Shown piece by piece: positions 1-64,000 of a stretch of DNA of 64,000 nt (the stretch's first letter is position 1; the number at the start of each line of letters is the position of its first letter). The translations under genes were made by a program, and so were the position numbers. The stretch lies in NCBI GenBank assembly GCA_030425705.1, contig JAUHZU010000015.1, positions 1 through 64,000 of the forward strand, given 5' to 3'. Source of the stretch: Phycisphaerae bacterium. Lineage in GTDB: Bacteria > Planctomycetota > Phycisphaerae > Phycisphaerales > Phycisphaeraceae. Below the pieces are notes generated by a model. That model was not told the DNA's origin. It made no database searches and saw nothing but the letters and a program-made list of their open reading frames with translations.

Positions 1-2701
1 CCGCGTACGCGTTGGGGTTGATGATCTGGATGTACTCCCGACCCTGGTCCCCCGCCGGCGCAAAATCAATCGCCCCGATCGACAGCAACGGCAAAAACGC
101 CTGGGCGGAGGGGATCAGGCCGGTGCCGGACGGGCCGTAGATGTTGAACAGCTGGTTCCGACGGGTAGGCAGGGAGATGTTGAGGATCTCGTTGAGGCCG
201 TCGTTGATGTTCCCCCCGCCCCAGAGCGCGTTGTCGGCGATGGCGTCGGCCATGATCTGCGACGCGAGCCCGTTGATCAGGTTCTCGAAGTACCCGGTGG
301 AGACATCGAGGTAGGTGTCCATCAGCGTGCGCAGCCGACGGAGGTACATGTCGCGGGTGACGGGGTTGTCCAGCACCGCGTCGTAGAGGTGATTGAAGGT
401 GTCGCCGCCGACATCCTGCGGGTGGTCGCTGTCGCCGTACAGCGGGTGGTTGTAGTTGGTGAGGTTCATCAGGTCCCCCACGGCGAAAGGCATGTCGAAG
501 TCCCAGGGGATGCGTGTCCACTCCTGGGTCTCGGGGTCGAGATACATGTAGTAGTTTTTGGGCAGGCGGTCGTGGTGGAGCATCACGGCGTGGGCCGCCA
601 TCTCATTGATCAGAGCCGGCAGGTTGATATGGTCAAAGAGGTAGATGTCCCGGTTGGGGTTGCTGGCGTTGATGCCGTTGGTCAGGTCGATCAGCTCGGC
701 GAATGTTCCGTCGTCCGGCTGGGCGATGTTGTAGCCCGTCTCGTTGGGGTTGGGCCGTAGGTTGCCCTGCGAGTTGGAGCCGGCCGCCTTGTAGAGGCTG
801 GCGTCGGGGTCGAGGCCGTTGCGTTCCAGGAAGTCGTCGTCGACCTGCTCGACGATCGAGTAGAGGCCGAAGAACGTGCCGTTCTGCTCGATGTGGACGT
901 GGAACGCGTTGGACGCGATGACGCCGACCTCACGCATAAACTCGAAGGCCGCGACCTCCCGGAGGTACGAGGTGTTGGGCGATCCGCCGACCTCGAAGAA
1001 GTGCGACTGCAGGTTGATCTCGGTGACGCGGGGCATGTCGTCGGCGTACCGGAAGTCCTCGCCCTTGTTGAAGTCGATCTTGAACTTGCGCTTGGTCCAG
1101 TTGGCCGTGGTAAATCCGCGGCGACGGATGTAGACGTTGTCGTAGAATTCGCCGTCGTAGAAGACCGAGGCGCGTGTGCCCGCGTCGGTACGTGCGGCGT
1201 TGGGGTCTTCGACGAAGATCGTAAACACCGGCAGCTGCGTGGTAACCGATGCGTCGGTCACGACGGTGCCGAAGTACTCGGACGACTGGTCGTTGCCGGT
1301 CTGGTCGTCGAAGAACGGCGCGCGGGAGATCTCGCCGCCCAGGTCCTCGGCCGTGACGTACCAGCGGACCATGTCGCCCGCGCCATAGAGCGCACTGCTG
1401 ATGACGCCGGTGTAGATGCCGTCCCCGGCGACCGCGTCCGCGCCCAGGCCGTTGTCGAAGACCTGGGTCGAGAATTCGGTGTCAAAGTTGATCCGGTAGT
1501 GCAGGTCTACCCGCGCGATCCCGTTGCCGGCGTTTTCGACGACCGACGCCTCGATGATCAGGTTCTGGTTCTGGTTTGGCTGGGGCGGGTTCTTGGTCAA
1601 CGACTCGATGATCGGCCCGGTAAACGTGTTGGTCGCGCCGGGCGTCGGGATGACCATGAACGCCTGGACACCCACGTCGACGGTGATCGTCCGCGCGGTC
1701 AGCAGGGGCTCGATGAGCAGGTCCGAGCTCTGTCCGTCGTCGTTCATGACCTGGATCGCCAGCACGTTGTCGCCCGCGACGAGCAGGTCCAGGAACGGCG
1801 TCAGGTCGAAGGGCTCGAACTCCGCGGCTTCGGCATCGGAATGGACCTCCGCGCCGACCGCGAAAGAGTTCCACTGCGGGTTGGCCGGGGCAAAAGCCTC
1901 GGCCACCAGCACGCCATTGAGGTAGGCGACAAAACCGTCGTCGTAGCGCAGCCCCAGCGACAGCGTGTCGAACACGGAAGGGTCGGTGACGTTGAACGTC
2001 TGCCGCAGGTAGACCGATCCCGTGCCGGTGGGTACCGGGGTCTCGATCAGCGAGGCGTAGTCGGCGGGTGAGTTCTCATAGCCGATGCCCGTTGGGCCCT
2101 GCAACCAGCCACTGTCGTTGAAGCCCGGCGTCTGCCAGCCGGCAACGTTGCCGGTCGGGCGGATGTATCGTGCGTTCGCGCCCTCGCTGATCAGCGTGGT
2201 CACGGCATCACTCATTGAGAGCCCGTACGACACGTCTTCCGATTGTGGCGGGAACTCGGGCGCATAGGCGTGCGCAACCGTGACGCCGTCGGGCTCGACC
2301 AAAGCGAGGTACTCGCCGCTGGCACCGATCGCGAAGTTGGTGTGCAGCTCGGTCCCGTCGGCGTCCGCGCGGTCCTTGTTCGACGCGAAGACCACGAGGA
2401 ACTGCCCCGGGTCGATCGACACGGCCGGGAACGCCCACTGATCCAGTTCGTTCGCATCGTCGGTGAGGTACCAGCCCTCGAGGTCGAGGACGGTGTCTCC
2501 GGCGTTGAAGATCTCGAGCCAGTCCGACGAATCACCGTCCTCGTCGTCAAGGACGTTGTCGTTGGAGGCCAGGAACTCGGTGATGAGTGGTACGGCCGTG
2601 AAAAGCAGCCGCGGCTCAAGCGGTTCGAAGGGTTGGAGGCGGGAATCGTGACGGGCCGCGGGCGCAGCACCACCGAACAGCGTGGAAAAACTCGGCAACA
2701 A
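1..2701 (-). CDS. LEPR-XLL surface protein with lamin-tail and CotH-like regions (partial, C-terminus missing)
   Basis: Large secreted surface protein cut by the left window edge. The frame stays open from an in-frame stop at 2732-2734 to base 1, about 900 codons. Its N-terminus carries LEPRLLF, the LEPR-XLL signature that planctomycetes place at the start of big surface proteins. Next comes a lamin-tail domain (about residues 35-145; LITEFLASNDN, DWLEIFNAGD, LEGWYLTDD), then a beta-sandwich stretch (LRYDDGFVAYLNG) and a CotH-like region (YDNVYIRRRGF, IPWDFDMPFAVGDL). CotH of spore formers is a protein kinase; its role in planctomycetes is unknown. No ATG precedes the motif, so I chose TTG at 2701 behind GAGGGAGA; this start is uncertain. 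It is the last visible gene of the minus-strand surface locus. Confidence 0.75.
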   Translation of the reverse strand, partial: MLPSFSTLFGGAAPAARHDSRLQPFEPLEPRLLFTAVPLITEFLASNDNVLDDEDGDSSDWLEIFNAGDTVLDLEGWYLTDDANELDQWAFPAVSIDPGQFLVVFASNKDRADADGTELHTNFAIGASGEYLALVEPDGVTVAHAYAPEFPPQSEDVSYGLSMSDAVTTLISEGANARYIRPTGNVAGWQTPGFNDSGWLQGPTGIGYENSPADYASLIETPVPTGTGSVYLRQTFNVTDPSVFDTLSLGLRYDDGFVAYLNGVLVAEAFAPANPQWNSFAVGAEVHSDAEAAEFEPFDLTPFLDLLVAGDNVLAIQVMNDDGQSSDLLIEPLLTARTITVDVGVQAFMVIPTPGATNTFTGPIIESLTKNPPQPNQNQNLIIEASVVENAGNGIARVDLHYRINFDTEFSTQVFDNGLGADAVAGDGIYTGVISSALYGAGDMVRWYVTAEDLGGEISRAPFFDDQTGNDQSSEYFGTVVTDASVTTQLPVFTIFVEDPNAARTDAGTRASVFYDGEFYDNVYIRRRGFTTANWTKRKFKIDFNKGEDFRYADDMPRVTEINLQSHFFEVGGSPNTSYLREVAAFEFMREVGVIASNAFHVHIEQNGTFFGLYSIVEQVDDDFLERNGLDPDASLYKAAGSNSQGNLRPNPNETGYNIAQPDDGTFAELIDLTNGINASNPNRDIYLFDHINLPALINEMAAHAVMLHHDRLPKNYYMYLDPETQEWTRIPWDFDMPFAVGDLMNLTNYNHPLYGDSDHPQDVGGDTFNHLYDAVLDNPVTRDMYLRRLRTLMDTYLDVSTGYFENLINGLASQIMADAIADNALWGGGNINDGLNEILNISLPTRRNQLFNIYGPSGTGLIPSAQAFLPLLSIGAIDFAPAGDQGREYIQIINPNAYA

Positions 2702-2772
2702 AAGAGGTTCTCCCTCGTGCCCTTCACTCCTTCAAAGTATCAGAGCCGCGTGGGTGTGATTGAGAAGTCTAG

Positions 2773-2882
2773 CCCACGCTCGGGGCCATGGCAAGGGATT
2801 TCGCCAGCGAAGCCGCCTACGGACCCCGGAGGGATAGCCGAATCACTGTGTCACGGTTGCCTCGGGCATCCAGGTTGCCCGG
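2773..2882 (-). promoter_or_regulatory. Candidate structured leader RNA upstream of the LEPR-XLL gene
   Basis: The only sizeable spacer in the surface locus (2702-2887) holds a self-complementary block. GGCAA at 2790-2794 can pair with TTGCC at 2857-2861. Internal short stems are formed by TTCGC/GCGAA near 2800-2811 and by CCCC/GGGG-type arms near 2824-2833. It lies in the 5' region of the surface protein gene. The pattern loosely recalls bacterial riboswitches of the c-di-GMP-I type, but conserved positions differ and I cannot decide the strand by eye. No clear terminator or ribosome site is embedded in it. Treat this as a candidate only. Confidence 0.25.
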
Positions 2883-2887
2883 TTTAG

Positions 2888-4363
2888 CTACTCGCCCAGG
2901 TCGTTGTTGCGCACTTCAGACAGCTTGTCGGCCAGGCGCTGACGGAAGGTGGCGACGACCTCGGCATAGGCCGGGTCTTCGGCGAGGTTGGTGAGCTGGC
3001 GCGGATCGTTGACCATGTCGTAAAGCTCGATGCCCTTGCTGGCGTCCTCGGCGTACTGGATGTAGGCCCACTCGGCGTCGCGGAGCAGGAAGCCGTGGGT
3101 GCCTCGCCAGACATGTACGCAGAACGCGGCATCGCGGACACTCGCCGACGGATCGTCGAGCATGGGCAGCAGGCTGTGCCCCTGTAGACGCTCGGGCACA
3201 TTCAGGCCGCACGCCTCGGCGAGGGTCGGGTACAGGTCCAGCAGTTCCGTGAAGCTCTCGCACACGGCCGGGGCCTTGCCGGGGTGGCGGATAATCAGCG
3301 GGACGCGTGCGGACTCCTCGTGCAGGCTGACCTTAGCCCAGAAGTCGTGCTCACCGAGATGGAAGCCGTGGTCGCTGGTAAAAATGACGATGGTATTGTC
3401 GGCCAGGCCATTGTCTTCCAAGGCGTCAAGCACCTGCCCCACCAACGCGTCGACGAAGGCGACCGAGGCGTAGTAGGCGCCGATCGACTTGCGCCGCTGA
3501 TCCAGGTCCATCTGCATGTTCAGCGACGTGCAGTAGTTGATTCCGGCCGCGGGGATGTCGTCCCAGTCATCGGGCACGACGGCCCAGTCCTGTGTCCCGC
3601 CGGGCAGGACCATCTCGTCAAACGGGTAGGCCTCGTAATACTTGGCGGGCGCGACGAACGGGACGTGCGGGCGGACAAACCCGACGCCGAGGAAGAACGG
3701 ACGGCCGTCTCCGGCGTATGTTTCGAGCAGTTCGCAGGCCTTGGCGGCGGTTCGGCCGTCCGAGTGCACCAGGTCGTCGCCCTCAGCGATGACGTAGGCA
3801 AAGTTGTTGCCGCCCGGCTGCGGCCGGTCGCGGTTGGGGTTGTTCTGCAGGAGTTCGCCCTCGCCGGGCGCACGCCACTCGGGGCCCTGGCTGTTGAACC
3901 GCTCGGTCCAGGAGCGCGGGTCATCCGCGCCGTCGCCTCCCTGCTCGATCCCGCCGGGCACGCCCATGTGGAAGATCTTGCTGACGCGCGCGGTGTGATA
4001 ACCGTGGTTGCGGAAGTGCTCGGCCCAGGTCGCGCGGTCGCCGATCGCTTCGCGCCCTGAGGTATAGCCGAAGACACGGGTCGCGTGCGGGTAGTAGCCG
4101 TTCATCAGCGACGCCCGGGAGGGGCCGCACACCGGGTACTGGCAGTAGGTGCGGGTGAACAGCGTGCCCTGCTCGGCGAGCGCGTCGATGCGGGGCGTGT
4201 GCGAGACCGTGTTGCCGTAGCACGACAACGCCTCGGCCGTGAGGTCGTCGGAGATGATAAACAGGACGTTGAGCGGCCGGCCATCCGTATCGGCTTGGCC
4301 CAGCGCCGGGCCAGGCATCGCGGCGGCAAGAACGAACAGGCAGGCGATCAGGCGGTTTCGCAT
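2888..4363 (-). CDS. Secreted sulfatase, iduronate-2-sulfatase-like
   Basis: Type I sulfatase of 491 aa, predicted to hydrolyse sulfate esters on glycans outside the cytoplasm. The first ~22 residues form a Sec signal peptide (MRNRLIACLFVLAAAMPGPALG). Metal-binding DD is in FIISDD (residues 39-40). The formylglycine motif is C79-G-P-S-R in PVCGPSRASLMNG, the canonical C-x-P-S-R form, so this enzyme needs a formylglycine-generating enzyme encoded elsewhere. DHGFHLGEHDFWAK, with the later metal and substrate residues, is typical of the iduronate-2-sulfatase/choline-sulfatase branch. It lies 57 bp downstream of the other sulfatase gene on the same strand, so the two probably act on one sulfated polysaccharide. 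The exact substrate cannot be read from sequence. Confidence 0.93.
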   Translation of the reverse strand: MRNRLIACLFVLAAAMPGPALGQADTDGRPLNVLFIISDDLTAEALSCYGNTVSHTPRIDALAEQGTLFTRTYCQYPVCGPSRASLMNGYYPHATRVFGYTSGREAIGDRATWAEHFRNHGYHTARVSKIFHMGVPGGIEQGGDGADDPRSWTERFNSQGPEWRAPGEGELLQNNPNRDRPQPGGNNFAYVIAEGDDLVHSDGRTAAKACELLETYAGDGRPFFLGVGFVRPHVPFVAPAKYYEAYPFDEMVLPGGTQDWAVVPDDWDDIPAAGINYCTSLNMQMDLDQRRKSIGAYYASVAFVDALVGQVLDALEDNGLADNTIVIFTSDHGFHLGEHDFWAKVSLHEESARVPLIIRHPGKAPAVCESFTELLDLYPTLAEACGLNVPERLQGHSLLPMLDDPSASVRDAAFCVHVWRGTHGFLLRDAEWAYIQYAEDASKGIELYDMVNDPRQLTNLAEDPAYAEVVATFRQRLADKLSEVRNNDLGE

Positions 4364-4420
4364 AGGAAGTCTGCGTTGGGGTGAGGCCGGATGATAAGCG
4401 ATGGCGTTGACTGCACGGCG

Positions 4421-6115
4421 CTACTGCCCCGCATCGGTGCCGATCGGGCGGACCTGGTTGCTGGGTGGTGTGTTGGTTGCGTTGTCACCCAGGTCCTCGC
4501 GGAACACGTCTGCCGCGGCCGTGAGCTGCTGGACCACGGCCGGGAACTGTCCGGCCAGGTTGGTCGTCTCGCCCGGGTCGTTCTCCATGTCGAACAGCGC
4601 CAGCGGCGTGCTGACCCATCGGTACGACCCGGCTGCGCCGTTGTTGCCCACGTTGTCCACGGTCTGGTACTGGTGTGGGAACACCAGCTTCCATTTCCCC
4701 ATCCGCACGGCGTGCAGCGACCGCTCGTAGTAGGCGTACAGCGCGATCGGCCGCTCGTCGTCGTAGTCGCTGGCCAGGGTGTCCCGCAGCAGCAGAGGCG
4801 ACAGGTCCACCGCGTCGACCGTGCGGTCGGTCGGGACCGTCGCCCCGGCCCAGGCCGCGAACGTTGCGTAGAAGTCCATCACGGTGCAAGGCACATCGCA
4901 GGGCATGCCCGGGACCTGCCCGGGCCAATACACGATGCACGGGGTCCGCACCCCGCCGTCGAAGACGGTCCGCTTGCCCTCGCGCAGCGGGCCGGGCGAG
5001 CCCGCGTGGTTGCCGTAGTTAAGCCAGGGCCCGTTGTCGGACGCGAAGACCACGACGGTGTCGCCTTCGATCCCGCGGTCCTCCAGGGACTGGAGGATCT
5101 CGCCGATCCCCGCGTCGATCTCCGCCATCACGTCGCCGTACAGCCCGCGGTCGGAGACGCCGTCGAAGGGGGACGTCACCGCGAGCGCGACGTGCGGCAT
5201 GCAGTACGCGACAAAGAGGAAGAACGGGTCCTTGCGGTCGGTGTCGATAAAGTCGACGGCCTCATCGGTGAACCGGGAGGTGTACAGCCGGACCTCGCCG
5301 TTTGGGCCAGTGTCGTTCCAAAGGATGGTATCTACGACCTGCACGGGTTGGCCGGGCAGCTTCTCGTAAAGCGGGACCTGGTTGTTGAAGCCCGGCACGG
5401 TCTTGTAGTCGTGGGACACCGGGATGCCGTAGAACCGGTCGAATCCCTGGTTGTAAGGCATCAGGGAGTCGGGGTGGCCCAGGTGCCACTTGCCGACCAT
5501 CGCCGTGTCGTAGCCGACGTCCTGGAGAAGCTCGGCGATCGTGACCTCGTCGGGGTTCAGCCCGTTGTTCGAGCTGGGCGAGAAGACCGTGTGGATGCTG
5601 ACGCGGGAGTGGTAGCTGCCGGTGAGCAGGGCCGCGCGGGAGGTCGAGCAGGCCGACGACGAGTTGTAGCAGTGGGCCAACGCGACGCCTTCGTCGGCCA
5701 TGCGGTCGAGGTTGGGGGTCGGGATGTCGTCGGCCCCGAACGCGCCGACGTCGCCGTAGCCCATGTCGTCGACATAGATCATGACGATGTTGGGTTGCGC
5801 GACCCGCTCGGGCGCGGGGCCGGTCCAGTATTGGAGGACCAGGTCGATGTCGACAATGTCGATATCGCCGTCGCCGTCGATATCACCGGGCAGTGCCTGG
5901 CGTCGGCGGTCCACGTTGCCCCGACGGCCCACCGGCGGCTGCTGGCCGGTCCCAAAGCCGTCGATGACGGTCCAGAGGTCGTCCGCATCGACGTCGCCGT
6001 CGCGATCGGTGTCGCCGGTGAGGGGCGCGGGTGCCGCGTCAGCGATGGGCGCCCAGCCCAGGCAGGCGGTCATCAGCGTGGCGCAGAGCGCGGGGAACAG
6101 CAACCGCGGGTGCAT
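4421..6115 (-). CDS. Secreted arylsulfatase with N-terminal dockerin-type repeats and a C-S-T-S-R active-site motif
   Basis: Sulfatase of 564 aa with a signal peptide (~1-28). Two calcium-binding dockerin-type repeats follow, at residues 34-50 (GDTDRDGDVDADDL) and 77-93 (GDIDGDGDIDIVDIDLV). The catalytic domain starts near residue 106 (PNIVMIYVDDMGYGD) and includes FASDNGPW. The formylglycine site reads C156-S-T-S-R, with Thr where the family rule (C/S-x-P/A-x-R) expects Pro or Ala. All other sulfatase landmarks are present. Dockerin repeats are usually C-terminal; here they precede the catalytic domain and may anchor it to surface or extracellular scaffolds. An AGGA sequence lies 9 nt before the ATG. 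Same-strand neighbours are the prepilin-like gene upstream and the second sulfatase downstream. Confidence 0.93.
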   Translation of the reverse strand: MHPRLLFPALCATLMTACLGWAPIADAAPAPLTGDTDRDGDVDADDLWTVIDGFGTGQQPPVGRRGNVDRRRQALPGDIDGDGDIDIVDIDLVLQYWTGPAPERVAQPNIVMIYVDDMGYGDVGAFGADDIPTPNLDRMADEGVALAHCYNSSSACSTSRAALLTGSYHSRVSIHTVFSPSSNNGLNPDEVTIAELLQDVGYDTAMVGKWHLGHPDSLMPYNQGFDRFYGIPVSHDYKTVPGFNNQVPLYEKLPGQPVQVVDTILWNDTGPNGEVRLYTSRFTDEAVDFIDTDRKDPFFLFVAYCMPHVALAVTSPFDGVSDRGLYGDVMAEIDAGIGEILQSLEDRGIEGDTVVVFASDNGPWLNYGNHAGSPGPLREGKRTVFDGGVRTPCIVYWPGQVPGMPCDVPCTVMDFYATFAAWAGATVPTDRTVDAVDLSPLLLRDTLASDYDDERPIALYAYYERSLHAVRMGKWKLVFPHQYQTVDNVGNNGAAGSYRWVSTPLALFDMENDPGETTNLAGQFPAVVQQLTAAADVFREDLGDNATNTPPSNQVRPIGTDAGQ

Positions 6116-6169
6116 ATCGAATCCTCCGGTCTATCATCGGGAGTGCTCGGCCGGTCCAGACGCCGACAC

Positions 6170-6973
6170 TTACGGGCTGACCAGCGAGACGTCCCACTGC
6201 TTGTGCCAGACGTTGTCGGTCAGCAGGTCGCCGATCTCGGTGACCGAGCCGGACCCATCCATGTACGCCTGGTTGATCTTCTTGTTGTGCCGGTCCAGCG
6301 CGACATGCGAGATCGCGTTGTTGTAGGCGTTGCGTACGGGGTTCTCGATCTGCCAGTCCGACGGGATGACGTTGTTCTCCTGCACCCAGCCGTTGGCGGA
6401 CCAGATGCCGTCGGAGAAGACCGGCACGTCGGAGGTCGGTACAGCGTCGTCGATGCTCGAGATCGCCTTGGGGACCTGTGACGGGTTGCCATTGATATAA
6501 GAGCTGTTCGGGCCTTCGAGCCAGTTGTTGTAGCTGTAGGTGCCGCGATACCAGAGCTGGTCGTTAAAGCCGCCGAGGTTTGCGTATGCCTCGTTCATGG
6601 CTACCTGGCCGAGGACCCAAGGGCGGTTGTAGCTGCCGGTCTCCGCCGACCCGGTGTTGTCGGTCTTAACCGGCGTCCCCGTGACGCGGGGGCAGAGCAT
6701 CATGTCGATCTCGTCGTTGAGGAACTCGTTGACGAGGGTCATGGACCAGTTGACACCGACGGTGCCCTGGCTGGCGGAGAAGGCCTGGCCCTTGTTCTCG
6801 GCGGCCTGAATATGCCAGCCGGTGGCCATGTTCTTCTGCTGGCTCATGCACTGCATATCGCGTGCCGACCGCCGGGCCGCGCCCAGCGCGGGCAGCAGGA
6901 TGGCGATGAGCAGGGCGATGATAGAGATCACGACGAGCAGCTCGATCAGTGTGAAGGCGTGGCGGTTCTTCAT
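6170..6973 (-). CDS. Prepilin-like protein with H-X9-DG C-terminal motif (DUF1559-like)
   Basis: Protein of 267 aa beginning with a class III (type IV pilin/pseudopilin) signal, [20 protein letters not shown], in which Ala rather than Gly precedes the cleavage site, followed by a ~20-residue hydrophobic helix. The C-terminus holds the H-X9-DG motif ([12 protein letters not shown]) that defines a large planctomycete/verrucomicrobial family of pseudopilin-like surface proteins. Processing by a PilD-type prepilin peptidase and membrane or surface display are expected from the family. I chose the ATG at 6973 because GAGGT lies about 9 nt upstream; a longer in-frame extension lacks pilin character. 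Its specific role is unknown. It sits between the PEP-CTERM gene and the dockerin-sulfatase. Confidence 0.88.
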
Positions 6974-7057
6974 CGGACGTACCTCGGTAGGTGGTGACGT
7001 GGGGAGGGGAAACGCCACGCACGGCGGCAGCCGTACGAAGCGTGAAGGAGGAGAAAC

Positions 7058-7882
7058 TTACGCGCGTCGGCGGCGGAGCATCGCCAGGCCACCCAGGCCC
7101 AGCAGCGCCAGCGAGCCGGGCTCGGGGATGTCGGTCGGGGCGAGTTGGCCGGAGAACAGGCCGTCGATCTCGGCAGCGGTGAGGTTGCCGGTGTAGATCG
7201 CGACGTCGTCGAGCGAGCCGTTGAGGCCGCGAGCTGTCGCGGTTCCGCCTACGTTGAACGCGCCCAGGTACTGGTCGGTATCCCAGCCGCCGACGGCGTC
7301 ACCGAATCCGCCGGTGGAGGCATCGATGGCCGAGCCATCGACGTGGAGGGTGATACCGGTCACAGGGTCGTAGTTAGCGACGACGAAGTGCCATTGGCCG
7401 TCTTCGGCGACTGCGGTAGTCGCAGCGCCGCCCCCTCCAGACCCATCCATGCGGAACGCGAGCATGCCGTTGTTACCGATGTAGAGCGCCTGCGGGCCGT
7501 CGTTCGTTGTCACGCTGGCTGAGTTCGGGTCGCTGCTGAAGTCAAACATGCCGCGGGGATCGGTGGCGCTGTCGTCGCTGATGTTGAACCACCAGCTGAA
7601 CGCGAACGCTCCGGTGATGTTGACGCCGGTCGTATCGACATAACCATCGGAGTTGAACGTCCCACCGCCTGTAATCGTGGCGGGGAACACTGCTGCGGTA
7701 TTGCCGTCATGGCCGGTCCCGGTCGAAACATCAACGCCGGCAGTGCCGCCGCCGCTACCGACTGAATCCGAGAACCCACCCTCGAAGTTCCAGTAGTGGA
7801 CGAGGTTGGCGGCGTGGGCCCCGCCGGCGAAGGCGGCGGCTGCGGCGGCGAGGGCGAGGTGGCGAGTCAGGGGAGCAGTCAT
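7058..7882 (-). CDS. LamG-domain PEP-CTERM surface protein
   Basis: Secreted protein of 274 aa with a signal peptide (residues ~1-22, ending AGGAHAA). A concanavalin/LamG-like beta-sandwich follows (LVHYWNFEGGFSDSVG, FAFSWWFNISDD, WHFVVANYDPVTGITLHVDG, LDDVAIYTGNLTAAEIDGLF). It ends in a PEP-CTERM sorting signal: PEPGSLALLGLGGLAML followed by an Arg cluster. The family is thought to be processed by exosortase and displayed on or exported through the envelope. LamG folds often bind glycans or form wall-associated layers. The start ATG is set by AGGAG 9 nt upstream. It begins 13 nt after the FecR gene ends, so it is probably in the same operon and a likely target of that sigma/FecR pair. Confidence 0.92.
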   Translation of the reverse strand: MTAPLTRHLALAAAAAAFAGGAHAANLVHYWNFEGGFSDSVGSGGGTAGVDVSTGTGHDGNTAAVFPATITGGGTFNSDGYVDTTGVNITGAFAFSWWFNISDDSATDPRGMFDFSSDPNSASVTTNDGPQALYIGNNGMLAFRMDGSGGGGAATTAVAEDGQWHFVVANYDPVTGITLHVDGSAIDASTGGFGDAVGGWDTDQYLGAFNVGGTATARGLNGSLDDVAIYTGNLTAAEIDGLFSGQLAPTDIPEPGSLALLGLGGLAMLRRRRA

Positions 7883-7895
7883 CTGTTTTCTCCTT

Positions 7896-9623
7896 TCAAG
7901 AAGACAATGCGGCGATGGGGCCGCGGGCACGGTTCGCCCTCTCGGGCATAAGAAGTGAAGCACGGGACGCCGCGGCGACGCTGCCGGGGCGGTAACCATC
8001 GGGGAGCAGGTGGGCCATCCCGCCTTGGAGCGGGCCGGCCATGCCGACACGGGCCGGCCGAGCGACCAGCACGCGGAACACGTCCGCGCCGTTGTGCACG
8101 CCCAGGAAGACACGCATCGTCCGGCGGTCGCTGGACAGGTCGACCGTGTCGGGGACGAAGCTGTCGGCGTTGATGGTGCCGGGCGTGCCTTCGAGGCCGT
8201 CGACCTGCAGCGGGCCGTAGCTGTAGCGCACCCGGTCGTGGCCGTACCACGCGTGGCATGCCGCGAGGTCGGCGTCCTCGGTGATGACGGTCAGCACCTC
8301 GCCCGGGAAGGTCAGGGTGAACTCGACCGACTTGAAGCGGTTGGTCTCGTCGTCGGGGTCAAAGACCACCAGATAGCTGTCGACGACCTGCCCGCGGGGG
8401 TCATTGAACACACGGGGCCGCTCGGGGTAGCCCAGCGCGGAGACCGTGCCGCGGCGGAGCGGTCGGCCCGTCGACTCGAGCGCGATCCACGCCTGGGGCG
8501 ACTGCGGCCCACGGTTCATCACGACCGAGTCGGGCAGCGTACGGAGGTAGTCGATCTCGCCGCTGGTGACCGGCTTGCCGCTGAGCGAAGCCATCTCGGT
8601 CGCGAAGGCGGTTGAGCTGAATGCCTGGGTCACGGCCGGGGCGTTGGCGTTGGCGATGACGGCGCCCTGGTCTTCTCGGAGGTGCTGGGCCGCCGTGTCG
8701 GGCCGGTTGGCCGCGGCGAAGTCCACGCTGCCGCGGAAGACGTGCGCCTGGGTGGCGCCGTTGTCCTGGGCCCACACCGCAAACACCCCGCTGCCGTTGT
8801 CCAGCCGCGCCGATGGCGTCGTCAGCCGGAAGCCCTGCCCGGAACGGTTCGTGGTCGCGGTCAGCCGGCCGGAGACCAAGAGCCCGCTGTTGCCATCGAC
8901 GAGTTCGAAGACCGCGGGGCCTTCGATGAGCAGCGTTGTCCCACCCGCCATCTGCAGCCGGACCGCGCCCGACGCGAGGTGGTACCGGCCGGCCTGCAGG
9001 TCGCCCAGGTCGTTGGGCCGCTCGCTGCCACGGCCGCCCCACCGCGGCTGGTACGCGTCCTGCACCGCCGCGACATAGCCCGCGGCGGGCTGGCGGTCGG
9101 TCAGCGGGGGCGAGGGCACGGCATCGGCCAAGCCGTCCGAGCCCGATGGCGTGTCGTTCGTGCCGGTCAGCCAGGTCATCAGCAGCAGCCCGAAAAAGAG
9201 GACCGCGGCGAGCCCGGTGATCCCCGCCCAGCGCTGCAGCGTCGGCGAGCCGAACCGCCCGGGCCGGGCCGGCTGCTGGATCCGCATCGGGCGGGCGGCG
9301 GCCTGCTCCTTGTCGAGCATCGCCTGGGCCCGGTCCGCAACCTCCTGGCGACGGCGGTCGGCCAGCGCCTGGTCGATCACCTCCGAAAGCACGTCGACCT
9401 GGTCGCCGGCGCTCTCGTCTGCATCGTTCCACGGCCCGCTCAGCACCTCGCCCTCATCCGCGCTCAGCAGCGCCCGTCGGATCCCACGGCACAGCTCCAC
9501 CTCGCGGAGGAACGCGACTCGGTTCGCTGGGTCCGCGACGAGCCATTGCTCCAGTTCACGGACCGAGGCATCGTCCAGTTCGCCCAACAGGAGGGGTTCG
9601 ACCAGGTGCAGCGGGTTATCCAC
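7896..9623 (-). CDS. FecR-domain membrane regulator (putative anti-sigma factor) with extra C-terminal domain
   Basis: Protein of 575 aa. The N-terminal ~110 residues are cytoplasmic and anti-sigma-like (ELDDASVRELEQWLVADPANRVAFLREVELCRGIRRALL). A membrane helix follows (~residues 142-163, ITGLAAVLFFGLLLMTWLTG), then a FecR domain (LASGAVRLQMAGGTTLLIEGPAVFEL). The ~230 C-terminal residues, beginning near MNRGPQSPQAWIALES, form a second domain I do not recognise (VVDSYLVVFDPDDETNRFKSV and onward). The GTG start at 9623 has GGAGG 9 nt upstream and overlaps the sigma-factor stop by 8 nt, so the two are translationally coupled. FecR proteins usually hold or transmit signals to a cognate sigma factor; that role is inferred here from the gene pairing. 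Confidence 0.85.
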   Translation of the reverse strand: MDNPLHLVEPLLLGELDDASVRELEQWLVADPANRVAFLREVELCRGIRRALLSADEGEVLSGPWNDADESAGDQVDVLSEVIDQALADRRRQEVADRAQAMLDKEQAAARPMRIQQPARPGRFGSPTLQRWAGITGLAAVLFFGLLLMTWLTGTNDTPSGSDGLADAVPSPPLTDRQPAAGYVAAVQDAYQPRWGGRGSERPNDLGDLQAGRYHLASGAVRLQMAGGTTLLIEGPAVFELVDGNSGLLVSGRLTATTNRSGQGFRLTTPSARLDNGSGVFAVWAQDNGATQAHVFRGSVDFAAANRPDTAAQHLREDQGAVIANANAPAVTQAFSSTAFATEMASLSGKPVTSGEIDYLRTLPDSVVMNRGPQSPQAWIALESTGRPLRRGTVSALGYPERPRVFNDPRGQVVDSYLVVFDPDDETNRFKSVEFTLTFPGEVLTVITEDADLAACHAWYGHDRVRYSYGPLQVDGLEGTPGTINADSFVPDTVDLSSDRRTMRVFLGVHNGADVFRVLVARPARVGMAGPLQGGMAHLLPDGYRPGSVAAASRASLLMPERANRARGPIAALSS

Positions 9624-10176
9624 GGTCGGGCCTCCGTTCCGCGGCAGCAAGCCGGTCCTCGATGCAGCGTGCCAGCGCCGCTCGCAGGCGACGCAGCCGC
9701 AGCAGGACCGCATTCGGGGTCAGCCCCAGCCGGTCTGCCAACTCCGGGCCCTTCAGGTTTTCGGTGTAGCGCATCCGCAGCAGGGCCTTACCCGGGTCGG
9801 GCATCGCCTTCATGCACTCCCGCAGCGCCGACGACCGCGGCGACGCCTCGGGGGCACGCTCCAGGGTCGTGTCGGCCAAGAGGTCCAGCACCTGCTCGCC
9901 GAAGACGTGGCGGTCCCGCGAATGCCCCCGCAGGTGCATGCGCACCTGGTTCTTGGCGATCCCCATCACCCACGCGGCGAACGGCAGGGACGGGTCGTAC
10001 TGTAGGTAGCTCTTGCCCGCCTGGTACGCCACCTGCTGGACCACGTCCTCCGCATCGTGCAGGTTCCACACGACCGACTCGACATAGTGCCGGACCATGT
10101 CTTGGGACGACGACCACCGGCGGGTGAAGTCGCCCATGTCCATCGGCGTCGGGGCTGGATTCGGGGTCTCAGGCAT
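9616..10176 (-). CDS. ECF-type RNA polymerase sigma-70 factor
   Basis: Sigma factor of 186 aa with region 2 (residues ~14-85: HDAEDVVQQVAYQAG, FAAWVMGIAKNQVRMHLRG) and region 4 (~112-175: RMRYTENLKGPELADRLGLTPNAVLLRLRRLRAAL). It resembles the short sigma factors common in Rhodopirellula and Verrucomicrobium relatives. It should direct RNA polymerase to a small regulon, most simply the downstream FecR/PEP-CTERM/sulfatase genes. The ATG at 10176 lacks a strong ribosome site; in-frame ATGs at 10143 and 10137 are alternatives. The stop overlaps the FecR start by 8 nt. Confidence 0.92.
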   Translation of the reverse strand: MPETPNPAPTPMDMGDFTRRWSSSQDMVRHYVESVVWNLHDAEDVVQQVAYQAGKSYLQYDPSLPFAAWVMGIAKNQVRMHLRGHSRDRHVFGEQVLDLLADTTLERAPEASPRSSALRECMKAMPDPGKALLRMRYTENLKGPELADRLGLTPNAVLLRLRRLRAALARCIEDRLAAAERRPDRG

Positions 10177-10399
10177 CTGTGGCTCGGTATCGGCGGGGCG
10201 GGATCGCTCCTGCTACCGGTGATTTTGCCGGTCGGACCCAGAATCGGTCGCGCGGTTCTTTGATTTCATCACTTTTTTCTAATCCGGCAGTTCGTGGGTT
10301 GGACGGCCCGGCCTTGGTCGTCGTGGGGGATGGATTTGGGCCGTTCTTGGCGGCGGGGCATGTGTTACAATCGGGGTTCACCGCCCCCGGAGACGCCCC

Positions 10400-11158
10400 T
10401 TGCCCCTTCAAGACCAGTTGCTTGCCTATTTCCGGTTGGACCAGCGTGTCCGCGCCATGCGGAGCCGGCTGGACGCCGCGATCAACCGGCAGGCCGCCCA
10501 GGAACGCCGGCTGGCCCAACTCAACCAGCAGGCCCAGGAGCTGACCGCCCAGCACAAGCAGGCCCAGGCCCACGCGGCGACGCTCGAATCCGAGGCCAAC
10601 GAACGCGAGGCCAAGACGGCCACGCTCCGCGACCGCATGAACTCGGTCACCAGCAACAAGGAGTATTCCGCGCTGCTGGTCGAGGTGAACACCGGCAAGA
10701 TCGAGCAGGGCAAGCTGGAGGAGGCGGCGTTGGCGGCGTTGGCGAAGGCCGACGAGTTGAAGGCGCAGCTCGACGAACTCCAGGGCCGGGTGGACGAGCA
10801 GGCGAAGCTGGTCGAGGCCACCAAGCAGGAGGTCAAGGACGCGGGCGACGAGGTGGGCGAGCAGCTGGAGACCCTCACCGCGGAGCGCGACGCGGCGGGC
10901 GAGCCGATCAGCCCCGCGGCACGCAAGCAGTTTGACCGGCTGGTGGTGGTGCACGACGGCGAGGCGATGGCGGGCATCGAGGAGCAGAACCGCCGACGCA
11001 TGGAGTACACCTGCGAGGGCTGCTACACGATGATCCCGGTCGAGACAGTCAACGCGCTGATCACCAAGCCCGACGAGGTCGTGGTGTGCAGCAACTGCGA
11101 GCGCATCCTCTTCATCCCCGAAGAGATCCGCGACGCGCTGGGGGCGGCGAAGTCCTGA
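10400..11158 (+). CDS. Coiled-coil protein with C-terminal C4 zinc ribbon (COG1579/CdsZ-like)
   Basis: Protein of 252 aa. Residues ~10-185 are a charged, heptad-rich coiled coil (LAQLNQQAQELTAQHKQAQ). The C-terminus is a four-cysteine zinc ribbon: CEGC then CSNC (YTCEGCYTMIPVE, VVVCSNCERILFIPEE). Members of this family bind nucleic acid or act in cell-division and chaperone roles in other bacteria; the function here is unassigned. The start codon is TTG at 10400, supported by GGAG 8-9 nt upstream; no ATG is available before the conserved N-terminus. A -10-like TACAAT lies at about 10366, which suggests a ~30-nt leader. It is followed by the RNase HI gene on the same strand. Confidence 0.85.
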   Translation: MPLQDQLLAYFRLDQRVRAMRSRLDAAINRQAAQERRLAQLNQQAQELTAQHKQAQAHAATLESEANEREAKTATLRDRMNSVTSNKEYSALLVEVNTGKIEQGKLEEAALAALAKADELKAQLDELQGRVDEQAKLVEATKQEVKDAGDEVGEQLETLTAERDAAGEPISPAARKQFDRLVVVHDGEAMAGIEEQNRRRMEYTCEGCYTMIPVETVNALITKPDEVVVCSNCERILFIPEEIRDALGAAKS

Positions 11159-11240
11159 CTCACCCGCGCCGTCCCGGGACTCCCTTGTGGCGCGACACCG
11201 ATTCACCGCCGGCCCGCCGGCAACACGGAGGCCCGCCGGC

Positions 11241-11675
11241 ATGGAGTGCCTGATCCACATCGATGGCGGTGCACGCGGCAACCCCGGCCCCGCCGCCGCG
11301 GGGGTCACGATCACCACGCCCGACGGGTCCGAGCCGCTGCACGAAGCCGGCTACTGGCTGGGCGAGACGACCAACAACGTGGCCGAGTACCAGGGGCTGC
11401 TGCACGCGCTGAAGATCGCCGACCGGCTGGGCTGCACCCGGCTGGAAATCCGCAGCGACTCGGAGCTGATGGTCAAGCAGATCAAGGGCGTCTACCGCGT
11501 GAAGGCCGCCCACCTCCAGCCGCTCTACCGCGAGGCGGTCGCGGCGCTGGCGGGGTTCGGCCAGTGGTCGATCGGCCACGTCCGCCGCGAGGGCAACAAG
11601 CGGGCGGACCAGCTCGCGAACCTGGCGATGGACGCGCGGTCCGACGTGGTCGTGTTCGACGCGTTGGCGTCCTGA
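11241..11675 (+). CDS. Ribonuclease HI family protein
   Basis: Compact RNase H-fold enzyme of 144 aa, expected to cleave the RNA strand of RNA-DNA hybrids in the cytoplasm. The catalytic D-E-D-D set is visible: Asp in LIHIDGGARGNPGPAA, Glu in NNVAEYQGLL, Asp in IRSDSELMVKQ, and Asp in EGNKRADQLAN. The sequence belongs to the reverse-transcriptase-like, short RNase HI branch (as in Halobacterium/Sulfolobus-type proteins) that lacks the basic protrusion of E. coli RnhA. I placed the start at the ATG at 11241 because GGAGG precedes it; an in-frame 18-residue extension looks non-coding. It follows the zinc-ribbon gene by 82 bp. Confidence 0.92.
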   Translation: MECLIHIDGGARGNPGPAAAGVTITTPDGSEPLHEAGYWLGETTNNVAEYQGLLHALKIADRLGCTRLEIRSDSELMVKQIKGVYRVKAAHLQPLYREAVAALAGFGQWSIGHVRREGNKRADQLANLAMDARSDVVVFDALAS

Positions 11676-11730
11676 GCGGCGGAACCGGTACAAACCGCCG
11701 ATTCTGCTGCGCCCGCAGTGGTTGGGCCGA

Positions 11731-11736
11731 TAGAAT
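11731..11736 (+). promoter_or_regulatory. Putative -10 element (TAGAAT) for the cupin gene
   Basis: TAGAAT lies 21 bp before the cupin start codon. The same hexamer precedes other genes in this window (30703 and 20950), which supports it as the local -10 form. The leader it implies carries an AAGAGGG ribosome site. Confidence 0.4.
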
Positions 11737-11757
11737 CCAAGAGCAAGAGGGCTGTTT

Positions 11758-12138
11758 ATGCTGATCCGAAACCCCGATGAAGTGGAAGCGAAGACGATGC
11801 AGATGCCCGGTGCCGAAGGCGTCGTCATGCGTCTGATGGTCGGCCGAGAAGACGGTGCGCCCAACTTCGCGATGCGTATCTTCGATGTCGAGCCTGGCGG
11901 GCAGACGCCCCACCACCAGCACAACTACGAGCACGAGATCATGGTGCTGGCTGGCACGGGCGAGGCGTACAGCGGCGACACGCCGCACCCGGTCTCGGCC
12001 GGGGACGTGCTGTTCGTGCCTGCCAACGAGGTGCACCAGTTCCGCAACACGGGGGACGGCACGTTCCGCTTCATGTGCATGGTGCCGACGAGCTTCGACT
12101 GCGGCAACGATACCTGCCAGCCGACACCCGGGTCGTAG
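11758..12138 (+). CDS. Cupin-domain protein
   Basis: Single-domain cupin of 126 aa. The metal-binding cupin motif 1 is PHHQHNYEHE (His53, His55, His59/Glu60) and motif 2 supplies His93 in PANEVHQFRN. This is a double-stranded beta-helix fold that usually binds Mn, Fe or Zn. Members include small dioxygenases, isomerases and sugar-binding sensors, so the reaction cannot be named from sequence. A Cys pair near the end (DCGNDTC) is unusual for the family and could bind metal or form a disulfide. The start ATG has AAGAGGG 9 nt upstream. It stands alone between the RNase HI gene and a TPR membrane protein, with its own -10 candidate. Confidence 0.85.
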   Translation: MLIRNPDEVEAKTMQMPGAEGVVMRLMVGREDGAPNFAMRIFDVEPGGQTPHHQHNYEHEIMVLAGTGEAYSGDTPHPVSAGDVLFVPANEVHQFRNTGDGTFRFMCMVPTSFDCGNDTCQPTPGS

Positions 12139-12233
12139 CCGGCGGGTGGTTCGGCCGACGAGTCACAACAGAGGAGAAGGAACCCGGGTCTTTACGAATC
12201 ACTCCCGTTCCTCATGCGTCGCTGGGATACACC

Positions 12234-13358
12234 ATGGCTGAACAGACCCCCACCGCTCCGAAGCCGCCGGCCAAGCCGCGCAAGCCGTTCTTCTCGACGC
12301 CGCCGGGCCTGATCGCGGGCGGGCTGGGGCTCTGGGTGCTCTCGTTCGCGATGAGCTGCGCGCTGACGATCGCGATCTACAAGTCCGCGCCGCAAGCCGA
12401 CGCCGGTGAAGGCACGCCCGACCGCACCGCGATGATCCTCACGGCCTACCTCGGCTACACCGTGCCGATCCTCGTGGCGATCGGCGGCGCCGTCATGCTC
12501 ATCGTCGGCAGCGTCCGTTGGGCGGTCTTCGGCAAGCAGTCGGTCGGCACGCCCAGCAAGAAGCAGGAACTCGACCTGCTCGCCTCGATCAACGAGCGGC
12601 TGCTCCTCAGCGAGACCGCCAAGCGTATCGCCTACCGCCACGAAGACATCGACCTGCTCCGCAGTACGATCAACACCGACATCAGCAACAACGACTTCGA
12701 CGCGGCCCTGGTGCTGGTCAACGAGATCGGCGTGACCTACGGCCACAAGGAAGAGGCCGAGGAATACCGCGAGCAGATCATCTACGCCCGGACCACCGAG
12801 ATGGAGACGAAGGTCGACCGCGCTCTGGCCAAGCTGGACGAGGTCCTGGCACGCCACGACTTCGAGACCGCGGGCAAAGAAGCCCTGAAGATCCAGCGGC
12901 TCTACTCCGATTCGCCCCGCGTCAAGGACGTGCACCGCAAGGTCGCCCACGCCCGGGACCAATACAAACACGACCTGGAGCGTGAGTTCCTCGAAGCCGC
13001 CCGGGTCGATGACGTGGACCGCGCGATGGACCTGCTCAAGGTGCTCGACCGCTACCTCTCGGAACATGAGGCTGCGCCGTTCCGCGAGACCGCCCGCGGG
13101 ATCATCGGCAAGAAGCGCGAGAACCAGGGTGTGCAGTTCAAGATGGCGGTCCACGACAAGCAGTGGCTGCAGGCCGTGGCCGTGGGCGAGCAGATCATCC
13201 GCGAGTTCCCGAACACGCGCATGGCCGACGAGGTGCGGAGCATGATCGACCTGCTGCGTGAGCGTGCCGCGGGCGAGCGTGCCGCTTCATCCCGGTCACC
13301 GGAAACGCGGTCCCGCTCCAGCGACCAGGCCGCCGAGCCCGCCGCGAACCAGGGCTGA
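12234..13358 (+). CDS. Two-helix membrane protein with TPR-like repeats
   Basis: Protein of 374 aa. A Pro/Lys-rich N-terminus (residues 1-20) is followed by two membrane helices (~25-46, LIAGGLGLWVLSFAMSCALTI; ~65-95, AYLGYTVPILVAIGGAVMLIVG). About 250 cytoplasmic or periplasmic residues of amphipathic helical pairs resemble tetratricopeptide repeats (DIDLLRSTINTDISNNDFDAALVLVNEIG, HDFETAGKEALKIQRLY, VDDVDRAMDLLKVLDRYLSEH). The tail is Ser/Arg/Ala-rich and probably disordered. This suggests a membrane-anchored scaffold; no enzyme motif is visible. The ATG at 12234 was preferred over an upstream in-frame extension that lacks coding character. A weak intrinsic terminator follows. Confidence 0.7.
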   Translation: MAEQTPTAPKPPAKPRKPFFSTPPGLIAGGLGLWVLSFAMSCALTIAIYKSAPQADAGEGTPDRTAMILTAYLGYTVPILVAIGGAVMLIVGSVRWAVFGKQSVGTPSKKQELDLLASINERLLLSETAKRIAYRHEDIDLLRSTINTDISNNDFDAALVLVNEIGVTYGHKEEAEEYREQIIYARTTEMETKVDRALAKLDEVLARHDFETAGKEALKIQRLYSDSPRVKDVHRKVAHARDQYKHDLEREFLEAARVDDVDRAMDLLKVLDRYLSEHEAAPFRETARGIIGKKRENQGVQFKMAVHDKQWLQAVAVGEQIIREFPNTRMADEVRSMIDLLRERAAGERAASSRSPETRSRSSDQAAEPAANQG

Positions 13359-13390
13359 CGCGGTACGGTCATCCCCGGTACTTCTGCCCC

Positions 13391-13418
13391 GCCCCGTTGC
13401 TTCTGCGGGGGCTTTGTT
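13391..13418 (+). terminator. Probable weak intrinsic terminator after the TPR membrane protein
   Basis: GCCCC (13391-13395) can pair with GGGGC (13408-13412) across a 12-nt loop, followed by TTTGTT. It lies 33 bp after the stop codon of the preceding gene. The T-tract is short and interrupted, so efficiency is doubtful. Confidence 0.4.
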
Positions 13419-13446
13419 GACACCCTGCACTGCACCGGCCGGCCGC

Positions 13447-13452
13447 TATACT
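13447..13452 (+). promoter_or_regulatory. -10 element TATACT of isocitrate dehydrogenase, likely leaderless
   Basis: TATACT ends 6 nt before the ATG at 13459, so transcription should begin at or next to the A of the start codon. No ribosome-binding sequence exists between them. A TTGACA at 13417-13422 is 24 bp upstream, too far for a normal spacer. Confidence 0.55.
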
Positions 13453-13458
13453 CGCGGC

Positions 13459-14484
13459 ATGCCGACGACCTACCCGATTGTTGTGATCCCCGGCGACGGG
13501 ATCGGGCCCGAAGTCACCGCCGCGACGCTCACGGTACTCGAAGCCGCCGGTGCCCCGCTGGAGTTCCACAAGCATCAGGCCGGGCTCCCCGCCATCGACG
13601 CGACCGGCGAGGTCCTGCCCGAAACAACGCTGGACGCGATCCGCACCCACAAGACCGCGCTCAAGGGCCCGTGCACCACGCCCGTGGGCAAGGGGTTCCG
13701 CTCGGTCAACGTGCAGCTCCGCCAGAAGCTCGAGCTCTACGCCGCGATCCGGCCGGTCCGTTCGCTCGAGGGTGTGAAGACGCGGTTCGACGGCGTGGAC
13801 CTGGTCGTGTTCCGCGAGAACACCGAGGGGCTCTACGCCGGCGTGGAGAACGCGATCGTGCCCGGCGTCGTGACCTCGCTGAAGATTGTGACCGAGAAGG
13901 CCTCCATGCGGATCGCCCGTGCGGCTTTCGCTTACGCCAAGCAACGCAACCGCAAGAAGGTCACGGTCTTCCACAAGGCCAACATCATGAAGCTATCCGA
14001 CGGCCTGTTCCTCGAACGCGTGGACAAGGTCCACCGCGAGGAGTTCCCGGAGGTCGCCTACGACACGCGCATCATCGACGCGGGCTGCATGAAGCTCGTG
14101 CAGGACCCGACGCAGTTCGACATCCTGCTGATGGAGAACTTCTATGGCGATGTGGTGAGCGACCTGTGTGCCGGCCTTGTCGGTGGGCTGGGCGTGACGC
14201 CGGGCGCGAACATCGGCGAGGACTGCGCGGTGTTCGAGGCGGTCCACGGCAGCGCCCCGGATATCGCCGGGCAGAACAAGGCCAACCCCCTGGCGCTGAT
14301 CATGTCCGCGGTGATGATGCTCAACCACCTGCACGAGCTGCACGGCGACGAGAACGTCAAGCAGTGCGCTAACCGGATCAAGCAGGCGTACAACGCCGCG
14401 CTGGCGGAGGGCGACAAGACCTACGACCTGGGCGGGACGCTGAGCACCACCGAGTTCGCCGACGCGGTGGCGAAGCGGGTATAG
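13459..14484 (+). CDS. Isocitrate dehydrogenase (NAD type)
   Basis: Beta-decarboxylating dehydrogenase of 341 aa that converts isocitrate to 2-oxoglutarate in the TCA cycle. Diagnostic features are IPGDGIGPEV near the N-terminus, the isocitrate-type substrate loop S-V-N-V-Q-L-R (RSVNVQLRQKLELYA), FRENTEGLYAG, the catalytic Lys/Tyr region KVTVFHKANIMK, metal Asps in ENFYGDVVSDL, and FEAVHGSAPDIAGQNKANP. Length and SxNxxLR favour NAD-isocitrate dehydrogenase over 3-isopropylmalate or homoisocitrate dehydrogenase. The ATG at 13459 starts directly at the conserved N-terminus and lies 6 nt after TATACT, which suggests a leaderless message. Confidence 0.92.
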   Translation: MPTTYPIVVIPGDGIGPEVTAATLTVLEAAGAPLEFHKHQAGLPAIDATGEVLPETTLDAIRTHKTALKGPCTTPVGKGFRSVNVQLRQKLELYAAIRPVRSLEGVKTRFDGVDLVVFRENTEGLYAGVENAIVPGVVTSLKIVTEKASMRIARAAFAYAKQRNRKKVTVFHKANIMKLSDGLFLERVDKVHREEFPEVAYDTRIIDAGCMKLVQDPTQFDILLMENFYGDVVSDLCAGLVGGLGVTPGANIGEDCAVFEAVHGSAPDIAGQNKANPLALIMSAVMMLNHLHELHGDENVKQCANRIKQAYNAALAEGDKTYDLGGTLSTTEFADAVAKRV

Positions 14485-14486
14485 GT

Positions 14487-14568
14487 GTTTAGCGGGCGAC
14501 GCGCAGCGTCCTGCCGAGTTTGCGTCATTGGGCGGTCAACACGGGACGCTGCGCGTCGCCTGCTAAAC
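14487..14568. repeat. Large palindromic element upstream of the alpha/beta hydrolase gene
   Basis: Two 25-nt arms, 14487-14511 and 14544-14568, are reverse complements at 24 of 25 positions, with a 32-nt loop. The arm core is GGCGACGCGCAGCGTCC, ending outside in GTTTAGC. No T-tract follows, so it is not a standard terminator. The size and near-perfect symmetry are typical of REP/MITE-like mobile palindromes. Confidence 0.8.
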
Positions 14569-14584
14569 GTGGAGAGTTCAAGTT

Positions 14585-15508
14585 ATGGAGACCTCCGAAG
14601 TCACTTCATGGGAAATCCTATGCAGCGATGGGCATCCGATCTTCGGGAACACGCACAGGTCTCAGACCGAGATTGTTGGTGGACTGATTTGTAGTCACGG
14701 CTTCAAGGGGTACAAAGACTACGGATTTCTTCCGATGCTCTGCAAAGTCGCGGCGGAGCGTGGCCTGGTGGCATTGCGGTTTAACTTCTCACACAGTGGG
14801 ATGACGAACCGGATAGATTCGTTTGAGCACTCCGACCTGTTCGAGAAGGACCGCTGGAGCAGGCAGGTCAATGACCTGCGTGATGTTGTTTCTTGCGAGT
14901 TCGATAACGATGGACTGGAGGGACAGCCGTACGTCATGTTTGGCCATAGCCGGGGTGGTGTCACGAGCACCCTGGCAGCAGGCCGTATCTGGGGCGAACA
15001 CTTTTATAATCGTTTTTGGCCAGGCACTTATGGGTACCGCGGTTGCGCAGCCCTCATCACCGCCGCCGCCCCGGACTACGCCTGCAATCTCGACGACATG
15101 GCGAAACACCAACTCCGCACCGAGGGCCGGCTGCTCTCGCCGTCCGGGCGGACGGGGCAGGACCTCTATGTCGGCAGGGACTGGCTCGACGAGATCGAGC
15201 GCGACCCGGAGCTGTATGACCCGGTCCTCGCGGCGGCGCATGTGAAGTGTCCGACGCTCATCATCCACGGCAGCGGGGATACGACCGTGCCCGTCGAGTG
15301 CGCTCACAACCTCCACCGCGCCGCGACGCCGAACAGCCGGCTGGAGATCATCGAGGGCGCGTCGCACACGTTCGACTGCCCCAACCCGTTGCCGCTCGAC
15401 ACGCCCTGGGACGCCGTGCCCGCCGCGACGCGGAAGCTGATCGACCTGACGGTATCGTTCGCGGTGGAGCAGTGCGAGAAGGCGCGTGAGGTCTCGGGTG
15501 GAGAGTAG
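14585..15508 (+). CDS. Alpha/beta hydrolase, serine-type
   Basis: Alpha/beta-hydrolase fold protein of 307 aa. The catalytic triad is readable: nucleophile Ser in MFGHSRGGVTSTLAAG, Asp in IIHGSGDTTVPVECAHN, and His in IEGASHTFDCPNP. It resembles acyl esterases or peptidase-S9/dienelactone-hydrolase-like enzymes; the substrate is unknown. No signal peptide is seen, so it is probably cytoplasmic. The first ~450 bp (14585-15040) are clearly less GC-rich and use more A/T-ending codons than the second half. The gene is bracketed exactly by two large palindromic elements (14487-14568 and 15510-15621), which points to transfer or recombination. The start ATG has GGAGAG about 10 nt upstream. Confidence 0.85.
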   Translation: METSEVTSWEILCSDGHPIFGNTHRSQTEIVGGLICSHGFKGYKDYGFLPMLCKVAAERGLVALRFNFSHSGMTNRIDSFEHSDLFEKDRWSRQVNDLRDVVSCEFDNDGLEGQPYVMFGHSRGGVTSTLAAGRIWGEHFYNRFWPGTYGYRGCAALITAAAPDYACNLDDMAKHQLRTEGRLLSPSGRTGQDLYVGRDWLDEIERDPELYDPVLAAAHVKCPTLIIHGSGDTTVPVECAHNLHRAATPNSRLEIIEGASHTFDCPNPLPLDTPWDAVPAATRKLIDLTVSFAVEQCEKAREVSGGE

Positions 15509-15509
15509 A

Positions 15510-15621
15510 GGTCCGTGGCAGCGCCCCGCCGCGTGTGACGCTGCGGCTATTGTTTGATGCGAATAACAAGCGTGCTGGATAGCCGCCGCGTCACACGCGG
15601 CGGGGCGCTGCCTGCTGGACC
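15510..15621. repeat. Large palindromic element downstream of the alpha/beta hydrolase gene
   Basis: Arms at 15510-15550 and 15579-15621 are near-perfect reverse complements (core GCAGCGCCCCGCCGCGTGTG, outer ends GGTCC/GGACC) with a 28-nt loop. It begins two bases after the hydrolase stop codon. It differs in sequence from the upstream element but shares the architecture and a CAGGC/GCCTG segment. It could also act as a transcription or mRNA end, although no T-tract follows. Confidence 0.8.
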
Positions 15622-15662
15622 AACTTGCCCGGGGGGTCGCTTGCAGACCCGCCACGACCGTC

Positions 15663-17081
15663 CTACCGCCGGATACAGCCCAGGTCGACGACGATCCCGC
15701 CGGGGAAGTAGGCGTCGGCGTTGAGCGTATCCCGGTCAATGAAGGTGAACACGACACAGTGGGCGTGGAGGTTGTCGGCGAAGCGGAGGTCCCCGCCGCC
15801 CGGGCCCGCCCACAGCGCATTGTCGTAGTGTTGCGCATGGAAGTGGTAGTGAGCTAGCCCCGCGTACATCGCCTCGATGCACGCGTCGGACGCGAGGTAC
15901 TCCTGGTCGTGTCGGCGAAGCATCGGCGCGTAGGCCCGGGCGACCACCGCGCCCGTCTCGGACCAGACCAGCACCCCGCCGTGCTCGGTGGTCGTGTCCT
16001 GCCGGTCGCGCTCGGCCTGATCAAAGAGCGAGGCGACGAGCGCGGGGTCGGCCAACGCATCGAGCAGGGCATCGAGCACCAGCAGGTCGGCCCAGCTCAG
16101 CCGGTTGGCGTGGTCGGCCAGGCGGTCGGGCGTCGCACGGATATTCGCGCTGCCGATGTCGCCCGCCCCACGCGAGGCGTGTTGTGCGCCGCGTAGTCGT
16201 TGTTGCAGCGCGGCGAGTTGGTCGCTGCGCATTGGCGCAATGCCGCGATGGTCCAAACGATCGATCAGGGGCAGGTGTCGCAGGGCGAGGGTCGCCGGGC
16301 CTGCCCCGTGTTTCTGGATGGTGTCAGCACGCCGCTGCCAGTCTTCGGGGGTCGATCCGGCCGAGACCGCGCGCAGCCAAGCCAGCCCCTCGCGGTCGCC
16401 GGGCAAGACATCCACAGCCGACCCTGCGGTTAGCAACAACTCTGCCAGCCCGAACGGGTCCGGGTGCTCCCCCAGCCCCGTGAGCAGGTCTTCCCGGGTC
16501 AGCCGCCGGCAGAGTACGGCCCAGGCGGCCTCGCTGAGGCGCGGGGCCGGCTCCCACGCGCCATCGCCTGCAAACACGGCCCACAGCACCCCGGTGGGTT
16601 CCGGGTCGCCGGTGATCGTCGCGATCGCCGCGCGTTCGGGCCGGTCGGTGTCGCGGTAGCGGGTCGAGGGGCGGGCCCAACTGATGACCAGGGCCGGCAC
16701 CGCGTCGGCCCGGCGTTCCAGCGAGGCACGCTCGGCCAGCAGGGTCAGCATCGGCCAGTCACTGACCGAGCGGATACGGACCGTCAGCCCCGACCAGAAG
16801 CGGTCGGCATCGTTGGCGAGCATGTGGTCCAGCGCGGCTTCCCGGACCCGCATCGGGTGGCGCGACGACGACAGCAATGCCATCAGCTCGAACACCGCGC
16901 CGTCCGGGACGAGGTAGACGGCACGAACACGTCGGCTTGCGGAAGCGTCAGGGGAGAGCGCGGTTTCGAGGGGCGCGTCGATCGGCCGGGGTTGGCAGCC
17001 GGTCAGCCCGATCAGCAGCAACAACGAGCATACGGCAGCCCGGGCAAACGGGCGTCCCGCATGCCGGCGGCTGGGTCTCAT
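15663..17081 (-). CDS. Lipoprotein of unknown function
   Basis: Protein of 472 aa with a lipoprotein signal peptide: a basic N-terminus (MRPSRRHAGRPFARAA), a hydrophobic core and lipobox LTGC, so it should be anchored in the inner or outer membrane. The body is alpha-helical and Ala/Leu/Arg-rich with no recognised domain or enzyme motif. The C-terminal 100 residues are richer in aromatics and His (AHYHFHAQHYDNALWAG) and may form a separate globular part. The ATG at 17081 overlaps the stop of the upstream gene (ATGA), so the two are translationally coupled. I do not recognise the family. Confidence 0.7.
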   Translation of the reverse strand: MRPSRRHAGRPFARAAVCSLLLLIGLTGCQPRPIDAPLETALSPDASASRRVRAVYLVPDGAVFELMALLSSSRHPMRVREAALDHMLANDADRFWSGLTVRIRSVSDWPMLTLLAERASLERRADAVPALVISWARPSTRYRDTDRPERAAIATITGDPEPTGVLWAVFAGDGAWEPAPRLSEAAWAVLCRRLTREDLLTGLGEHPDPFGLAELLLTAGSAVDVLPGDREGLAWLRAVSAGSTPEDWQRRADTIQKHGAGPATLALRHLPLIDRLDHRGIAPMRSDQLAALQQRLRGAQHASRGAGDIGSANIRATPDRLADHANRLSWADLLVLDALLDALADPALVASLFDQAERDRQDTTTEHGGVLVWSETGAVVARAYAPMLRRHDQEYLASDACIEAMYAGLAHYHFHAQHYDNALWAGPGGGDLRFADNLHAHCVVFTFIDRDTLNADAYFPGGIVVDLGCIRR

Positions 17082-17578
17082 GGCTGGCAGATGACGGCCC
17101 GCGAGCCGTCGGGGCAGTTGAAGGCGTTGACCATGATGGCCTGGCCTTCCTGGCTCTGCTCGGAGTACCACTCGCGGGTATCGAGGGTGAGGTACTGGAT
17201 GCCGACCATGCCGCCGGGGCCCATCTGCATGTCCTCGCGGGAGGGGATCTCCATGAGGTAGGCGACGAACATGCCGGCGTCTTCAAGTTCCTGCTGGGTC
17301 ATGCCTTCCTTGATCTTGCCACACTCACCACAGGCGTGGATCATGGCGCGGAAGGCGTTGGCGTTGTCTTCGAGCGGGCTCGCGGGCCGGTCGGTGGCCT
17401 TGAGCAGCATGATCTTGTCGGTGCTCAGGTCGTAGTAGACGACTTTCTGATCGCTCGCGCCGCCGCCGCCGAAGCCGAAGAGCTGGCACGAGATCAGGGT
17501 CAGGCAGATCACCAACACCAGGACCGCCCCGCCGGTGACGACGGCCGGGTTGTTGTTAAAGAACTCGCGAGCGCTCAT
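17078..17578 (-). CDS. Single-helix membrane protein of unknown function
   Basis: Protein of 166 aa. A short cytoplasmic N-terminus (MSAREFFNNNPAVVT) is followed by a membrane helix (~17-37, GAVLVLVICLTLISCQLFGF), a Gly-rich linker and a soluble domain. The domain contains a CxxC (HACGECGKI) and two further cysteines near the end (NAFNC, AVICQP), which suggests metal binding or disulfides outside the cytoplasm. I do not recognise the family. The start is supported by AAGGAAA 7-8 nt upstream. Its stop overlaps the start of the downstream lipoprotein gene, so they probably work together. Confidence 0.7.
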   Translation of the reverse strand: MSAREFFNNNPAVVTGGAVLVLVICLTLISCQLFGFGGGGASDQKVVYYDLSTDKIMLLKATDRPASPLEDNANAFRAMIHACGECGKIKEGMTQQELEDAGMFVAYLMEIPSREDMQMGPGGMVGIQYLTLDTREWYSEQSQEGQAIMVNAFNCPDGSRAVICQP

Positions 17579-17732
17579 GAGAGTTTCCTTGAATGATCGG
17601 CGGGCCGGCGAACCGGCTGCCCCATGGCTTGAGATGATGCGAATCGGACCACGCGGTAAGTCAGAAGGATTAGCATACCGTGGATCGGCCGGCCGCTCAA
17701 TCCGCAGTCCGTGACTCAAGAGGCGGGGGCAT

Positions 17733-18899
17733 TTACGGGCCGGCCCAGCGGTACTCCAACTGGACCGCCGCAGTTTCACCAAGCAGCTGACGCAGGTCTT
17801 CGGCGGTGATCTGGCTCAGATCGACGCCATCCTCGCCATGCTCGAGGCCGAGGAACTGTTGGAGCTTGCTCGGCACGGGCTCGTGCATCACCGTGACTTC
17901 CGGCTCGCCGGTGATGCCCGCCTGCTGCGCGGCGTAGGCGATCGCCTCGTCCAGGTAGCCGATCGCGTCGACCAGCTTCGCGTCCAGCGCTTCCTCGCCG
18001 ATGAAGATCTTGCCCGTAGCAGCGGCGCGCAGGTCCTCCTCGGTGATCGAGGCGTCCATGCTCGTCCGCCCGTCCTTGACGACGGTGAAGAATGTTTCGT
18101 AGGCATCGTTGACCAGGTTGCCCAGCACGGCGACGGCCTCGCTGCCCTCCTCGGTGAGGTTGCCTTCCTCGTCGTACCACTCGACGAAGAGGTTGTTGGC
18201 GTCGTCCTTCTCCGGCGAGTTGTTGGCGATGACCATGTTCATCTCGACGCCATACATCTCGATCAGCCCGCCGAACGCGGGGACCTGGGCGAGCACGCCG
18301 ATGCTGCCGGTGATGCCGGTGCGTTCGTGGAAGATGTAGTCGCAGGGCATGGCGATGTAGTAGCCGCCGGAGGCCGCGACGCCGCCGAAGCTCGCGACAA
18401 CCGGGACGTCCGGGTTGGCCGCGCGGAAGTTCTTGATGTAGTGCCAGATCTGGTCGGAAGCGGTGACGCCCCCGCCGCCGGACTCGACACGGAGGACGAC
18501 CGCCTTGGGCGGGTTGGCTTCGAGCCGGGCAAACGCGAGCCGGCAGTACTCGGCGGTCGGCCCGTCGATGGTGCCCGACACGACCACAACGGCGACGCGG
18601 TCTTCGGATTGCGGGTCGCGCAGCTCGGGCCTGTACGCTGTCTCCTGCGGGCCGGTCGCCGTGAGCACGTTGGCGATGGTCTTCAGCGGTCCCCGGAAGT
18701 AGACGTTGAGCGTCACCGACACCAGCAGCAGCACGAACAGGATGTAGATCAGGACCTTGGAGGCGCCGCCCGAGGCGCTGGGCTGCTGTACATAGACGGC
18801 GGGGATGTAGCCGGGTGGCGGGGGCGGCGCGCTGGACGTGCCGGCCGGGTTGATCGGTGGGCGTGGGCTGCCGGGCGTGTTGGGGGCGTCTTCGCTCAT
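17733..18899 (-). CDS. sppA: Signal peptide peptidase SppA, S49 family
   Basis: Membrane-bound serine protease of 388 aa that degrades cleaved signal peptides. A Pro-rich cytoplasmic N-terminus (residues 1-40) precedes one membrane helix (~50-68, LIYILFVLLLVSVTLNVYF). The S49 domain covers ~100-340: the nucleophile Ser is in GGVAASGGYYIAMPCDY, followed by TGITGSIGV, and the general-base Lys fits FTVVKDGRTSMD, which precedes GKIFIGEEALDAKLVDAIG. With one S49 domain it is the short, Bacillus-type form rather than the tandem E. coli form. AGGAG lies 8 nt before the ATG. The gene diverges from larC across 123 bp. Confidence 0.92.
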   Translation of the reverse strand: MSEDAPNTPGSPRPPINPAGTSSAPPPPPGYIPAVYVQQPSASGGASKVLIYILFVLLLVSVTLNVYFRGPLKTIANVLTATGPQETAYRPELRDPQSEDRVAVVVVSGTIDGPTAEYCRLAFARLEANPPKAVVLRVESGGGGVTASDQIWHYIKNFRAANPDVPVVASFGGVAASGGYYIAMPCDYIFHERTGITGSIGVLAQVPAFGGLIEMYGVEMNMVIANNSPEKDDANNLFVEWYDEEGNLTEEGSEAVAVLGNLVNDAYETFFTVVKDGRTSMDASITEEDLRAAATGKIFIGEEALDAKLVDAIGYLDEAIAYAAQQAGITGEPEVTVMHEPVPSKLQQFLGLEHGEDGVDLSQITAEDLRQLLGETAAVQLEYRWAGP

Positions 18900-19008
18900 C
18901 GCGGTCTCCTGTGTCGGATGGTCCGATATCGCGCGGCGGTCGAGGTCCGTTGCCGCGCGACAGGCGGCGGGGTTGTGGCGGTGGATGGTCGGGTCCACGG
19001 CGTGTGGG

Positions 19009-19014
19009 TATGAT
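19009..19014 (+). promoter_or_regulatory. -10 element TATGAT before larC, likely leaderless
   Basis: TATGAT ends 8 nt before the larC ATG and no ribosome-binding sequence lies between them. This puts the transcription start at about the start codon. No convincing -35 is visible. Confidence 0.4.
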
Positions 19015-19022
19015 CGGCCGTC

Positions 19023-19958
19023 ATGGCGATCCATCTGCACATCGACCCGTTCAGCGGCGTGGCCGGCGATATGTTCCTCGGTGCCCTGATCGATCTCGGG
19101 GCCGACCCGGACGCGGTCCGCGCGGCGCTCGCGAAGCTGCCGGTCGAGCGGCCGTACACCCTCGAAACCCGGCGGGTCCAGAAGCTCGGCATCGGCGGCG
19201 TGGACCTGAAGGTCGTGCTCGGCGATCACCCGCCGGAGTCTAAAGACGTCAAAGGGCACCACCGCCACGACCACGGCGAACACACGCACGACCACCCGCA
19301 CCCCCACGATCACAGCCATGCGCATGGCCACTCGCACGGCCACGACCATCACCACGAACACGGCACACATACCCACACCCACGAACACCATCACCACACC
19401 GGCTACCGGGAGATCATGGCGATGGTCGAGGTGTTGGATACCACCGCGCGCGGCCGGGAGCGCGCGGGCCGGGTCGTGACACGCCTCGCGGAGGCGGAGT
19501 CCCGGGTGCACGGCGTGCCGATGGCGTCGATCCACTTCCATGAGGTCGGCGCTGTGGATTCGATCGTCGACATGCTCGGCTCGGTCGTGGCGTTGGAGCT
19601 GTTGGATGTCGAGACGGTCTCGTGCGGACCGCTTCCGCTCAGCCGGGGGATGGTGCGTTGTGAGCACGGGCTGATGCCGGTACCCGCGCCGGCGACGGCG
19701 TACCTGCTGGAGGGCCTGCCCACGTTTGGCGTGGACCGCGTAGGAGAACTGGTCACACCGACGGGGGCGGCATTGATCGCGGCATTGAGTGATCGGTTCG
19801 GCCCGGCCCCGCCGATGACCCTCCGGGGCGTGGGCTACGGCGCGGGCGACCGCGACGACCCCGACGTGCCTAACCTGCTCCGCCTGATGCTGGGCGAGAC
19901 CACCGCCGCTGGGGATCTGGGGCCGGTGGTCATGCCGGCCCAGCCCGTCGGTGCCTGA
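19023..19958 (+). CDS. larC: LarC1-only nickel-pincer cofactor biosynthesis protein with long His-rich insert
   Basis: Protein of 311 aa matching the N-terminal part of LarC, which inserts nickel into the pincer nucleotide cofactor of lactate racemase-type enzymes. Seen: HIDPFSGVAGDMFLGALIDLG, IHFHEVGAVDSIVDM, CGPLPLSRGM, HGLMPVPAPATAYLLEG, GELVTPTGAALIAAL, and GVGYGAGDRDDPDVPNLLRLMLGE. A His-rich insert at residues 79-125 contains 26 His in 47 residues, a plausible nickel store. The protein ends ~20 residues after RLMLGE, where typical LarC continues with a CTP-binding LarC2 domain (usual total ~400 aa); no LarC2 sequence is found in any frame downstream. Whether it is fully functional is therefore open. 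No other lar genes are in the window. Confidence 0.88.
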   Translation: MAIHLHIDPFSGVAGDMFLGALIDLGADPDAVRAALAKLPVERPYTLETRRVQKLGIGGVDLKVVLGDHPPESKDVKGHHRHDHGEHTHDHPHPHDHSHAHGHSHGHDHHHEHGTHTHTHEHHHHTGYREIMAMVEVLDTTARGRERAGRVVTRLAEAESRVHGVPMASIHFHEVGAVDSIVDMLGSVVALELLDVETVSCGPLPLSRGMVRCEHGLMPVPAPATAYLLEGLPTFGVDRVGELVTPTGAALIAALSDRFGPAPPMTLRGVGYGAGDRDDPDVPNLLRLMLGETTAAGDLGPVVMPAQPVGA

Positions 19959-19976
19959 TCTGTACCCGCCTTCTGC

Positions 19977-20948
19977 ATGAGGACCGGATTGAAAGCCGCG
20001 ATCGCGATTTCGAGTCTCATTGTGGTCGTGGTCGTCGGCCTGCTGGTGCTCCAGCGCCGCGACCAAGCCGATCAGCCCACGGACGCGAGCACCGACGCGG
20101 TGCTCGAGCGTGTGGCGTTGGCGGACGATCTGCCGGTGCTGTTCGAGCCGGACGGGGAACATGGAGCGCGACCGTCGCAGTCGTTCGCGGCATTGCTGGA
20201 GACCTGCGACCGGGTCGGCCCGGTGCTCACCGGCGGTGCCGAGGAAGAACGGGCCGAGGCCTCCGCGGAACTGGCGGAAACATTGGCCGATTCGTTATCG
20301 ATGGGGGCATACAAGGACGGCTTTATCGACGAGCGGATCGACGCCTCGGGTGTCTTCGCGGACCCGCTGCGTCGGCAGTTCCGGCAGCTGTCGATCGCGC
20401 TGGAGACGCACACGACCCGGCTGATCGGCGAGGGCCGGGCAGAGGAGGCACGCGTGTTTGCCGGCTCCGGGTTCGAGCTGGGCCGGCGTGTGTTTGTGCA
20501 GAACGTCCGCCTGCGTGGCAGGCAACGCGGGCTGGGCCTGATGCGGGCGGGGCTCGGCCAATGGCTCCAGGTGACCCATGCGATGCGCGACGCGGGCACG
20601 CTGACCGAGGCGGAGGCACAGGCCGTCGCGGACGATGTCCGGCGATGGGAGGAGGCGATTGCCGCGATCGAGTCGGCGTGGAACACCAAGCTACAGACGA
20701 TCTCTTCCGCGAAGCCCAACGTCGCGGACCTGGTGCGTGTGGCAGAGCTGGACGGCGACCGCTCGTTCCGGGTGTTCGCGACGCACCAACTCGGGTTTGC
20801 ACGTTACGAGCGGGGCGAGCCGGCGAACCAGGCCTTGCTCGCCGACGCGATCAGCCGTGCCCGTGAAAGCGACGACCCACTGATCCGTGCGGCGGGTGAA
20901 GCGGCGGCCGCGATGACCCGCGAGCAGTTCCACACACGCGAACGCTAG
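19977..20948 (+). CDS. Single-pass membrane protein of unknown function
   Basis: Protein of 323 aa with a short N-terminus and one membrane helix (residues ~7-26, AAIAISSLIVVVVVGLLVLQ). The remaining ~290 residues are helical and Ala/Glu/Arg-rich, without a recognised domain or catalytic motif. The pattern suggests a membrane-anchored helical periplasmic or cytoplasmic domain. It starts 19 bp after larC on the same strand, so the two may be cotranscribed, but no functional link is evident. It ends just before a TAGAAT (20950) that may belong to the downstream M48 gene. Confidence 0.65.
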   Translation: MRTGLKAAIAISSLIVVVVVGLLVLQRRDQADQPTDASTDAVLERVALADDLPVLFEPDGEHGARPSQSFAALLETCDRVGPVLTGGAEEERAEASAELAETLADSLSMGAYKDGFIDERIDASGVFADPLRRQFRQLSIALETHTTRLIGEGRAEEARVFAGSGFELGRRVFVQNVRLRGRQRGLGLMRAGLGQWLQVTHAMRDAGTLTEAEAQAVADDVRRWEEAIAAIESAWNTKLQTISSAKPNVADLVRVAELDGDRSFRVFATHQLGFARYERGEPANQALLADAISRARESDDPLIRAAGEAAAAMTREQFHTRER

Positions 20949-21018
20949 CTAGAATCGTGGTGGATCGCCCGCCCCGTTCCCGATTCCCTGGACCGCCCCA
21001 CCGCCCGGACGCCGCGAC

Positions 21019-22596
21019 ATGCACCTGCTGCTGATTGGGCTCTTCCTCGGGGTCTTCCTCCACGACCTCACCGCGACCGCGATGGTGCAGGACGGCACGG
21101 GTGTCTGGCGGCAGGCCGAGGCGCTGCCCGCGGATGCCTGGCCCGGGCTCGGCCTGCTGCCGGTCGTCGGCATCGTGCTGCTGCCCAAGATCGTGCTGCT
21201 GCTGGGCTATGCGCTGCTCTGCCGGATCGCGCTGCGTCGGCTCGGCACCCCCAGCGGTGCGGCGTGGATGCGAAGGGTCGAGCAGCTCACCACGCTGCTG
21301 CCGATGACGCTGCTCGTGCTCTACATGGCCGACCTCGGGGCGGGGGCGCTCCGCTGGGCGCGCGTGCCGTTCCGGCACACGGTGCTGGTCGACGAACTGA
21401 TCGTGATGCTCCCGACGCTGCTGGCCCTGGTCGCGGGCTGGCTGGTCTTTTTCCCGCTGGACCGCCGGATGAGGGAGTCGGCGATGATCGGCCGGATCGA
21501 CCGCGGGCTGCCGATCTACACCCCGCCGACACGCGGCCAGTACCTGCTCGCCCAGCTCCGGCATCAGGTGGCGCTGTTGTTTGTTCCGCTAGTCATGATC
21601 GCGGCGTGGTCCGAGTCGGTCACGCTTCTGGGCCCGGACGGGCGCGGTGTGTTCACGGCGACGCAGGCGATGCTGCTTGTCCCGGCCGGGGCGCTCGCGG
21701 TGTTCTCGTTCGCGCCGCTGATCATTCGGCACGTGTGGGACACCGCGCCGCTGCCAGAGGGTGAGATCCGCCGGGTGATGGCGGACCTGTGCAGGCAGCA
21801 CCGAGTCGGCGTGCGCGAGCTGTTGGTCTGGCGGACGTACGGGGTGCTGGTTAACGCCGCGGTGATGGGCCTGGTCGCGCCGCTCCGGTACATCCTGCTC
21901 TCCGACGCGCTGCTGGACCAGATGCGCCGGCGCGAGGTCGAGGCGGTGATGGCCCATGAGATCGCGCACGTCCGCAAGCACCACATGTTCTGGCTCCTGC
22001 TGGTGATGGTCGCGACACTGGGCCTGGGCGAGCAGGCCGGGCAGGCCGCGCTGCTGGCCGTCGATACGGCGCTGATCCGCAACGGGCCAGTGGAGCTTAT
22101 GGGGATGGATGCACAGTCGCTGGTGCGCGATGAGCGGGTCGCGGTGACCGTGGTCTCGGCGGTGAGTCTGCTGCTCGCGCTGCTCGTGTTTGGCTGGGTC
22201 TCACGTCGGGCCGAACGTCAGGCGGATGTCTTCGCCGCCCGGCACCTCGCCCAGACCGCGGATGAGCCCGCGCGGGACGCCGCCGGCCGGGTGGTCTTTA
22301 CCCACCAGGCCAGCGGGGCGATGATCGGTGCGCTGCAGCGTGTCGCCGCACTCAACCACATCCCCACCAAGCGCAAGATGTGGCGGCACGGCTCGATCCG
22401 CTGGCGGCAGGACCACCTGCGCTCCCTCAACGGCAGGCCCGTGGACGACGCGGATGTCGACCGCGTGTTTGCGCGGGTCAAGTTCGCGGCGGTCGCGGCG
22501 GTCGTCGCGCTCGGCGTGCTCTACACCCGCCAGTGGGTGGACCAGCCCGAAGCGATCCTGGTGCATGTCTACCACACGGTCACCGCCCGGCTCTGA
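21019..22596 (+). CDS. Polytopic M48-family zinc metallopeptidase
   Basis: Membrane protease of 525 aa. Five or so hydrophobic segments fill residues 1-240. The catalytic domain follows with the zinc motif H313-E-I-A-H in VEAVMAHEIAHVRKHHMFW and the downstream zinc-ligand Glu candidate in SRRAERQADVFAARH. A further helix pair lies at ~370-395 and a final helix at ~490-508. HtpX/Ste24-like M48 enzymes degrade membrane proteins or process lipidated substrates. The unusually long polytopic N-terminal half sets this protein apart from HtpX (~290 aa). It lies 20 bp upstream of dapF on the same strand. Confidence 0.85.
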   Translation: MHLLLIGLFLGVFLHDLTATAMVQDGTGVWRQAEALPADAWPGLGLLPVVGIVLLPKIVLLLGYALLCRIALRRLGTPSGAAWMRRVEQLTTLLPMTLLVLYMADLGAGALRWARVPFRHTVLVDELIVMLPTLLALVAGWLVFFPLDRRMRESAMIGRIDRGLPIYTPPTRGQYLLAQLRHQVALLFVPLVMIAAWSESVTLLGPDGRGVFTATQAMLLVPAGALAVFSFAPLIIRHVWDTAPLPEGEIRRVMADLCRQHRVGVRELLVWRTYGVLVNAAVMGLVAPLRYILLSDALLDQMRRREVEAVMAHEIAHVRKHHMFWLLLVMVATLGLGEQAGQAALLAVDTALIRNGPVELMGMDAQSLVRDERVAVTVVSAVSLLLALLVFGWVSRRAERQADVFAARHLAQTADEPARDAAGRVVFTHQASGAMIGALQRVAALNHIPTKRKMWRHGSIRWRQDHLRSLNGRPVDDADVDRVFARVKFAAVAAVVALGVLYTRQWVDQPEAILVHVYHTVTARL

Positions 22597-22616
22597 CGCC
22601 GGGCTTTGGAGTGCTT

Positions 22617-23510
22617 ATGCGATTCGTCAAGATGACCGGCCTGGGTAACGACTACGTCTACGTCGACGGTTTCAGCCAGCAGGTCCGCAACCCCTCGGCG
22701 CTGGCGGTCCGGGTCGCTAACCGCAACTTCGGTATCGGCAGCGACGGGCTCATCCTCGTCCTCCCCGCCGAGGAAGGCGTAGAGGCGCACGCCCGGATGC
22801 GCATGTTCAACGCTGATGGCAGCGAAGGCGCGATGTGCGGCAACGGTATCCGCTGCCTCTGCAAGATGGTCCACGACCACCGGCTCGGCCCTGACCCGGA
22901 CGCGAACCCGCTCAGGGTCCAGACCCCCGCCGGCGTGATGACCCTGGACTACAAACTCGACGAACACGGAAAGGTCCAGACGGTCCGGGTCGACATGGGC
23001 CCGCCGATCGTGGAGCCCGAGGAAGTGCCGGTCGATCCCGAGCTGCTGGTCGCGACGGACCAGCCCCAGACCTTCAAGCTCAACGCGCCCGGCACGACCG
23101 AGCGGTTCAACGCGACGTTTGTCGGCATCGGCAACCCCAACGCGGTGATTTATCGCGACCACGTTGGCGAGGACAACCGCGACCAGTTGCTGGCCTGGGG
23201 CAAAGCACTCGAGCACCACGAGGCGTTCCCCAAGCGAATGAACATCCACTTTGTCGAGGTGGTGTCCGAGGACACGGTCCGGGTTGTGCATTGGGAACGC
23301 GGCAGCGGGCCGACACTGGCCTGCGGCACCGGCGCGAGCGCGGTCTGCGTGGCCGGTGTACTCACGAGCAAGACCGGGCGAACGATCACCGCCAAGCTGC
23401 CCGGCGGGGACCTGCAGCTACACTGGGCCGAGTCGATGAAAACCCACGGCGGGCACGTCTTCATGACCGGCCCGGCAACCGAGGTGTTCACGGGAGAGTG
23501 GCCGGACTAA
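22617..23510 (+). CDS. dapF: Diaminopimelate epimerase
   Basis: Pyridoxal-independent epimerase of 297 aa that interconverts LL- and meso-diaminopimelate for lysine and peptidoglycan synthesis. The N-terminus MRFVKMTGLGNDYVYVD is canonical. The two catalytic cysteines are Cys74 (EGAMCGNGIRCL) and Cys236 (LACGTGASAVCVAG). The substrate-binding signatures FNADGSEGAMCGNG and GSGPTLACGTGA are intact. GGAG lies 7-8 nt before the ATG. A functional dapF implies DAP-type peptidoglycan or lysine synthesis in this organism. Its stop overlaps by 4 nt the stop region of a convergent small membrane protein gene. Confidence 0.96.
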   Translation: MRFVKMTGLGNDYVYVDGFSQQVRNPSALAVRVANRNFGIGSDGLILVLPAEEGVEAHARMRMFNADGSEGAMCGNGIRCLCKMVHDHRLGPDPDANPLRVQTPAGVMTLDYKLDEHGKVQTVRVDMGPPIVEPEEVPVDPELLVATDQPQTFKLNAPGTTERFNATFVGIGNPNAVIYRDHVGEDNRDQLLAWGKALEHHEAFPKRMNIHFVEVVSEDTVRVVHWERGSGPTLACGTGASAVCVAGVLTSKTGRTITAKLPGGDLQLHWAESMKTHGGHVFMTGPATEVFTGEWPD

Positions 23511-23791
23511 CCGATGTTGCGGGCTTTACGCGCGGCACGTACCCAGCCCAAGACCATCAGCACGATCCCGCTAATCAGGGTCGAGGCGACCATGCCCGCG
23601 ACCGCGCCGATCGCTGTTCCGATCGGAAAATCGAACAACGTCCCGATCCCCGCCCCAAGCAGCAGCCCGCCGATGACACAGACCGCCTGTATCAGGTTGT
23701 CTTTCCACCGTAGCGACGGCCCAGCAACGGTCTCGGCAACGGTGTTGTACGCCTCTAAGGCATCGTGTTTCGAGTGTGGTTTGTGCGTCAT
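23507..23791 (-). CDS. Small two-helix membrane protein
   Basis: Protein of 94 aa with a polar, His/Lys-containing N-terminus (MTHKPHSKHDALEAYN) and two glycine-rich membrane helices (~residues 33-52, VCVIGGLLLGAGIGTL; ~58-83, GTAIGAVAGMVASTLISGIVLMVLG), ending in a basic tail. Glycine-zipper helices of this kind occur in AtpI-like and other small membrane proteins; the function is not assignable. It is the last gene of a minus-strand group that starts with the PilZ-DnaJ gene, 19 bp after the lipoprotein gene, and overlaps dapF tail-to-tail. Confidence 0.65.
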   Translation of the reverse strand: MTHKPHSKHDALEAYNTVAETVAGPSLRWKDNLIQAVCVIGGLLLGAGIGTLFDFPIGTAIGAVAGMVASTLISGIVLMVLGWVRAARKARNIG

Positions 23792-23810
23792 GGACGGCCC
23801 CCGTGTGGCA

Positions 23811-24476
23811 TTACTCGCCGATTCGGCGGGCCGTAAAGTTACGGTACGCCGCGTGGGTCTGGAAGCAGCACAGACCCAGCGGGGCCGTGTCCAGCACCTC
23901 GCCCCGCAGCGAGAACTTCGAGAAGTCCGCACGCAGCAGGTCGATGACCTGATCGTCGTCGATCCAGACCCCGATCGTCTCGGCGGTGACCACGACGCGC
24001 ACCGCGTACCACCGGTCCTGGTCGAACTTCATGAGCTGTGTCGTGGGGTTCATCGACGCGTCGGCGTGGTCCAACGAAGATAGCCCGACCAGCGAGCCGC
24101 CCCACCCACCCATGATGAGCGTGACCTCGCCGTCGGTGCCGACAGGGAAGGTGAAGCCGACGAAGAAGTCCATCCCCTGGATGCGCTGGGCCTCGAACGC
24201 GACCTCATAGTCTTCCAGGCTTGGCCCGAGCAGCTCCGCGACGTCGCCGCTGTAGCGGACGCCGGTGAGCGGGCCGCCCATATCCAGGTGCAGCTCGTCA
24301 CCCTCAACGAAGACCTCGCCGTCCGCGCCGAAGACCAGCGGGTCCCAGTGTGTCATCGCCTCGTCGATGAGCTGCTGCGGCGCGTCGGGCGTCTCGACCG
24401 GCTCGGTGTGTGCACAGCCGAGCAGTGCGCAGGTCATCAGGGCCGGCAGAAGGATGAGGGGGTGGCGGTAGGTCAT
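23811..24476 (-). CDS. Lipoprotein with concanavalin-like/DUF1080-type domain
   Basis: Protein of 221 aa with a lipoprotein signal peptide (LLPALMTCALLGC) and a beta-rich domain resembling the DUF1080 (3-keto-disaccharide hydrolase)/LamG-like fold: VFVEGDELHLDMG, YEVAFEAQRIQGMDFFVGFTFP, WYAVRVVVTAETIGVWIDDDQVID, THAAYRNFTARRI. It should be envelope-anchored and may bind or act on glycans; no catalytic residues are certain. It lies 35 bp downstream of the PilZ-DnaJ gene on the same strand. Confidence 0.75.
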   Translation of the reverse strand: MTYRHPLILLPALMTCALLGCAHTEPVETPDAPQQLIDEAMTHWDPLVFGADGEVFVEGDELHLDMGGPLTGVRYSGDVAELLGPSLEDYEVAFEAQRIQGMDFFVGFTFPVGTDGEVTLIMGGWGGSLVGLSSLDHADASMNPTTQLMKFDQDRWYAVRVVVTAETIGVWIDDDQVIDLLRADFSKFSLRGEVLDTAPLGLCCFQTHAAYRNFTARRIGE

Positions 24477-24511
24477 GCGGGGATTTTAGCATCCCCACAG
24501 GTCGGCCGAAC

Positions 24512-25141
24512 TCAGCCGCGCATCGCCAGGTAGGCGTCGCGTCGCTTGCGGTCGGACAGCACCTGGTAGGCCTCGTGCAGCTTCTCGAATCGCTCCATCG
24601 CGTCCGGCTCGTCGCAGCGGTCGGGGTGGCACGTGACCGCGAGCTTGCGGTAGCTGGACTTGATCTGCGCGTCGTCCGCGCCGGGCTTCAGCCCGAGCGC
24701 CGCGAAGTAGTCGGGCAGGTCGGCCTGCAGGCGAGCGGCCTTACGGGGCTTGCCGGCCCCGTTCGCCCCACCGCCCTTCTTTTTCTTGGCCGCGGACGCC
24801 ATCCCGAACTTCGCCACCGCGTCCAGCACGAGGTCCGCGCCCGGCTTGAGCCCCACGAACTGCATCCCCAGCTCGTACCGCTTCAGCCCTTTGCGCCTGA
24901 TCCAGCGCACCTGCACCGTCACGGGCATGGTGCCGTCGTCGAAGCTGATGCGGGTCATGCAGGTCTGCCCCACGGCGACCGGGGGTTTCGTGTTACAGGT
25001 CAGCCGCAGCCCGGAGGCGGACATGTCCACGACCGTGCCGAGCTTGCAGCGCACCGTCGGTGTCGCGTAGCGCTCGGCACGCCGGTTGCGCCAGCCGGCG
25101 GATGCCCCGCGTTGCCTGGATCGTGATGGCCAGAAGCCCAT
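24512..25141 (-). CDS. PilZ-DnaJ fusion protein
   Basis: Protein of 209 aa joining two domains rarely seen together. Residues ~18-100 are a PilZ (c-di-GMP receptor) domain: the basic RNRRAERY segment and D39-M-S-A-S-G match the RxxxR and (D/N)xSxxG binding motifs, and ELGMQFVGL is the usual closing strand. A Lys/Gly-rich linker (112-135) leads to a J domain (143-206) with HPD at 172-174 (LAVTCHPDRCDEPDA), the DnaK-stimulating motif. This suggests c-di-GMP-dependent recruitment of DnaK, an inference. The start at 25141 is an ATG without a clear ribosome site; an upstream in-frame start cannot be excluded. It heads a three-gene minus-strand group. Confidence 0.88.
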   Translation of the reverse strand: MGFWPSRSRQRGASAGWRNRRAERYATPTVRCKLGTVVDMSASGLRLTCNTKPPVAVGQTCMTRISFDDGTMPVTVQVRWIRRKGLKRYELGMQFVGLKPGADLVLDAVAKFGMASAAKKKKGGGANGAGKPRKAARLQADLPDYFAALGLKPGADDAQIKSSYRKLAVTCHPDRCDEPDAMERFEKLHEAYQVLSDRKRRDAYLAMRG

Positions 25142-25231
25142 AACACATACATCGACGCGCTGGGGAAGCGGTTTGATGCCGGGCAGGCCTCGCGGGGCGG
25201 GATCGGCCTGCCCGACTGTCACAGCCGATAC

Positions 25232-25260
25232 AAAACAACCCCCGCCGGTCGGCGGGGGCT
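25232..25260 (-). terminator. Intrinsic terminator of the PPDK gene
   Basis: On the minus strand a perfect 8-bp stem (CCCCCGCC / GGCGGGGG, arms 25251-25258 and 25239-25246) with a 4-nt loop is followed by TTGTTTTG. It lies ~35 bp after the PPDK stop codon. Confidence 0.88.
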
Positions 25261-25292
25261 GATCATGGGTTGCGTTGTGACGGTTGCCGGCC

Positions 25293-28013
25293 TTAGCTCA
25301 GCGCGGCCTGCGCGGCGGCGAGACGGGCGATCGGCACACGGAACGGCGAGCAGGAGACGTAGTCCAGCCCGACGCTGTGGCAGAACTGAATCGACATCGG
25401 GTCGCCGCCGTGCTCACCACAGATGCCGCACTTCAGGCCCTTCTTGGTCGCCCGGCCCTTGGTGACCCCGGCATCGACGAGCTGACCCACACCGGTCGCG
25501 TCCAGCGTCTGGAACGGGTCGCGCTCGAGGATCTCCTGGTTCAGGTAGTCGGGCAGGAAGCCGTTGATGTCGTCGCGGCTGTAGCCGAAGGTCATCTGCG
25601 TCAGGTCGTTGGTGCCGAAGCTGAAGAAGTCGGCGTGCTTGGCGACCTGGTCGGCGGTGAGCGCCGCGCGGGGGATCTCGATCATCGTGCCGATGAGGAT
25701 GTCCAGCTTGCCGGTGAACTTCTTGGCCTTGCGGACGTCGGCGATGGTCTGCTCGGTCAGCTCGCGGAGGACCGCGAGTTCCTTGTCCGTGCCCACCAGC
25801 GGGATCATGATCTCGGGGATGGCCTTGATCTTCTTCTTGGTGCAGTTGATGGCGGCCTCGACGATGGCGGTCACCTGCATCACGAGGATCTCGGGGTAGG
25901 TGATCGACAGGCGGCAGCCGCGGTGGCCCAGCATCGGGTTGGCCTCGTGCAGCGCGGCGACGCGCGACTTCACGGCCGAGGCCTTGACGCCGAGCACCTT
26001 CGCCAGATCCGACTGCGACTTCGCGTCGTGCGGCAGGAACTCGTGCAGCGGCGGGTCCAGCAGGCGGACGGTGACGGGCAGGCCGTTCATTGCCTTGAAG
26101 ATCCCCTCGAAGTCCTTGCGTTGGTAAGGCAGGAGCTTGGCCAGGGCCTTCTCCCGCGCGGGCTGGTCCTCGGCGAGGATCATCTCGCGCATCGCGAGGA
26201 TGCGGTCGCCCTCGAAGAACATGTGCTCGGTCCGGCAGAGGCCGATGCCCTGGGCACCGAAGTCGCGGGCCCGCTTCGCGTCGGCGGGGCTGTCGGCGTT
26301 GGTGCGGACCTTTAGCGTGCGGTGCTTGTCGGCCCACTTCATGACGGTGGCGAAGTCGCCGGACAGCTTCGGCTCGACGCGTGCGATCTCGCCGGCGAAG
26401 ACCTCGCCGGTCGAGCCGTCGATCGAGAGCACGTCCTTGTGGGTGAACTTCTTGCCGTTGACCGTGATGGTCCGCTTCTTCTCGTCGATCTGGATCGTGC
26501 CGGCACCGGCGACACAGCATTTGCCCCAGCCGCGGGCGACAACCGCCGCGTGGCTGGTCATCCCGCCGGTCGAGGTCAGGATGCCCGCGGCCGAGTGCAT
26601 ACCGTCCACGTCCTCGGGCGAGGTTTCCTTGCGGACCAGCAGGACCTTCTCACCGGCGTGGGTGCGGTCGACCGCTTCGTCGGCGGTGAACGCGAGCTTG
26701 CCGAAGGCAGCGCCCGGCGACGCGGGCAGGCCCACGGTCAGCGCTTTGGACTTGGCCTTCGCCTTGGGGTCGAACGACGGCAGCAGGAGCTGCGTCAGGT
26801 CGCCCGCGGGGATGCGGAGGATCGCGGTCTTCTCGGAGATCAGCTTCTCCTTGACCATGTCACAGGCGATCTTCACTGCGGCCGCCCCGGTCCGCTTGCC
26901 GGTCCGGGTCTGGAGCATGAAGAGCTTGCCCTTCTCGATCGTGAACTCGATGTCCTGCACGTCCTTGTAGTGCTTCTCGAGCTTTGTCTTGATCTTCATC
27001 AGCTCGGCGTGGACCGACTTGCCGATGGTCTTGTTGTTCGGGGCCTTCCAGGTCTTGGGCATCTCCTCGACGGGCTGGGGCGTGCGGATGCCGGCGACGA
27101 CGTCCTCCCCCTGCGCGTTGACGAGGAATTCGCCGTAGAACTTATTGCGGCCGGTCGAAGGGTCGCGGGTGAAGGCGACGCCGGTGCCGCAGTCCTCGCC
27201 CATGTTGCCGAAGACCATGGTCTGCACGTTCACGGCGGTGCCGGCGAGGCCGAAGATCTCGTTGATCTGGCGGTAGCGGATCGCGCGGGTGGTGTTCCAC
27301 GAGGCGAAGACGGCGGTGACCGCGAGCTTGAGCTGCTCGAAGGGGTCCTGCGGGAAGTCGCGGCCGGTACGCCTCTTGACGACACGCTTGTAGGCGTCGC
27401 AGAGCTGGATCAGGCCAGCAACATCGACGTCGGTGTCCGCGGAGACGCCCTGCTGCTTCTTGATCTTGTCGAACTCCTGCTCGAACGCGTGGTGGTCAAC
27501 GCCCATGACGACGTCGCCGTACATGTTGATGAGCCGGCGGTACGAGTCGTAGGCGAAGCGTTCGTTGCCCGAGGCGTTGGCGAGGCCGACCACGGCGTCG
27601 TCGTTGAGCCCGAGGTTGAGGACCGTGTCCATCATGCCGGGCATGGAGACGGCCGCGCCCGAGCGGACGGACATAAGCAGCGGGTTGGTGTTGGATCCGA
27701 ACTTCTTGCCGGTCTCCTTCTCGAGCAGCTTCACGGCGGTGTGGACCTGGTCCATCATGCCCTTGGGCAGGTTCTTGCCCTGCTTGTAATACTCGGCGCA
27801 GCACTCGGTGGTGATGGTGAAGCCGGGGGGGACGGGCAGGCCGATGGAGGTCATCTCGGCGAGGTTCGCACCCTTGCCGCCGATGAGCAGCTTCATGGTG
27901 GCGTCGCCGTCGGTCTTGGTCTTGCCGAAGGAGTAGACCATCTTGGTCGCGCGGGGTTTGCGCGTCGTTTTCTTCTTGGTGGTGGTTTTCTTCTTGGTGG
28001 ATTTGGTGGCCAT
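25293..28013 (-). CDS. ppdK: Pyruvate, phosphate dikinase
   Basis: Enzyme of 906 aa that interconverts pyruvate + ATP + Pi and PEP + AMP + PPi. The N-terminal ATP-grasp domain opens with [20 protein letters not shown] and [10 protein letters not shown]. The swivelling phospho-His domain contains [19 protein letters not shown] with the catalytic His. The C-terminal TIM barrel includes [16 protein letters not shown] and the active-site Cys region [10 protein letters not shown]. The first ~24 residues form a Lys/Thr-rich tail ([18 protein letters not shown]), a histone-H1-like extension that typical PPDKs (~880 aa) lack. The ATG at 28013 begins this tail. A strong terminator follows the gene. 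Confidence 0.96.
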
Positions 28014-28266
28014 CGGGTCGTTGTCCTTGGGTTGGCGTTGGGGCCTGGGTGTCGAACCAGACCGGCTTCGTTCGCGGCGGTCCATCGCCGTGTGAGCTTG
28101 GCGTTAGCGCTTGCTTCGTGCCCGCGCAGCATCCGCGGCATGGGCCGAAACGGCAGATTCTAGTGGTTTTCGGGGTACCGTCAAAGCGGCGGGGTGCATG
28201 CGCGGGTGGGATGCGATATCGTTGCCCGGTTTGGGGCCGACGGCCCGGCAGTGGTTTTAGGGATAC

Positions 28267-29637
28267 GTGATCGCGATGCAGCCGATTGTTTCCAAGTTTG
28301 GGGGTTCGTCGTTGGCCGACGCGGACCAGATCCGCAAGGTCCGGGCGATCGTCGCGGCCGACCCGCGTCGGTGTTGGGTCGTGCCCTCGGCCCCGGGCCG
28401 GCGTCACCCCGGCGACGCCAAGGTGACCGACCTGCTGTACCTCTGCCACGAGCTGGCCAGTCAGGGCGTGACCTTCCAGGAGGCGTTCGGCCCGGTGTGC
28501 CAACGGTACCGCCAGATCGTCTCGGACCTGGGACTTGACCTGGACCTTGACCCGCTGCTCAACGAGGCCCGCGAACGGATCACCTACAACGGTCGGCACG
28601 GGCTGAGCGCCGACTACGCCGCCAGCCGGGGCGAGGCGATCAACGGCCGGATCGTCGCCGCCGTCCTCGGCTGCCCGTGCATCGAGCCGACCGAGCTGAT
28701 CTATTTCAACGCCCGTGGCCGGCTGGACGAGGACCGCACCTACGCCGCCATCACCGAGCGGCTGGCGGGGCTGGACCGCGCGGTTATCCCCGGTTTCTAC
28801 GGCCTGGGGGCCGACGGCAATGTCAAGACCTTCAGCCGCGGCGGGTCGGATGTCACCGGCTCGATCATCGCCCGCGGCGTCGGGGCCGAGACCTACGAGA
28901 ACTGGACGGATGTGCACGGCCTGCTCATCACCGACCCGGCGGTCGTCCCCGATGCTTTCACGATCGAGGTCGTCACCTACCGCGAGTTGCGTGAGCTGTC
29001 CTACTCGGGGGCGCGCGTGTTGCATGAGGACGCGGTCTTCCCCGTCCGCGCCGCCGGGATCCCGGTCAACATCCGCAACACCAACGATCCGGATCACCCC
29101 GGCACGCTTATCGTTGACTCGGACCACCCCCAGGCCAAGATCAGCTACGAGATCACCGGCATCGCTGGCCGTAAGGACTTCACGGTCATCCAGATCGAGA
29201 AGTCGATGATGAACAGCGAGATCGGCTTTGGCAAGCGCGTGCTCGAGGTGCTGGCCGACCATGGCATCAGCTTCGAGCACATGCCCTCGGGGATCGACAC
29301 GCTCAGCGTGGTCGTGGCCGACACCCGGCTGGAGGGCAAGCTGGACGACGTGCTCGCGGCGCTGCAGGCGTCGGTGAAGCCGGACAAGATCGAGGTCGAC
29401 AGCAACCTCGCGGTGATCGCGACCGTCGGCCGTGGCATGAGCCACCTGCCGGGCATGTCGGCCAAGCTCTTCAAGGCGCTGGGGGACGCGGGCGTCAACA
29501 TCCGCATGATCGATCAAGGGTCCAGCGAACTGAACATCATCGTCGGCGTCAACATCGAGCAGTACGAACTCGCGGTGCGTTCGATCTACCACGCCTTCGT
29601 CTCGGACACCACCACGCCCCGGGCGGTCAACGCCTGA
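28267..29637 (+). CDS. lysC: Aspartate kinase
   Basis: Monofunctional aspartokinase of 456 aa that phosphorylates aspartate for lysine, threonine and methionine synthesis. The kinase domain starts with VSKFGGSSLADADQ and includes GRHGLSADYAASRGEAING, GGSDVTGSIIARGVGAETYENWTDVHG and DPAVVPDAF. Two ACT regulatory domains follow from ~residue 310 (FTVIQIEKSMMNSEIGFGKRVLEVL; VGRGMSHLPGMSAKLFKAL). This predicts feedback control by end products. The GTG at 28267 has AGGG 4-5 nt upstream; an in-frame ATG at 28276 is equally consistent with family N-termini. It is transcribed divergently from PPDK. Confidence 0.94.
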   Translation: MIAMQPIVSKFGGSSLADADQIRKVRAIVAADPRRCWVVPSAPGRRHPGDAKVTDLLYLCHELASQGVTFQEAFGPVCQRYRQIVSDLGLDLDLDPLLNEARERITYNGRHGLSADYAASRGEAINGRIVAAVLGCPCIEPTELIYFNARGRLDEDRTYAAITERLAGLDRAVIPGFYGLGADGNVKTFSRGGSDVTGSIIARGVGAETYENWTDVHGLLITDPAVVPDAFTIEVVTYRELRELSYSGARVLHEDAVFPVRAAGIPVNIRNTNDPDHPGTLIVDSDHPQAKISYEITGIAGRKDFTVIQIEKSMMNSEIGFGKRVLEVLADHGISFEHMPSGIDTLSVVVADTRLEGKLDDVLAALQASVKPDKIEVDSNLAVIATVGRGMSHLPGMSAKLFKALGDAGVNIRMIDQGSSELNIIVGVNIEQYELAVRSIYHAFVSDTTTPRAVNA

Positions 29638-29654
29638 CGGCAGACGGGATCGGG

Positions 29655-30692
29655 ATGGACCCCAAGGCCCTGGAGTTCCTGCTGCTGTGCGTGTTCAGCG
29701 TGCTGGCGATCGCCGCCGGCTACCTGTCACGCGAGCGTGGTTGGCTGCGCGAGGAGACGAGCCGACACGTGCACTGGGTGACCATCGTCATCCTCTGGAG
29801 TGCCGGCGCGGTCTTCAGTCTGTGGAACCTTGCGCCCGAGCCGGCGAACCTGTGGGTGCTGGTGGTGGTGCCGCTGTGCGTCGCTCTGCCGGCCTATGGG
29901 GTGCTGCCGATCGCCAGGGCCATGAAGCTGCCTCGCCAGCGCGTCGGCGTGCTCGCGCTTGCGGCGGGTACAAGCAACAGCGGGTTCACCCTCGGTGCGT
30001 TTCTCTGCTACACCCTGCTGCCCTCGCCCGGCCTGCTCGAACGGCTCACCCGCGACGGTACCGAGCCGCGGACCCTGACCTACAACGCGTTGGCCTACGG
30101 CGTGCTGACCGTGATGACCATGTCCGCCGCGGTCGTTTTCCTGCTCTTCCCCCTCGCCTACAAGCTCGGCGACCACGGCAAGGGCGACCGTACGCTCGGC
30201 CAGCTCATCCTCGGCAGCTTCCTGGACTGGAAGGCCATGATGTTCTACTGCTCCGCGGCGGGGATCACCCTGGCCTACCTGCGTGTGCCCTACCCGCAGG
30301 TCATCCATGACTGGCACCTGTTGAAGATCCTGTTCTACCTTGGTGCCGCGGGTGCGTACTTCGGCGTTGGCATGCGGCTGCACCTGAGCGAACTCCGGCC
30401 ACACGTTCGGTCGCACGCGCTCATCGCGTTGATTAAGTTTGTTGCGTTGCCTGTGCTGACCGGGGGGCTGCTTTTCGCGGCAACACGCACCGGTATCGTC
30501 GCCCCGCCACCGCCGCTGATGGTGCAATCGCTGCTGCTGCTTGCGTTCATGCCCTCGGCGATCCAGACGGTCATGCTCTCCAACCTCTTCCACCTGGACG
30601 CACGGATGGCCAGCAGCGTCTGGGTCGTCAACTCCCTGGTGTTCTTCCTGATCCCCCTGCCGCTGATCATCCTCGCGCTGCGCTGGCTCTGA
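29655..30692 (+). CDS. Polytopic permease, AEC (auxin efflux carrier)-like
   Basis: Integral membrane protein of 345 aa with about ten hydrophobic segments (for example LEFLLLCVFSVLAIAAGYL, LWVLVVVPLCVALPAYGVLP, GVLTVMTMSAAVVFLLFPL, LIALIKFVALPVLTGGLLF, SLVFFLIPLPLIILALRWL). The arrangement, and polar breaks such as AAGTSNSGFTLGAFLCY and AFMPSAIQTVMLSNLF, fit the AEC/BART-superfamily transporters, which export or import organic acids. The substrate is unknown. The gene starts 17 bp after aspartokinase, with a GGGATCGGG ribosome site, so the two are likely cotranscribed. Confidence 0.75.
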   Translation: MDPKALEFLLLCVFSVLAIAAGYLSRERGWLREETSRHVHWVTIVILWSAGAVFSLWNLAPEPANLWVLVVVPLCVALPAYGVLPIARAMKLPRQRVGVLALAAGTSNSGFTLGAFLCYTLLPSPGLLERLTRDGTEPRTLTYNALAYGVLTVMTMSAAVVFLLFPLAYKLGDHGKGDRTLGQLILGSFLDWKAMMFYCSAAGITLAYLRVPYPQVIHDWHLLKILFYLGAAGAYFGVGMRLHLSELRPHVRSHALIALIKFVALPVLTGGLLFAATRTGIVAPPPPLMVQSLLLLAFMPSAIQTVMLSNLFHLDARMASSVWVVNSLVFFLIPLPLIILALRWL

Positions 30693-30702
30693 CCGGGCGG
30701 GG

Positions 30703-30708
30703 TAGAAT
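30703..30708 (+). promoter_or_regulatory. -10 element TAGAAT, likely leaderless start
   Basis: TAGAAT is followed by six bases (CCGGGT) and then the GTG start at 30715. The predicted transcription start therefore coincides with the start codon, and no ribosome-binding sequence can fit. Confidence 0.5.
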
Positions 30709-30714
30709 CCGGGT

Positions 30715-31398
30715 GTGACAGCCACCCTCGACGACATTATGGAGCAGGCCAGCCAGGCGTTGGCCGATCTGGACTACCCGCGGTGCGAATCGCTGTGCCT
30801 GCGGGCGCTGGCGCAGGCACGGGAAGCGGGCGACTGGCCGGGCTACAGCCGGGTCGTGCTGCCCCTGCAGGAGTCTCGCCGGCAACGCCGGCAGGCGGCG
30901 CTGGATGGCCAGGTCCGTCTTGGCACGGGCGGGTTTGTCGGCGACGCATCCAAGCTGATGGACGAGACCGGCGCGGGGTGCATCGTCCTGACGCCGCCCT
31001 GCTCGACCGATGACGCCGCACGCCTGGAGGCACGCGCCGCCGAGATGCAACGCTCCGCCGAGGTGCTCTATGCCCAGCCCGACCCTGACGGCAGTTTCTG
31101 GACGGTCCACAGCTACGAAGGCCCGCTCATTGAGACCGTCCGCTCCGCCCCGCCGGCGGAGTTGATCGGCCGATGGCTCCCGGCCCAGTCGGGCGGGCCC
31201 ACGTCTCCGGCGCACTGGTTCATGCAGGCCAGCGAGGCCCTGGGCAATGCCGCGATCGCTGCGTGCAACGCGCCGCTCGGGGATGTGCTCCGGGTCGAGC
31301 AGCTTGAACAGGCGGTGTCGGCGGTCGGCGACCACGAGCTGTTGCACCAGGCGCTAGCGGACGCGGCACGGGCCATGCAGCACGGCGGCCGGGCATGA
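30715..31398 (+). CDS. Hypothetical helical protein, TPR-like N-terminus
   Basis: Protein of 227 aa beginning with a helical pair that resembles a single TPR (DDIMEQASQALADLDYPRCESLCLRALAQAREAGDWPGYSRVV). A mixed middle part follows (GAGCIVLTPPCSTDDAARLEARA) and a helical C-terminus. There is no signal peptide, membrane helix or recognised catalytic motif, so it is probably cytoplasmic. The start codon is GTG, six nt after a TAGAAT box. The stop overlaps the ATG of the following membrane protein (ATGA), so the two are translationally coupled. I do not recognise the family. Confidence 0.7.
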   Translation: MTATLDDIMEQASQALADLDYPRCESLCLRALAQAREAGDWPGYSRVVLPLQESRRQRRQAALDGQVRLGTGGFVGDASKLMDETGAGCIVLTPPCSTDDAARLEARAAEMQRSAEVLYAQPDPDGSFWTVHSYEGPLIETVRSAPPAELIGRWLPAQSGGPTSPAHWFMQASEALGNAAIAACNAPLGDVLRVEQLEQAVSAVGDHELLHQALADAARAMQHGGRA

Positions 31399-32213
31399 TC
31401 AAGCATCGCGCGACAACGAGCAAGAAGACGCGGCATCTGCCGCCGATGCGGCGGGTCGTGCTGCTCGTGCTCGGCGGGCTGGTGCTGATCGCGGTCGTCT
31501 ATGCCGGGGCGAAGTACCGGCAGTGGAAGGCCACGCCGGAGTACTGGGCGGACAACGGCCGGATGCTCGCCGCGATCCCCGATGACGAGAAACGCCAGCG
31601 CAGCGACGCCCTGATCGGCCGACTCGGCGAGGAGTGGAGCGCCTTCGGCACGCCCGACCCGCAAGAGCTCATCGACGCGCCGGACCCCGCCAGCCGGGTA
31701 CTCGGCGACGAACGCACGATCGTCATCCCCTACGAAGATCTGAACATCATGCTCGAGGTCGAGGCGCCGGCCATGCTCGCCAGCCAGGGTGCACCCCTCC
31801 CCGACGCAGTCAAGGGCATGATGGTCACCAGCGATGGCAGGGGCCAGCTCATCGTCGCGTTTGAGTACGACGGCCCGGAGGTACAGCAGGTGTTCAGCCT
31901 GACCATGCGTCTGCACGCAACCCCCGAGGGCATCATCACCAGCTCGCTGGTCTCGGCCCGTGGCGGCCGGCTCACCTTGCCGCGCGACCGGGCGCTGCGT
32001 ACGCTGGCGGACATCGTCGGCGGGGACCGGGCGATCGGCGACATCAAGCTGATGAAGCTCTTTACCGGCGAACCCTTCGGCCCCATGGATGTACCGATCG
32101 ACCCGGGCGACAACGGTGTCCGCAACGGCCGGATCACCGGCATCGACGTCCGCGCCGACGCGCTGCACATTACGCGGACCGCTGTCCCCCGCCGGCCACG
32201 CCGGGCCGAGTGA
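31395..32213 (+). CDS. Single-pass membrane protein of unknown function
   Basis: Protein of 272 aa with a basic N-terminus (residues 1-20), one membrane helix (~21-38, VVLLVLGGLVLIAVVYAG) and a large soluble, probably periplasmic domain. That domain contains beta-rich stretches (RTIVIPYEDLNIMLEVEAP, GRGQLIVAFEYDG, VFSLTMRLHATPEGIITSSLVSARGG). No known domain is recognised. The ATG overlaps the stop of the upstream hypothetical gene by 4 nt (ATGA). Confidence 0.65.
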   Translation: MIKHRATTSKKTRHLPPMRRVVLLVLGGLVLIAVVYAGAKYRQWKATPEYWADNGRMLAAIPDDEKRQRSDALIGRLGEEWSAFGTPDPQELIDAPDPASRVLGDERTIVIPYEDLNIMLEVEAPAMLASQGAPLPDAVKGMMVTSDGRGQLIVAFEYDGPEVQQVFSLTMRLHATPEGIITSSLVSARGGRLTLPRDRALRTLADIVGGDRAIGDIKLMKLFTGEPFGPMDVPIDPGDNGVRNGRITGIDVRADALHITRTAVPRRPRRAE

Positions 32214-32256
32214 CCGCGCGCGGGCTATGATGCGTCGGCATGGGACGGAGGCCACG

Positions 32257-32922
32257 ATGAACCCCAATCCCGATCCGAAACGCCTGGTCGTCGCTATCAC
32301 CGGCGCGAGCGGCGCGGTCTACGCCCGCCGCCTGATCCAACTGGTCGTCGCGGCCGGTGTCGAGACACACCTGGTCATCTCACCGCTCGGCCAGCGGCTC
32401 CTGCACGACGAACTCGGGCTCGAGGGCATGGGCGGCAACAGCGCCAACCTCGCGCAGCTCGCCGAGCTCCCCGAGGGTTCGCCCAGCCCCGCAAACCTGG
32501 TGGTCCACCCGTTCCGCGACGTCGGGGCCTCGATCGCCTCGGGCTCGTTCCGGCACGACGGCATGGTCGTAATCCCCTGCTCGTCCAACACGCTCGGGTG
32601 CATCGCCTCGGGCATGGCGCAGAACCTGGTCCACCGCGCCGCGCACGTCACGCTCAAGGAACGGCGGAAACTCGTTCTGGTCCACCGCGAGATGCCGCTG
32701 TCGCTGATCGATATCCGCAACATGGAAGCGGTTACCGAGGCCGGGGCGGTCGTGTGCCCGGCGCAGCCGGGCTTCTACATGATGCCCCAGACGATCGGCG
32801 ACCTGGTGGATTTCGTGGTCGCCCGGGTGCTGGACCTGGTGGGGATCGATCACACGCTGGCGGTGCGCTGGGGGGAGGCGAAAGCCGAGGATCGAGGGGC
32901 GAGGGTCGAGCAAGAGCGTTAG
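32257..32922 (+). CDS. ubiX: Flavin prenyltransferase, UbiX/Pad1 family
   Basis: Enzyme of 221 aa that builds the prenylated FMN cofactor used by UbiD-type decarboxylases. Typical motifs: VVAITGASGAVYARRL (flavin site), VIPCSSNTLGCIASGMAQNL, LVLVHREMPLSLIDIRNM and PGFYMMPQTI near the C-terminus. GGAGG precedes the ATG by 6 nt. With the UbiA homologue downstream it probably serves menaquinone synthesis by the futalosine route used by planctomycetes (inference). The last ~12 residues (AEDRGARVEQER) are encoded inside one arm of a palindromic repeat and are not part of the conserved family. Confidence 0.92.
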   Translation: MNPNPDPKRLVVAITGASGAVYARRLIQLVVAAGVETHLVISPLGQRLLHDELGLEGMGGNSANLAQLAELPEGSPSPANLVVHPFRDVGASIASGSFRHDGMVVIPCSSNTLGCIASGMAQNLVHRAAHVTLKERRKLVLVHREMPLSLIDIRNMEAVTEAGAVVCPAQPGFYMMPQTIGDLVDFVVARVLDLVGIDHTLAVRWGEAKAEDRGARVEQER

Positions 32923-32967
32923 CCCTTCCGACTCCCCGTTCGGGGCTCGCCCCGCACCCCTCGCTCC
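32889..32967. repeat. Imperfect palindromic element overlapping the ubiX 3' end
   Basis: Arms at 32889-32911 and 32945-32967 are reverse complements at 19 of 23 positions, and the 33-nt loop includes a small inner hairpin (CCCC/GGGG near 32934-32945). The left arm and part of the loop encode the non-conserved C-terminal tail of UbiX, and the ubiX stop lies in the loop. The right arm ends just before the ubiA -10 box. Confidence 0.65.
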
Positions 32968-32973
32968 TTCCCC

Positions 32974-32979
32974 TATGCT
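32974..32979 (+). promoter_or_regulatory. -10 element TATGCT before ubiA, likely leaderless
   Basis: TATGCT is followed by six nt (ACGCGC) and the GTG start at 32986. There is no room for a ribosome-binding sequence between a transcription start at the usual distance and the GTG. Confidence 0.45.
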
Positions 32980-32985
32980 ACGCGC

Positions 32986-33912
32986 GTGACGTCGCTGGAT
33001 GCCAAGCCCAACCCGTTCGCCGTCGCCGGGCACATCGCCCGGGACATCAAGCTGTCGCACACGGTGTTCGCGATGCCGTTCGCGTTGCTGGGCGCGTTCC
33101 TCGCCGCGGGCTGGGCCGGCCGGCTGCCGCGCTGGGGCGAGTTCGGGCTGGTGGTCGTGTGCATGGTGCTGGCACGCACGGTGGCGATGACGGTGAACCG
33201 CTGGGCGGATGCGTCGCTGGACGCGAGCAACCCGCGCACCGCGGGCCGGGCCGTGCCGAGCGGCCGGGTCTCGCGCGGCGCGATGCTGGTCGCGGCGTTC
33301 GGGTGTGCGATGGGTTTCGTCATCGCGGCCGGCGGGTTCTGGCTGTTCTTCGAGAACCCCTGGCCGGTTCTGCTCTCGCCCGCGGTGGTCGTGGTGCTGG
33401 CGGGCTACAGCTTCACCAAGCGGTTCACCTGGCTCTGCCACCTGTTCCTGGGCCTGGCGCTCGGGGTGAGCCCGCTTGCCGCAGCGATCGCGATCGAGCC
33501 GGGCGCGCTGCTCGCCCCGCCGCCGACGCTCTGGCTGCTCGCGGGCATGGTGCTCTGCTGGGTCGCCGGGTTCGATGTCATCTACGCGCTGCAGGACATC
33601 GACCACGACCGTTCACAGGGGCTCTTCTCGATGCCCTCTCGCCTGGGCACCGGGCGGGCGCTCTGGATCAGCCGGGCGCTGCACCTGCTCGTGATCGCGG
33701 CGCTCACCGCCGCCTGGTTCTTCAGCCCGCAGCTCGGCGTATGGTTCGTGTCGGCGGTGCTGCTCACCACGGCCTTGCTGGCCACCGAGCACGCGCTCGT
33801 CTGGGGCAGCAGGACCCACCACCTGAACATGGCTTTCTTCACGGTCAACGGGGTGATCAGTCTGCTGCTTGGAGCCGCGGGGATCGCGGATGTGCTGCAA
33901 TCGGTGCGCTGA
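32986..33912 (+). CDS. ubiA: UbiA-family polyprenyltransferase
   Basis: Integral membrane prenyltransferase of 308 aa that attaches a polyprenyl chain to an aromatic acid. Two Asp-rich motifs are present: NRWADASLDASNPRT and LQDIDHDRSQG, the magnesium-diphosphate sites. Eight or nine membrane helices are evident. The FAMPFALLGAFLA and PLAAAIAIEPG segments fit the 4-hydroxybenzoate/MqnP branch. Next to ubiX, it is best read as a menaquinone (futalosine pathway) enzyme, although a ubiquinone-type role cannot be excluded by sequence alone. The start is GTG, 6 nt after TATGCT. Its last 56 bp overlap the convergent ABC permease gene. Confidence 0.92.
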   Translation: MTSLDAKPNPFAVAGHIARDIKLSHTVFAMPFALLGAFLAAGWAGRLPRWGEFGLVVVCMVLARTVAMTVNRWADASLDASNPRTAGRAVPSGRVSRGAMLVAAFGCAMGFVIAAGGFWLFFENPWPVLLSPAVVVVLAGYSFTKRFTWLCHLFLGLALGVSPLAAAIAIEPGALLAPPPTLWLLAGMVLCWVAGFDVIYALQDIDHDRSQGLFSMPSRLGTGRALWISRALHLLVIAALTAAWFFSPQLGVWFVSAVLLTTALLATEHALVWGSRTHHLNMAFFTVNGVISLLLGAAGIADVLQSVR

Positions 33913-35695
33913 CCGCCGGCCCGGACCCGACCGCGCGGAGCAGCCGACGCCGACGCAAGCCCCAAAGCACCCCCAGCCCGAGCAGCGCAACGAGGTAGCC
34001 CGCGGTGCCCAGCTTGCTCATCGCCCCGGCCAGCGGCGCGACCTCCTCGGGCATCATCACGAACTCCTTCACCCCCGTCGCCGGGTCGTGCACCAGCAGC
34101 ACCGTGTACAGGTAGACCTCCGACACCGGGCAGGGCAGCGCGATGAACACCCCCATCGCCTCCTGCTTGAGCCCGAAGAACACGATCAGGAATGCGAGGA
34201 ACGGCACGACCCAGGCCACGAAGACCACCATGATGAACGGTTTGGCGCCCACGATCTCACGGACAAAGAACACCGCCGACAACGCCAGCGCGATGAAGAC
34301 CGCCCCGCCGAGCGCGGCGTCCCAGTACGGCCCGCGGTTGAGCCGGTCGAGCTGATCGATCTGCTGGACCAGCAGCAGGTACGCGGCGGCGCTCATCACC
34401 ACCACCCCCAGCGCGACGGGGCAGGGCGACGCGGCGTCGGCCAGCAGGGGAAGGCGCGGCCGACCCCGCTGCCGGCTCTTCCGCAGCGCGCTGACCTGCT
34501 GGTGCCAGGTCGGCGTCACGAGGTGCAGCAGGATCGTTCCCGCAACACCGGACACCGCCAGTGCCGCAAACGCGAACCGCCAGACGACCCACCGCTCGCC
34601 ACGCGATACGGCGTTGGCGATGTTCCGCTGGTTCTCCACCATGTCCGCGAACGCGGCGGTATCCCGCAGCAGCCCGAGCAGCGACCCGAGGGCGAACACC
34701 TGCAGCAACGCGAAGAACACCAGCCCGGTGGGCTTGCTCAGCGGCAGCCGTGCCTCGCCCAGCCACTTTCGATGGATGACCGTGTAGAGCACCGTGAGCA
34801 CGAAGCCCTGCACCATCAGTGAGAAGGTCAGCGGGTCGAGCTTGATGTTGAAGAACGCGACCTCTTGCCAGCGAAGCGACGCGAGCCGGAGCTGGGTCTG
34901 CTCCCACCCCTCGCTGAAGGACCCGATCTCGCTCATGTCGGTGAGCAGGTGTTCCTGGACGATGCCGTAGAATGCCGGCCGGGCGGTCAGGAACTCGAAC
35001 GAGGTGAGCCCGAAAGCACCGAGTTGAGGCAGGAAGACGTAGAGGCCGATGACCAGGCCCTGCACCATGAAGCCCGCGCGCCACGGCCGATCGACGATCA
35101 TGCCCGAGACCATGCCCGTGAGGTGGTAGAGCCAGACGGAGGTCAGGAACACGATGTAAAACTGCAGTAGCGCGGTCCCGGGGACCCCGCCTTTGTGCGC
35201 GGCATAGGCGACAAAGGGCAGCGTCAGGGCGAACATGAAGTATTCGCGGATCGGTAGGCCGAACAGCAGCCCAAGGATCTTCGCGTGCGGCGGCAGCGGC
35301 GTGACGCGGTGGTAATCGAGCAAGCGGTCGGACCGTTCGCGCGCGATGCCGCCGGCCGCGGCGCCGGTACCCAGGACCATGAGGATGATGCCCTGCATGA
35401 TGATCAGCGGCACCATGGCGGTTTTTGCAGCCAGCCGGACGAGCTGGGCCTGGTCCGCGGCCGTGGCGTTGTCGGGCATCGTCGTGTTGTTGACGGTCGA
35501 GATGTAAGCCATCGTGTAGAGGAAGCCCGCGATGGTGACGGTAATGAGCCCGGCGCTGAGCGCGGCTTGCAGGCGCAGGCGGGTCCGGACCCCGCGGACT
35601 ACCAACGGGTTGGTAAAGAGGTTGACCCCGCGCAGCTGCACGAGCAGTTTGGTGATGGCGGATTCGTTGTGCGGGTCAGGACGGTGTGCCTGCAT
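33857..35695 (-). CDS. ABC transporter permease (ABC-2-like, exporter)
   Basis: Membrane protein of 612 aa with at least a dozen hydrophobic segments (first at residues ~45-65, LQAALSAGLITVTIAGFLYTM; next AKTAMVPLIIMQGIILMVLGTGAAAGG). The RERSDRLLDYHRVTPLPP loop resembles the element after the first helix pair of ABC-2 permeases that contacts the ATPase. It is roughly twice the usual permease length and may contain two fused halves. The ATG shares a base with the stop of the ATPase gene and has GGAGG 7 nt upstream, so it is cotranslated with it. The substrate is unknown. The 3' end overlaps ubiA on the opposite strand by 56 bp. Confidence 0.82.
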   Translation of the reverse strand: MQAHRPDPHNESAITKLLVQLRGVNLFTNPLVVRGVRTRLRLQAALSAGLITVTIAGFLYTMAYISTVNNTTMPDNATAADQAQLVRLAAKTAMVPLIIMQGIILMVLGTGAAAGGIARERSDRLLDYHRVTPLPPHAKILGLLFGLPIREYFMFALTLPFVAYAAHKGGVPGTALLQFYIVFLTSVWLYHLTGMVSGMIVDRPWRAGFMVQGLVIGLYVFLPQLGAFGLTSFEFLTARPAFYGIVQEHLLTDMSEIGSFSEGWEQTQLRLASLRWQEVAFFNIKLDPLTFSLMVQGFVLTVLYTVIHRKWLGEARLPLSKPTGLVFFALLQVFALGSLLGLLRDTAAFADMVENQRNIANAVSRGERWVVWRFAFAALAVSGVAGTILLHLVTPTWHQQVSALRKSRQRGRPRLPLLADAASPCPVALGVVVMSAAAYLLLVQQIDQLDRLNRGPYWDAALGGAVFIALALSAVFFVREIVGAKPFIMVVFVAWVVPFLAFLIVFFGLKQEAMGVFIALPCPVSEVYLYTVLLVHDPATGVKEFVMMPEEVAPLAGAMSKLGTAGYLVALLGLGVLWGLRRRRLLRAVGSGPAVSAPIAAHPRSPRLQAAD

Positions 35696-36621
35696 CACGA
35701 CACCTCCTTCGCGCCGAGTTGGAGCATGATGTCTTCGACGCTCATCTTGTGCTCGACAAACCGCGTCACCGCCACGCCGCTGCCGACGAGGTAGGTCAGC
35801 AGCCCGGCCAACTCGACGGGGTCGCCGTCGAACTCGACGGTGACGGTCTTCGCCTCGCGTGAGACCGACACGACCCCGGGGCGGGTAGCGAGCACCTGCT
35901 CGGCGGTGTCCGCAGCGTTGGGGCAATCAATCTCGACCAGCCGTTTGGGCTGCATCTTGGCGACGATGTCGTCGATCCGGCCGTGCTCGATCATCTCGCC
36001 CTTCTGCATCACGCCGATCGCGTCGCACATGTCTGACAACTCGGTGAGGATGTGCGAGGACACCAGCACGGTCCGGCCCTCGGCCGCGAGCCGACGGACG
36101 ATCCGACGGAACTCGATCCGCGCGATCGGGTCCACCCCGCTCGCCGGCTCGTCCAGCAGCAGCACCTTGGGCTCGTGCAGCAGCGTTTTCGCCAGGACGC
36201 AGCGTTGGGTCATCCCGCGCGAGAGCGTGCCGCCCTTGACGTCGCGCTTCGACTGCAGGTCGACCATGTCGAGGACTTCATCGACCCGCCGCCTGCGGTC
36301 GCGCCGGTGGATGAAGTAGGCCGAGGCGAACAGGTCCAGGAACTCCCAGACCTTCAGGTCGTCGTAGACCGGGGCGAGGTCGGGCATGAAGCCCAGCAGG
36401 CGGTGGACCTGATCGGGCGCTTCGGCGACGTCGTAGCCGCCGACGTAGACCTCGCCGTAGGTCGGCTCCTGCAGCGTGGCGAGGACGCGGATGGTGCTGG
36501 TCTTGCCCGCGCCGTTGGGCCCGATGAGCCCGAAGACCTGCCCGGCGGGGATGTGGAGCGTGAGCCCTTCCACAGCGGTGAAGCCGTCGTAGTCCACACG
36601 CATGTCGTTGAGTTGAATCAT
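35695..36621 (-). CDS. ABC transporter ATP-binding protein
   Basis: ATPase of 308 aa of the CcmA/NatA exporter type. Walker A is GPNGAGKTST (residues ~38-47), the signature is TLSRGMTQRCVLAKTLLHEP, Walker B is VLLLDEPASGVDP, and the switch His is in LVSSHILTELS. A ~90-residue C-terminal accessory domain follows (KRLVEIDCPNAADTAEQVLATRPGVV). It energises the adjacent permease. The ATG at 36621 begins at the conserved IQLNDMRVDYDG; a GTG at 36645 is possible but lies only 3 nt after a TATGAT box. Confidence 0.93.
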   Translation of the reverse strand: MIQLNDMRVDYDGFTAVEGLTLHIPAGQVFGLIGPNGAGKTSTIRVLATLQEPTYGEVYVGGYDVAEAPDQVHRLLGFMPDLAPVYDDLKVWEFLDLFASAYFIHRRDRRRRVDEVLDMVDLQSKRDVKGGTLSRGMTQRCVLAKTLLHEPKVLLLDEPASGVDPIARIEFRRIVRRLAAEGRTVLVSSHILTELSDMCDAIGVMQKGEMIEHGRIDDIVAKMQPKRLVEIDCPNAADTAEQVLATRPGVVSVSREAKTVTVEFDGDPVELAGLLTYLVGSGVAVTRFVEHKMSVEDIMLQLGAKEVS

Positions 36622-36648
36622 GAGCCGCACGCCGTCCGGGTTCACCAG

Positions 36649-36654
36649 ATCATA
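36649..36654 (-). promoter_or_regulatory. -10 element TATGAT upstream of the ABC transporter operon
   Basis: On the minus strand TATGAT lies 27 nt before the chosen ATG (36621). A transcription start at the usual distance falls near 36642 and leaves a ~20-nt leader. No clear -35 is visible. Confidence 0.4.
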
Positions 36655-36730
36655 CGCGTGGGGGCGGGCTTGGGTTGGCGGCGGGAATGTTTAGGGATTC
36701 ACCAGGGGAGTGATGTCCATCTGCCACAGG

Positions 36731-37777
36731 TCAGAGCACGTCCACCAGCGGCAGGCATGTCCGGTCCACGGCCTCGGCGACGCGTGACAGCGAGCGCATC
36801 AGGTCGGCCAGGACCTCGGGCGTGATCGACTGTGCGCCGTCGGTCAGCGCGTGCTTGGGGTCCGGGTGGCACTCGATGGCTAGCCCGTCGCAGCCGGCGG
36901 CGATGGCCGCGCGGGCCATGTCCGGCACGAGGTAGGCGTGGCCCGTCCCGTGGCTGGGGTCGATGACGATCGGAAGGTGGCTGCGACGATTCAGTTCGGG
37001 CACGGCCGAGAGCGACAGCGTGTTCCGCGAGTGGTTCTCGAACGTGCGGATCCCGCGCTCGCAGAGCACAACATCGGCGTTGCCCGCGGCGAGGATGTAG
37101 TCTGCGGCCTGCAGGTATTCGTCGAGGTTCATCGACATCCCACGCTTGTAGAGGATGGGTTTCCCGGCCTTGCCGCAGGCCTCGAGCAGCTTGAAATTCT
37201 GCGCGTTGCGGGTGCCAATCTGCAGCATGTCGGCGTATCTGGCGACGAGGTCGACGTCGCCGGGCGTGATGACCTCGGTGACGATGGGAAGCCCGGTGGC
37301 ATCGCGTGCGGCGGCGAGCATCTTCAGGCCGTCTTCGCCGTGTCCCTGGAAGGCGTAGGGGTTGGTGCGCGGCTTGAACGCCCCGCCGCGCAGGGCGTGG
37401 GCCCCGGCGTCCTTGACGAGCTGCGCGGCGTGGAGGATCTCCTGTTCGCCTTCGACGCTGCACGGCCCGCTGATGACCGGCACCTGCGTCCCGCCGAAGA
37501 CGCAGCCGTCCCCCTGGCCGACGCGGACCCGCGTGCGTTCCCCGCCGGTGGCTTCTCGCGCGGCCATTTTGTACGGCGACATCACGCGCATCACGCGGTC
37601 GACGCCCGGGGCCTGTTCGAGCTTCGAGCCGTCCTTGAGCCGGTCGTCGCCGATCACAGCCACGACGACCAGGTCGCTGCCCTGGATCGGCTGTGGGGTG
37701 AGGCCCATCTCGGTGATGAGGTCGGAGACCCCCTGGACCTGGTCGGCGGTAGCGCCGGCTTGCATCACGATAATCAT
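36731..37777 (-). CDS. aroF: 3-deoxy-7-phosphoheptulonate (DAHP) synthase, type I-beta with N-terminal regulatory domain
   Basis: Enzyme of 348 aa catalysing the first step of the shikimate pathway (PEP + erythrose 4-phosphate to DAHP). Residues 1-70 form a ferredoxin-like domain (MIIVMQAGATADQVQGVSDLI), as in Thermotoga-type enzymes where it mediates Tyr/Phe feedback. The barrel contains ISGPCSVEGEQEI, LRGGAFKPRTNPYAFQG, ILYKRGM, VIDPSHGTGH and ECHPDPKHALTDGAQS, diagnostic for type I-beta. AGGA lies 7-8 nt before the ATG. The gene is preceded by a promoter, an aromatic leader peptide and an intrinsic terminator, described separately, that together form an attenuator. No other aromatic pathway genes are adjacent. 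Confidence 0.96.
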   Translation of the reverse strand: MIIVMQAGATADQVQGVSDLITEMGLTPQPIQGSDLVVVAVIGDDRLKDGSKLEQAPGVDRVMRVMSPYKMAAREATGGERTRVRVGQGDGCVFGGTQVPVISGPCSVEGEQEILHAAQLVKDAGAHALRGGAFKPRTNPYAFQGHGEDGLKMLAAARDATGLPIVTEVITPGDVDLVARYADMLQIGTRNAQNFKLLEACGKAGKPILYKRGMSMNLDEYLQAADYILAAGNADVVLCERGIRTFENHSRNTLSLSAVPELNRRSHLPIVIDPSHGTGHAYLVPDMARAAIAAGCDGLAIECHPDPKHALTDGAQSITPEVLADLMRSLSRVAEAVDRTCLPLVDVL

Positions 37778-37834
37778 GGCGGTGTCCTGGCTGCGCGATG
37801 CGCGTGGTGTGTCGTGGTGTCGGGTGGCAGAAAC

Positions 37835-37866
37835 AAAAAAGCCCCGGCGCGGGTGCGTCAGGGCTT
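37835..37866 (-). terminator. Attenuator terminator in the aroF leader
   Basis: On the minus strand, AAGCCCTGACGC (37866-37855) pairs with GCGCCGGGGCTT (37850-37839): a 12-bp stem with one A-C mismatch and one G-U pair and a 4-nt loop (ACCC), followed by TTTTTTG. It lies 26 nt after the leader peptide stop and ~57 bp before the aroF ATG. Placed between promoter and gene, it must be read through for aroF expression. The left arm segment CCCTGAC (37863-37857) is perfectly complementary to GTCAGGG (37907-37901) inside the leader ORF, giving a competing antiterminator. Confidence 0.9.
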
Positions 37867-37891
37867 GCGGTGGGCTGGCGTGTCGCCGCGG

Positions 37892-37963
37892 CTAGGCGTT
37901 CCCTGACTCGGCTCGGGGCCGGGTAAACCAGAACTCAAAGAAATAGCCGAAGGCGGGTGTCAT
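37892..37963 (-). CDS. Aromatic leader peptide of the aroF attenuator
   Basis: ORF of 23 codons, ATG at 37963 and TAG at 37894-37892. Residues 5-13 read FGYFFEFWF: five Phe, one Tyr and one Trp in nine positions, covering all three products of the aromatic pathway. A TTGACA/CATACT promoter ends 7 nt before the ATG, so the transcript would start at or one base before the start codon and the peptide would be translated without a ribosome-binding site. Codons 19-21 contain GTCAGGG, which can pair with the terminator's left arm. A ribosome stalled on the aromatic codons leaves it free (antitermination), while one that reaches the stop covers it (termination). This is the textbook pheA/trp logic, here in front of DAHP synthase. 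Confidence 0.88.
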   Translation of the reverse strand: MTPAFGYFFEFWFTRPRAESGNA

Positions 37964-37970
37964 GCGGGTA

Positions 37971-37998
37971 AGTATGGCCGCGCCCGTTGGGTTGTCAA
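37971..37998 (-). promoter_or_regulatory. aroF: Sigma-70-type promoter of the aroF leader
   Basis: On the minus strand, TTGACA (37998-37993, perfect -35) is followed by a 16-bp spacer and CATACT (37976-37971). Transcription should start near 37964, immediately before the leader peptide ATG at 37963. The promoter sits in the gap between aroF and the C39-like protease gene, whose 3' end is at 38019. Confidence 0.82.
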
Positions 37999-38018
37999 CC
38001 CCGGGAGGGCAATGGCGG

Positions 38019-38909
38019 CTAGAACCCGTTGGGCTGGGGAAGGCGGGACATCCAGTAGGTGCTCGGCCGCTGCGGGTCCAAGCGGCGGGTGTCCTGGCTG
38101 GTTCGCTCAAAGGAGATCACCTGCCCGCGGTAGGCGGCCTCAAAGTCCGAGCGTTTGACGAACTCGATGCCCACGGCGGGGTCCGCCACCAGCACACCGT
38201 CGGGCCGGACCCGGAGGATCGTGATCATGTGCAGGCGGGTGGGCTCGTACTGCACGGGGGTGAGCGCCGGGACGGGGAGGCTGCGTAGGTCCTCGTAGGT
38301 CGGCTCGATGAGCTGCGGGCGGAGGCCCTCGCCTTCCAGCCGGCGGGTGAGCCCGTGCATCGCGCGGAGCAGGGTCGCCCCGCTGCCGGGCCGCGTCTCG
38401 GTCAGCCGGGCCATCTCGGCCTCATCGGTCTCGACGCCGAGGACCCGCAGGGCCGTCGCACACGCCGCAGGGACGCACGAGTAGTCCTGGCTCTGGAGGA
38501 CCTCCATGGGGTAATCAGATCGGCCGGTCGCAAACGCGGTGGCCGGGGTCTGCTTGAGCATCCAAGACCCGCCCTGCACGAAGTAGCCGCCGCCCAGGAG
38601 CACGGCCACCACAACAAACGCACGCTGTCGGCGGAGTTCCCCCAGCGACCATGCGATGCCGACGACAAAGGCAAACACGGGTGCCGCGCCGATCCCTTCG
38701 AGCCGCGCCAGGGCCGACAGCGGCACAAGCTGCACCGCGACGGACGGGTGCCGTATGAGCCAGCACCAGCCGACGAGCAGGAACATCGCGGCGCCGATAA
38801 AGACGCCCCGCCGGGTGTGGTCGCTGACCCGCCCGATCCGGCAGCCGGCCCACCACATCAGCGGCAGCAGCAGCACGATCCCGATAAACCACAGCAGCGG
38901 TCCCGACAT
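38019..38909 (-). CDS. Membrane-anchored C39-like cysteine peptidase
   Basis: Protein of 296 aa. Four hydrophobic segments occupy residues ~5-120 (LLWFIGIVLLLPLMWWAGC, RGVFIGAAMFLLVGWCWLI, GIGAAPVFAFVVGIAWSL, AFVVVAVLLGGGYFVQGG). The C-terminal half resembles a C39 papain-like peptidase: oxyanion Gln and Cys in SQDYSCVPAACATALR, His in RLHMITIL, and Asp in LVADPAVGIEF. In C39 proteins this domain removes double-glycine leader peptides or processes exported substrates. No ABC exporter is fused or adjacent, so the substrate is unknown. GGAGGAGAGG precedes the ATG. Confidence 0.78.
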   Translation of the reverse strand: MSGPLLWFIGIVLLLPLMWWAGCRIGRVSDHTRRGVFIGAAMFLLVGWCWLIRHPSVAVQLVPLSALARLEGIGAAPVFAFVVGIAWSLGELRRQRAFVVVAVLLGGGYFVQGGSWMLKQTPATAFATGRSDYPMEVLQSQDYSCVPAACATALRVLGVETDEAEMARLTETRPGSGATLLRAMHGLTRRLEGEGLRPQLIEPTYEDLRSLPVPALTPVQYEPTRLHMITILRVRPDGVLVADPAVGIEFVKRSDFEAAYRGQVISFERTSQDTRRLDPQRPSTYWMSRLPQPNGF

Positions 38910-39122
38910 GCCTCTCCTCCAGGCCGCGGGAAACGCGGCCGACCCGGGCGGCGCGAATGCGACGCGGGCCGGTCAGCTTCGGCGGTTTCTCTCAATGGCT
39001 GAGGGGCAGGCATTACCGGCCGGACCAGTAATCCCGCGCAGAGGTGGGGTGTAACGGCTGTCGCGGTCGGGCTGCGGGTTGACCGGCCGGACACACGGCA
39101 CAACCCACCCAGGGCAGACAAG

Positions 39123-39524
39123 CTACGGCAAGAGCCCCGGGGGGACGGGCACGGCCTTGCCCCGGGTATCGGTGCAGACCAGCGTGGTCTCCGCCGTCGC
39201 GAGCAGGTCGCTGCCCCGGCGGATCTCGTAGCGGTGCTCCACCTTGACCCCCGCGCACGGCAGGCCGGTGACGTGGACCTCGATCTCGTCGTCGTACATG
39301 GCCGGCTTCTTGTATTTCAGCGACATCCGCGCGACCACGAAGAAGACACCCTGCTCCTCGCAGGCCCGGTACGGCGCCCCCTGTTCGCGCAGCAGCTCGG
39401 TCCGGGCGATCTCCATCCACACCGGGTAGGACGCGTGGTGCGCGATCCGCATCGGGTCGCACTCGCAGTAACGCACGCGGATCGGGACGACGGTCTGGCG
39501 CTCGCGGGGGTCGGGGTCGGGCAT
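39123..39524 (-). CDS. Acyl-CoA thioesterase, YbgC/4-hydroxybenzoyl-CoA thioesterase family
   Basis: Hot-dog fold protein of 133 aa. The N-terminal helix-strand motif RVRYCECDPMRIAHHASYPVWMEIAR matches the family pattern in which an Asp and neighbouring His residues near Tyr/Trp form the active site. The core strands (FFVVARMSLKYKKPAMYDDEIEV, KVEHRYEIRR, LLATAETTLVCTD) are complete. Relatives hydrolyse short- or medium-chain acyl-CoA or associate with the Tol-Pal envelope system; no tol genes are adjacent, so the substrate is unknown. A -10-like TAAACT lies ~36 nt upstream of the start. Confidence 0.9.
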   Translation of the reverse strand: MPDPDPRERQTVVPIRVRYCECDPMRIAHHASYPVWMEIARTELLREQGAPYRACEEQGVFFVVARMSLKYKKPAMYDDEIEVHVTGLPCAGVKVEHRYEIRRGSDLLATAETTLVCTDTRGKAVPVPPGLLP

Positions 39525-39667
39525 CGGGGGGTACTCGGCGGGACCAGGATCCCCCGCAGTTTACACCGCCGGTCGCCTTGGATAACCGCATGCGGACCTG
39601 AACCGACCCGCTCGGAACACCGACGAACCCCGTGAGACCCCGTCTTCTCGACCGAGGCGACGCATCG

Positions 39668-40669
39668 ATGCCCGCGACCATGAAAAACCTCTGGCTGAGC
39701 GCGGCCCTGCTCCTGGGGCTGGTGGTGGTCGGCGCAATCGGGTTGATGATCCTGGGCGACCGCAGCGCATTCGACGCGTTCTACCTGACGGTGGTGATCC
39801 TCACGACGGTCGGGATGGAGGGCCCGGCGAACGACGCCGAGCGGGCCTGGGGGCTGTTCCTCATGATCGCCGGCGTGGGCACGGTGATCTACGCGACCGG
39901 GCAGGTCGTCTCGTTTGTGATCGAAGGCCAGCTCCGGCAGATGATTGGGAGGCACAAGGTGAACGAACAGATCCGCAAGCTCGAGGGCCACGACATCATT
40001 GTCGGGTTCGGCCGGATGGGCCAGGCGTTGTGCAGCATGCTGGCGTACCACGATCGGCCGTTCGTACTGATTGAGAACAGCCCCGAGCGTGTGGCCATGG
40101 CCGAGGAACTCGGCTACCTCGCGGTGCCCGGGAACGCGACGGACGACCAGACCCTGACTCACGCCGGGATCCATCACGCCTCCGGCCTCGCGTGCTGCCT
40201 GCCGGACGACGCGGACAACGTCTTCGTTGTGCTGTCGGCGCGCGGCCTGATGCCATCGCTGCACATCACCGCGCGCTGCGAGGACGTGGCGACCGAGGCC
40301 AAGCTCCGCCGGGCCGGGGCGGACCGGGTGATCTGCCCGGCCGTGATCGGTGCGCACCGCGCGTCCGACCACCTGCTCAACCCCGACATCGAAGAAAAGA
40401 TCGACCTGGACGGCGCCTGGCCGGACCTGGAGGTCGCGATGGTGCGGGTCGGCCAGTTTGCCCCGGCAGACTGCCGGGAACTCGGCGCGCTGTACGACCT
40501 GCTGGGTGCGAGTACGACCGTGATCGCGCTGGTCGCGTCGGATGGCTCGCGGAAGCTGCGCCCGTGCCCGAAGACCCCGGTCACGCCGGAAGACCAACTG
40601 GTGATCGCCGGGCACTCCGGTCTGGCCGAACGGCTGGTCGCGGCGCTGGCGAAACCCAGGGCCGCGTGA
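39668..40669 (+). CDS. Two-helix potassium-channel-like protein with RCK domain and altered filter
   Basis: Protein of 333 aa built like MthK-type channels. TM1 is ~9-29, a pore loop lies at 38-52, TM2 is ~58-80 (GLFLMIAGVGTVIYATGQVV), and RCK/TrkA-N and C domains follow from ~97 (GHDIIVGFGRMGQALCSML, with GFGRMG as nucleotide motif). The selectivity filter reads T46-T-V-G-M-E-G, where K+ channels normally have TTVGYGD, so conductance or selectivity may differ. The start at 39668 was chosen for GAGGCGA upstream; an upstream GTG (39632) adds 12 residues. It is followed 49 bp later by the NfeD-like gene. Confidence 0.88.
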   Translation: MPATMKNLWLSAALLLGLVVVGAIGLMILGDRSAFDAFYLTVVILTTVGMEGPANDAERAWGLFLMIAGVGTVIYATGQVVSFVIEGQLRQMIGRHKVNEQIRKLEGHDIIVGFGRMGQALCSMLAYHDRPFVLIENSPERVAMAEELGYLAVPGNATDDQTLTHAGIHHASGLACCLPDDADNVFVVLSARGLMPSLHITARCEDVATEAKLRRAGADRVICPAVIGAHRASDHLLNPDIEEKIDLDGAWPDLEVAMVRVGQFAPADCRELGALYDLLGASTTVIALVASDGSRKLRPCPKTPVTPEDQLVIAGHSGLAERLVAALAKPRAA

Positions 40670-40717
40670 TGAGGGGCCCCGGTGCTGGCCATCCCGGCCC
40701 GGCCGGGCGATAATCCC

Positions 40718-41284
40718 ATGATGCTTCTCTCGCTTGCCACCCTCTGCGACACCCTGGCCCAGGCCACCCCCAACGCCGGGCAGGACCGCACGATGCTCAT
40801 CTGGGCGGTCGTCGCGTTCGGGCTGGCGCTGCTGCTGCTGGTGGTCGAAGCCTTCATGCCCTCGGGCGGGGTCATCGGTGCGCTCGCCGGGGTCTGCGCG
40901 ATCGTGGGCATCGTGCTGTTCTTCCGGTTCGACACCACATGGGGGCTGGCGTCGATGGCGATCACGCTCCTGGCGCTGCCGTTCCTCATCGCGGGGCTGA
41001 TCTGGGTCTGGCCCAACACGATGGTCGGCCGAGCGCTCACGCTCCACGAGGAGCAGAAGCCGGTGCGCGCTGCAGACGGCGGTCCGGAGGACGGCACGAT
41101 TGTGGTGGGCCTCGAAGGCACGGCGGAGACCGACCTGCGCCCCGTGGGGGCGTGCCGCCTTAACGGCCGGCGGGTCGACTGCTTCGCCGTGGCCGGGGTG
41201 ATCAAGGCCGGGACCGCCGTGCGTGTCTGGGCGGTGCAGGGCGGCACCATCAAGGTAAAGCCGGTCACGCCGACCAAGGGGTGA
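40718..41284 (+). CDS. NfeD-like membrane protein
   Basis: Protein of 188 aa with an N-terminal hydrophobic segment (residues 1-20), then two or three membrane helices (MLIWAVVAFGLALLLLVVEA, GVIGALAGVCAIVGIVLFF, MAITLLALPFLIAGLIWVW) and a C-terminal OB-fold domain (GLEGTAETDLRPVGACRLNGRR, FAVAGVIKAGTAVRVWAVQGGTIKVKP). NfeD proteins assist stomatin-like proteins in membrane quality control. The G-x-x-G-x-(A/T)-x-(T/S)-x-L-R-P-x-G signature is clear. No stomatin or ClpP-like partner is next to it. ATGs at 40718 and 40721 are both possible starts. Confidence 0.88.
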   Translation: MMLLSLATLCDTLAQATPNAGQDRTMLIWAVVAFGLALLLLVVEAFMPSGGVIGALAGVCAIVGIVLFFRFDTTWGLASMAITLLALPFLIAGLIWVWPNTMVGRALTLHEEQKPVRAADGGPEDGTIVVGLEGTAETDLRPVGACRLNGRRVDCFAVAGVIKAGTAVRVWAVQGGTIKVKPVTPTKG

Positions 41285-41429
41285 GCGGGTTGTAACGATC
41301 GGCACGCTACAGACCCCGCAGAAACGACCGATTGTTGGATTTTGGTTTGCGTTTTCGTGCCCCGACCGCGTGGCTGGCCGATAATGCCGGTGTCGGGGCG
41401 TACGTCTTTCCACGTGAAGGGACACGCTG

Positions 41430-42218
41430 ATGGTCAGGCCACTCAAGATCGACTCGGTCCGCCCGCTGGTGCGCTATGTCGACCAGGACCAGGCGGTGGT
41501 CGACACGCACATCACGACCCTCCCCCGCCTCCCCGAGCACGGCCCGCACCGCACCGCCGACCACCCGGTCGTCTATGTCATGGCCGAGTTGGACGGCACC
41601 GACGGCTACCATGATGAGGGCTGCAGCCGGCTGCCGCTCAAGGACGAGGGCGGGCGTTACTCCGGCAGCTTCCGGTTCGGCATCGATGCACCCAAGCGCT
41701 GGTGGCCCGCGGGGATGGGTGATCAGCCCCTCTACGCCCTGTCGATCTCACTGATCGTGGGCGACGAGGTTGCGGACGAGCGGAAGGTCAAGCTCGGCCT
41801 CGCGTCGATCCGCCGGGGCAAGGTCCTGGGCGCAGACCTGCCGCCGTCGCTCCTGGTCAACGGCCGGATCTGCGAAGTCGTAGAGGTCGTGGAGGTCGAC
41901 CAGATCGACGAGAACAACCTGCTGCCCGCAACGGGCGAGTCCCTGCTGCTGGTACGCGACCACTTCGGCAACGAGAAGCTCTACCAGGCCGCCGACATGG
42001 CCGGCGTCCTCGCGGTGCAGGCCGTGCCCATCGACCCCACGGGCAACCCGTTCCGGCAGGTCAGCGCCCAGGTCGACCGCCTCGCCGGCCACCCCAGCCT
42101 CGCGGGGTACTACGTCGGGCACCTGGGCGACCTCAGCCGGTCCGTGGCCGAGCAGCTCCGCCGGCTCGACCCGACCCGCGCGGTGTTTACCGGCTTCCCG
42201 CTCGATGGCGCGGCGTAA
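41430..42218 (+). CDS. Short protein related to glycoside hydrolase family 2, probably catalytically inactive
   Basis: Protein of 262 aa. Its first half matches the immunoglobulin-like beta-sandwich of GH2 enzymes (PKRWWPAGMGDQPLYALSISL, then VKLGLASI, the usual bridge to the barrel with LLVNGRI). The second half resembles pieces of the TIM barrel (LYQAADMAGVLAVQAVPID, QVDRLAGHPSLAGYYVGHLGD). GH2 barrels are ~300 residues with a catalytic Asn-Glu after HPS; here that site reads GHLGD without Glu, and most of the barrel is absent. No signal peptide is visible. It is either a decayed hydrolase or a carbohydrate-binding derivative. GAAGGGA precedes the ATG. Confidence 0.6.
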   Translation: MVRPLKIDSVRPLVRYVDQDQAVVDTHITTLPRLPEHGPHRTADHPVVYVMAELDGTDGYHDEGCSRLPLKDEGGRYSGSFRFGIDAPKRWWPAGMGDQPLYALSISLIVGDEVADERKVKLGLASIRRGKVLGADLPPSLLVNGRICEVVEVVEVDQIDENNLLPATGESLLLVRDHFGNEKLYQAADMAGVLAVQAVPIDPTGNPFRQVSAQVDRLAGHPSLAGYYVGHLGDLSRSVAEQLRRLDPTRAVFTGFPLDGAA

Positions 42219-42329
42219 AGCGAAGCGGCTCCGAAACACGTCTCATCGTGCTATCCTTGCACGCTCGTAACCCCGGGCGGCGCTGGGCCGTCCTACCTAC
42301 AAAGCCACAACAAAACTCACGGAGCTGTG

Positions 42330-43055
42330 ATGCACGCACGCCACTGGATGATCGGGACCGCAGGACTCGCCCTCGCCGCCGGGACACTCTGGCTGTCGGC
42401 GGGCTGTTCGTCCGCCTCGCACGCCGGCCAGGACACCGGGGATGAATGGGTCGTCCTGTTCGACGGCACGAACACCGACCACTGGCGCGGCTACCGGCGG
42501 GACGCGTTCCCCGAGTCCGGCTGGGAGGTCGTCGACGGCACGCTTCACAAGATCGCCGGGGCCGGCGGCGGCGACATCGTCACGATCGAGACCTACGACA
42601 GCTTCGAGCTGGCCTGGGAGTGGAAGGTCGCCGAGGGCGCCAACTCGGGCGTCTTCTACCACGTGGCCGAGGCGGACGACCTGCCCGCGGTGTACTTCAC
42701 CGGGCCCGAGTACCAGATCCTCGACGATGACCGCCACGCGGACGGGCAGAACCCCACGACCAGCGCCGCCGCGCTCTACGCCCTGATCGCCTGCAACGAG
42801 AGCAAGCAGCTCGAGCCCGTCGGCGACTGGAACGCGTCCCGCCTGCTGGTCGATGGCAACCACGTCGAGCACTGGCTCAACGGCGAACTGGTCGTGAGCT
42901 ACGAGCTGGAGAGTGAGGAACTGCTCGGCCTCATCGCCAACAGCAAGTTCAAGGACTGGCCCCGCTTTGGGCGCGAGGGCGAGGGGCACATCGCCCTGCA
43001 GGACCACGGCGACGACGTCTGGTTCCGCAACATCCGCATCCGCGAGATCGACTGA
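42330..43055 (+). CDS. DUF1080 (3-keto-disaccharide hydrolase-like) lipoprotein
   Basis: Secreted lipoprotein of 241 aa, lipobox LSAGC near residue 26. The DUF1080 domain is complete: WVVLFDGTNTDHWRGYRRD, WEVVDGTLHKIAG, DIVTIETYDSFELAWEWKVAEGANSGVFY, GPEYQILDDDRH, ASRLLVDGNHVEHWLNGELV, and FGREGEGHIALQDHGDDVWFRNIRIREI. Planctomycete genomes encode many such proteins. Characterised relatives cleave 3-keto-glycosides, and others may only bind sugars. The ATG at 42330 has GGAG upstream, and an adjacent GTG (42327) is also possible. It is followed by a LolA-like gene on the same strand. Confidence 0.93.
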   Translation: MHARHWMIGTAGLALAAGTLWLSAGCSSASHAGQDTGDEWVVLFDGTNTDHWRGYRRDAFPESGWEVVDGTLHKIAGAGGGDIVTIETYDSFELAWEWKVAEGANSGVFYHVAEADDLPAVYFTGPEYQILDDDRHADGQNPTTSAAALYALIACNESKQLEPVGDWNASRLLVDGNHVEHWLNGELVVSYELESEELLGLIANSKFKDWPRFGREGEGHIALQDHGDDVWFRNIRIREID

Positions 43056-43119
43056 TCCCGTGCGGCCGATTGAACCTGGGAGAGCGCCCACGCGCTGCAC
43101 CGGGAGAACGGAGCCCACC

Positions 43120-43923
43120 ATGTTCCCCAACACGATCCTCACCGCCGCCCTGCTCGCCGCCCTGCCGGCTGGGATGTTTGACGCGCCTGCCGCGCAACCC
43201 GCGGCCATCAACGTGGTAGCGCAGGAGGAGATGACCGCCGAGTCGCTGCTCGAACAGGTGGAGCAGGCGGCGGAGGACATGCAGACGCTGCGATGCCGGG
43301 TACGGTACACGCGAGTGCAGGGGCTGCTGGCCGACGAGCAGCAGCGGTTCGGCTCGTTCTTTTATGCCGCGCCGACCGAGGAGGCGACGACCCGCTTCGC
43401 GGTCCACCTCGACCGGCTGAAGATGGACGACCGGCTGCGGCCGATCGACCAGTGGTTCGTCTACGACGGCCGGTGGCTTCTGGAACGTAACGCCGCAAGC
43501 ATGACCGCGACCCGCCGCGAGGTGCGCTCGGAGTCCGATGCGGCGGAGGACGCCGACACGCTCGCCCTCGACGACCAGAGCGTGCCGATCCCGCTCCGGC
43601 TGAAAAAGGAGGAGGTCCTCCGAGACTACACGGTCGAGCTGCTGGACGACGAGACGCTGGGCGACTGGACGCTGCACCACCTCCGCCTGACGCCCCGGCC
43701 CGATGCCGAAGGCGAGACCGACCGCGTGCCGTTGGACCTGTGGTTCGACAGCGCAACGCTGCTGCTCACCAAGGTCGTGACGACCGAGGGCGAGGACGAG
43801 ATCGAGCTGCTGTTCGCGCCCAACGCGATGGAGCCCAACGCCGAGTTGGCCCCCGGCACGTTTGACACGACCCTGCCTGACCCGGCCGACGGCTGGGAGG
43901 TGCAGGAAGTGCCGCTGGGTTAG
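43120..43923 (+). CDS. LolA-like secreted protein
   Basis: Protein of 267 aa with a signal peptide (~1-24, MFPNTILTAALLAALPAGMF). The body resembles LolA/LolB-like outer-membrane carriers: MTAESLLEQVEQAAEDMQTL, then beta strands CRVRYTRVQGLLADEQQRFGSFFY, DQWFVYDGRWLLERNAAS, TVELLDDETLGDWTLHHLRLTPRP and LDLWFDSATLLLTKVVTTEGED. Such proteins carry lipids or lipoproteins across the periplasm. It starts 64 bp after the DUF1080 gene, so the two are likely cotranscribed. Confidence 0.8.
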   Translation: MFPNTILTAALLAALPAGMFDAPAAQPAAINVVAQEEMTAESLLEQVEQAAEDMQTLRCRVRYTRVQGLLADEQQRFGSFFYAAPTEEATTRFAVHLDRLKMDDRLRPIDQWFVYDGRWLLERNAASMTATRREVRSESDAAEDADTLALDDQSVPIPLRLKKEEVLRDYTVELLDDETLGDWTLHHLRLTPRPDAEGETDRVPLDLWFDSATLLLTKVVTTEGEDEIELLFAPNAMEPNAELAPGTFDTTLPDPADGWEVQEVPLG

Positions 43924-43931
43924 GGCTACTC

Positions 43932-44240
43932 ATGCTCCGTTTGACCGCCATCACGATGCTCTCTGTCGTCATCTCGTGTGTTGCGGGTTGTTCTGAACCC
44001 AGTTTTTCTAACTACATGGGTGATACGCTGCAAGCTGTCACGCAACAGGAAGGCCAGCCGGCTCATCTGGTGGATGGGCACTACGGCAATCCGCCGGTTG
44101 CATTTGTGCAACAGTTCGGTGTATGCAAGACAGGGATCTGGTACCGGGGCGGCTACACGATCTACTGCACTTTCGAGAAGCAAGGGCAGCAGTGGATCAT
44201 GATTGATACGAGTTCGGTGCCAGATGGCACACAGTTTTAG
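43932..44240 (+). CDS. Small lipoprotein of unknown function
   Basis: Protein of 102 aa with a lipoprotein signal (ITMLSVVISCVAGC). The body contains two further cysteines (FGVCKTGIWYRGG, YTIYCTFEKQG) that could form a disulfide outside the cytoplasm, and ends IDTSSVPDGTQF. The codon usage is visibly more A/T-rich than that of its neighbours. No family is recognised. It starts 8 bp after the LolA-like gene stop and is convergent with the aminotransferase gene. Confidence 0.7.
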   Translation: MLRLTAITMLSVVISCVAGCSEPSFSNYMGDTLQAVTQQEGQPAHLVDGHYGNPPVAFVQQFGVCKTGIWYRGGYTIYCTFEKQGQQWIMIDTSSVPDGTQF

Positions 44241-44261
44241 CCTTGTTCTAACCCTTCGGTG

Positions 44262-45419
44262 TTACGTCGGCAGCGCCGCCAGCAGCCGGTCGATCTGATC
44301 GGTCCCGTTGTAGAAGTGCGGGCTCGCGCGCAACCGACCCTCGCGCAGCGCGATGCAGATATTCTTTGCTTCGAGTGACTGGGCGATGACGGCGGGATCG
44401 TAGCCGGCGGGCGGGGTGAAGCTCACGCTGCCCGCGCGTTCGTCAGAGCCGCCGGGGGTCGCGACGGCATAGCCACGCTCGGCCAGGCCGGCCCGCAGGT
44501 GCTGGTTCAGCCCATCGACCCGGGCCCATACCGTGTCGGTACCTACCTCCAGCAACAGCTCCAGCGAGGCGCAGAGCGCGTGGAGCCCGGGGACGTTCCA
44601 GCAGCCCGGCTCGAACCGCCGGCTATCGGGCAGGTAACGCTCGTCGTAGTCGAGGTAGTCCCGCGAGTTCACCCGCCCCATCCAGCCGGGGATCGGCGGG
44701 TGGACCTGCTCGACCAGCGACTGATCGCAGTAGAGGATGCCTGCGCCCTCGGGCCCCAGCATCCACTTGTGCCCGTCGGCCGCGAGGAAGTCGATGCCCA
44801 TCGCCTGGACATCCACCGGGAGCAGCCCGACGCTCTGGATCGCGTCCACACACAGCACGCCCCCCACCGCGTGTACCGCGTCGGCGATCGGCTTCAGGTC
44901 GATGCGGAACCCGCTGGCGAACTGCACGTGCGAGAGCGAGACGACCCGCGTCTTCGCGTCGATCAGGGCGAGCACGTCCTCAACATGGATGCGCAGGTCG
45001 TCGCGCTGCCTCGCCTCGACGACCTCGACCCCGCGTTTGCGGAGGTCGGCCCACGGGTACCAGTTGGCCGGGTACTCGACGTTCGTAATCACAACGCGGT
45101 CGCCGGCACGCCAGTCAAGGCCCCCCGCGAGCATGGCCAGACCCGTCGTCGTGTTGGGGATAAACGCGATCTCGTTGGGGCTGTGGGCGTTGATGAGCTT
45201 CGCGGCGGCGTGTTTGGTCCGCTGGGCCTTGCGGTACCAGTCCTCGGCGAGGTAGGACCGGTGGGCACAGGCGTCCGCCGCCTCGCACAGCGCCCGCGCC
45301 GCCCGGCCCGACAGCGGGGCCACCGCCGCGTGGTTGAGGAAGTCCATCTCCCCGAGGACAGGAAACTCAGCGGGCAGGTCGAGCGTCAGGGCCGGCATGT
45401 CTGGAGCGGGACGTGTCAT
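44262..45419 (-). CDS. Class V PLP-dependent aminotransferase / cysteine desulfurase-like
   Basis: Enzyme of 385 aa of fold type I. The PLP-Schiff-base Lys is K218 in DFLAADGHKWMLGPEGAGILY. The cofactor pocket includes NTTTGLAMLAGGLDW, NVEYPANWYPW, SLSHVQFASGFR and VDAIQSVGLLPVD. The family includes isopenicillin N epimerase-like enzymes, cysteine desulfurases and lyases; this one lacks an obvious active-site Cys loop of NifS/IscS type, so the reaction is uncertain. The ATG lies 7 nt after TAGGAT on the minus strand, which suggests a leaderless message. It is transcribed divergently from the peptidase-MA gene across only 28 bp. Confidence 0.9.
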   Translation of the reverse strand: MTRPAPDMPALTLDLPAEFPVLGEMDFLNHAAVAPLSGRAARALCEAADACAHRSYLAEDWYRKAQRTKHAAAKLINAHSPNEIAFIPNTTTGLAMLAGGLDWRAGDRVVITNVEYPANWYPWADLRKRGVEVVEARQRDDLRIHVEDVLALIDAKTRVVSLSHVQFASGFRIDLKPIADAVHAVGGVLCVDAIQSVGLLPVDVQAMGIDFLAADGHKWMLGPEGAGILYCDQSLVEQVHPPIPGWMGRVNSRDYLDYDERYLPDSRRFEPGCWNVPGLHALCASLELLLEVGTDTVWARVDGLNQHLRAGLAERGYAVATPGGSDERAGSVSFTPPAGYDPAVIAQSLEAKNICIALREGRLRASPHFYNGTDQIDRLLAALPT

Positions 45420-45426
45420 CCGGGCG

Positions 45427-45436
45427 ATCCTAGACT
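45427..45436. promoter_or_regulatory. Overlapping divergent -10 elements between aminotransferase and TPR-peptidase genes
   Basis: Only 28 bp separate the two divergent start codons. TAGGAT on the minus strand (45432-45427) sits 7 nt before the aminotransferase ATG. TAGACT on the plus strand (45431-45436) sits 11 nt before the TPR-peptidase ATG. The two hexamers share two bases, so the promoters should exclude each other. Confidence 0.45.
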
Positions 45437-45447
45437 ATGGAGACACG

Positions 45448-48180
45448 ATGATGCAATCCAATCCCCAGATGAACGCCCCTTGGACCTTAGCCGTCGCGTC
45501 ACACGCGGCGCGCATCGGCTGGACCCGCCTGATCGCCTGCGCGCTCGCGTGCGTGCTATGCCTCCCGGCGTCGTCCCAGGCCGAGCCGCCGCAGCCCGGC
45601 GACCAGCTCGCGCCCAGCGTTCAGCGCCTGCTCGACGACGACCTGCTCACCGATGCGCAGCGGCGGGAGCTAATGATCTTCCACGGGCAGTGGGAGGGGC
45701 TGGGGGAGCTTTCGGCGGAGGAGGCGGTCTGGCTCGCGGTGCTGAGGCACGCGGTCGATGCCGAGAGCCGGCAACGCTTGTCAGATCGTCTGGCGGAGCT
45801 TGCGTTGTTTGGCGGCGCGACCATCGATCGCTGGTACAAGGCGCAGTATCTAGCGGGAGATACGGGGTTTGCCCAGGAGCTTGAGGGTCCTGCTGCGCCG
45901 CGCGTGCCGCCGCTGCTAAACGCGACGAGCCGGCTGGTGTTCGCGCAGGCCGCGATGGATGCCGGGCGCTTCGACCTCGCAGTTGGCCTGCTAGAGCCGC
46001 TGCGCGAACGTGCCCGGAACGAGCCGGAGAAGCTCTACTCGGCCGAGAACTACACCGCCGCGGCCGAGGCGATCGTTCTGCTCGCCCGGCTCGAAGGCCG
46101 GCCCGCCGCGGACTTCCACCTCGCGAACGAACTGCTCGGCCGGGCCCGCGAAGAAGCCGACCCGCTCTACTGGCCGGCCTACGTCGCCGAGGCCCAACTG
46201 CTGTTCGAACACGGCAACCCATCACAGGCGATCGAGGCGGTCAGCCAGGCCCTTGCGCTGAACCCCAACGCCAGCGAGGCGTGGTACCTGCTGGGCACGA
46301 TGATGACGCGGTTCTTCAACTTCGAGGCCGCCAACCGCGCGGCCGAGAAGCTCTACGCGATCAACCCGCACCACCCGCTGGGCGACGCGCTGTCGGCGCA
46401 GATAGCGCTGCGGCAGAAAGACGTGCCCGCCGCACGCTTGGCCGTAGACCGCGGGCTGGAGCGTTACCCCGAGCACCGCCTGATGCTTGCGCTCGACGCG
46501 GCGGTCTGCGCGATGGCCTACGACGAGGGCGAAACAGCTGCGACGCTCTTACGTTTTGATGCGCTCGCCCCGGGCAACCCGTTGGCGGTCTTCCACGTTG
46601 GCCGGGCCCTCGCGGATGCCCGGCAGTACGCGCTCGCCGAGCCGTACTTGCAGGAGGCCATCGCCCGCCAGCCGGGGTGGTCGCAGCCGCAGCTCGAGCT
46701 TGGCCAGCTCTACATGCAGTGGGGCGACCTGGAACGCGCCGCTACGCAGCTCCAGGCCGCGGCCTCGCTCGACCCGTTCCACAAGGACATCACCAACACC
46801 TTGCAGCTCGCGCAGGAGATGCTGGGCTACGAGACGATCGAGACGGAGCGTTTCATCGTCCGCTACCGCGCGGGGATCGACGAGGTCCTCGCCCGCGACA
46901 TGGCGCGACGGCTCGAAGCGATGGCGGATATCTTCGTCGAGCGCTTCGGGCATACGCCGGCCGTGAGGACGCAGGTAGACCTGATGCCTGACGACGAGCA
47001 TTTCGCCGTGCGCGTCACCGGCATGCCCGACATCTGGACCATCGCGGCGTGCACCGGCGACGTCATCGCCATGACCCCGCCCCGCCCCGGCCCGAAGCGC
47101 GCGTTCGGCACGTTCGACTGGCTCAACGTCATGCGCCACGAGTACACCCACACGGTCAACCTTGGGCAGACCCACAACCGTGTGCCCCACTGGTTCACCG
47201 AGGGCTGTGCCGTCAACATGGAGACGACGGGCCGACGCTGGAGCCAGGTCCAGCTCCTCGCCGAGTGCTACAACAACGACAAGCTCTTCGCGTTTGATGA
47301 GCTGAACTGGGGCTTTATCCGCCCGACCGAGGACTACCACCGCTCGCTGGCCTACGCGCAGTCCGCGTGGATGATGGCGTACATCGAGGAGGCGTTTGGT
47401 TGGGACAAGGCGGTGACGCTGCTGAACCACTTCGCCCAGGGGGTGGGCGACCGCGAGGCGATGCGTAACACCTTCGGTATGCCGGTCGATGAGTTCATGT
47501 CCGGCTTCTTGGAATGGGCGGGATTACAGGTTGTGGCCTGGGGCATGTCCGAGTATGGAAAGCCCATGGTGGCCGACCCACAACTGACACAGCTGTTGGA
47601 ATGGCTGTCGGTGCGTGATTTGGACGACCCCGAGTTGGCCGCGTTGATCGAGGCGTATAAAGCGAAGCCCGACGTGCTGCGTGCCGTGGCCGCGCGAGCG
47701 GTGAACGGCGACGACCCGGCCGCGGCCGTCGCCGCGCTCACGGCCTACCGCGACGCGCGGCCGGCCGACCCATGGACGCACCGCCAGCTCACCCGGCTGG
47801 CGATCCTCGACGGCCGGGCGGCGGACGCGGTGGAGTCGATGGCCTACCTCGACCGGATCGAGGGCGATGCGCCTGAGTACGCGGTGGAGTTGGCGCGGGT
47901 GTACCGCGCATCAGAGGATTTCGATAAGGCGCTGTTTTTTGCCGAGCGTGCGGTGCTGCGCGAGCCCTACAACCCGACGTTCCGCGAAGGCGCGGCGACC
48001 GCGGCGATCCAGGCGGGCGACTGGGAACTCGGGGCGTTCCACATCGAAGCGCTCGCGCTTCTGGAGCCGCAGCGGTCGATCCACCAGAAGCGTCTGGCGG
48101 CGGTGTACGGCCGGCTCGGGCGGGAGGAAGACGCGGTGGCGGCGCGGGAACGTGCCGCCGCGTTAGAGTTGTTAGAATAG
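45448..48180 (+). CDS. Secreted TPR protein with peptidase-MA-like zinc protease domain
   Basis: Protein of 910 aa with a signal peptide (residues ~15-50, ending ASSQAEPP). Many TPR-like helical pairs lie at ~60-480 (SQAIEAVSQALALNPNASEAWYLLGTMMTRF; YALAEPYLQEAIARQPGWSQPQLELGQLY). A metalloprotease domain around 500-700 carries the zinc motif H564-E-Y-T-H (NVMRHEYTHTVNLGQ) and the downstream HWFTEGCAVNME helix, as in peptidase-MA-like families. Further TPRs lie at ~750-900. It probably acts in the periplasm or outside; the substrate is unknown. The ATG at 45448 has GGAG upstream, with ATG 45451 possible. Confidence 0.86.
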   Translation: MMQSNPQMNAPWTLAVASHAARIGWTRLIACALACVLCLPASSQAEPPQPGDQLAPSVQRLLDDDLLTDAQRRELMIFHGQWEGLGELSAEEAVWLAVLRHAVDAESRQRLSDRLAELALFGGATIDRWYKAQYLAGDTGFAQELEGPAAPRVPPLLNATSRLVFAQAAMDAGRFDLAVGLLEPLRERARNEPEKLYSAENYTAAAEAIVLLARLEGRPAADFHLANELLGRAREEADPLYWPAYVAEAQLLFEHGNPSQAIEAVSQALALNPNASEAWYLLGTMMTRFFNFEAANRAAEKLYAINPHHPLGDALSAQIALRQKDVPAARLAVDRGLERYPEHRLMLALDAAVCAMAYDEGETAATLLRFDALAPGNPLAVFHVGRALADARQYALAEPYLQEAIARQPGWSQPQLELGQLYMQWGDLERAATQLQAAASLDPFHKDITNTLQLAQEMLGYETIETERFIVRYRAGIDEVLARDMARRLEAMADIFVERFGHTPAVRTQVDLMPDDEHFAVRVTGMPDIWTIAACTGDVIAMTPPRPGPKRAFGTFDWLNVMRHEYTHTVNLGQTHNRVPHWFTEGCAVNMETTGRRWSQVQLLAECYNNDKLFAFDELNWGFIRPTEDYHRSLAYAQSAWMMAYIEEAFGWDKAVTLLNHFAQGVGDREAMRNTFGMPVDEFMSGFLEWAGLQVVAWGMSEYGKPMVADPQLTQLLEWLSVRDLDDPELAALIEAYKAKPDVLRAVAARAVNGDDPAAAVAALTAYRDARPADPWTHRQLTRLAILDGRAADAVESMAYLDRIEGDAPEYAVELARVYRASEDFDKALFFAERAVLREPYNPTFREGAATAAIQAGDWELGAFHIEALALLEPQRSIHQKRLAAVYGRLGREEDAVAARERAAALELLE

Positions 48181-48226
48181 TGTTTTTCCAGCGGTCTCCC
48201 GATGATTCCGTAAGCTAGAGCCAGCG

Positions 48227-48457
48227 ATGCCCACGCCTAACCCCAATCCGCGCGAAGTCCCGGGCCCCAACACGCCCGAAGAGATGCTCTTCGACGACAA
48301 CCTCCAGGTCTTCGCGACCAAGGTCGCCAACATCTGTGCGCTTGAGACCAGCGGCAAGGTGCCGCCCGGCGAGGCGTACAAACAGATCCGTGACCTCTGG
48401 CGCCAGCTCAAGTCCAGCAAGAAGTCTCTGGGGATCGGCAAGCCGCAGGAAGAGTAG
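48227..48457 (+). CDS. Small conserved hypothetical protein
   Basis: Protein of 76 aa with a Pro/Asn-rich start (MPTPNPNPREVPGPNTPEE) and an amphipathic helical remainder (MLFDDNLQVFATKVANICAL, EAYKQIRDLWRQLKSSKK). No membrane helix or cysteine motif is present. The acidic-basic helix pair suggests a small cytoplasmic adaptor, but there is no recognised family. It starts 46 bp after the TPR-peptidase gene and is followed by ispD on the same strand. Confidence 0.6.
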   Translation: MPTPNPNPREVPGPNTPEEMLFDDNLQVFATKVANICALETSGKVPPGEAYKQIRDLWRQLKSSKKSLGIGKPQEE

Positions 48458-48497
48458 CACCGCCCCCGCTCGACGCCCGCCCTACCGCAGGATCGCC

Positions 48498-49325
48498 ATG
48501 CAGATCAGCGTTATCCTCCCCGCCGCCGGACTCGGTCAGCGGTTCGCTGCCGGCACCGCTCAGTCGTCCAGCAAGGTCGAGTTCGAGCTGGGAGGCAAGG
48601 CCGTGTTCCTCCACGCGGCGGACCTGTTCCTCGGCCGGGCCGATGTGACACAAGTGCTGCTCGCGGTCGATCCGGACAAACTGGAGGACTTTCGGTTCCG
48701 CTGGGAGGACAAGTTGTCGTTCATGGGCGTCGCGGCTGTGGCCGGCGGCAAGGCGGACCGGTGGGAATCGGTGAAGCTGGCCTTGCAGCACGTGTCGCCT
48801 CACGCGACGCATGTGGCGGTGCATGACGCAGCGCGGCCGGTCGCTTCCGCCGCGATGATCGACCGGGTCTTTGATGCCGCGGCGCACCACGACGCGGTGG
48901 TGCCCGGCCTGCCGATGGGTGACACGCTCAAGCTGGTTGGTGAAGATGCCGAGCCCGCTGGAGACGCGGACCCGCTGGATGCGCTGCTTTCGCTCACCGC
49001 CTCACCGCGCTCCGCGCTGCGTATCGAACGCACCGTCCCCCGGGCGGGCGTCTACCGGGTCCAGACACCGCAGGTCTTCCGCCGTGAGTTGCTCGTTGCG
49101 TGTTACGATCGAATCGACGCGGGCAATGCCGACGGGATCACCGACGACGCAAGCGTGGTCGAACGCGCGGGGCACACCGTGCACCTGGTCGAAGGCGATC
49201 CGTTGAACCTGAAGCTGACGCACCCGGCGGATGCCGAACTACTCGCGGCCGTGCTGCGGATGCGGGAGGAATCCTCCGCACGGCTGGCCGCGGAGCGAGC
49301 GCTCTTCGGCGACGACGAGGACTAG
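48498..49325 (+). CDS. ispD: 2-C-methyl-D-erythritol 4-phosphate cytidylyltransferase
   Basis: Enzyme of 275 aa of the MEP isoprenoid pathway that forms CDP-methylerythritol. The CTP-binding N-terminus ISVILPAAGLGQRFAAGTAQ with Lys in SSSKVEFELGGKA is canonical. VAVHDAARPVASAAMIDRVF, VPGLPMGDTLK and YRVQTPQVFRRELL complete the family pattern. The C-terminal GITDDASVVERAGHTVHLVEGDPLNLKLT is also typical. It is ~40 residues longer than usual IspD because of an insert around LVGEDAEPAGDADPLDAL. The presence of ispD indicates isoprenoid synthesis by the MEP route. Confidence 0.95.
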   Translation: MQISVILPAAGLGQRFAAGTAQSSSKVEFELGGKAVFLHAADLFLGRADVTQVLLAVDPDKLEDFRFRWEDKLSFMGVAAVAGGKADRWESVKLALQHVSPHATHVAVHDAARPVASAAMIDRVFDAAAHHDAVVPGLPMGDTLKLVGEDAEPAGDADPLDALLSLTASPRSALRIERTVPRAGVYRVQTPQVFRRELLVACYDRIDAGNADGITDDASVVERAGHTVHLVEGDPLNLKLTHPADAELLAAVLRMREESSARLAAERALFGDDED

Positions 49326-49339
49326 ACCCGGCCAGCAGG

Positions 49340-50395
49340 TTACTTCGACTCGACGACGCCTTCGTCTCCGACGGTTTCTTCCATCTCGCCCCCGTCCAGC
49401 CACGCGATCGCGTCGGCGTCGCCCAGGAGCCAGCCGTCGAGGAACGCGGTGGTGGACTGGATGATCAGGCCGTGGATGACCGGGTCCCGGCTGGTGTCGA
49501 CACCGTCGCGTTCACGCATGCGCTGCATCATCCGTCTCGACTGGGCCCCGTCCATCGGCGGACCCCCGAGCACCATGTGGTCGCCGCCCTCGAAGGTGAT
49601 GAGGTACTGCGCCTTGCCGCCGGCGTCGCGTCCCGGGCTATGGTCGTAGGGCACGCGGCGCTGTTCTGCCGTCGTGTCGCTCACCGGGCTCGTGTCGAGC
49701 GTGCCGGTCACATGGAACACCGGGATGTCGATGCCACCAAACGCCCGGTCGTAAGAACGCGGGTTCCGTGGCACGGGGCTGCTCAGCGGGACGGCGACAT
49801 CGATCCGCTCGTCACGGAGCGTGGGGTCGCCGTTGAGCCCGTTGCCCTGACCGGCGAGCGCCATGCAGGTCCATGCGCCGTAGGAGTGGCCGGCGATCGC
49901 GATGTGCTCGAGGTCGAGTTGCCCGTAGCGCGGGGTGTCTTCGGCGGCCTGCGCCGCCTCGAGTGTATCGAGCACAAACGGGACGTCGGCGGCACGGTCC
50001 AGCGAGGCCTGCAGGTTGCTGGTCGCGGCTCGCATCGTCCGCATGCGTTCGCGCGCGGGCACATCGCGCCAGACCGCGTCGTCGCTCCCGTGGTGCTGCA
50101 TGTGGACGCATACGTAGCCATACGACGCCCAGTGTCGGCCGAGGTAGCTGAGCGCGTCGCGCGTCCCGCCCAGCCCGTGCGAGACGACCACGACCGGCCG
50201 TGGCCCCTCCGCATCGACCGGGTAGTAGATGCGTACCGGCACCTCGCGATCGCGCGCGACGTCCTGCCATTCCTCGGTGTAGGTCTCGACGGTGTACGGC
50301 CCCGGGTCGGGCTTGTAGGGCGCGGCCGCCGCGGTGCAGCACACCCATGCGGTGAACAGGCAGGTAAGAACCGTTCTGGACAGGAGGTGCGTCAT
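49340..50395 (-). CDS. Secreted alpha/beta hydrolase (PAF-acetylhydrolase/dienelactone hydrolase-like)
   Basis: Protein of 351 aa with a signal peptide (~1-24, LLSRTVLTCLFTAWVCCTAAAA). The oxyanion region is VVVVSHGLGGTRD, the nucleophile Ser lies in IAIAGHSYGAWTCMALAGQG, an acid Asp candidate is in VFHVTGTLDTSPVSD, and His in FEGGDHMVLGG. This arrangement matches the platelet-activating-factor acetylhydrolase-like esterases seen in many environmental bacteria. The substrate is unknown. The terminal ~25 residues are acidic and probably exposed. It is convergent with ispD, 14 bp away. Confidence 0.88.
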   Translation of the reverse strand: MTHLLSRTVLTCLFTAWVCCTAAAAPYKPDPGPYTVETYTEEWQDVARDREVPVRIYYPVDAEGPRPVVVVSHGLGGTRDALSYLGRHWASYGYVCVHMQHHGSDDAVWRDVPARERMRTMRAATSNLQASLDRAADVPFVLDTLEAAQAAEDTPRYGQLDLEHIAIAGHSYGAWTCMALAGQGNGLNGDPTLRDERIDVAVPLSSPVPRNPRSYDRAFGGIDIPVFHVTGTLDTSPVSDTTAEQRRVPYDHSPGRDAGGKAQYLITFEGGDHMVLGGPPMDGAQSRRMMQRMRERDGVDTSRDPVIHGLIIQSTTAFLDGWLLGDADAIAWLDGGEMEETVGDEGVVESK

Positions 50396-50432
50396 AGCGG
50401 TCAGACGCGTGACGGTCCCCCGCTATTGCCGG

Positions 50433-51356
50433 CTAATCGCGTCGCGGGCGGGCGGCCCAGTGCATCTTGTTTGCGAGCATGGACCAGTAGCTCAGGTCGG
50501 GGTTGTGGATGAGCTTGAAGGTCTTGCTGTGTTTGGCGACGCGGACTTGCTGGCCGACTTCGAGCCGGGTGGAGACCTGCCCGTCGAGGACGAGGGTCGT
50601 GCCCGGGTTGGCCCGGTGCATCACCATCCAGGCGTCACAAAGCCCGGAGAAGACGATCGGCCGGAACGCCAGGGACTGGGGGTTGAGCGGCGCGACGCAG
50701 AGCCCGTCGATGCCCGGCGAGACGATCGGCCCACCGGCGGAAAGGTTGTAGGCGGTCGACCCCGAGGGTGTCGAGAAGACCAGCCCGTCGCCATTGAATG
50801 TCGCGGCGCTCTCGCGGGACCAGGCCGGCTCGATGATCAGCTCGATCTCGACCATGCGGAACGGCTCGCCGGCGTTGACCACGGCGTCATTCAGCGCGAG
50901 CCCGTGGAAGATCGGCTCGGGCATCGTGACCGGGCCGTCCCCCCCGCCGTTCGCCCCGCCCCACAGCGGCGCGCCCTGTCCATACACGCAGACCTCCAGC
51001 ATGATCCGCTCGGAGACCCGGCAGCGGCCCGCGGCGATCGCGTCCCAGTGCTGTTTCACCGACTCGATCGTGAACTCGGCCAGGAACCCGAGCTTGCCGA
51101 AGTTGATCCCCAGCATCGGTACGGCACGGTCCACCAGGGCTCGTGCCTGTGAAAGCACCGTCCCGTCGCCGCCCAGCACCAGCGCAAAGTCTGCGTCCGG
51201 CAACTCCGCGGCGTGCTCCGCCGTCATCTCGCGCGAACCGGCCTCGGCGACGATTTCTGCACGCTCCGCCAGCCAGGGGCGGAACCGCTCCACCGCCTCA
51301 AGCACGTGCGGCTTGCCGCGGTTGCACAGCAACAGGATCCGGGGACGCTCTGCCAT
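50433..51356 (-). CDS. nadK: NAD kinase
   Basis: Enzyme of 307 aa that phosphorylates NAD to NADP. The diagnostic GGDGT motif lies in FALVLGGDGTVLSQARALVD, followed by LGINFGKLGFLAEF, a LNDAVVNAGEP site, and the conserved DGLVFSTPSGSTAYNLSAGGPIVSP. The C-terminus (VLDGQVSTRLEVGQQVRVAKH) completes the fold. The ATG at 51356 lies 8 nt after TACACT, with no ribosome-binding sequence; a leaderless start is likely. An upstream GTG (51362) would add two residues. Confidence 0.95.
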   Translation of the reverse strand: MAERPRILLLCNRGKPHVLEAVERFRPWLAERAEIVAEAGSREMTAEHAAELPDADFALVLGGDGTVLSQARALVDRAVPMLGINFGKLGFLAEFTIESVKQHWDAIAAGRCRVSERIMLEVCVYGQGAPLWGGANGGGDGPVTMPEPIFHGLALNDAVVNAGEPFRMVEIELIIEPAWSRESAATFNGDGLVFSTPSGSTAYNLSAGGPIVSPGIDGLCVAPLNPQSLAFRPIVFSGLCDAWMVMHRANPGTTLVLDGQVSTRLEVGQQVRVAKHSKTFKLIHNPDLSYWSMLANKMHWAARPRRD

Positions 51357-51364
51357 CGCCACAC

Positions 51365-51370
51365 AGTGTA
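51365..51370 (-). promoter_or_regulatory. -10 element TACACT before NAD kinase, likely leaderless
   Basis: On the minus strand TACACT ends 8 nt before the NAD kinase ATG. The predicted transcription start falls at or just before the start codon. It separates nadK from the end of the exopolysaccharide cluster. Confidence 0.4.
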
Positions 51371-51416
51371 TCGACCGATCCCGGAACGGACCGGCACCGC
51401 GTAACGCCAGCCGGCG

Positions 51417-52058
51417 CTACAGCACCAGCTTCCGGGCGTACAGCCCCTCGGCGTACCCCGACGGCGCGTGGCACTCCAGCCCACGGATGCGGAGCAGTGC
51501 CCGGAACGTCCGCTCGTCGTACCACGGCTTACCCGACTGGCTCGGGAACGCCTGCGCCAAATGCGCGATCTTTTGCTCGGCCTCCGCGTCGGTCAGCCGG
51601 GCATACAGGTTAGGCCGGGCCAGGTCGCCCTCGAACTTGGGGACCTCGTACTCGAGGATCGTGTGGTCACGGAACGCACACCAGGTCAGGTCCGACAGCG
51701 TACGGTGGTCCTGGTGGGCGTCGTCGTGCCGGTGCGTCAGTATCAGCCCCGGCGAGCACGACCCAGCCAATGTATGAAAGGTCTCCTTGATCGCCTCGCC
51801 CTGATAGGGGAAAAAGCTGTCTCGGAACGCGTGCTGCTCGAACCGCAGTTCTCCCGCGTCGGCCAACAGACACCGAGCACTCTGCTCCGCTTCAGCGATA
51901 CGCGGCCCAAGGGCACTGAACACGACGAACCGAACGCGCAGCCCCGGGTGCATGCGGACCAGTTTCAGCAGGGTCCCGCCACAGCCGATCTCGATATCGT
52001 CGGCGTGGGCTCCGAGGCAGAGCACCTCGCGCAGATCGGGGAAAACCGATTCGATCAT
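51417..52058 (-). CDS. PIG-L/LmbE-family deacetylase
   Basis: Zinc-dependent N-deacetylase of 213 aa. The metal-binding motif is GAHADDIEIGCGGTLLKL (the H-(P/A)-D-D form) together with THRHDDAHQDHR. Relatives remove acetyl groups from N-acetylglucosaminyl sugars. In this exopolysaccharide cluster it may deacetylate an amino-sugar precursor or the polymer's repeat unit (inference). The ATG overlaps the stop of the upstream cytidylyltransferase gene by 4 nt. It is the last gene of the cluster. Confidence 0.9.
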   Translation of the reverse strand: MIESVFPDLREVLCLGAHADDIEIGCGGTLLKLVRMHPGLRVRFVVFSALGPRIAEAEQSARCLLADAGELRFEQHAFRDSFFPYQGEAIKETFHTLAGSCSPGLILTHRHDDAHQDHRTLSDLTWCAFRDHTILEYEVPKFEGDLARPNLYARLTDAEAEQKIAHLAQAFPSQSGKPWYDERTFRALLRIRGLECHAPSGYAEGLYARKLVL

Positions 52059-52888
52059 CGCGTGCCTGCCCCGCGGCCTCTCCCGATTTGTTCCGGCCGG
52101 CTGCCGTTGTGCTTCCAGAGTTCCCAAGGCGCATCCCCCCGCGCGACCCGATCATCAAGCGCCTGTTTTTCCTTGTACGTGTCCATACAGCCCCAGAACC
52201 CGTTGTGCCGGGTCGTGTAGAGCTTGCCGAGTTTCGTCAGACGCTCGAACGGCTCGAGGACCAACTCTTCCCCCTCTTCCATGAAGTCGAAGATGTCCTG
52301 CTGCAACACGAAGAATCCGCCATTCATCCACACATCGGACTGCGAGATGGTCTTGATGCGGTCGACCCGGCCGTCGTCGTGCAGGTCGACCAGGTGGAAG
52401 CTCTGTTGCGGACGGACGCTGACAAAGCTCGCGACAGCTTGGTTTGTCTGGTGGAAGTCGATCAGGTCGGGCAGGTGCAGGTCGCTCACGCCGTCGGTGT
52501 AGTTCGCGAGGAAGGTTTCTTCGCCCGCCAGGTGCTCGCGGACGGCACAGAGCCGCTGGCCGATGTTGGCGTTGATGCCGGTGTCGACGAAGGTGATGGT
52601 CCAGTCGTCGATATCACTGCCGAGCAGTTCGACCTTGTTGCCGTTGCCGTTCCCGTGGAGGACAAAGTCGTTGGAGACGCTCTCTTCGTAATGGAGGAAG
52701 TAGTCTTTGATCGCGTTGGCCTGCCAGCCGAGGCAGAGGATGAAGTCCTTGTGCCCGAAGTAGGCGTAGTACTTCATGACATGCCACATGATCGGCCGGG
52801 AACCGACCGACACCATCGGCTTGGGGATGGCCCCGCCGGCCTCCCGCATCCGCATCCCCATCCCGCCACAAAAAAGCACGACCTTCAT
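52055..52888 (-). CDS. rfbF: Glucose-1-phosphate cytidylyltransferase-like nucleotidyltransferase
   Basis: Nucleotidyltransferase of 277 aa. The N-terminus MKVVLFCGGMGMRMREAGGAIPKPM is the CTP/sugar-phosphate binding signature, with Lys in PKPMVSVG. DFILCLGWQANAIKDYFLHYE, FLANYTDGVSDLHL and WMNGGFFVLQQDIFDFM fit RfbF (CDP-glucose synthesis). CDP-glucose usually feeds 3,6-dideoxyhexoses; no CDP-glucose 4,6-dehydratase is in the window, so the next step must be outside it or this enzyme has another substrate. AGGACGG precedes the ATG. It is translationally coupled to the deacetylase gene. Confidence 0.9.
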   Translation of the reverse strand: MKVVLFCGGMGMRMREAGGAIPKPMVSVGSRPIMWHVMKYYAYFGHKDFILCLGWQANAIKDYFLHYEESVSNDFVLHGNGNGNKVELLGSDIDDWTITFVDTGINANIGQRLCAVREHLAGEETFLANYTDGVSDLHLPDLIDFHQTNQAVASFVSVRPQQSFHLVDLHDDGRVDRIKTISQSDVWMNGGFFVLQQDIFDFMEEGEELVLEPFERLTKLGKLYTTRHNGFWGCMDTYKEKQALDDRVARGDAPWELWKHNGSRPEQIGRGRGAGTR

Positions 52889-52924
52889 AGTACCCGTCCT
52901 ATCGATGCACGCCGCAACGTGCGC

Positions 52925-54229
52925 TCAACGCGCCGCCGCGGCCTGGAAAAAGTGTGCGTCCTGCTCCGCCCGTAACCGGTCGCACAACCGGCCCTCCGGC
53001 AGTTCAACGTCCGCGTAGGTCAGCGGCGTGTCTTTCGCGATTGCACGCGCAACCCTGCAGCCATCGGTCAGCCCCATCGGCAACAGGTGCTCGGCCTGGG
53101 ACTGCTCGGCGTTTTCGAGTACGCCATAGCAGTCAAACCCCCCGATCCCGTCGAGGGGCTGCCCGGGCTGAAGGTCGTGCTTCGCGATCGCGACAACGTC
53201 ACACATCGGCGGGCCGACCGGCGTAACCGCGGCGTCGTGGAACAACGCCGCCCGAGCGATCGTCAGCGCGGACTGGAGCTGTGGCAGGTGGTACGGCGTG
53301 TAGAACACATACAGCGGGCCCTCCCCCATCTTGAAGTACCGCATGTACTCCTGCTTGACCGGGTTCTCGTTGTAGCCGACCACAAACGCCCCGTTGCCTG
53401 GCTTTGCGCCGAGCACGTAGTCGACGATCCCGCGTTCCAGCAGCGCATCGGTCTCGTCCGCGAGGTAGCCGGGCAGGTCCATGACGTGCTCGCAGCGGTG
53501 GCCGTGCATCCCCCGCTTGGCGACGCCGAATCCCGCGGCGTTAGCGAGGATGCACGTCTCCATCGACAGCTTCGTGCCGTCGGCAAACGAGGTAATCATC
53601 TTCGGGCCCTGGTTCACACTGTCGGCAAAGCCCTTCTGCGTGTCCGGGTTTCGGTACGGGTCGATGAATCCCTTGATGTTCCCGGCCGCGACCGGGCGGT
53701 AGCCCAGCGTATCTACGAACCGCAGGAGGTTCATCGCCACGCCCGGCTCGTCGCCGTCGATGTTGGTCAAGACGACGCCGGCCTGCTCGGCCCGCTGCTT
53801 GAGGATCGGGCCGACCGTCGCGTCCAACTCCGCGTTGACCAGCACCGTGTGCTTGCCGTGCTCGATCGAGGCCAGGGTGATGCGGGCCCCGAACTCGGGG
53901 TCGCCGGTGCACTCCATCAGCACATCGATGTTGTCTGCTTCGCACAGGTGCATCGGGTCATCGGCGTGGGCAAGTTTCCCGGTTGCGACTGCGTCTTCGA
54001 GTGCTTGGGTGCTGGATGTGTCGGCGACCTGCTCGACGCCGGCCTCCGCGAGCAGGTCGCGTGCCCGCTGGCCGTCCCGGTTGTAGACCGCGACCAGGCG
54101 GATGCCGCGCACGGGCGTCAGCAACTGGTGCACGATCCCGCGTGCCATCCACCCCGTGCCGACAATACCTACACGGATCGGGTTGCCCTCGGCTTCGCGT
54201 TGCTTGAGTGCGGAGTCAACAATGATCAT
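52925..54229 (-). CDS. NAD(P)-binding oxidoreductase with SAF domain
   Basis: Protein of 434 aa. Its N-terminal Rossmann domain begins IRVGIVGTGWMARGIVHQLL and continues with homoserine-dehydrogenase-like features (VLMECTGDPEFGARITL, KHTVLVNAELDATVGP, TNIDGDEPGVAMNLLRFV). The C-terminal ~80 residues are a SAF domain (DVVAIAKHDLQPGQPLDGIGG, RVARAIAKDTPLTYADVELP). This combination occurs in sugar and antibiotic biosynthesis clusters (StrU-like) and probably acts on an activated sugar; the reaction is not established. The ATG overlaps the end of the epimerase gene by 4 nt. Confidence 0.85.
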   Translation of the reverse strand: MIIVDSALKQREAEGNPIRVGIVGTGWMARGIVHQLLTPVRGIRLVAVYNRDGQRARDLLAEAGVEQVADTSSTQALEDAVATGKLAHADDPMHLCEADNIDVLMECTGDPEFGARITLASIEHGKHTVLVNAELDATVGPILKQRAEQAGVVLTNIDGDEPGVAMNLLRFVDTLGYRPVAAGNIKGFIDPYRNPDTQKGFADSVNQGPKMITSFADGTKLSMETCILANAAGFGVAKRGMHGHRCEHVMDLPGYLADETDALLERGIVDYVLGAKPGNGAFVVGYNENPVKQEYMRYFKMGEGPLYVFYTPYHLPQLQSALTIARAALFHDAAVTPVGPPMCDVVAIAKHDLQPGQPLDGIGGFDCYGVLENAEQSQAEHLLPMGLTDGCRVARAIAKDTPLTYADVELPEGRLCDRLRAEQDAHFFQAAAAR

Positions 54230-54780
54230 CGCGGTGTGTTCTCCACGGGGTGTGGCGGGTAGGCGGGCCAATTCCGGTCGGCGTCAGAGATCACCGTTGG
54301 TGGCATCGGCCAGTCGATGCTAAACGCAGGGTCGTCGAAGGCGACGCCCGTCGCGCAGCGCGGTGCGTAGGGTCGGCTGGTCTGGTAGCTGATCTCGCTG
54401 CTGTCCACGAGGGTCTGGTAGCCGTGCGCGAACCCCTCGGGGACGTAGAGCATCCTGCCGTTGTCCGGCGTGAGTTCGGCGGCGTACCACCGGCCGTGGG
54501 TCGGCGAGGCGGGCCGCAGATCGACCATCACGTCGTAGACCGCGCCGCGGGTGCAGCGGACGAGCTTGACCTCCTGCTCGGGGGCCGACTGGTAGTGCAT
54601 GCCCCGGAGCGTGCCCTTGCGGGAGCTGAAGCCGACGTTGACTTGAAGCAGCTCCGTGCTTAGCCCGTGCTCGGCGAACTCCTGCGCACACCAGACCCGC
54701 GCGAAGTAGCCGCGTTCGTCGCCCCGCCGTTCGGGCTCGATCTGGTAGGCCCCCTCGAGTGGTGTCGGTGTGAAGATCAT
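54226..54780 (-). CDS. rfbC: dTDP-4-dehydrorhamnose 3,5-epimerase family protein
   Basis: Cupin-fold epimerase of 184 aa. The family pattern is intact: GAYQIEPERRGDERGYFARVWC, NVGFSSRKGTLRGMHYQ with the catalytic His, VRCTRGAVYDVMVDLRPASPTHGRW and YVPEGFAHGYQTLVDSSEISYQTS. RfbC-type enzymes epimerise 4-keto-6-deoxysugars, here presumably for a deoxyhexose in the exopolysaccharide. AGGAG lies 6-7 nt before the ATG. No dTDP-rhamnose genes (rfbA, rfbB, rfbD) are in the window, so its nucleotide-sugar could be CDP- or dTDP-linked. Confidence 0.93.
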   Translation of the reverse strand: MIFTPTPLEGAYQIEPERRGDERGYFARVWCAQEFAEHGLSTELLQVNVGFSSRKGTLRGMHYQSAPEQEVKLVRCTRGAVYDVMVDLRPASPTHGRWYAAELTPDNGRMLYVPEGFAHGYQTLVDSSEISYQTSRPYAPRCATGVAFDDPAFSIDWPMPPTVISDADRNWPAYPPHPVENTPR

Positions 54781-54797
54781 GACGGCTCCTGGGCGCG

Positions 54798-56174
54798 TTA
54801 GTGCCCGACCCCCTCGTAGGCCGGGACGCTCGCGGGGTCAATGATCCGTCGGCCGTCGATAATGACCGGCGGGACATCCAGCCCCTTCAGCACCTCCGGC
54901 ACGCGCTGATAGTCTGCCCAGCGCGTCACGATCATGGCCGCATCACAAGAGGCCAACGCTTCTTCCAGCGATGCCGCGAACGCCGCGGGGGGCCCAAACC
55001 GCGCATCCGCACCGGGCGTGACCAGCGGGTCGTGCAGCACAACCGATACGCCTTCGGCATGAAGCAGGTCGATCAGGGGCAGCGCGGGCGAGAGGCGGAT
55101 GTCGTCCGTCCCGGGTTTGAACGCGAGCCCGAGCACTGCGACCCGCAGGCCCGCCAGCTTGTCGAAACGTTTCCGCAGAAGGCGGAGCATCTCGGCGGGG
55201 CGGGCACGGTTGATGTCGAGTACGGATTGCAAGAGGGGCATGTCGCACCCGTGCTGCCGACCGTGTGCGACTAATGCGCTGACATCCTTGGGCAGGCAAC
55301 TCCCGCCGAACCCGCAGCCGGCTTCGAGGAAAGACGTGATCCCCGCGACCGTCGGCTGAGCGTGGCCGTTGCGTGAGGCGTCGGGTGTTGAAGGATTCTG
55401 CGCGGCATGTGTCAGGCGGAAGCCGTCAGCGAGGTGGACGCCGCACATCACCTCGCGGGCGTCGATCCCGCCGAGCGTGGAGCAGAGGTTCGCGACCTCG
55501 TTGGCGTAGGAGATCAGCGTGGCGAGCAGCGCGTTGCTGGCGTACTTGATCATCTCTGCGGTGCCGGGGTGTGTCTCCAGCCGGGGCACCTGGTCGCTGA
55601 ACGGCGCGTACAATTCGCGCAGCAGGGCCATGCCGCGCGGGTCGTCGCAGCCGAGGACGATGCGGTCGGGGTAGAGAAAGTCGTTGACCGCGACGCCCTC
55701 GCTGAGGAACTCGGGGTTCATCCCGACGCCGATGGCCTCGCCCAGGCGCTTGCCCGACGCCTCGGCCAGCAGCGGCCCGACCACACCGGTGGTGGTGCCG
55801 GGCACGACCGTGCTCTTCACGACGACCAGGCGGTAGCCGTCAAAGTCGCGCAGGGCCTCTCCGATCTGCCGCGCCGCGGCGCGGATGTAGGTGAGGTCGA
55901 TCTGCTGGCCGTCGAACGGCGTGCCCACAGCGATCATCGTGACCGAGGCGCCGCGCACCGCGGCCCGGAGGTCGGTCGTGGCGTTCAGCCGATCCCCCGC
56001 GTGTTTCTGCAGCAGCGGCGCAAGCCCTTCCTCGAAGATCGGCGGATCGCCCCGGTTGATCCGCGCGACCTTGTCGGCATCGACATCGACACACGTGACG
56101 CGGTGGCCATTCTCGGCGAGGCACACTCCGGTCACCAGCCCAACATACCCGGTACCCACGATGCACAGGTCCAT
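54798..56174 (-). CDS. ugd: UDP-glucose 6-dehydrogenase
   Basis: Enzyme of 458 aa that oxidises UDP-glucose to UDP-glucuronate. The NAD site is LCIVGTGYVGLVTGVCLAENG and the catalytic Cys is in GCGFGGSCLPKDVSALVAHG. VVVKSTVVPGTTTGVV, MNPEFLSEGVAVNDFLYPDR and LGLAFKPGTDDIRLSPAL are all family signatures. The ATG shares one base with the stop of the adjacent decarboxylase-like gene and has GGAGG upstream, so the two are cotranslated. Together they would supply UDP-glucuronate and UDP-xylose. Confidence 0.96.
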   Translation of the reverse strand: MDLCIVGTGYVGLVTGVCLAENGHRVTCVDVDADKVARINRGDPPIFEEGLAPLLQKHAGDRLNATTDLRAAVRGASVTMIAVGTPFDGQQIDLTYIRAAARQIGEALRDFDGYRLVVVKSTVVPGTTTGVVGPLLAEASGKRLGEAIGVGMNPEFLSEGVAVNDFLYPDRIVLGCDDPRGMALLRELYAPFSDQVPRLETHPGTAEMIKYASNALLATLISYANEVANLCSTLGGIDAREVMCGVHLADGFRLTHAAQNPSTPDASRNGHAQPTVAGITSFLEAGCGFGGSCLPKDVSALVAHGRQHGCDMPLLQSVLDINRARPAEMLRLLRKRFDKLAGLRVAVLGLAFKPGTDDIRLSPALPLIDLLHAEGVSVVLHDPLVTPGADARFGPPAAFAASLEEALASCDAAMIVTRWADYQRVPEVLKGLDVPPVIIDGRRIIDPASVPAYEGVGH

Positions 56175-57307
56175 CACGCGTCCTCCGCGTGCGGGTTCTG
56201 GTGGTACCACACGAGCGATCGGCGCAGGCCTTCGTCCAGCCCAACGGCGGGCTCGTACCCCAACTCGGCGCGGGCCTTGGCGATCGACGGGCAGCGTCGC
56301 TGCGGGTTGTCGACGAGGTAGTCCTTCTCGTCGCTGGCCTGCCTGACGACCGCGCCGTCGTAGCCCAGCAGTTCACGGCCCACGGCAACGATACGCTCGG
56401 CCAGGTCGGCCATACTGATCTCCGGCGACTCGGTCCCGATGTTGTACGCCTCGCCGGCCCGGCCGCGCACCAGCACCTTCAGGTAGCCGACGACCGCGTC
56501 CGCCGAGTAGCAGAAGGTCCGGCTGGGGGTGCCGCTGGAGTGCATCACGATCGGCCGGCCCGCCAGCACATCGCGCGCGAAGTCGGGGATCACCCGGCGG
56601 TCGCTGATCTTCAGGCCCGGGCCGTAGTTGTTGAACGGCCGCGCGACTCTTACGGGCACGCCGTACTGCTGGGCGAACACGACGCAGAGCGTCTCGCCGT
56701 AGCGCTTCGACTCGTCGTAGCACGCACGCGGGCCGGTGCAGGAGACGTAGCCGCGGTAGTCCTCGGCGGTGGGGATGTGTGCGGGGTCCGGGTCGCCGTA
56801 GATCTCGCTGCTGGAGAAAAAGAGCATGCCCTTGAGGGGGCGGTCGGTGTCCTGGCGCTGGCGCGCGTGTTCGAGCAGCGAGCGGAGGCCGTTGATGTTG
56901 GCGTCCATCGTCTCGAGCGGGTGCAGGCGGTAGTAGCGTGGCGAGGCGATGCCCGCGGCGTGGATGATGTAGTCAAACGCCGGCATGTCTGCGGGCAGCG
57001 GTTGGATCACGTCGTAGCGCACGAGCGTCAGGGTCGGCTCGTCCTGCAGCGCGGTGAGCCAGGGCGGCACGCCGCGGATGTAGTTGTCGTAGACCGTGAG
57101 CTGGACCTGACGTGTGACGTCTTCCCGCCGGTTCCACGCCAGCACGGCCTGCACCAGGTAGTAGCCGAGGAAGCCGGCACCGCCGGTGATCAGCAGCGAA
57201 CCGCCGGCCATCTCGGCGAACTCCGCCTCCAGCGCGCGCAGCATCAGGCCGAGGTCGCTTGCGACAACATCGTCTTCCAGTCCGGTGATCGCGGGTGCGG
57301 TTGGCAT
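56174..57307 (-). CDS. NAD-dependent epimerase/dehydratase, UDP-glucuronate decarboxylase-like
   Basis: Short-chain dehydrogenase-fold enzyme of 377 aa with a ~35-residue N-terminal extension before the NAD motif LLITGGAGFLGYYLVQAVL. The catalytic Ser/Tyr/Lys are in FFSSSEIYGDPDP and GPRACYDESKRYGETL. The latter matches the GPRACYDEGKR signature of UDP-glucuronate decarboxylase (UXS), as do VRVARPFNNYGPGLK and YNIGTESPEISMADLAERI. Next to ugd this predicts UDP-glucose to UDP-glucuronate to UDP-xylose. An alternative is a UDP-galacturonate-type epimerase. Confidence 0.88.
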   Translation of the reverse strand: MPTAPAITGLEDDVVASDLGLMLRALEAEFAEMAGGSLLITGGAGFLGYYLVQAVLAWNRREDVTRQVQLTVYDNYIRGVPPWLTALQDEPTLTLVRYDVIQPLPADMPAFDYIIHAAGIASPRYYRLHPLETMDANINGLRSLLEHARQRQDTDRPLKGMLFFSSSEIYGDPDPAHIPTAEDYRGYVSCTGPRACYDESKRYGETLCVVFAQQYGVPVRVARPFNNYGPGLKISDRRVIPDFARDVLAGRPIVMHSSGTPSRTFCYSADAVVGYLKVLVRGRAGEAYNIGTESPEISMADLAERIVAVGRELLGYDGAVVRQASDEKDYLVDNPQRRCPSIAKARAELGYEPAVGLDEGLRRSLVWYHQNPHAEDA

Positions 57308-57313
57308 AGCGTC

Positions 57314-58384
57314 TCAGGCGTGCTGGGCTTGGGCGGCCGGGGTGTACGCGGGGCGTGGTGCCGGGACCGTGTCCACCATGCCCGGCTGGGTTGGTGGGAG
57401 TGCCTGTTGCCCACGTGTCGGGGCTTGGGCGACGACGACGGGCTCTCGGCCGAGCAGTGCGATCCGGCCGACCGCGTGCCACTTGCGGAACTGGAGGCAG
57501 AAGCGCGCCAGGTTGACCAGGCAGCCCAGGCGTTCACGGACCGGCATACGCTGCCGGAGCACGGCACCGGCATAGCCCAGCGTGCAGCGCGCCTGCGGTG
57601 GAAGCCAGGCCCGACGTCGTCTTGCGCTCGGCGCGAGGTAGAGCGCTCGCCGGCCGCTCGAAGTTGCCTGCGAGGAGAGCCGGGCGTCGTGCACCCGCAT
57701 GAACATGCCGACGTCGGGCAGGACCTTGATCCTGCCGAGCAGCGCGAGCTCCGAGAGGAAGACTTTTTCTGAGCCGGGGTAGTAACCGCGCAGGGGCGTC
57801 GAGCGGATCGCGCTGGCGCGGATGACGCCGAACTCCTCGTAACAGCGTGTGGACTGCAGCAGCACCCCGCGGTGCCGGCGTGCGATGCCTGCATGCTCCA
57901 AACCCCGTTCGTGGCCGGGAGCATCGCGCAGGCGGGTGATCCCGAGCGGGTCGGCCCGGCCGGCCTCCGGCACGCCCTCCGATTCGAGCACATACCCCTC
58001 GGCATCGATCACCGCGGCGGAGGTACAACAGACCGCGAGCGACGGGTCGGCCTCAAGCTGCGCGATGCACAAAGCAAGGAAGTCGGGGCCGATCAGGTCG
58101 TCGTGCGATAGCCACTTGAAGTACCGTCCGCGTGCCAACTCGAAGGCGCGGTTGAAGTTGCGGACCAGGCCCACGTTGGTCTCGGATCGCTCGTACCGCA
58201 CCCTTGGATCGGCCGCCGCATACGCCTCGCAGATCGCGCGGGTGCGGTCGGTCGAGGCGTTGTCGCAGAGGATCAGTTCGAAGTCGGTATAGCGCTGCCC
58301 GAGCACGGCGTCGACCGCCTGCTCCAAGTAGTTCTGCCCGTTGAAAACCGGCAGGCCAATGCTCAGGGTCGGCCCCTTACTCAA
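57314..58384 (-). CDS. Family 2 glycosyltransferase
   Basis: GT-A enzyme of 356 aa. The nucleotide-binding start is LSIGLPVFNGQNYLEQAVDAVL, followed by ELILCDNASTDRTRAICEAY and the metal-binding region FKWLSHDDLIGPDFLALC (DxD-like SHDD). The C-terminal ~110 residues are basic and then Pro/Ala-rich, possibly membrane-peripheral. It should add one sugar to the exopolysaccharide repeat unit. The start codon is TTG at 58384, with GGAG ~12 nt upstream; no ATG lies close to the conserved N-terminus. It is followed 6 bp later by the decarboxylase-like gene. Confidence 0.92.
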   Translation of the reverse strand: MSKGPTLSIGLPVFNGQNYLEQAVDAVLGQRYTDFELILCDNASTDRTRAICEAYAAADPRVRYERSETNVGLVRNFNRAFELARGRYFKWLSHDDLIGPDFLALCIAQLEADPSLAVCCTSAAVIDAEGYVLESEGVPEAGRADPLGITRLRDAPGHERGLEHAGIARRHRGVLLQSTRCYEEFGVIRASAIRSTPLRGYYPGSEKVFLSELALLGRIKVLPDVGMFMRVHDARLSSQATSSGRRALYLAPSARRRRAWLPPQARCTLGYAGAVLRQRMPVRERLGCLVNLARFCLQFRKWHAVGRIALLGREPVVVAQAPTRGQQALPPTQPGMVDTVPAPRPAYTPAAQAQHA

Positions 58385-58441
58385 CGTCGCGCTTCTCCGT
58401 GCTTCTTCTGGAACGTGATACGTCTGGGCATCGTGATACGT

Positions 58442-60841
58442 CTACATGGGTGGCAGGATGTCATCGACGCTGCCGTGTTCGGTGTCGCCGGGCCCGCCGT
58501 TCATGGCGGCGCCGTTTGTTTGGCGGTGGGCCTTGCTGCCATATCCGTTTTTCGTCGGCGGGTCGTCGCTGGTGCCGCGCAGCTGCCACTGGTCGTTCGC
58601 GAATCCCGACCCCTCGTCCGCGAAGACCGCGGCGGCGAGGATGCCAGAGCCCAGCGGCACCTCGTCCATCGCGTCATCGATATCGCGCCCGATGTCGTCG
58701 TCGTGGTGGTCGTCCCATTGACCGTTGGACGGCGTGTTGGATTGCGGCTCGCTGTCATCGGTCGGCCGCGTTGCCCGCGCCTGGTTGAAGACCGTGCCGA
58801 TGACCTTGGCGCTGACGACCTTGAGGTAGGACATCGTGCGTTCCAAGGCCTTGCCGGTCTCGCCTTGCGCGACGACGACAACTACGCCGTCGGCCTGGCT
58901 GGTGACCAGCAGGGCCTCGACGCTGCCGGGGATCGGCCCGGTATCAAACAGCACCAGGTCGTACCGGTCGCGTGCCTGGTCGAGGAGGTCGCGGACAAAA
59001 CGGTCCGACAGCATGCCGATGTGGCGGGTCTCGGCGCCGGACGCGGGCAGCAGCCAGAGCCCATCGACCGTGGCCTTGACGGCGCAGTCTTCGAGGGAGC
59101 GTCCTTCGAGCATCCCCACGACGCCGACATGGTCCGAGAGCGTGGTGGGTGCGACGCCGTTGTTGCCCTGGTCGAGGTAGCCCTGCCCAACGGCGATATC
59201 GTCGAGCGACTCGTTGTCGGGTGAAGAGCCGTTGCGGTCGATGGGACCGAAAGGCGAGAGGTGCCCGGGGTCGGCGGGACGGCCGGTCTGGCCCCGGCGG
59301 ATACGGCCGGCGAGGTCGCAGTCGATCACGAGGGTGCGCGTGCCGGACTTCGCCAGCGACGACGCGACGCCGATCGCGACGCTCGTCTTGCCCGCCCCGC
59401 GGTGGGTGCTGGTAAAGGCGTAGGACTTGGTGCCTTGGCTGTGGGCCTGGATCTGCAGCACCGCGCGGATCTGGTGGATCGACGACGCGGTGGAGGTGAA
59501 GTCCGGTGTGGTCAGGCGTCGGCCCGTGGATAGCTCAGGCACCATGCCCAGCAGCGGCACATCGCGGGCCGAGGCGGTCCGCTCCAGGTCTTCGCGGCGG
59601 TTGAGCCGCTTCGGTTCGCCCGTTTCGGCGATGGACCAGTGCCGCGGCTCACGTGCTGCCGTCCCCGCCTCGTCGCTGCTGCGGATCTCGGCACGCACCG
59701 CGAAGCAGACCCCCAGCACCAGCCCGAGCACCGCGGCGATCCCCAGCGTCGGCTTGGGCAAGGGCGAAGACCGGCGGGTCGCCACACGCGGCGGGTCGAT
59801 CACCCGGACCGGCATGGTGCGTGCCAACTCGGCTTGGGCCTGCAACGCGGACAACTCGCCCTCCAGCCGGTCGCGGTGGGCGGCGGCGTGGGTGGACGCC
59901 GATTCGAGCGTCGCCAGCGACTGCCGGATGATGCCCTGCTCGGTGAGGTAGTAGCGCTCGGCGAGTGCCTCGTACTGGTTGACGATCGGCACCCGCCGGC
60001 TGTGCTCGGGCCCCCAGGACGGCGGCAGCGACTGGATCACCTGGTCCAGCCGGTTCAACTCCACGTTCATCGACGCGAGGTTCTGCAGGCCGATGGTCTG
60101 TGTGTCGGCCCCCGCTTCCTTGAGCAACTGCTGCAACTGGTTGATGTCGCGGCTCGTTGCCATGCCGCGGTCGTATCGTGAGCGGGCGAGGTCGGCGGCG
60201 ATCCGTGCACGCGTGGCCTCTTCGGACAGCAGCAGCAGACGCGAGGCGATGACCTGCTCATCGATGACCGAGGCCGTGGGCTGGTCTTCAGGGAGATCGG
60301 TCATCCCGCGGACCGGCAGACCCTGCTGCTCGAAGTAGGCGTTGACGATCGCGGCGATCAGCGCGGCGGCGGCTTCGGGGTCGCCCGCCTCGAAGCTGAT
60401 CGTCACGGTCTCGACGTCGTCGGATGCGCCGACACGCAGCTTCTTGCGGAGGTAGAGGATCGGGTCTTTGGCGTCTTCGAGGTACGCGGCGTTCGCGACC
60501 GCCGGGTCCTGCAAGGCCCGGTTCAGCACAGGGGTGGAGAGCAGCATCGCCGCGTGTGTCGAGGGCGCGCTGCCCGACAGCCCGGCCGAGGCGAGCGGCG
60601 AGGGCGGCGCTTCGGGGTTGGCACGCAGGACCACGATCTCCGCGCTGCTCTCGTAGCGTGGCGGGGCGAACGCGAGGAACAGCCCGCCGAGCCCCAACGC
60701 GAAAAGCACCCACAGGAGCACGGTCCCTTTGCGGTAGAACACGATCTCTACGATGCTGCGTGGCGGTGTCGAGGAAGCCGCGTGATACGGGTAGGCCACC
60801 TCCGCCTGAACCGCGTTCGCGCCAGGGGCATGCACATCCAT
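58442..60841 (-). CDS. Wzz-type polysaccharide co-polymerase fused to a BY-kinase-like ATPase
   Basis: Protein of 799 aa controlling chain length and export of exopolysaccharide. A Wzz domain is framed by TM1 (~residues 40-59, LLWVLFALGLGGLFLAFAPP) and TM2 (~364-383, LGIAAVLGLVLGVCFAV), with a periplasmic coiled-coil part between. The cytoplasmic kinase has Walker A STHRGAGKTSVAIG (~478-491), Walker A' TLVIDCDLAGR and Walker B-like YDLVLFDTGPI. BY-kinases normally end in a Tyr-rich cluster; this tail is Asp/Asn/Gly-rich with a single Tyr, so autophosphorylation is doubtful. The start is uncertain: ATG 60841 chosen, GTG 60874 also possible. Confidence 0.88.
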   Translation of the reverse strand: MDVHAPGANAVQAEVAYPYHAASSTPPRSIVEIVFYRKGTVLLWVLFALGLGGLFLAFAPPRYESSAEIVVLRANPEAPPSPLASAGLSGSAPSTHAAMLLSTPVLNRALQDPAVANAAYLEDAKDPILYLRKKLRVGASDDVETVTISFEAGDPEAAAALIAAIVNAYFEQQGLPVRGMTDLPEDQPTASVIDEQVIASRLLLLSEEATRARIAADLARSRYDRGMATSRDINQLQQLLKEAGADTQTIGLQNLASMNVELNRLDQVIQSLPPSWGPEHSRRVPIVNQYEALAERYYLTEQGIIRQSLATLESASTHAAAHRDRLEGELSALQAQAELARTMPVRVIDPPRVATRRSSPLPKPTLGIAAVLGLVLGVCFAVRAEIRSSDEAGTAAREPRHWSIAETGEPKRLNRREDLERTASARDVPLLGMVPELSTGRRLTTPDFTSTASSIHQIRAVLQIQAHSQGTKSYAFTSTHRGAGKTSVAIGVASSLAKSGTRTLVIDCDLAGRIRRGQTGRPADPGHLSPFGPIDRNGSSPDNESLDDIAVGQGYLDQGNNGVAPTTLSDHVGVVGMLEGRSLEDCAVKATVDGLWLLPASGAETRHIGMLSDRFVRDLLDQARDRYDLVLFDTGPIPGSVEALLVTSQADGVVVVVAQGETGKALERTMSYLKVVSAKVIGTVFNQARATRPTDDSEPQSNTPSNGQWDDHHDDDIGRDIDDAMDEVPLGSGILAAAVFADEGSGFANDQWQLRGTSDDPPTKNGYGSKAHRQTNGAAMNGGPGDTEHGSVDDILPPM

Positions 60842-61091
60842 CCTGTAGCGCTTCAGGCGCTGCTCTTCGCTCACGGTCCTTACTGGCCCCACTGCCGGTC
60901 CGGGGAGTTCCTACGCCGATGCTGCGGCCACGGAAATGCAGCAGCTTTCAAGACTTGCGGCGGACGCTGGCCCCAAGCCTCCAAGAGTAACGGATGATGC
61001 CCCAAAGGCCAACAGCGCGTGTGAAAATCTTGCTGATGCCAGCAGAGCCGCGGAAGCTGGAGAATCCAGAGGAAATGGGTGGATGTGCGGC
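60842..61091. other. Gap between kinase and polymerase genes, no gene seen
   Basis: Spacer of 250 bp between two minus-strand cluster genes. Six-frame reading shows no ORF with coding character, no palindrome and no clear terminator. It probably holds a promoter for the kinase-to-deacetylase part of the cluster, but I cannot pick convincing hexamers. Confidence 0.5.
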
Positions 61092-62495
61092 TCATGCCCG
61101 GACCTCGAATTCCGGTCCCGACAGCAGGTCCGGGTGGTGCTCATAGACCCACACACAGGCCAGCCCGAACCCGATTACCGACCAGTACCAGACCCCGCCC
61201 ATCGGCCCCTCGAAGTAGACGTCGAAGGATGCGTTGAAGCTCAGCGCCAGCCAGTACGCCACGAGGAACACAAACAGCATCATCCAGGTCGTGTGCGAGC
61301 GCTGCCGGGCCCGGACGTAGGCGTTGAGCATGGCGTAGAGCCAGGCGACCTGGATGAGCACCCAGAGCACGAAGCCGGGGACGCCCATCCGCGCAAGCAC
61401 GGAGAGGTGGCCGTTGTGCGGGCTGCGGAGCGGGGTCGCGTCGAACTCGACCTGGAAGCCGTCGCTGTCGGCCAGGTTGATGCCGAAGCCCTTGCCCAGC
61501 CAGAAGTACTCGCCGTGGAAGGTGTAGTCGACGATCTTGCCCCACCACCGCAGCCGCCACTGCTTCGTGCCGTCCAGGTCGCCTACGCGGTTCTCGCCCA
61601 CGATGCTGGTGACGTTCAGCAGCAGCTGCCGCGCAGAAAACTCGCGCTCCCGGCCCGGCACGGGGATCCGCGGGTCGACCAGCACCACCGCCGGCAGCGC
61701 GATGAGGAGGACCAGCGATATGTTGCGTACCCACGCGCTGCCCGGACGCATGATGAACCCGGCCGACGCCGCGAGCCCGAACGACACCAGCCCGCCCCGG
61801 CTGACCGCCCCGGCGATCGCCACCAGCGCGAGCGCGAACAGCGGCAGCACCGCCTCCAGCAAACGCTTGGGCAGGCCGGGCAACTCGTACCGGAACAGGC
61901 CCACAATCGCGAACGCGATGATCGCGCCCAGGTGCACCGGCGCATCGCCCGGGCTCAGGTCGATGATCGGCACGTCCGGAGCCCAGGGCCAGAGCGGCAC
62001 CTTGCCCGATAGCACCTGCCCGGCCACCCAGAAGAACGGCATGACGATCAGGAACACACACGCGAACCGGCGGTACCTGCCGAGCACCCAGGGCAGCAGC
62101 CGGGGCTGCGACACGATGATCCCCGCGATGACCAGCGCGAACGCCCCATAGCCGTACAGCACGCCGTCTCGGAGCGCATCGATCTTGTAGTCACCGAGGT
62201 ACGGAAGGGTCCGCGCGACGCCCCACAACGCAAACGCCAGGATCAGCACGACCGTGGGCGACTTGAGCAGCTCCCGCCAGCCGGGCTGGAGCAGCAGCAG
62301 GCCGCAGCCCAAGAGCAGGACGACCTCCGTGATAAACACCGGCGGCAGGCCGATGTAGGCGGTCCCCTTGCCCCCCATCGCGAGCCCGGCCAGCAGCAAC
62401 ATCCAGCACACCGCCCAGCCGCGCGACAGCGACGCGACCAACGCTGCGGCCGCGGGTCGATGTGTCGGCGAGATGGGCAGGGCTTGCTCAGCCAT
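61092..62495 (-). CDS. O-antigen ligase/polymerase family membrane protein
   Basis: Polytopic protein of 467 aa with 10-12 membrane helices and a large extracytoplasmic loop near the middle-to-end (QWRLRWWGKIVDYTFHGEYFWLGKGFGINLADSD, then LRSPHNGHLSVLARMGVPGFVLWVLIQ). The G-x-G-x-x and HNGHL elements are characteristic of the Wzy/WaaL superfamily (Wzy_C domain), in which the His contacts the lipid-linked sugar. It should polymerise or ligate the exopolysaccharide. It lies between the flippase gene and the Wzz-kinase gene, the expected order for a Wzx/Wzy pathway. Confidence 0.9.
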   Translation of the reverse strand: MAEQALPISPTHRPAAAALVASLSRGWAVCWMLLLAGLAMGGKGTAYIGLPPVFITEVVLLLGCGLLLLQPGWRELLKSPTVVLILAFALWGVARTLPYLGDYKIDALRDGVLYGYGAFALVIAGIIVSQPRLLPWVLGRYRRFACVFLIVMPFFWVAGQVLSGKVPLWPWAPDVPIIDLSPGDAPVHLGAIIAFAIVGLFRYELPGLPKRLLEAVLPLFALALVAIAGAVSRGGLVSFGLAASAGFIMRPGSAWVRNISLVLLIALPAVVLVDPRIPVPGREREFSARQLLLNVTSIVGENRVGDLDGTKQWRLRWWGKIVDYTFHGEYFWLGKGFGINLADSDGFQVEFDATPLRSPHNGHLSVLARMGVPGFVLWVLIQVAWLYAMLNAYVRARQRSHTTWMMLFVFLVAYWLALSFNASFDVYFEGPMGGVWYWSVIGFGLACVWVYEHHPDLLSGPEFEVRA

Positions 62496-62503
62496 GGTCG
62501 GGA

Positions 62504-63910
62504 TTACGCTTGCGGGGTCGCCTGTGCTTCAAGTATGCCACCGTTTGCCCGGGTCGGCGACGGGTCCGGGGCAACATCGTCCGGCGGTCGGCTCGCGCCG
62601 CGGATCAGGTGTCGGCCGATTAGCCACAACGCGCAGGCCTGCACGACATAGCCCAGCAGCACGCCCGCCAGCATGCCCGGCAGTCCCCAGACCGCAAGCA
62701 GCGGCAAACCGACAAACAGCAATACCAGCGACGACGCGGCCGAGCCGTAGAACAGCCGGTCGGGCCGTTCGACCGCGCGGAGCTGGGCGTGCAGCACCGA
62801 GTCGACCGCCACCAAGACGGGGATCAGCCCGACCAGCCAGAGCAGCCAGGCGTGCTCGGTGAATCGGCCGGCGTAGACAAGCGCGATGATCGGGTTGTGG
62901 AACAGGCCGAGCACCGGCCAGGCCAGCAGCGTCCCGAGCAGGAACAGCCCGAGCATCCGCAGCGAGAGCTGGCCGAACGCCGGTGTGCCCCGCCGCCGAA
63001 CCAGCATCGGCACCAGAAGCGACGACAGCGCCCAGCAGAACAGCACCATGGGGACCGACAGGTGCATCATCGCCTTCAGCGCACCGCCCGACTCAAAATC
63101 AGCCGGCCCCTGATGGACCCAGCCCAGCACGAGCGGCACGACAAGGATCGGCAGGTGGTCCGGCACCCAGCGCAGCAGCCCGGTCGGCGCCGCCCACTTG
63201 CCGTAGTGCCAGTGTGTCCGGAACACCTCGGCGTAACCGGCCCGCTGGAACACAGCACGCAGCGACACCCGCAGGCAGACGATCAGGTAGACACAGATCA
63301 CCAGCGACGACAACGCCATCGCCGCGACCGCCGCGGGGATCCCCATCCAGCCCAGATAGTCGAACCCGACCAGCAGCGCGATCACCGTGAACAGGTAGAT
63401 CAGCCCAGCGATGCCCGCGGGCCTCGGCTCGGATTCGAGGTAGCAGGCCGACCGCAAGAGCCAGGGGAGCAGCTGCACGGCCTGGCCCACCGCAAGACAG
63501 CACAGCGCGAGGCCGAGCATGCGTTCGCCCGCCAGGAGCTGCCAGACACCGATCCCACCCATCAGCGCCCCACCGATCGACACGACCACCATGTGCCCGC
63601 CGATCAGCTTGCCGAGATAGCCCGGCAAGTCGCCGCGGTAACGCTCCGCCCCGAAGGTCATCGCCGGCTCGGTTAGCAACGCTGTATGGAATACGCCGAC
63701 GACCAGGAAGCTCACATACGCCGCGGCAAACGCTCCGAAGTCGTGCTCGCTCAGCCAGTGCCGCGCGAGACCGAGCTGGACCACGAAGTTCGCCCCCGCG
63801 AACAGCACGTGGTCGGCCAGCGCCCACGCCCCACGCCCCGCCCACCGCGTGATACCACGCCGGGGCACCTCGACCTGTGCTGTCTCGTTCTGGGGTGACG
63901 GGCCAGCCAC
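62504..63910 (-). CDS. Polysaccharide flippase, Wzx/MATE-like
   Basis: Polytopic membrane protein of 468 aa with about 12-14 helices, starting near residue 28 (GAWALADHVLFAGANFVVQLGLA) and with the FGAFAAAYVSFLVVGVFHTALLTEPAM stretch typical of oligosaccharide flippases. It should move the lipid-linked repeat unit across the inner membrane for the neighbouring polymerase. The start codon is GTG at 63910, without a clear ribosome site, directly behind the stop of the gene cut by the window edge. It ends 8 bp before the polymerase start. Confidence 0.88.
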   Translation of the reverse strand: MAGPSPQNETAQVEVPRRGITRWAGRGAWALADHVLFAGANFVVQLGLARHWLSEHDFGAFAAAYVSFLVVGVFHTALLTEPAMTFGAERYRGDLPGYLGKLIGGHMVVVSIGGALMGGIGVWQLLAGERMLGLALCCLAVGQAVQLLPWLLRSACYLESEPRPAGIAGLIYLFTVIALLVGFDYLGWMGIPAAVAAMALSSLVICVYLIVCLRVSLRAVFQRAGYAEVFRTHWHYGKWAAPTGLLRWVPDHLPILVVPLVLGWVHQGPADFESGGALKAMMHLSVPMVLFCWALSSLLVPMLVRRRGTPAFGQLSLRMLGLFLLGTLLAWPVLGLFHNPIIALVYAGRFTEHAWLLWLVGLIPVLVAVDSVLHAQLRAVERPDRLFYGSAASSLVLLFVGLPLLAVWGLPGMLAGVLLGYVVQACALWLIGRHLIRGASRPPDDVAPDPSPTRANGGILEAQATPQA

Positions 63911-63914
63911 GGGG

Positions 63915-64000
63915 CTAACGACCGATCAGCGCCCGCCGGACAAAGAGCCCGACAAACGCGCTGTTGGTGTGCAGGTACCGCTTCCATAGCCGCCTGGGCT
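63915..64000 (-). CDS. 3' end of an unidentified cluster gene (partial)
   Basis: An open frame enters from the right window edge on the minus strand and ends with TAG at 63917-63915, giving 27 residues (WKRYLHTNSAFVGLFVRR and ALIGR at the end). The aromatic/basic tail resembles the C-terminus of glycosyltransferases, but too little is present to identify it. The stop lies 4 nt before the flippase start, as expected for a tightly packed operon. Confidence 0.45.
   Translation of the reverse strand, partial: PRRLWKRYLHTNSAFVGLFVRRALIGR

Follow-up and report, generated by a model that had tools for sequence, protein, structure and literature searches.

The locus described here raises the question of how translation of a short leader peptide is started when its start codon lies where transcription itself is expected to begin. 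It was found in a 64,000-nucleotide stretch of contig JAUHZU010000015.1 from a Phycisphaerae bacterium (referred to below as the window), ahead of a gene encoding 3-deoxy-7-phosphoheptulonate (DAHP) synthase, which catalyses the first step of aromatic amino acid synthesis. The attenuator leaders of enteric bacteria carry a 5' UTR with a Shine-Dalgarno (SD) site. The window element (Table 1) had been predicted to be an attenuator leader peptide translated from a leaderless transcript. Judging from sequence comparison, we consider, with a probability of roughly 0.86, that DAHP synthase is here controlled by a ribosome-mediated attenuator, the leader peptide of which would be translated from a leaderless or near-leaderless transcript, with a 5' UTR of about 0-5 nt.

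Table 1. Coordinates of the elements of the DAHP synthase leader region and of the leuA leader of the same genome.
Feature	Position	Strand	Basis
-35 element TTGACA	37993-37998	minus	consensus scan
-10 element CATACT, 16-bp spacer to -35	37971-37976	minus	consensus scan and relatives
Predicted transcription start, at or beside leader ATG (37963-37961)	37962-37966	minus	inferred from 7-nt distance to -10
Leader ORF, MTPAFGYFFEFWFTRPRAESGNA plus stop	37892-37963	minus	ORF reading, relatives
Control codons 5-13 (F G Y F F E F W F), 7/9 aromatic	37925-37951	minus	sequence; block at same place in relatives
Region 2 (end of leader ORF; GUCAGGG core 37907-37901), pairs with terminator 5' arm	37901-37911	minus	compensatory changes in antiterminator helix
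CCCUGAC, part of terminator 5' arm pairing with region 2	37857-37863	minus	fold, comparison
Intrinsic terminator: hairpin 37866-37839, U6 tract 37840-37835	37835-37866	minus	fold; 93.5% of cells paired, 43 distinct sequences
AGGA, Shine-Dalgarno-like, of DAHP synthase gene	37785-37788	minus	sequence, relatives
DAHP synthase, 348 aa	36731-37777	minus	NF006421, TIGR01361
Leu-rich leader, -10 box 6 nt before ATG, upstream of leuA	C14:498236-498464 (L135, L160), window genome

A consensus scan of both strands between positions 37000 and 39000 returned a single sigma-70-like site, the TTGACA-16-CATACT promoter, which matches the consensus at 10 of 12 positions and for which 0.1 sites are expected in shuffled sequence. 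The last base of CATACT lies 7 nt from the ATG at 37963 on the minus strand, a spacing that places the predicted canonical start at the A of the leader ATG or 1-2 nt off it, as had been proposed. No SD-like 4-mer occurs in the 20 bases 5' of this ATG, in agreement with the original prediction that the leader has no ribosome-binding sequence, and the positions it gave for TTGACA, CATACT and the ATG were all correct when the sequence was re-read. From this promoter geometry, leaderless or near-leaderless initiation of the leader appears well supported.

Matches to sigma-70 promoters occur often, as do short ORFs, and a promoter-like match might lie by chance beside a functionless short ORF. Relatives of the window element were looked for with a finder whose rule was a short ORF, carrying four or more aromatic residues, that starts no further than 40 nt beyond a sigma-70-like promoter. 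Among 55 DAHP synthase-like matches at E <=1e-80 in the order, 50 loci were taken, leaving out three incomplete rows (G154, G038, G139) and two with 45-52% identity (G123, G028). An aromatic leader with promoter was found in 44 of the 50 loci; these 44 span 29 genera and two families, and their closely related members do not count as independent cases. When the 44 upstream regions were shuffled by mononucleotide, there were 12/880 matches at a distance of <=12 nt and 30/880 at any distance up to 40 nt; reverse strands gave 0/50. Five loci (L005, L025, L029, L037, L038) lacked the leader by this finder, as a chance arrangement would allow, and the contig of L030 ends too early for the search. 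Set against the shuffled and reversed controls, the single promoter found where 0.1 were expected and the covariation in both helices described below, chance is left with a negligible probability.

In L005, which comes from the genus of the window (G088), DAHP synthase comes after the preceding gene and no T tract was seen by eye; this locus is an apparent case of natural leader loss.

The -10 box of the 44 leaders stands 6 nt (13 leaders), 7 nt (7), 8 nt (3), 9 nt (14), 10 nt (4), 11 nt (1), 20 nt (1) or 21 nt (1) from the start codon, that is, at 6-11 nt in 42 of them, from 27 genera. Conservation of this distance in related genomes had been proposed as a check on the original prediction; it is borne out here and recurs at the Leu and Ile leaders described below. 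Within the 42 short-spaced loci TTGAC is invariant at 2.0 bits per position (the finder itself having demanded at least 4/6 matches), and the -10 box is mostly near-invariant; the stretch after it shows little beyond a preferred T. The 30 positions 5' of the -35 box hold only 0.0-0.4 bits in the same loci, which speaks against a rival reading in which transcription starts further upstream, at another promoter or by read-through from the C39-like gene, and the leader is translated by SD-independent initiation, for example through ribosomal protein S1. Such a start would have a nearby source, since the upstream C39-like ORF runs to 38019, some 20 nt ahead of the -35 box, and some features of the set fit a 5' UTR of some length. 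The 9-nt distance of 14 of the 44 leaders would give 2-3 nt, not zero, and the two misfits, L031 (21 nt, with GGAG 5' of the start) and L042 (20 nt, with a weak promoter score), would carry about 13-15 nt. SD-like 4-mers, however, are found 5-20 nt 5' of the start in only 4/44 leaders, no more than the background of random upstream windows (218/2200, 9.9%), as against 43/44 DAHP synthase genes, and L031 is the only leader with such a 4-mer inside its predicted transcript. The same RNAs thus carry an SD site for DAHP synthase and none for the leader.

Leaders of the Phycisphaerales have 18-28 residues (23 in the window), and F, Y and W are all present in 35/44. In the leader frame of the 44 sequences, 308 of 1031 codons specify aromatic residues versus 93 and 127 of 987 in the other two frames, and stops number 0 versus 38 and 23, a comparison that describes the frame and does not test it since the frame was picked by its aromatic content. 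The leaders favour synonymous Phe and Tyr codons that are avoided by the DAHP synthase gene. Over 26 loci among L003-L032, the Phe ratio TTT:TTC is 82:38 in leaders versus 18:114 in the genes (odds ratio 13.7) and the Tyr ratio TAT:TAC is 27:10 versus 19:132 (odds ratio 18.8). This bias may reflect slow decoding, or a 5' end that is kept open.

The product of the downstream gene scored 433.9 bits with NF006421 (cut-off 335) and 340.4 bits with TIGR01361 (cut-off 267.75). Between the leader ORF and this gene lies a terminator hairpin with 8 + 3 pairs and a tail of six U, which a simple terminator scan missed, probably because the stem is interrupted. The locus therefore has two marks of an attenuator, an aromatic-codon ORF before a biosynthetic gene and an intrinsic terminator between the two. 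An Rfam search of positions 36500-39200 assigned the leader to no family; of two weak matches, the better one reached 19.7 bits (gathering threshold 34.1) at 36720-36755, outside the leader.

Folding of the window leader RNA as a whole is unexceptional against shuffles (z -0.72), and we therefore relied on comparison. The 44 leaders were aligned with MAFFT, and columns 76-85 (leader end) were set against columns 160-169 (terminator 5' arm). This antiterminator helix is paired in 84.4% of cells with two-sided changes in 8/10 pairs, and the terminator helix in 93.5% with two-sided changes in 7/9 pairs, covariation counts that are inflated by relatedness among the sequences. None of 500 shuffles was as high for either helix, and versions slid along the alignment reached at most 42.6% and 47.8%, respectively. 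RNAalifold predicted only the terminator from the full alignment; the antiterminator was tested as a named helix. The duplex between leader tail and terminator arm beats 95% of shuffled tails in 35/44 leaders, and the window's own tail misses the 5% level (p 0.095). The last aromatic codon of the block is separated from region 2 by 16 nt in 31/44 leaders, and the end of region 2 from the stop codon by 8 nt in 29/44. The original claim of an attenuator leader is thus upheld by an aromatic leader, a terminator and an antiterminator with compensatory changes across 44 relatives, and the position of the promoter, the leader ORF, both helices and their spacing can be read from the aligned sequences.

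Regulation might also be exerted by the peptide or through Rho with no antiterminator, as translation arrest or simple translational coupling, and the unexceptional single-sequence folding would fit this, as would a conserved FWFTRP-like stretch that reaches past the control codons in the leader alignment. We find it very improbable in view of the compensatory changes in the antiterminator helix, of the recurrent spacing from stall site to region 2 to stop codon, and of leaders whose amino acids (Leu, Ile) change to suit the matching pathways.

The effect of ribosome position was modelled by folding with nucleotides masked to 12 nt past the A site, the highest pair probability being recorded for each helix. 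With the ribosome at the stop codon, the terminator exceeded 0.9 in 41/44 leaders (exceptions: L004 (0.80), and L007 and L050 (0.00)). Before the terminator 3' arm is made, the antiterminator exceeded 0.5 in 41/44 (exceptions: L022, L031, L050). When the full RNA was folded at equilibrium in the stalled state, the antiterminator was the clear winner in 12/44 only, and in the window the terminator reached 0.71 against 0.30 for the antiterminator. As the terminator wins at equilibrium in the stalled state, the switch must be kinetic. Comparison and folding together point to mutually exclusive helices whose choice would depend on the position of the ribosome, and in most sequences the antiterminator would need to win kinetically. 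Over their first 40 nt, the leaders fold a little less stably (-3.8 kcal/mol) than shuffles (-4.6) or the 5' ends of the DAHP synthase genes (-4.7).

We infer from this arrangement the exact 5' end, translation of the leader, start-codon-first loading and the amino acid response, as follows. RNA polymerase would start at, or a few bases from, the leader AUG, and a ribosome would load on this 5'-terminal AUG without an SD site, in the 70S mode or another start-codon-first mode. A shortage of charged tRNA-Phe, -Tyr or -Trp would make the ribosome stall in codons 5-13 and leave free region 2, beginning 16 nt past the last aromatic codon, which would pair with the terminator 5' arm and allow read-through into the gene. 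With charged tRNAs available, the ribosome would reach the stop codon, which lies 8 nt beyond region 2, and cover this region, so that the terminator would form. DAHP synthase itself would be translated from its own SD site. Like enteric attenuators, the window element combines a control-codon leader peptide, alternative helices and an intrinsic terminator; unlike in those, region 2 lies inside the leader ORF, and a ribosome at the stop codon would mask it directly.

The same layout was found at other biosynthetic genes. The leuA gene of the window genome (TIGR00973, 708.7 bits) is preceded by TTGACA-17-TATTCT, 6 nt, an ATG, the leader peptide MQRDLLLTGDLGIGLLGLLLIPSAG and an inverted repeat rich in G+C, followed by a short T-rich stretch. 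All 30 leuA loci returned from 51 genomes were examined, and 28 of these loci of the family have a Leu leader, 27 of them at 6-11 nt; the remaining one was scored at 1 nt since an ATG further 5' in the same frame had been chosen, the next ATG standing at 7. The two loci with no leader have only 49 nt of upstream sequence (L166) or none (L177). Shuffles gave 1/600 at a distance of <=12 nt and reverse strands 0/30. For citramalate synthase (TIGR00977, 600.2 bits in the window genome), a leader was recognized by eye on C7 upstream of 210842 (L161), with TTGGCG-17-TATCCT, 6 nt, an ATG, MLQANAQIAAILAMTPPR and a terminator-like repeat; it has two Ile codons only and failed the Ile cut-off. Among 20 chosen citramalate synthase loci (L223-L242), the same promoter rule detected an Ile-rich leader in 7, six at 6-9 nt and one at 23 nt. 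When the -35 box was no longer required, 12/20 had one at 6-9 nt, L224 being a weak case among them; under this looser rule L233 had no promoter and six loci had no such ORF. Shuffles under the promoter rule gave 0/400 at <=12 nt. With DAHP synthase, leuA and citramalate synthase, leaders of short spacing thus precede the genes of three pathway-entry enzymes in the family. The recurrence of the short distance at three gene families also argues against a transcription start further upstream of the window leader, which we regard as unlikely, and in favour of a leader that would begin at or near the RNA 5' end.

The idea that every promoter of the genome is leaderless was dropped, as only 3 (L142, L152, L153) of 17 strict TTGAC..ATAMT promoters have an ORF start no more than 11 nt away; the other 14 stand further from an ORF start or have none shown, and the reversed pattern gave a single match. 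The strict pattern with an ATG 5-9 nt after the -10 box yielded 15 matches versus 4 for the reversed pattern, 8 of the 15 opening an ORF of at least 60 aa, and with an ATG at 20-24 nt it yielded 8 versus 0. Ordinary genes with the short-spaced layout therefore probably exist, and an enrichment of this layout for attenuators over other genes is not established. Upstream of trpE on C21 of the window genome (L157), a small ORF, MRNPTPPTRWACWRWPIG, contains three Trp codons, with no evident terminator or close promoter.

The attenuators analysed by Neshat et al. in 2014 are reportedly leaderless. For C. glutamicum, where work by Morbach et al. is also cited, the aroF leader (aroR), with Phe-Tyr-Phe before a DAHP synthase gene, is described as a ribosome-mediated attenuator responding to Phe (PMC4046766, PMC11802643). 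An aromatic attenuator leader ahead of DAHP synthase was thus already known; the two leaders belong to different phyla, and their likeness is one of description, with no claim of common descent. In Sinorhizobium meliloti, the 5' end of the trpL attenuator RNA (rnTrpL) is reported to coincide with the ATG of the leader ORF (PMC7298713). This leaderless attenuator leader resembles the predicted layout of the window; it is described there as a Trp leader before trpE(G), in another phylum, whose peptide and RNA also act in trans. The Streptomyces lividans leaders LeuL1, LeuL2, TrpL1, TrpL2, IlvL, MetL and ThrL are called leaderless from RNA-seq in PMC8079986. LeuL1 precedes leuA, as in Phycisphaeraceae, and is reported to have no typical terminator, whereas the terminator of the planctomycete DAHP synthase leader is strong. 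The ilvB leader of C. diphtheriae is likewise given as leaderless in PMC5784534. Mycobacterial polycysteine ORFs (Canestrari et al. 2020, via PMC9031893; title in PMC13236596) are described as leaderless short ORFs whose control codons make them attenuators, like the window leader; they differ in using cysteine and, by the account of PMC1262725, in having no conserved terminator hairpin.

The original prediction held a leaderless attenuator leader to be an unusual contrast with classical ones, and this part is not supported, since such leaders are documented in Alphaproteobacteria and Actinobacteria (PMC7298713, PMC8079986, PMC5784534, PMC9031893). Its further suggestion, that 70S or start-codon-first initiation would couple translation to the polymerase with another timing than in enteric systems, is a reasonable one. 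Enteric attenuators named in PMC11802643 are trpL, pheL-pheA and pheST. For Planctomycetota, a comparison of 260 prokaryotes that included one planctomycete suggests leaderless or S1-dependent initiation in the phylum (PMC5397173), and a paper on leader genes refers to Planctomycetes, with no use of 'leaderless' in its main text (PMC4833913). The open-licence literature searched (leaderless transcripts, leader peptides, attenuation) held no description of such leader elements in Planctomycetota. Most likely, the planctomycete layout, which recurs in three pathways, is of the same kind as the published leaderless attenuators of other phyla.

Beyond the order, 56 further DAHP synthase loci (L069-L124) were considered, three of them with no usable upstream sequence. 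At seven planctomycete loci there is an aromatic leader whose ATG stands 6 nt (L070, L072, L074, L076, L093, L095) or 8 nt (L069) past a -10-like box, with a poor -35 match in several; L081 and L085 have an aromatic ORF and no clear near -10 box, and the leader was not found at most other planctomycete loci of this set. Aromatic-rich leader ORFs before DAHP synthase also occur in Peribacteria/Peregrinibacteria (L103, L104, L113, L120), where the best promoter lies 22-24 nt off, and in NC10-type bacteria (L084, L086), where a near -10 box was not found. These six leaders may be leadered counterparts of the window element. Similar leaders with longer spacing outside the order thus suggest that leaderlessness is a lineage trait, which the device can do without.

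A wider reading, which we hold only tentatively and judge rather less probable than its opposite, is that in Phycisphaeraceae, and perhaps in Planctomycetota at large, leaderless initiation may be a selected and integral part of attenuator design, the leaders of at least three pathway-entry genes beginning at the RNA 5' end and the structural gene (compared for DAHP synthase only) keeping its SD site. Two initiation modes would then operate on one transcript, and the ribosome would load once the first codons leave the polymerase. 

The loci form a clean set of predicted attenuators, spread widely over the phylogeny, in a phylum where the literature searched describes none, with an internal contrast between SD at the gene and none at the leader. 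This contrast makes it testable whether leaderless initiation alters the tightness of coupling between ribosome and RNA polymerase, for which the longer-spaced leaders of L031, L042 and Peribacteria and the apparent leader loss in L005 offer natural comparisons. If the 5' ends were confirmed, leaderless attenuators would extend to at least three phyla.

A covariance model of the leader, run against 294 genomes of the phylum, gave 64 matches at E <=0.01. Many of the weaker matches correspond to the terminator part alone, and some span the full model. The stronger matches outside the order include L200 to L203. At L200 a terminator accompanies a stretch that codes for aromatic residues, to which no start codon was assigned. 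In another family of the phylum, L201 and L202 have an aromatic leader and terminator ahead of the other DAHP synthase type (TIGR00034, 459.9 and 452.8 bits); by eye, these leaders have GTG starts, a spacing of about 17 nt and a GAGGG motif shortly upstream. L203 precedes leuA (TIGR00973, 680.6 bits), and a Leu-rich frame was recognized there by eye.
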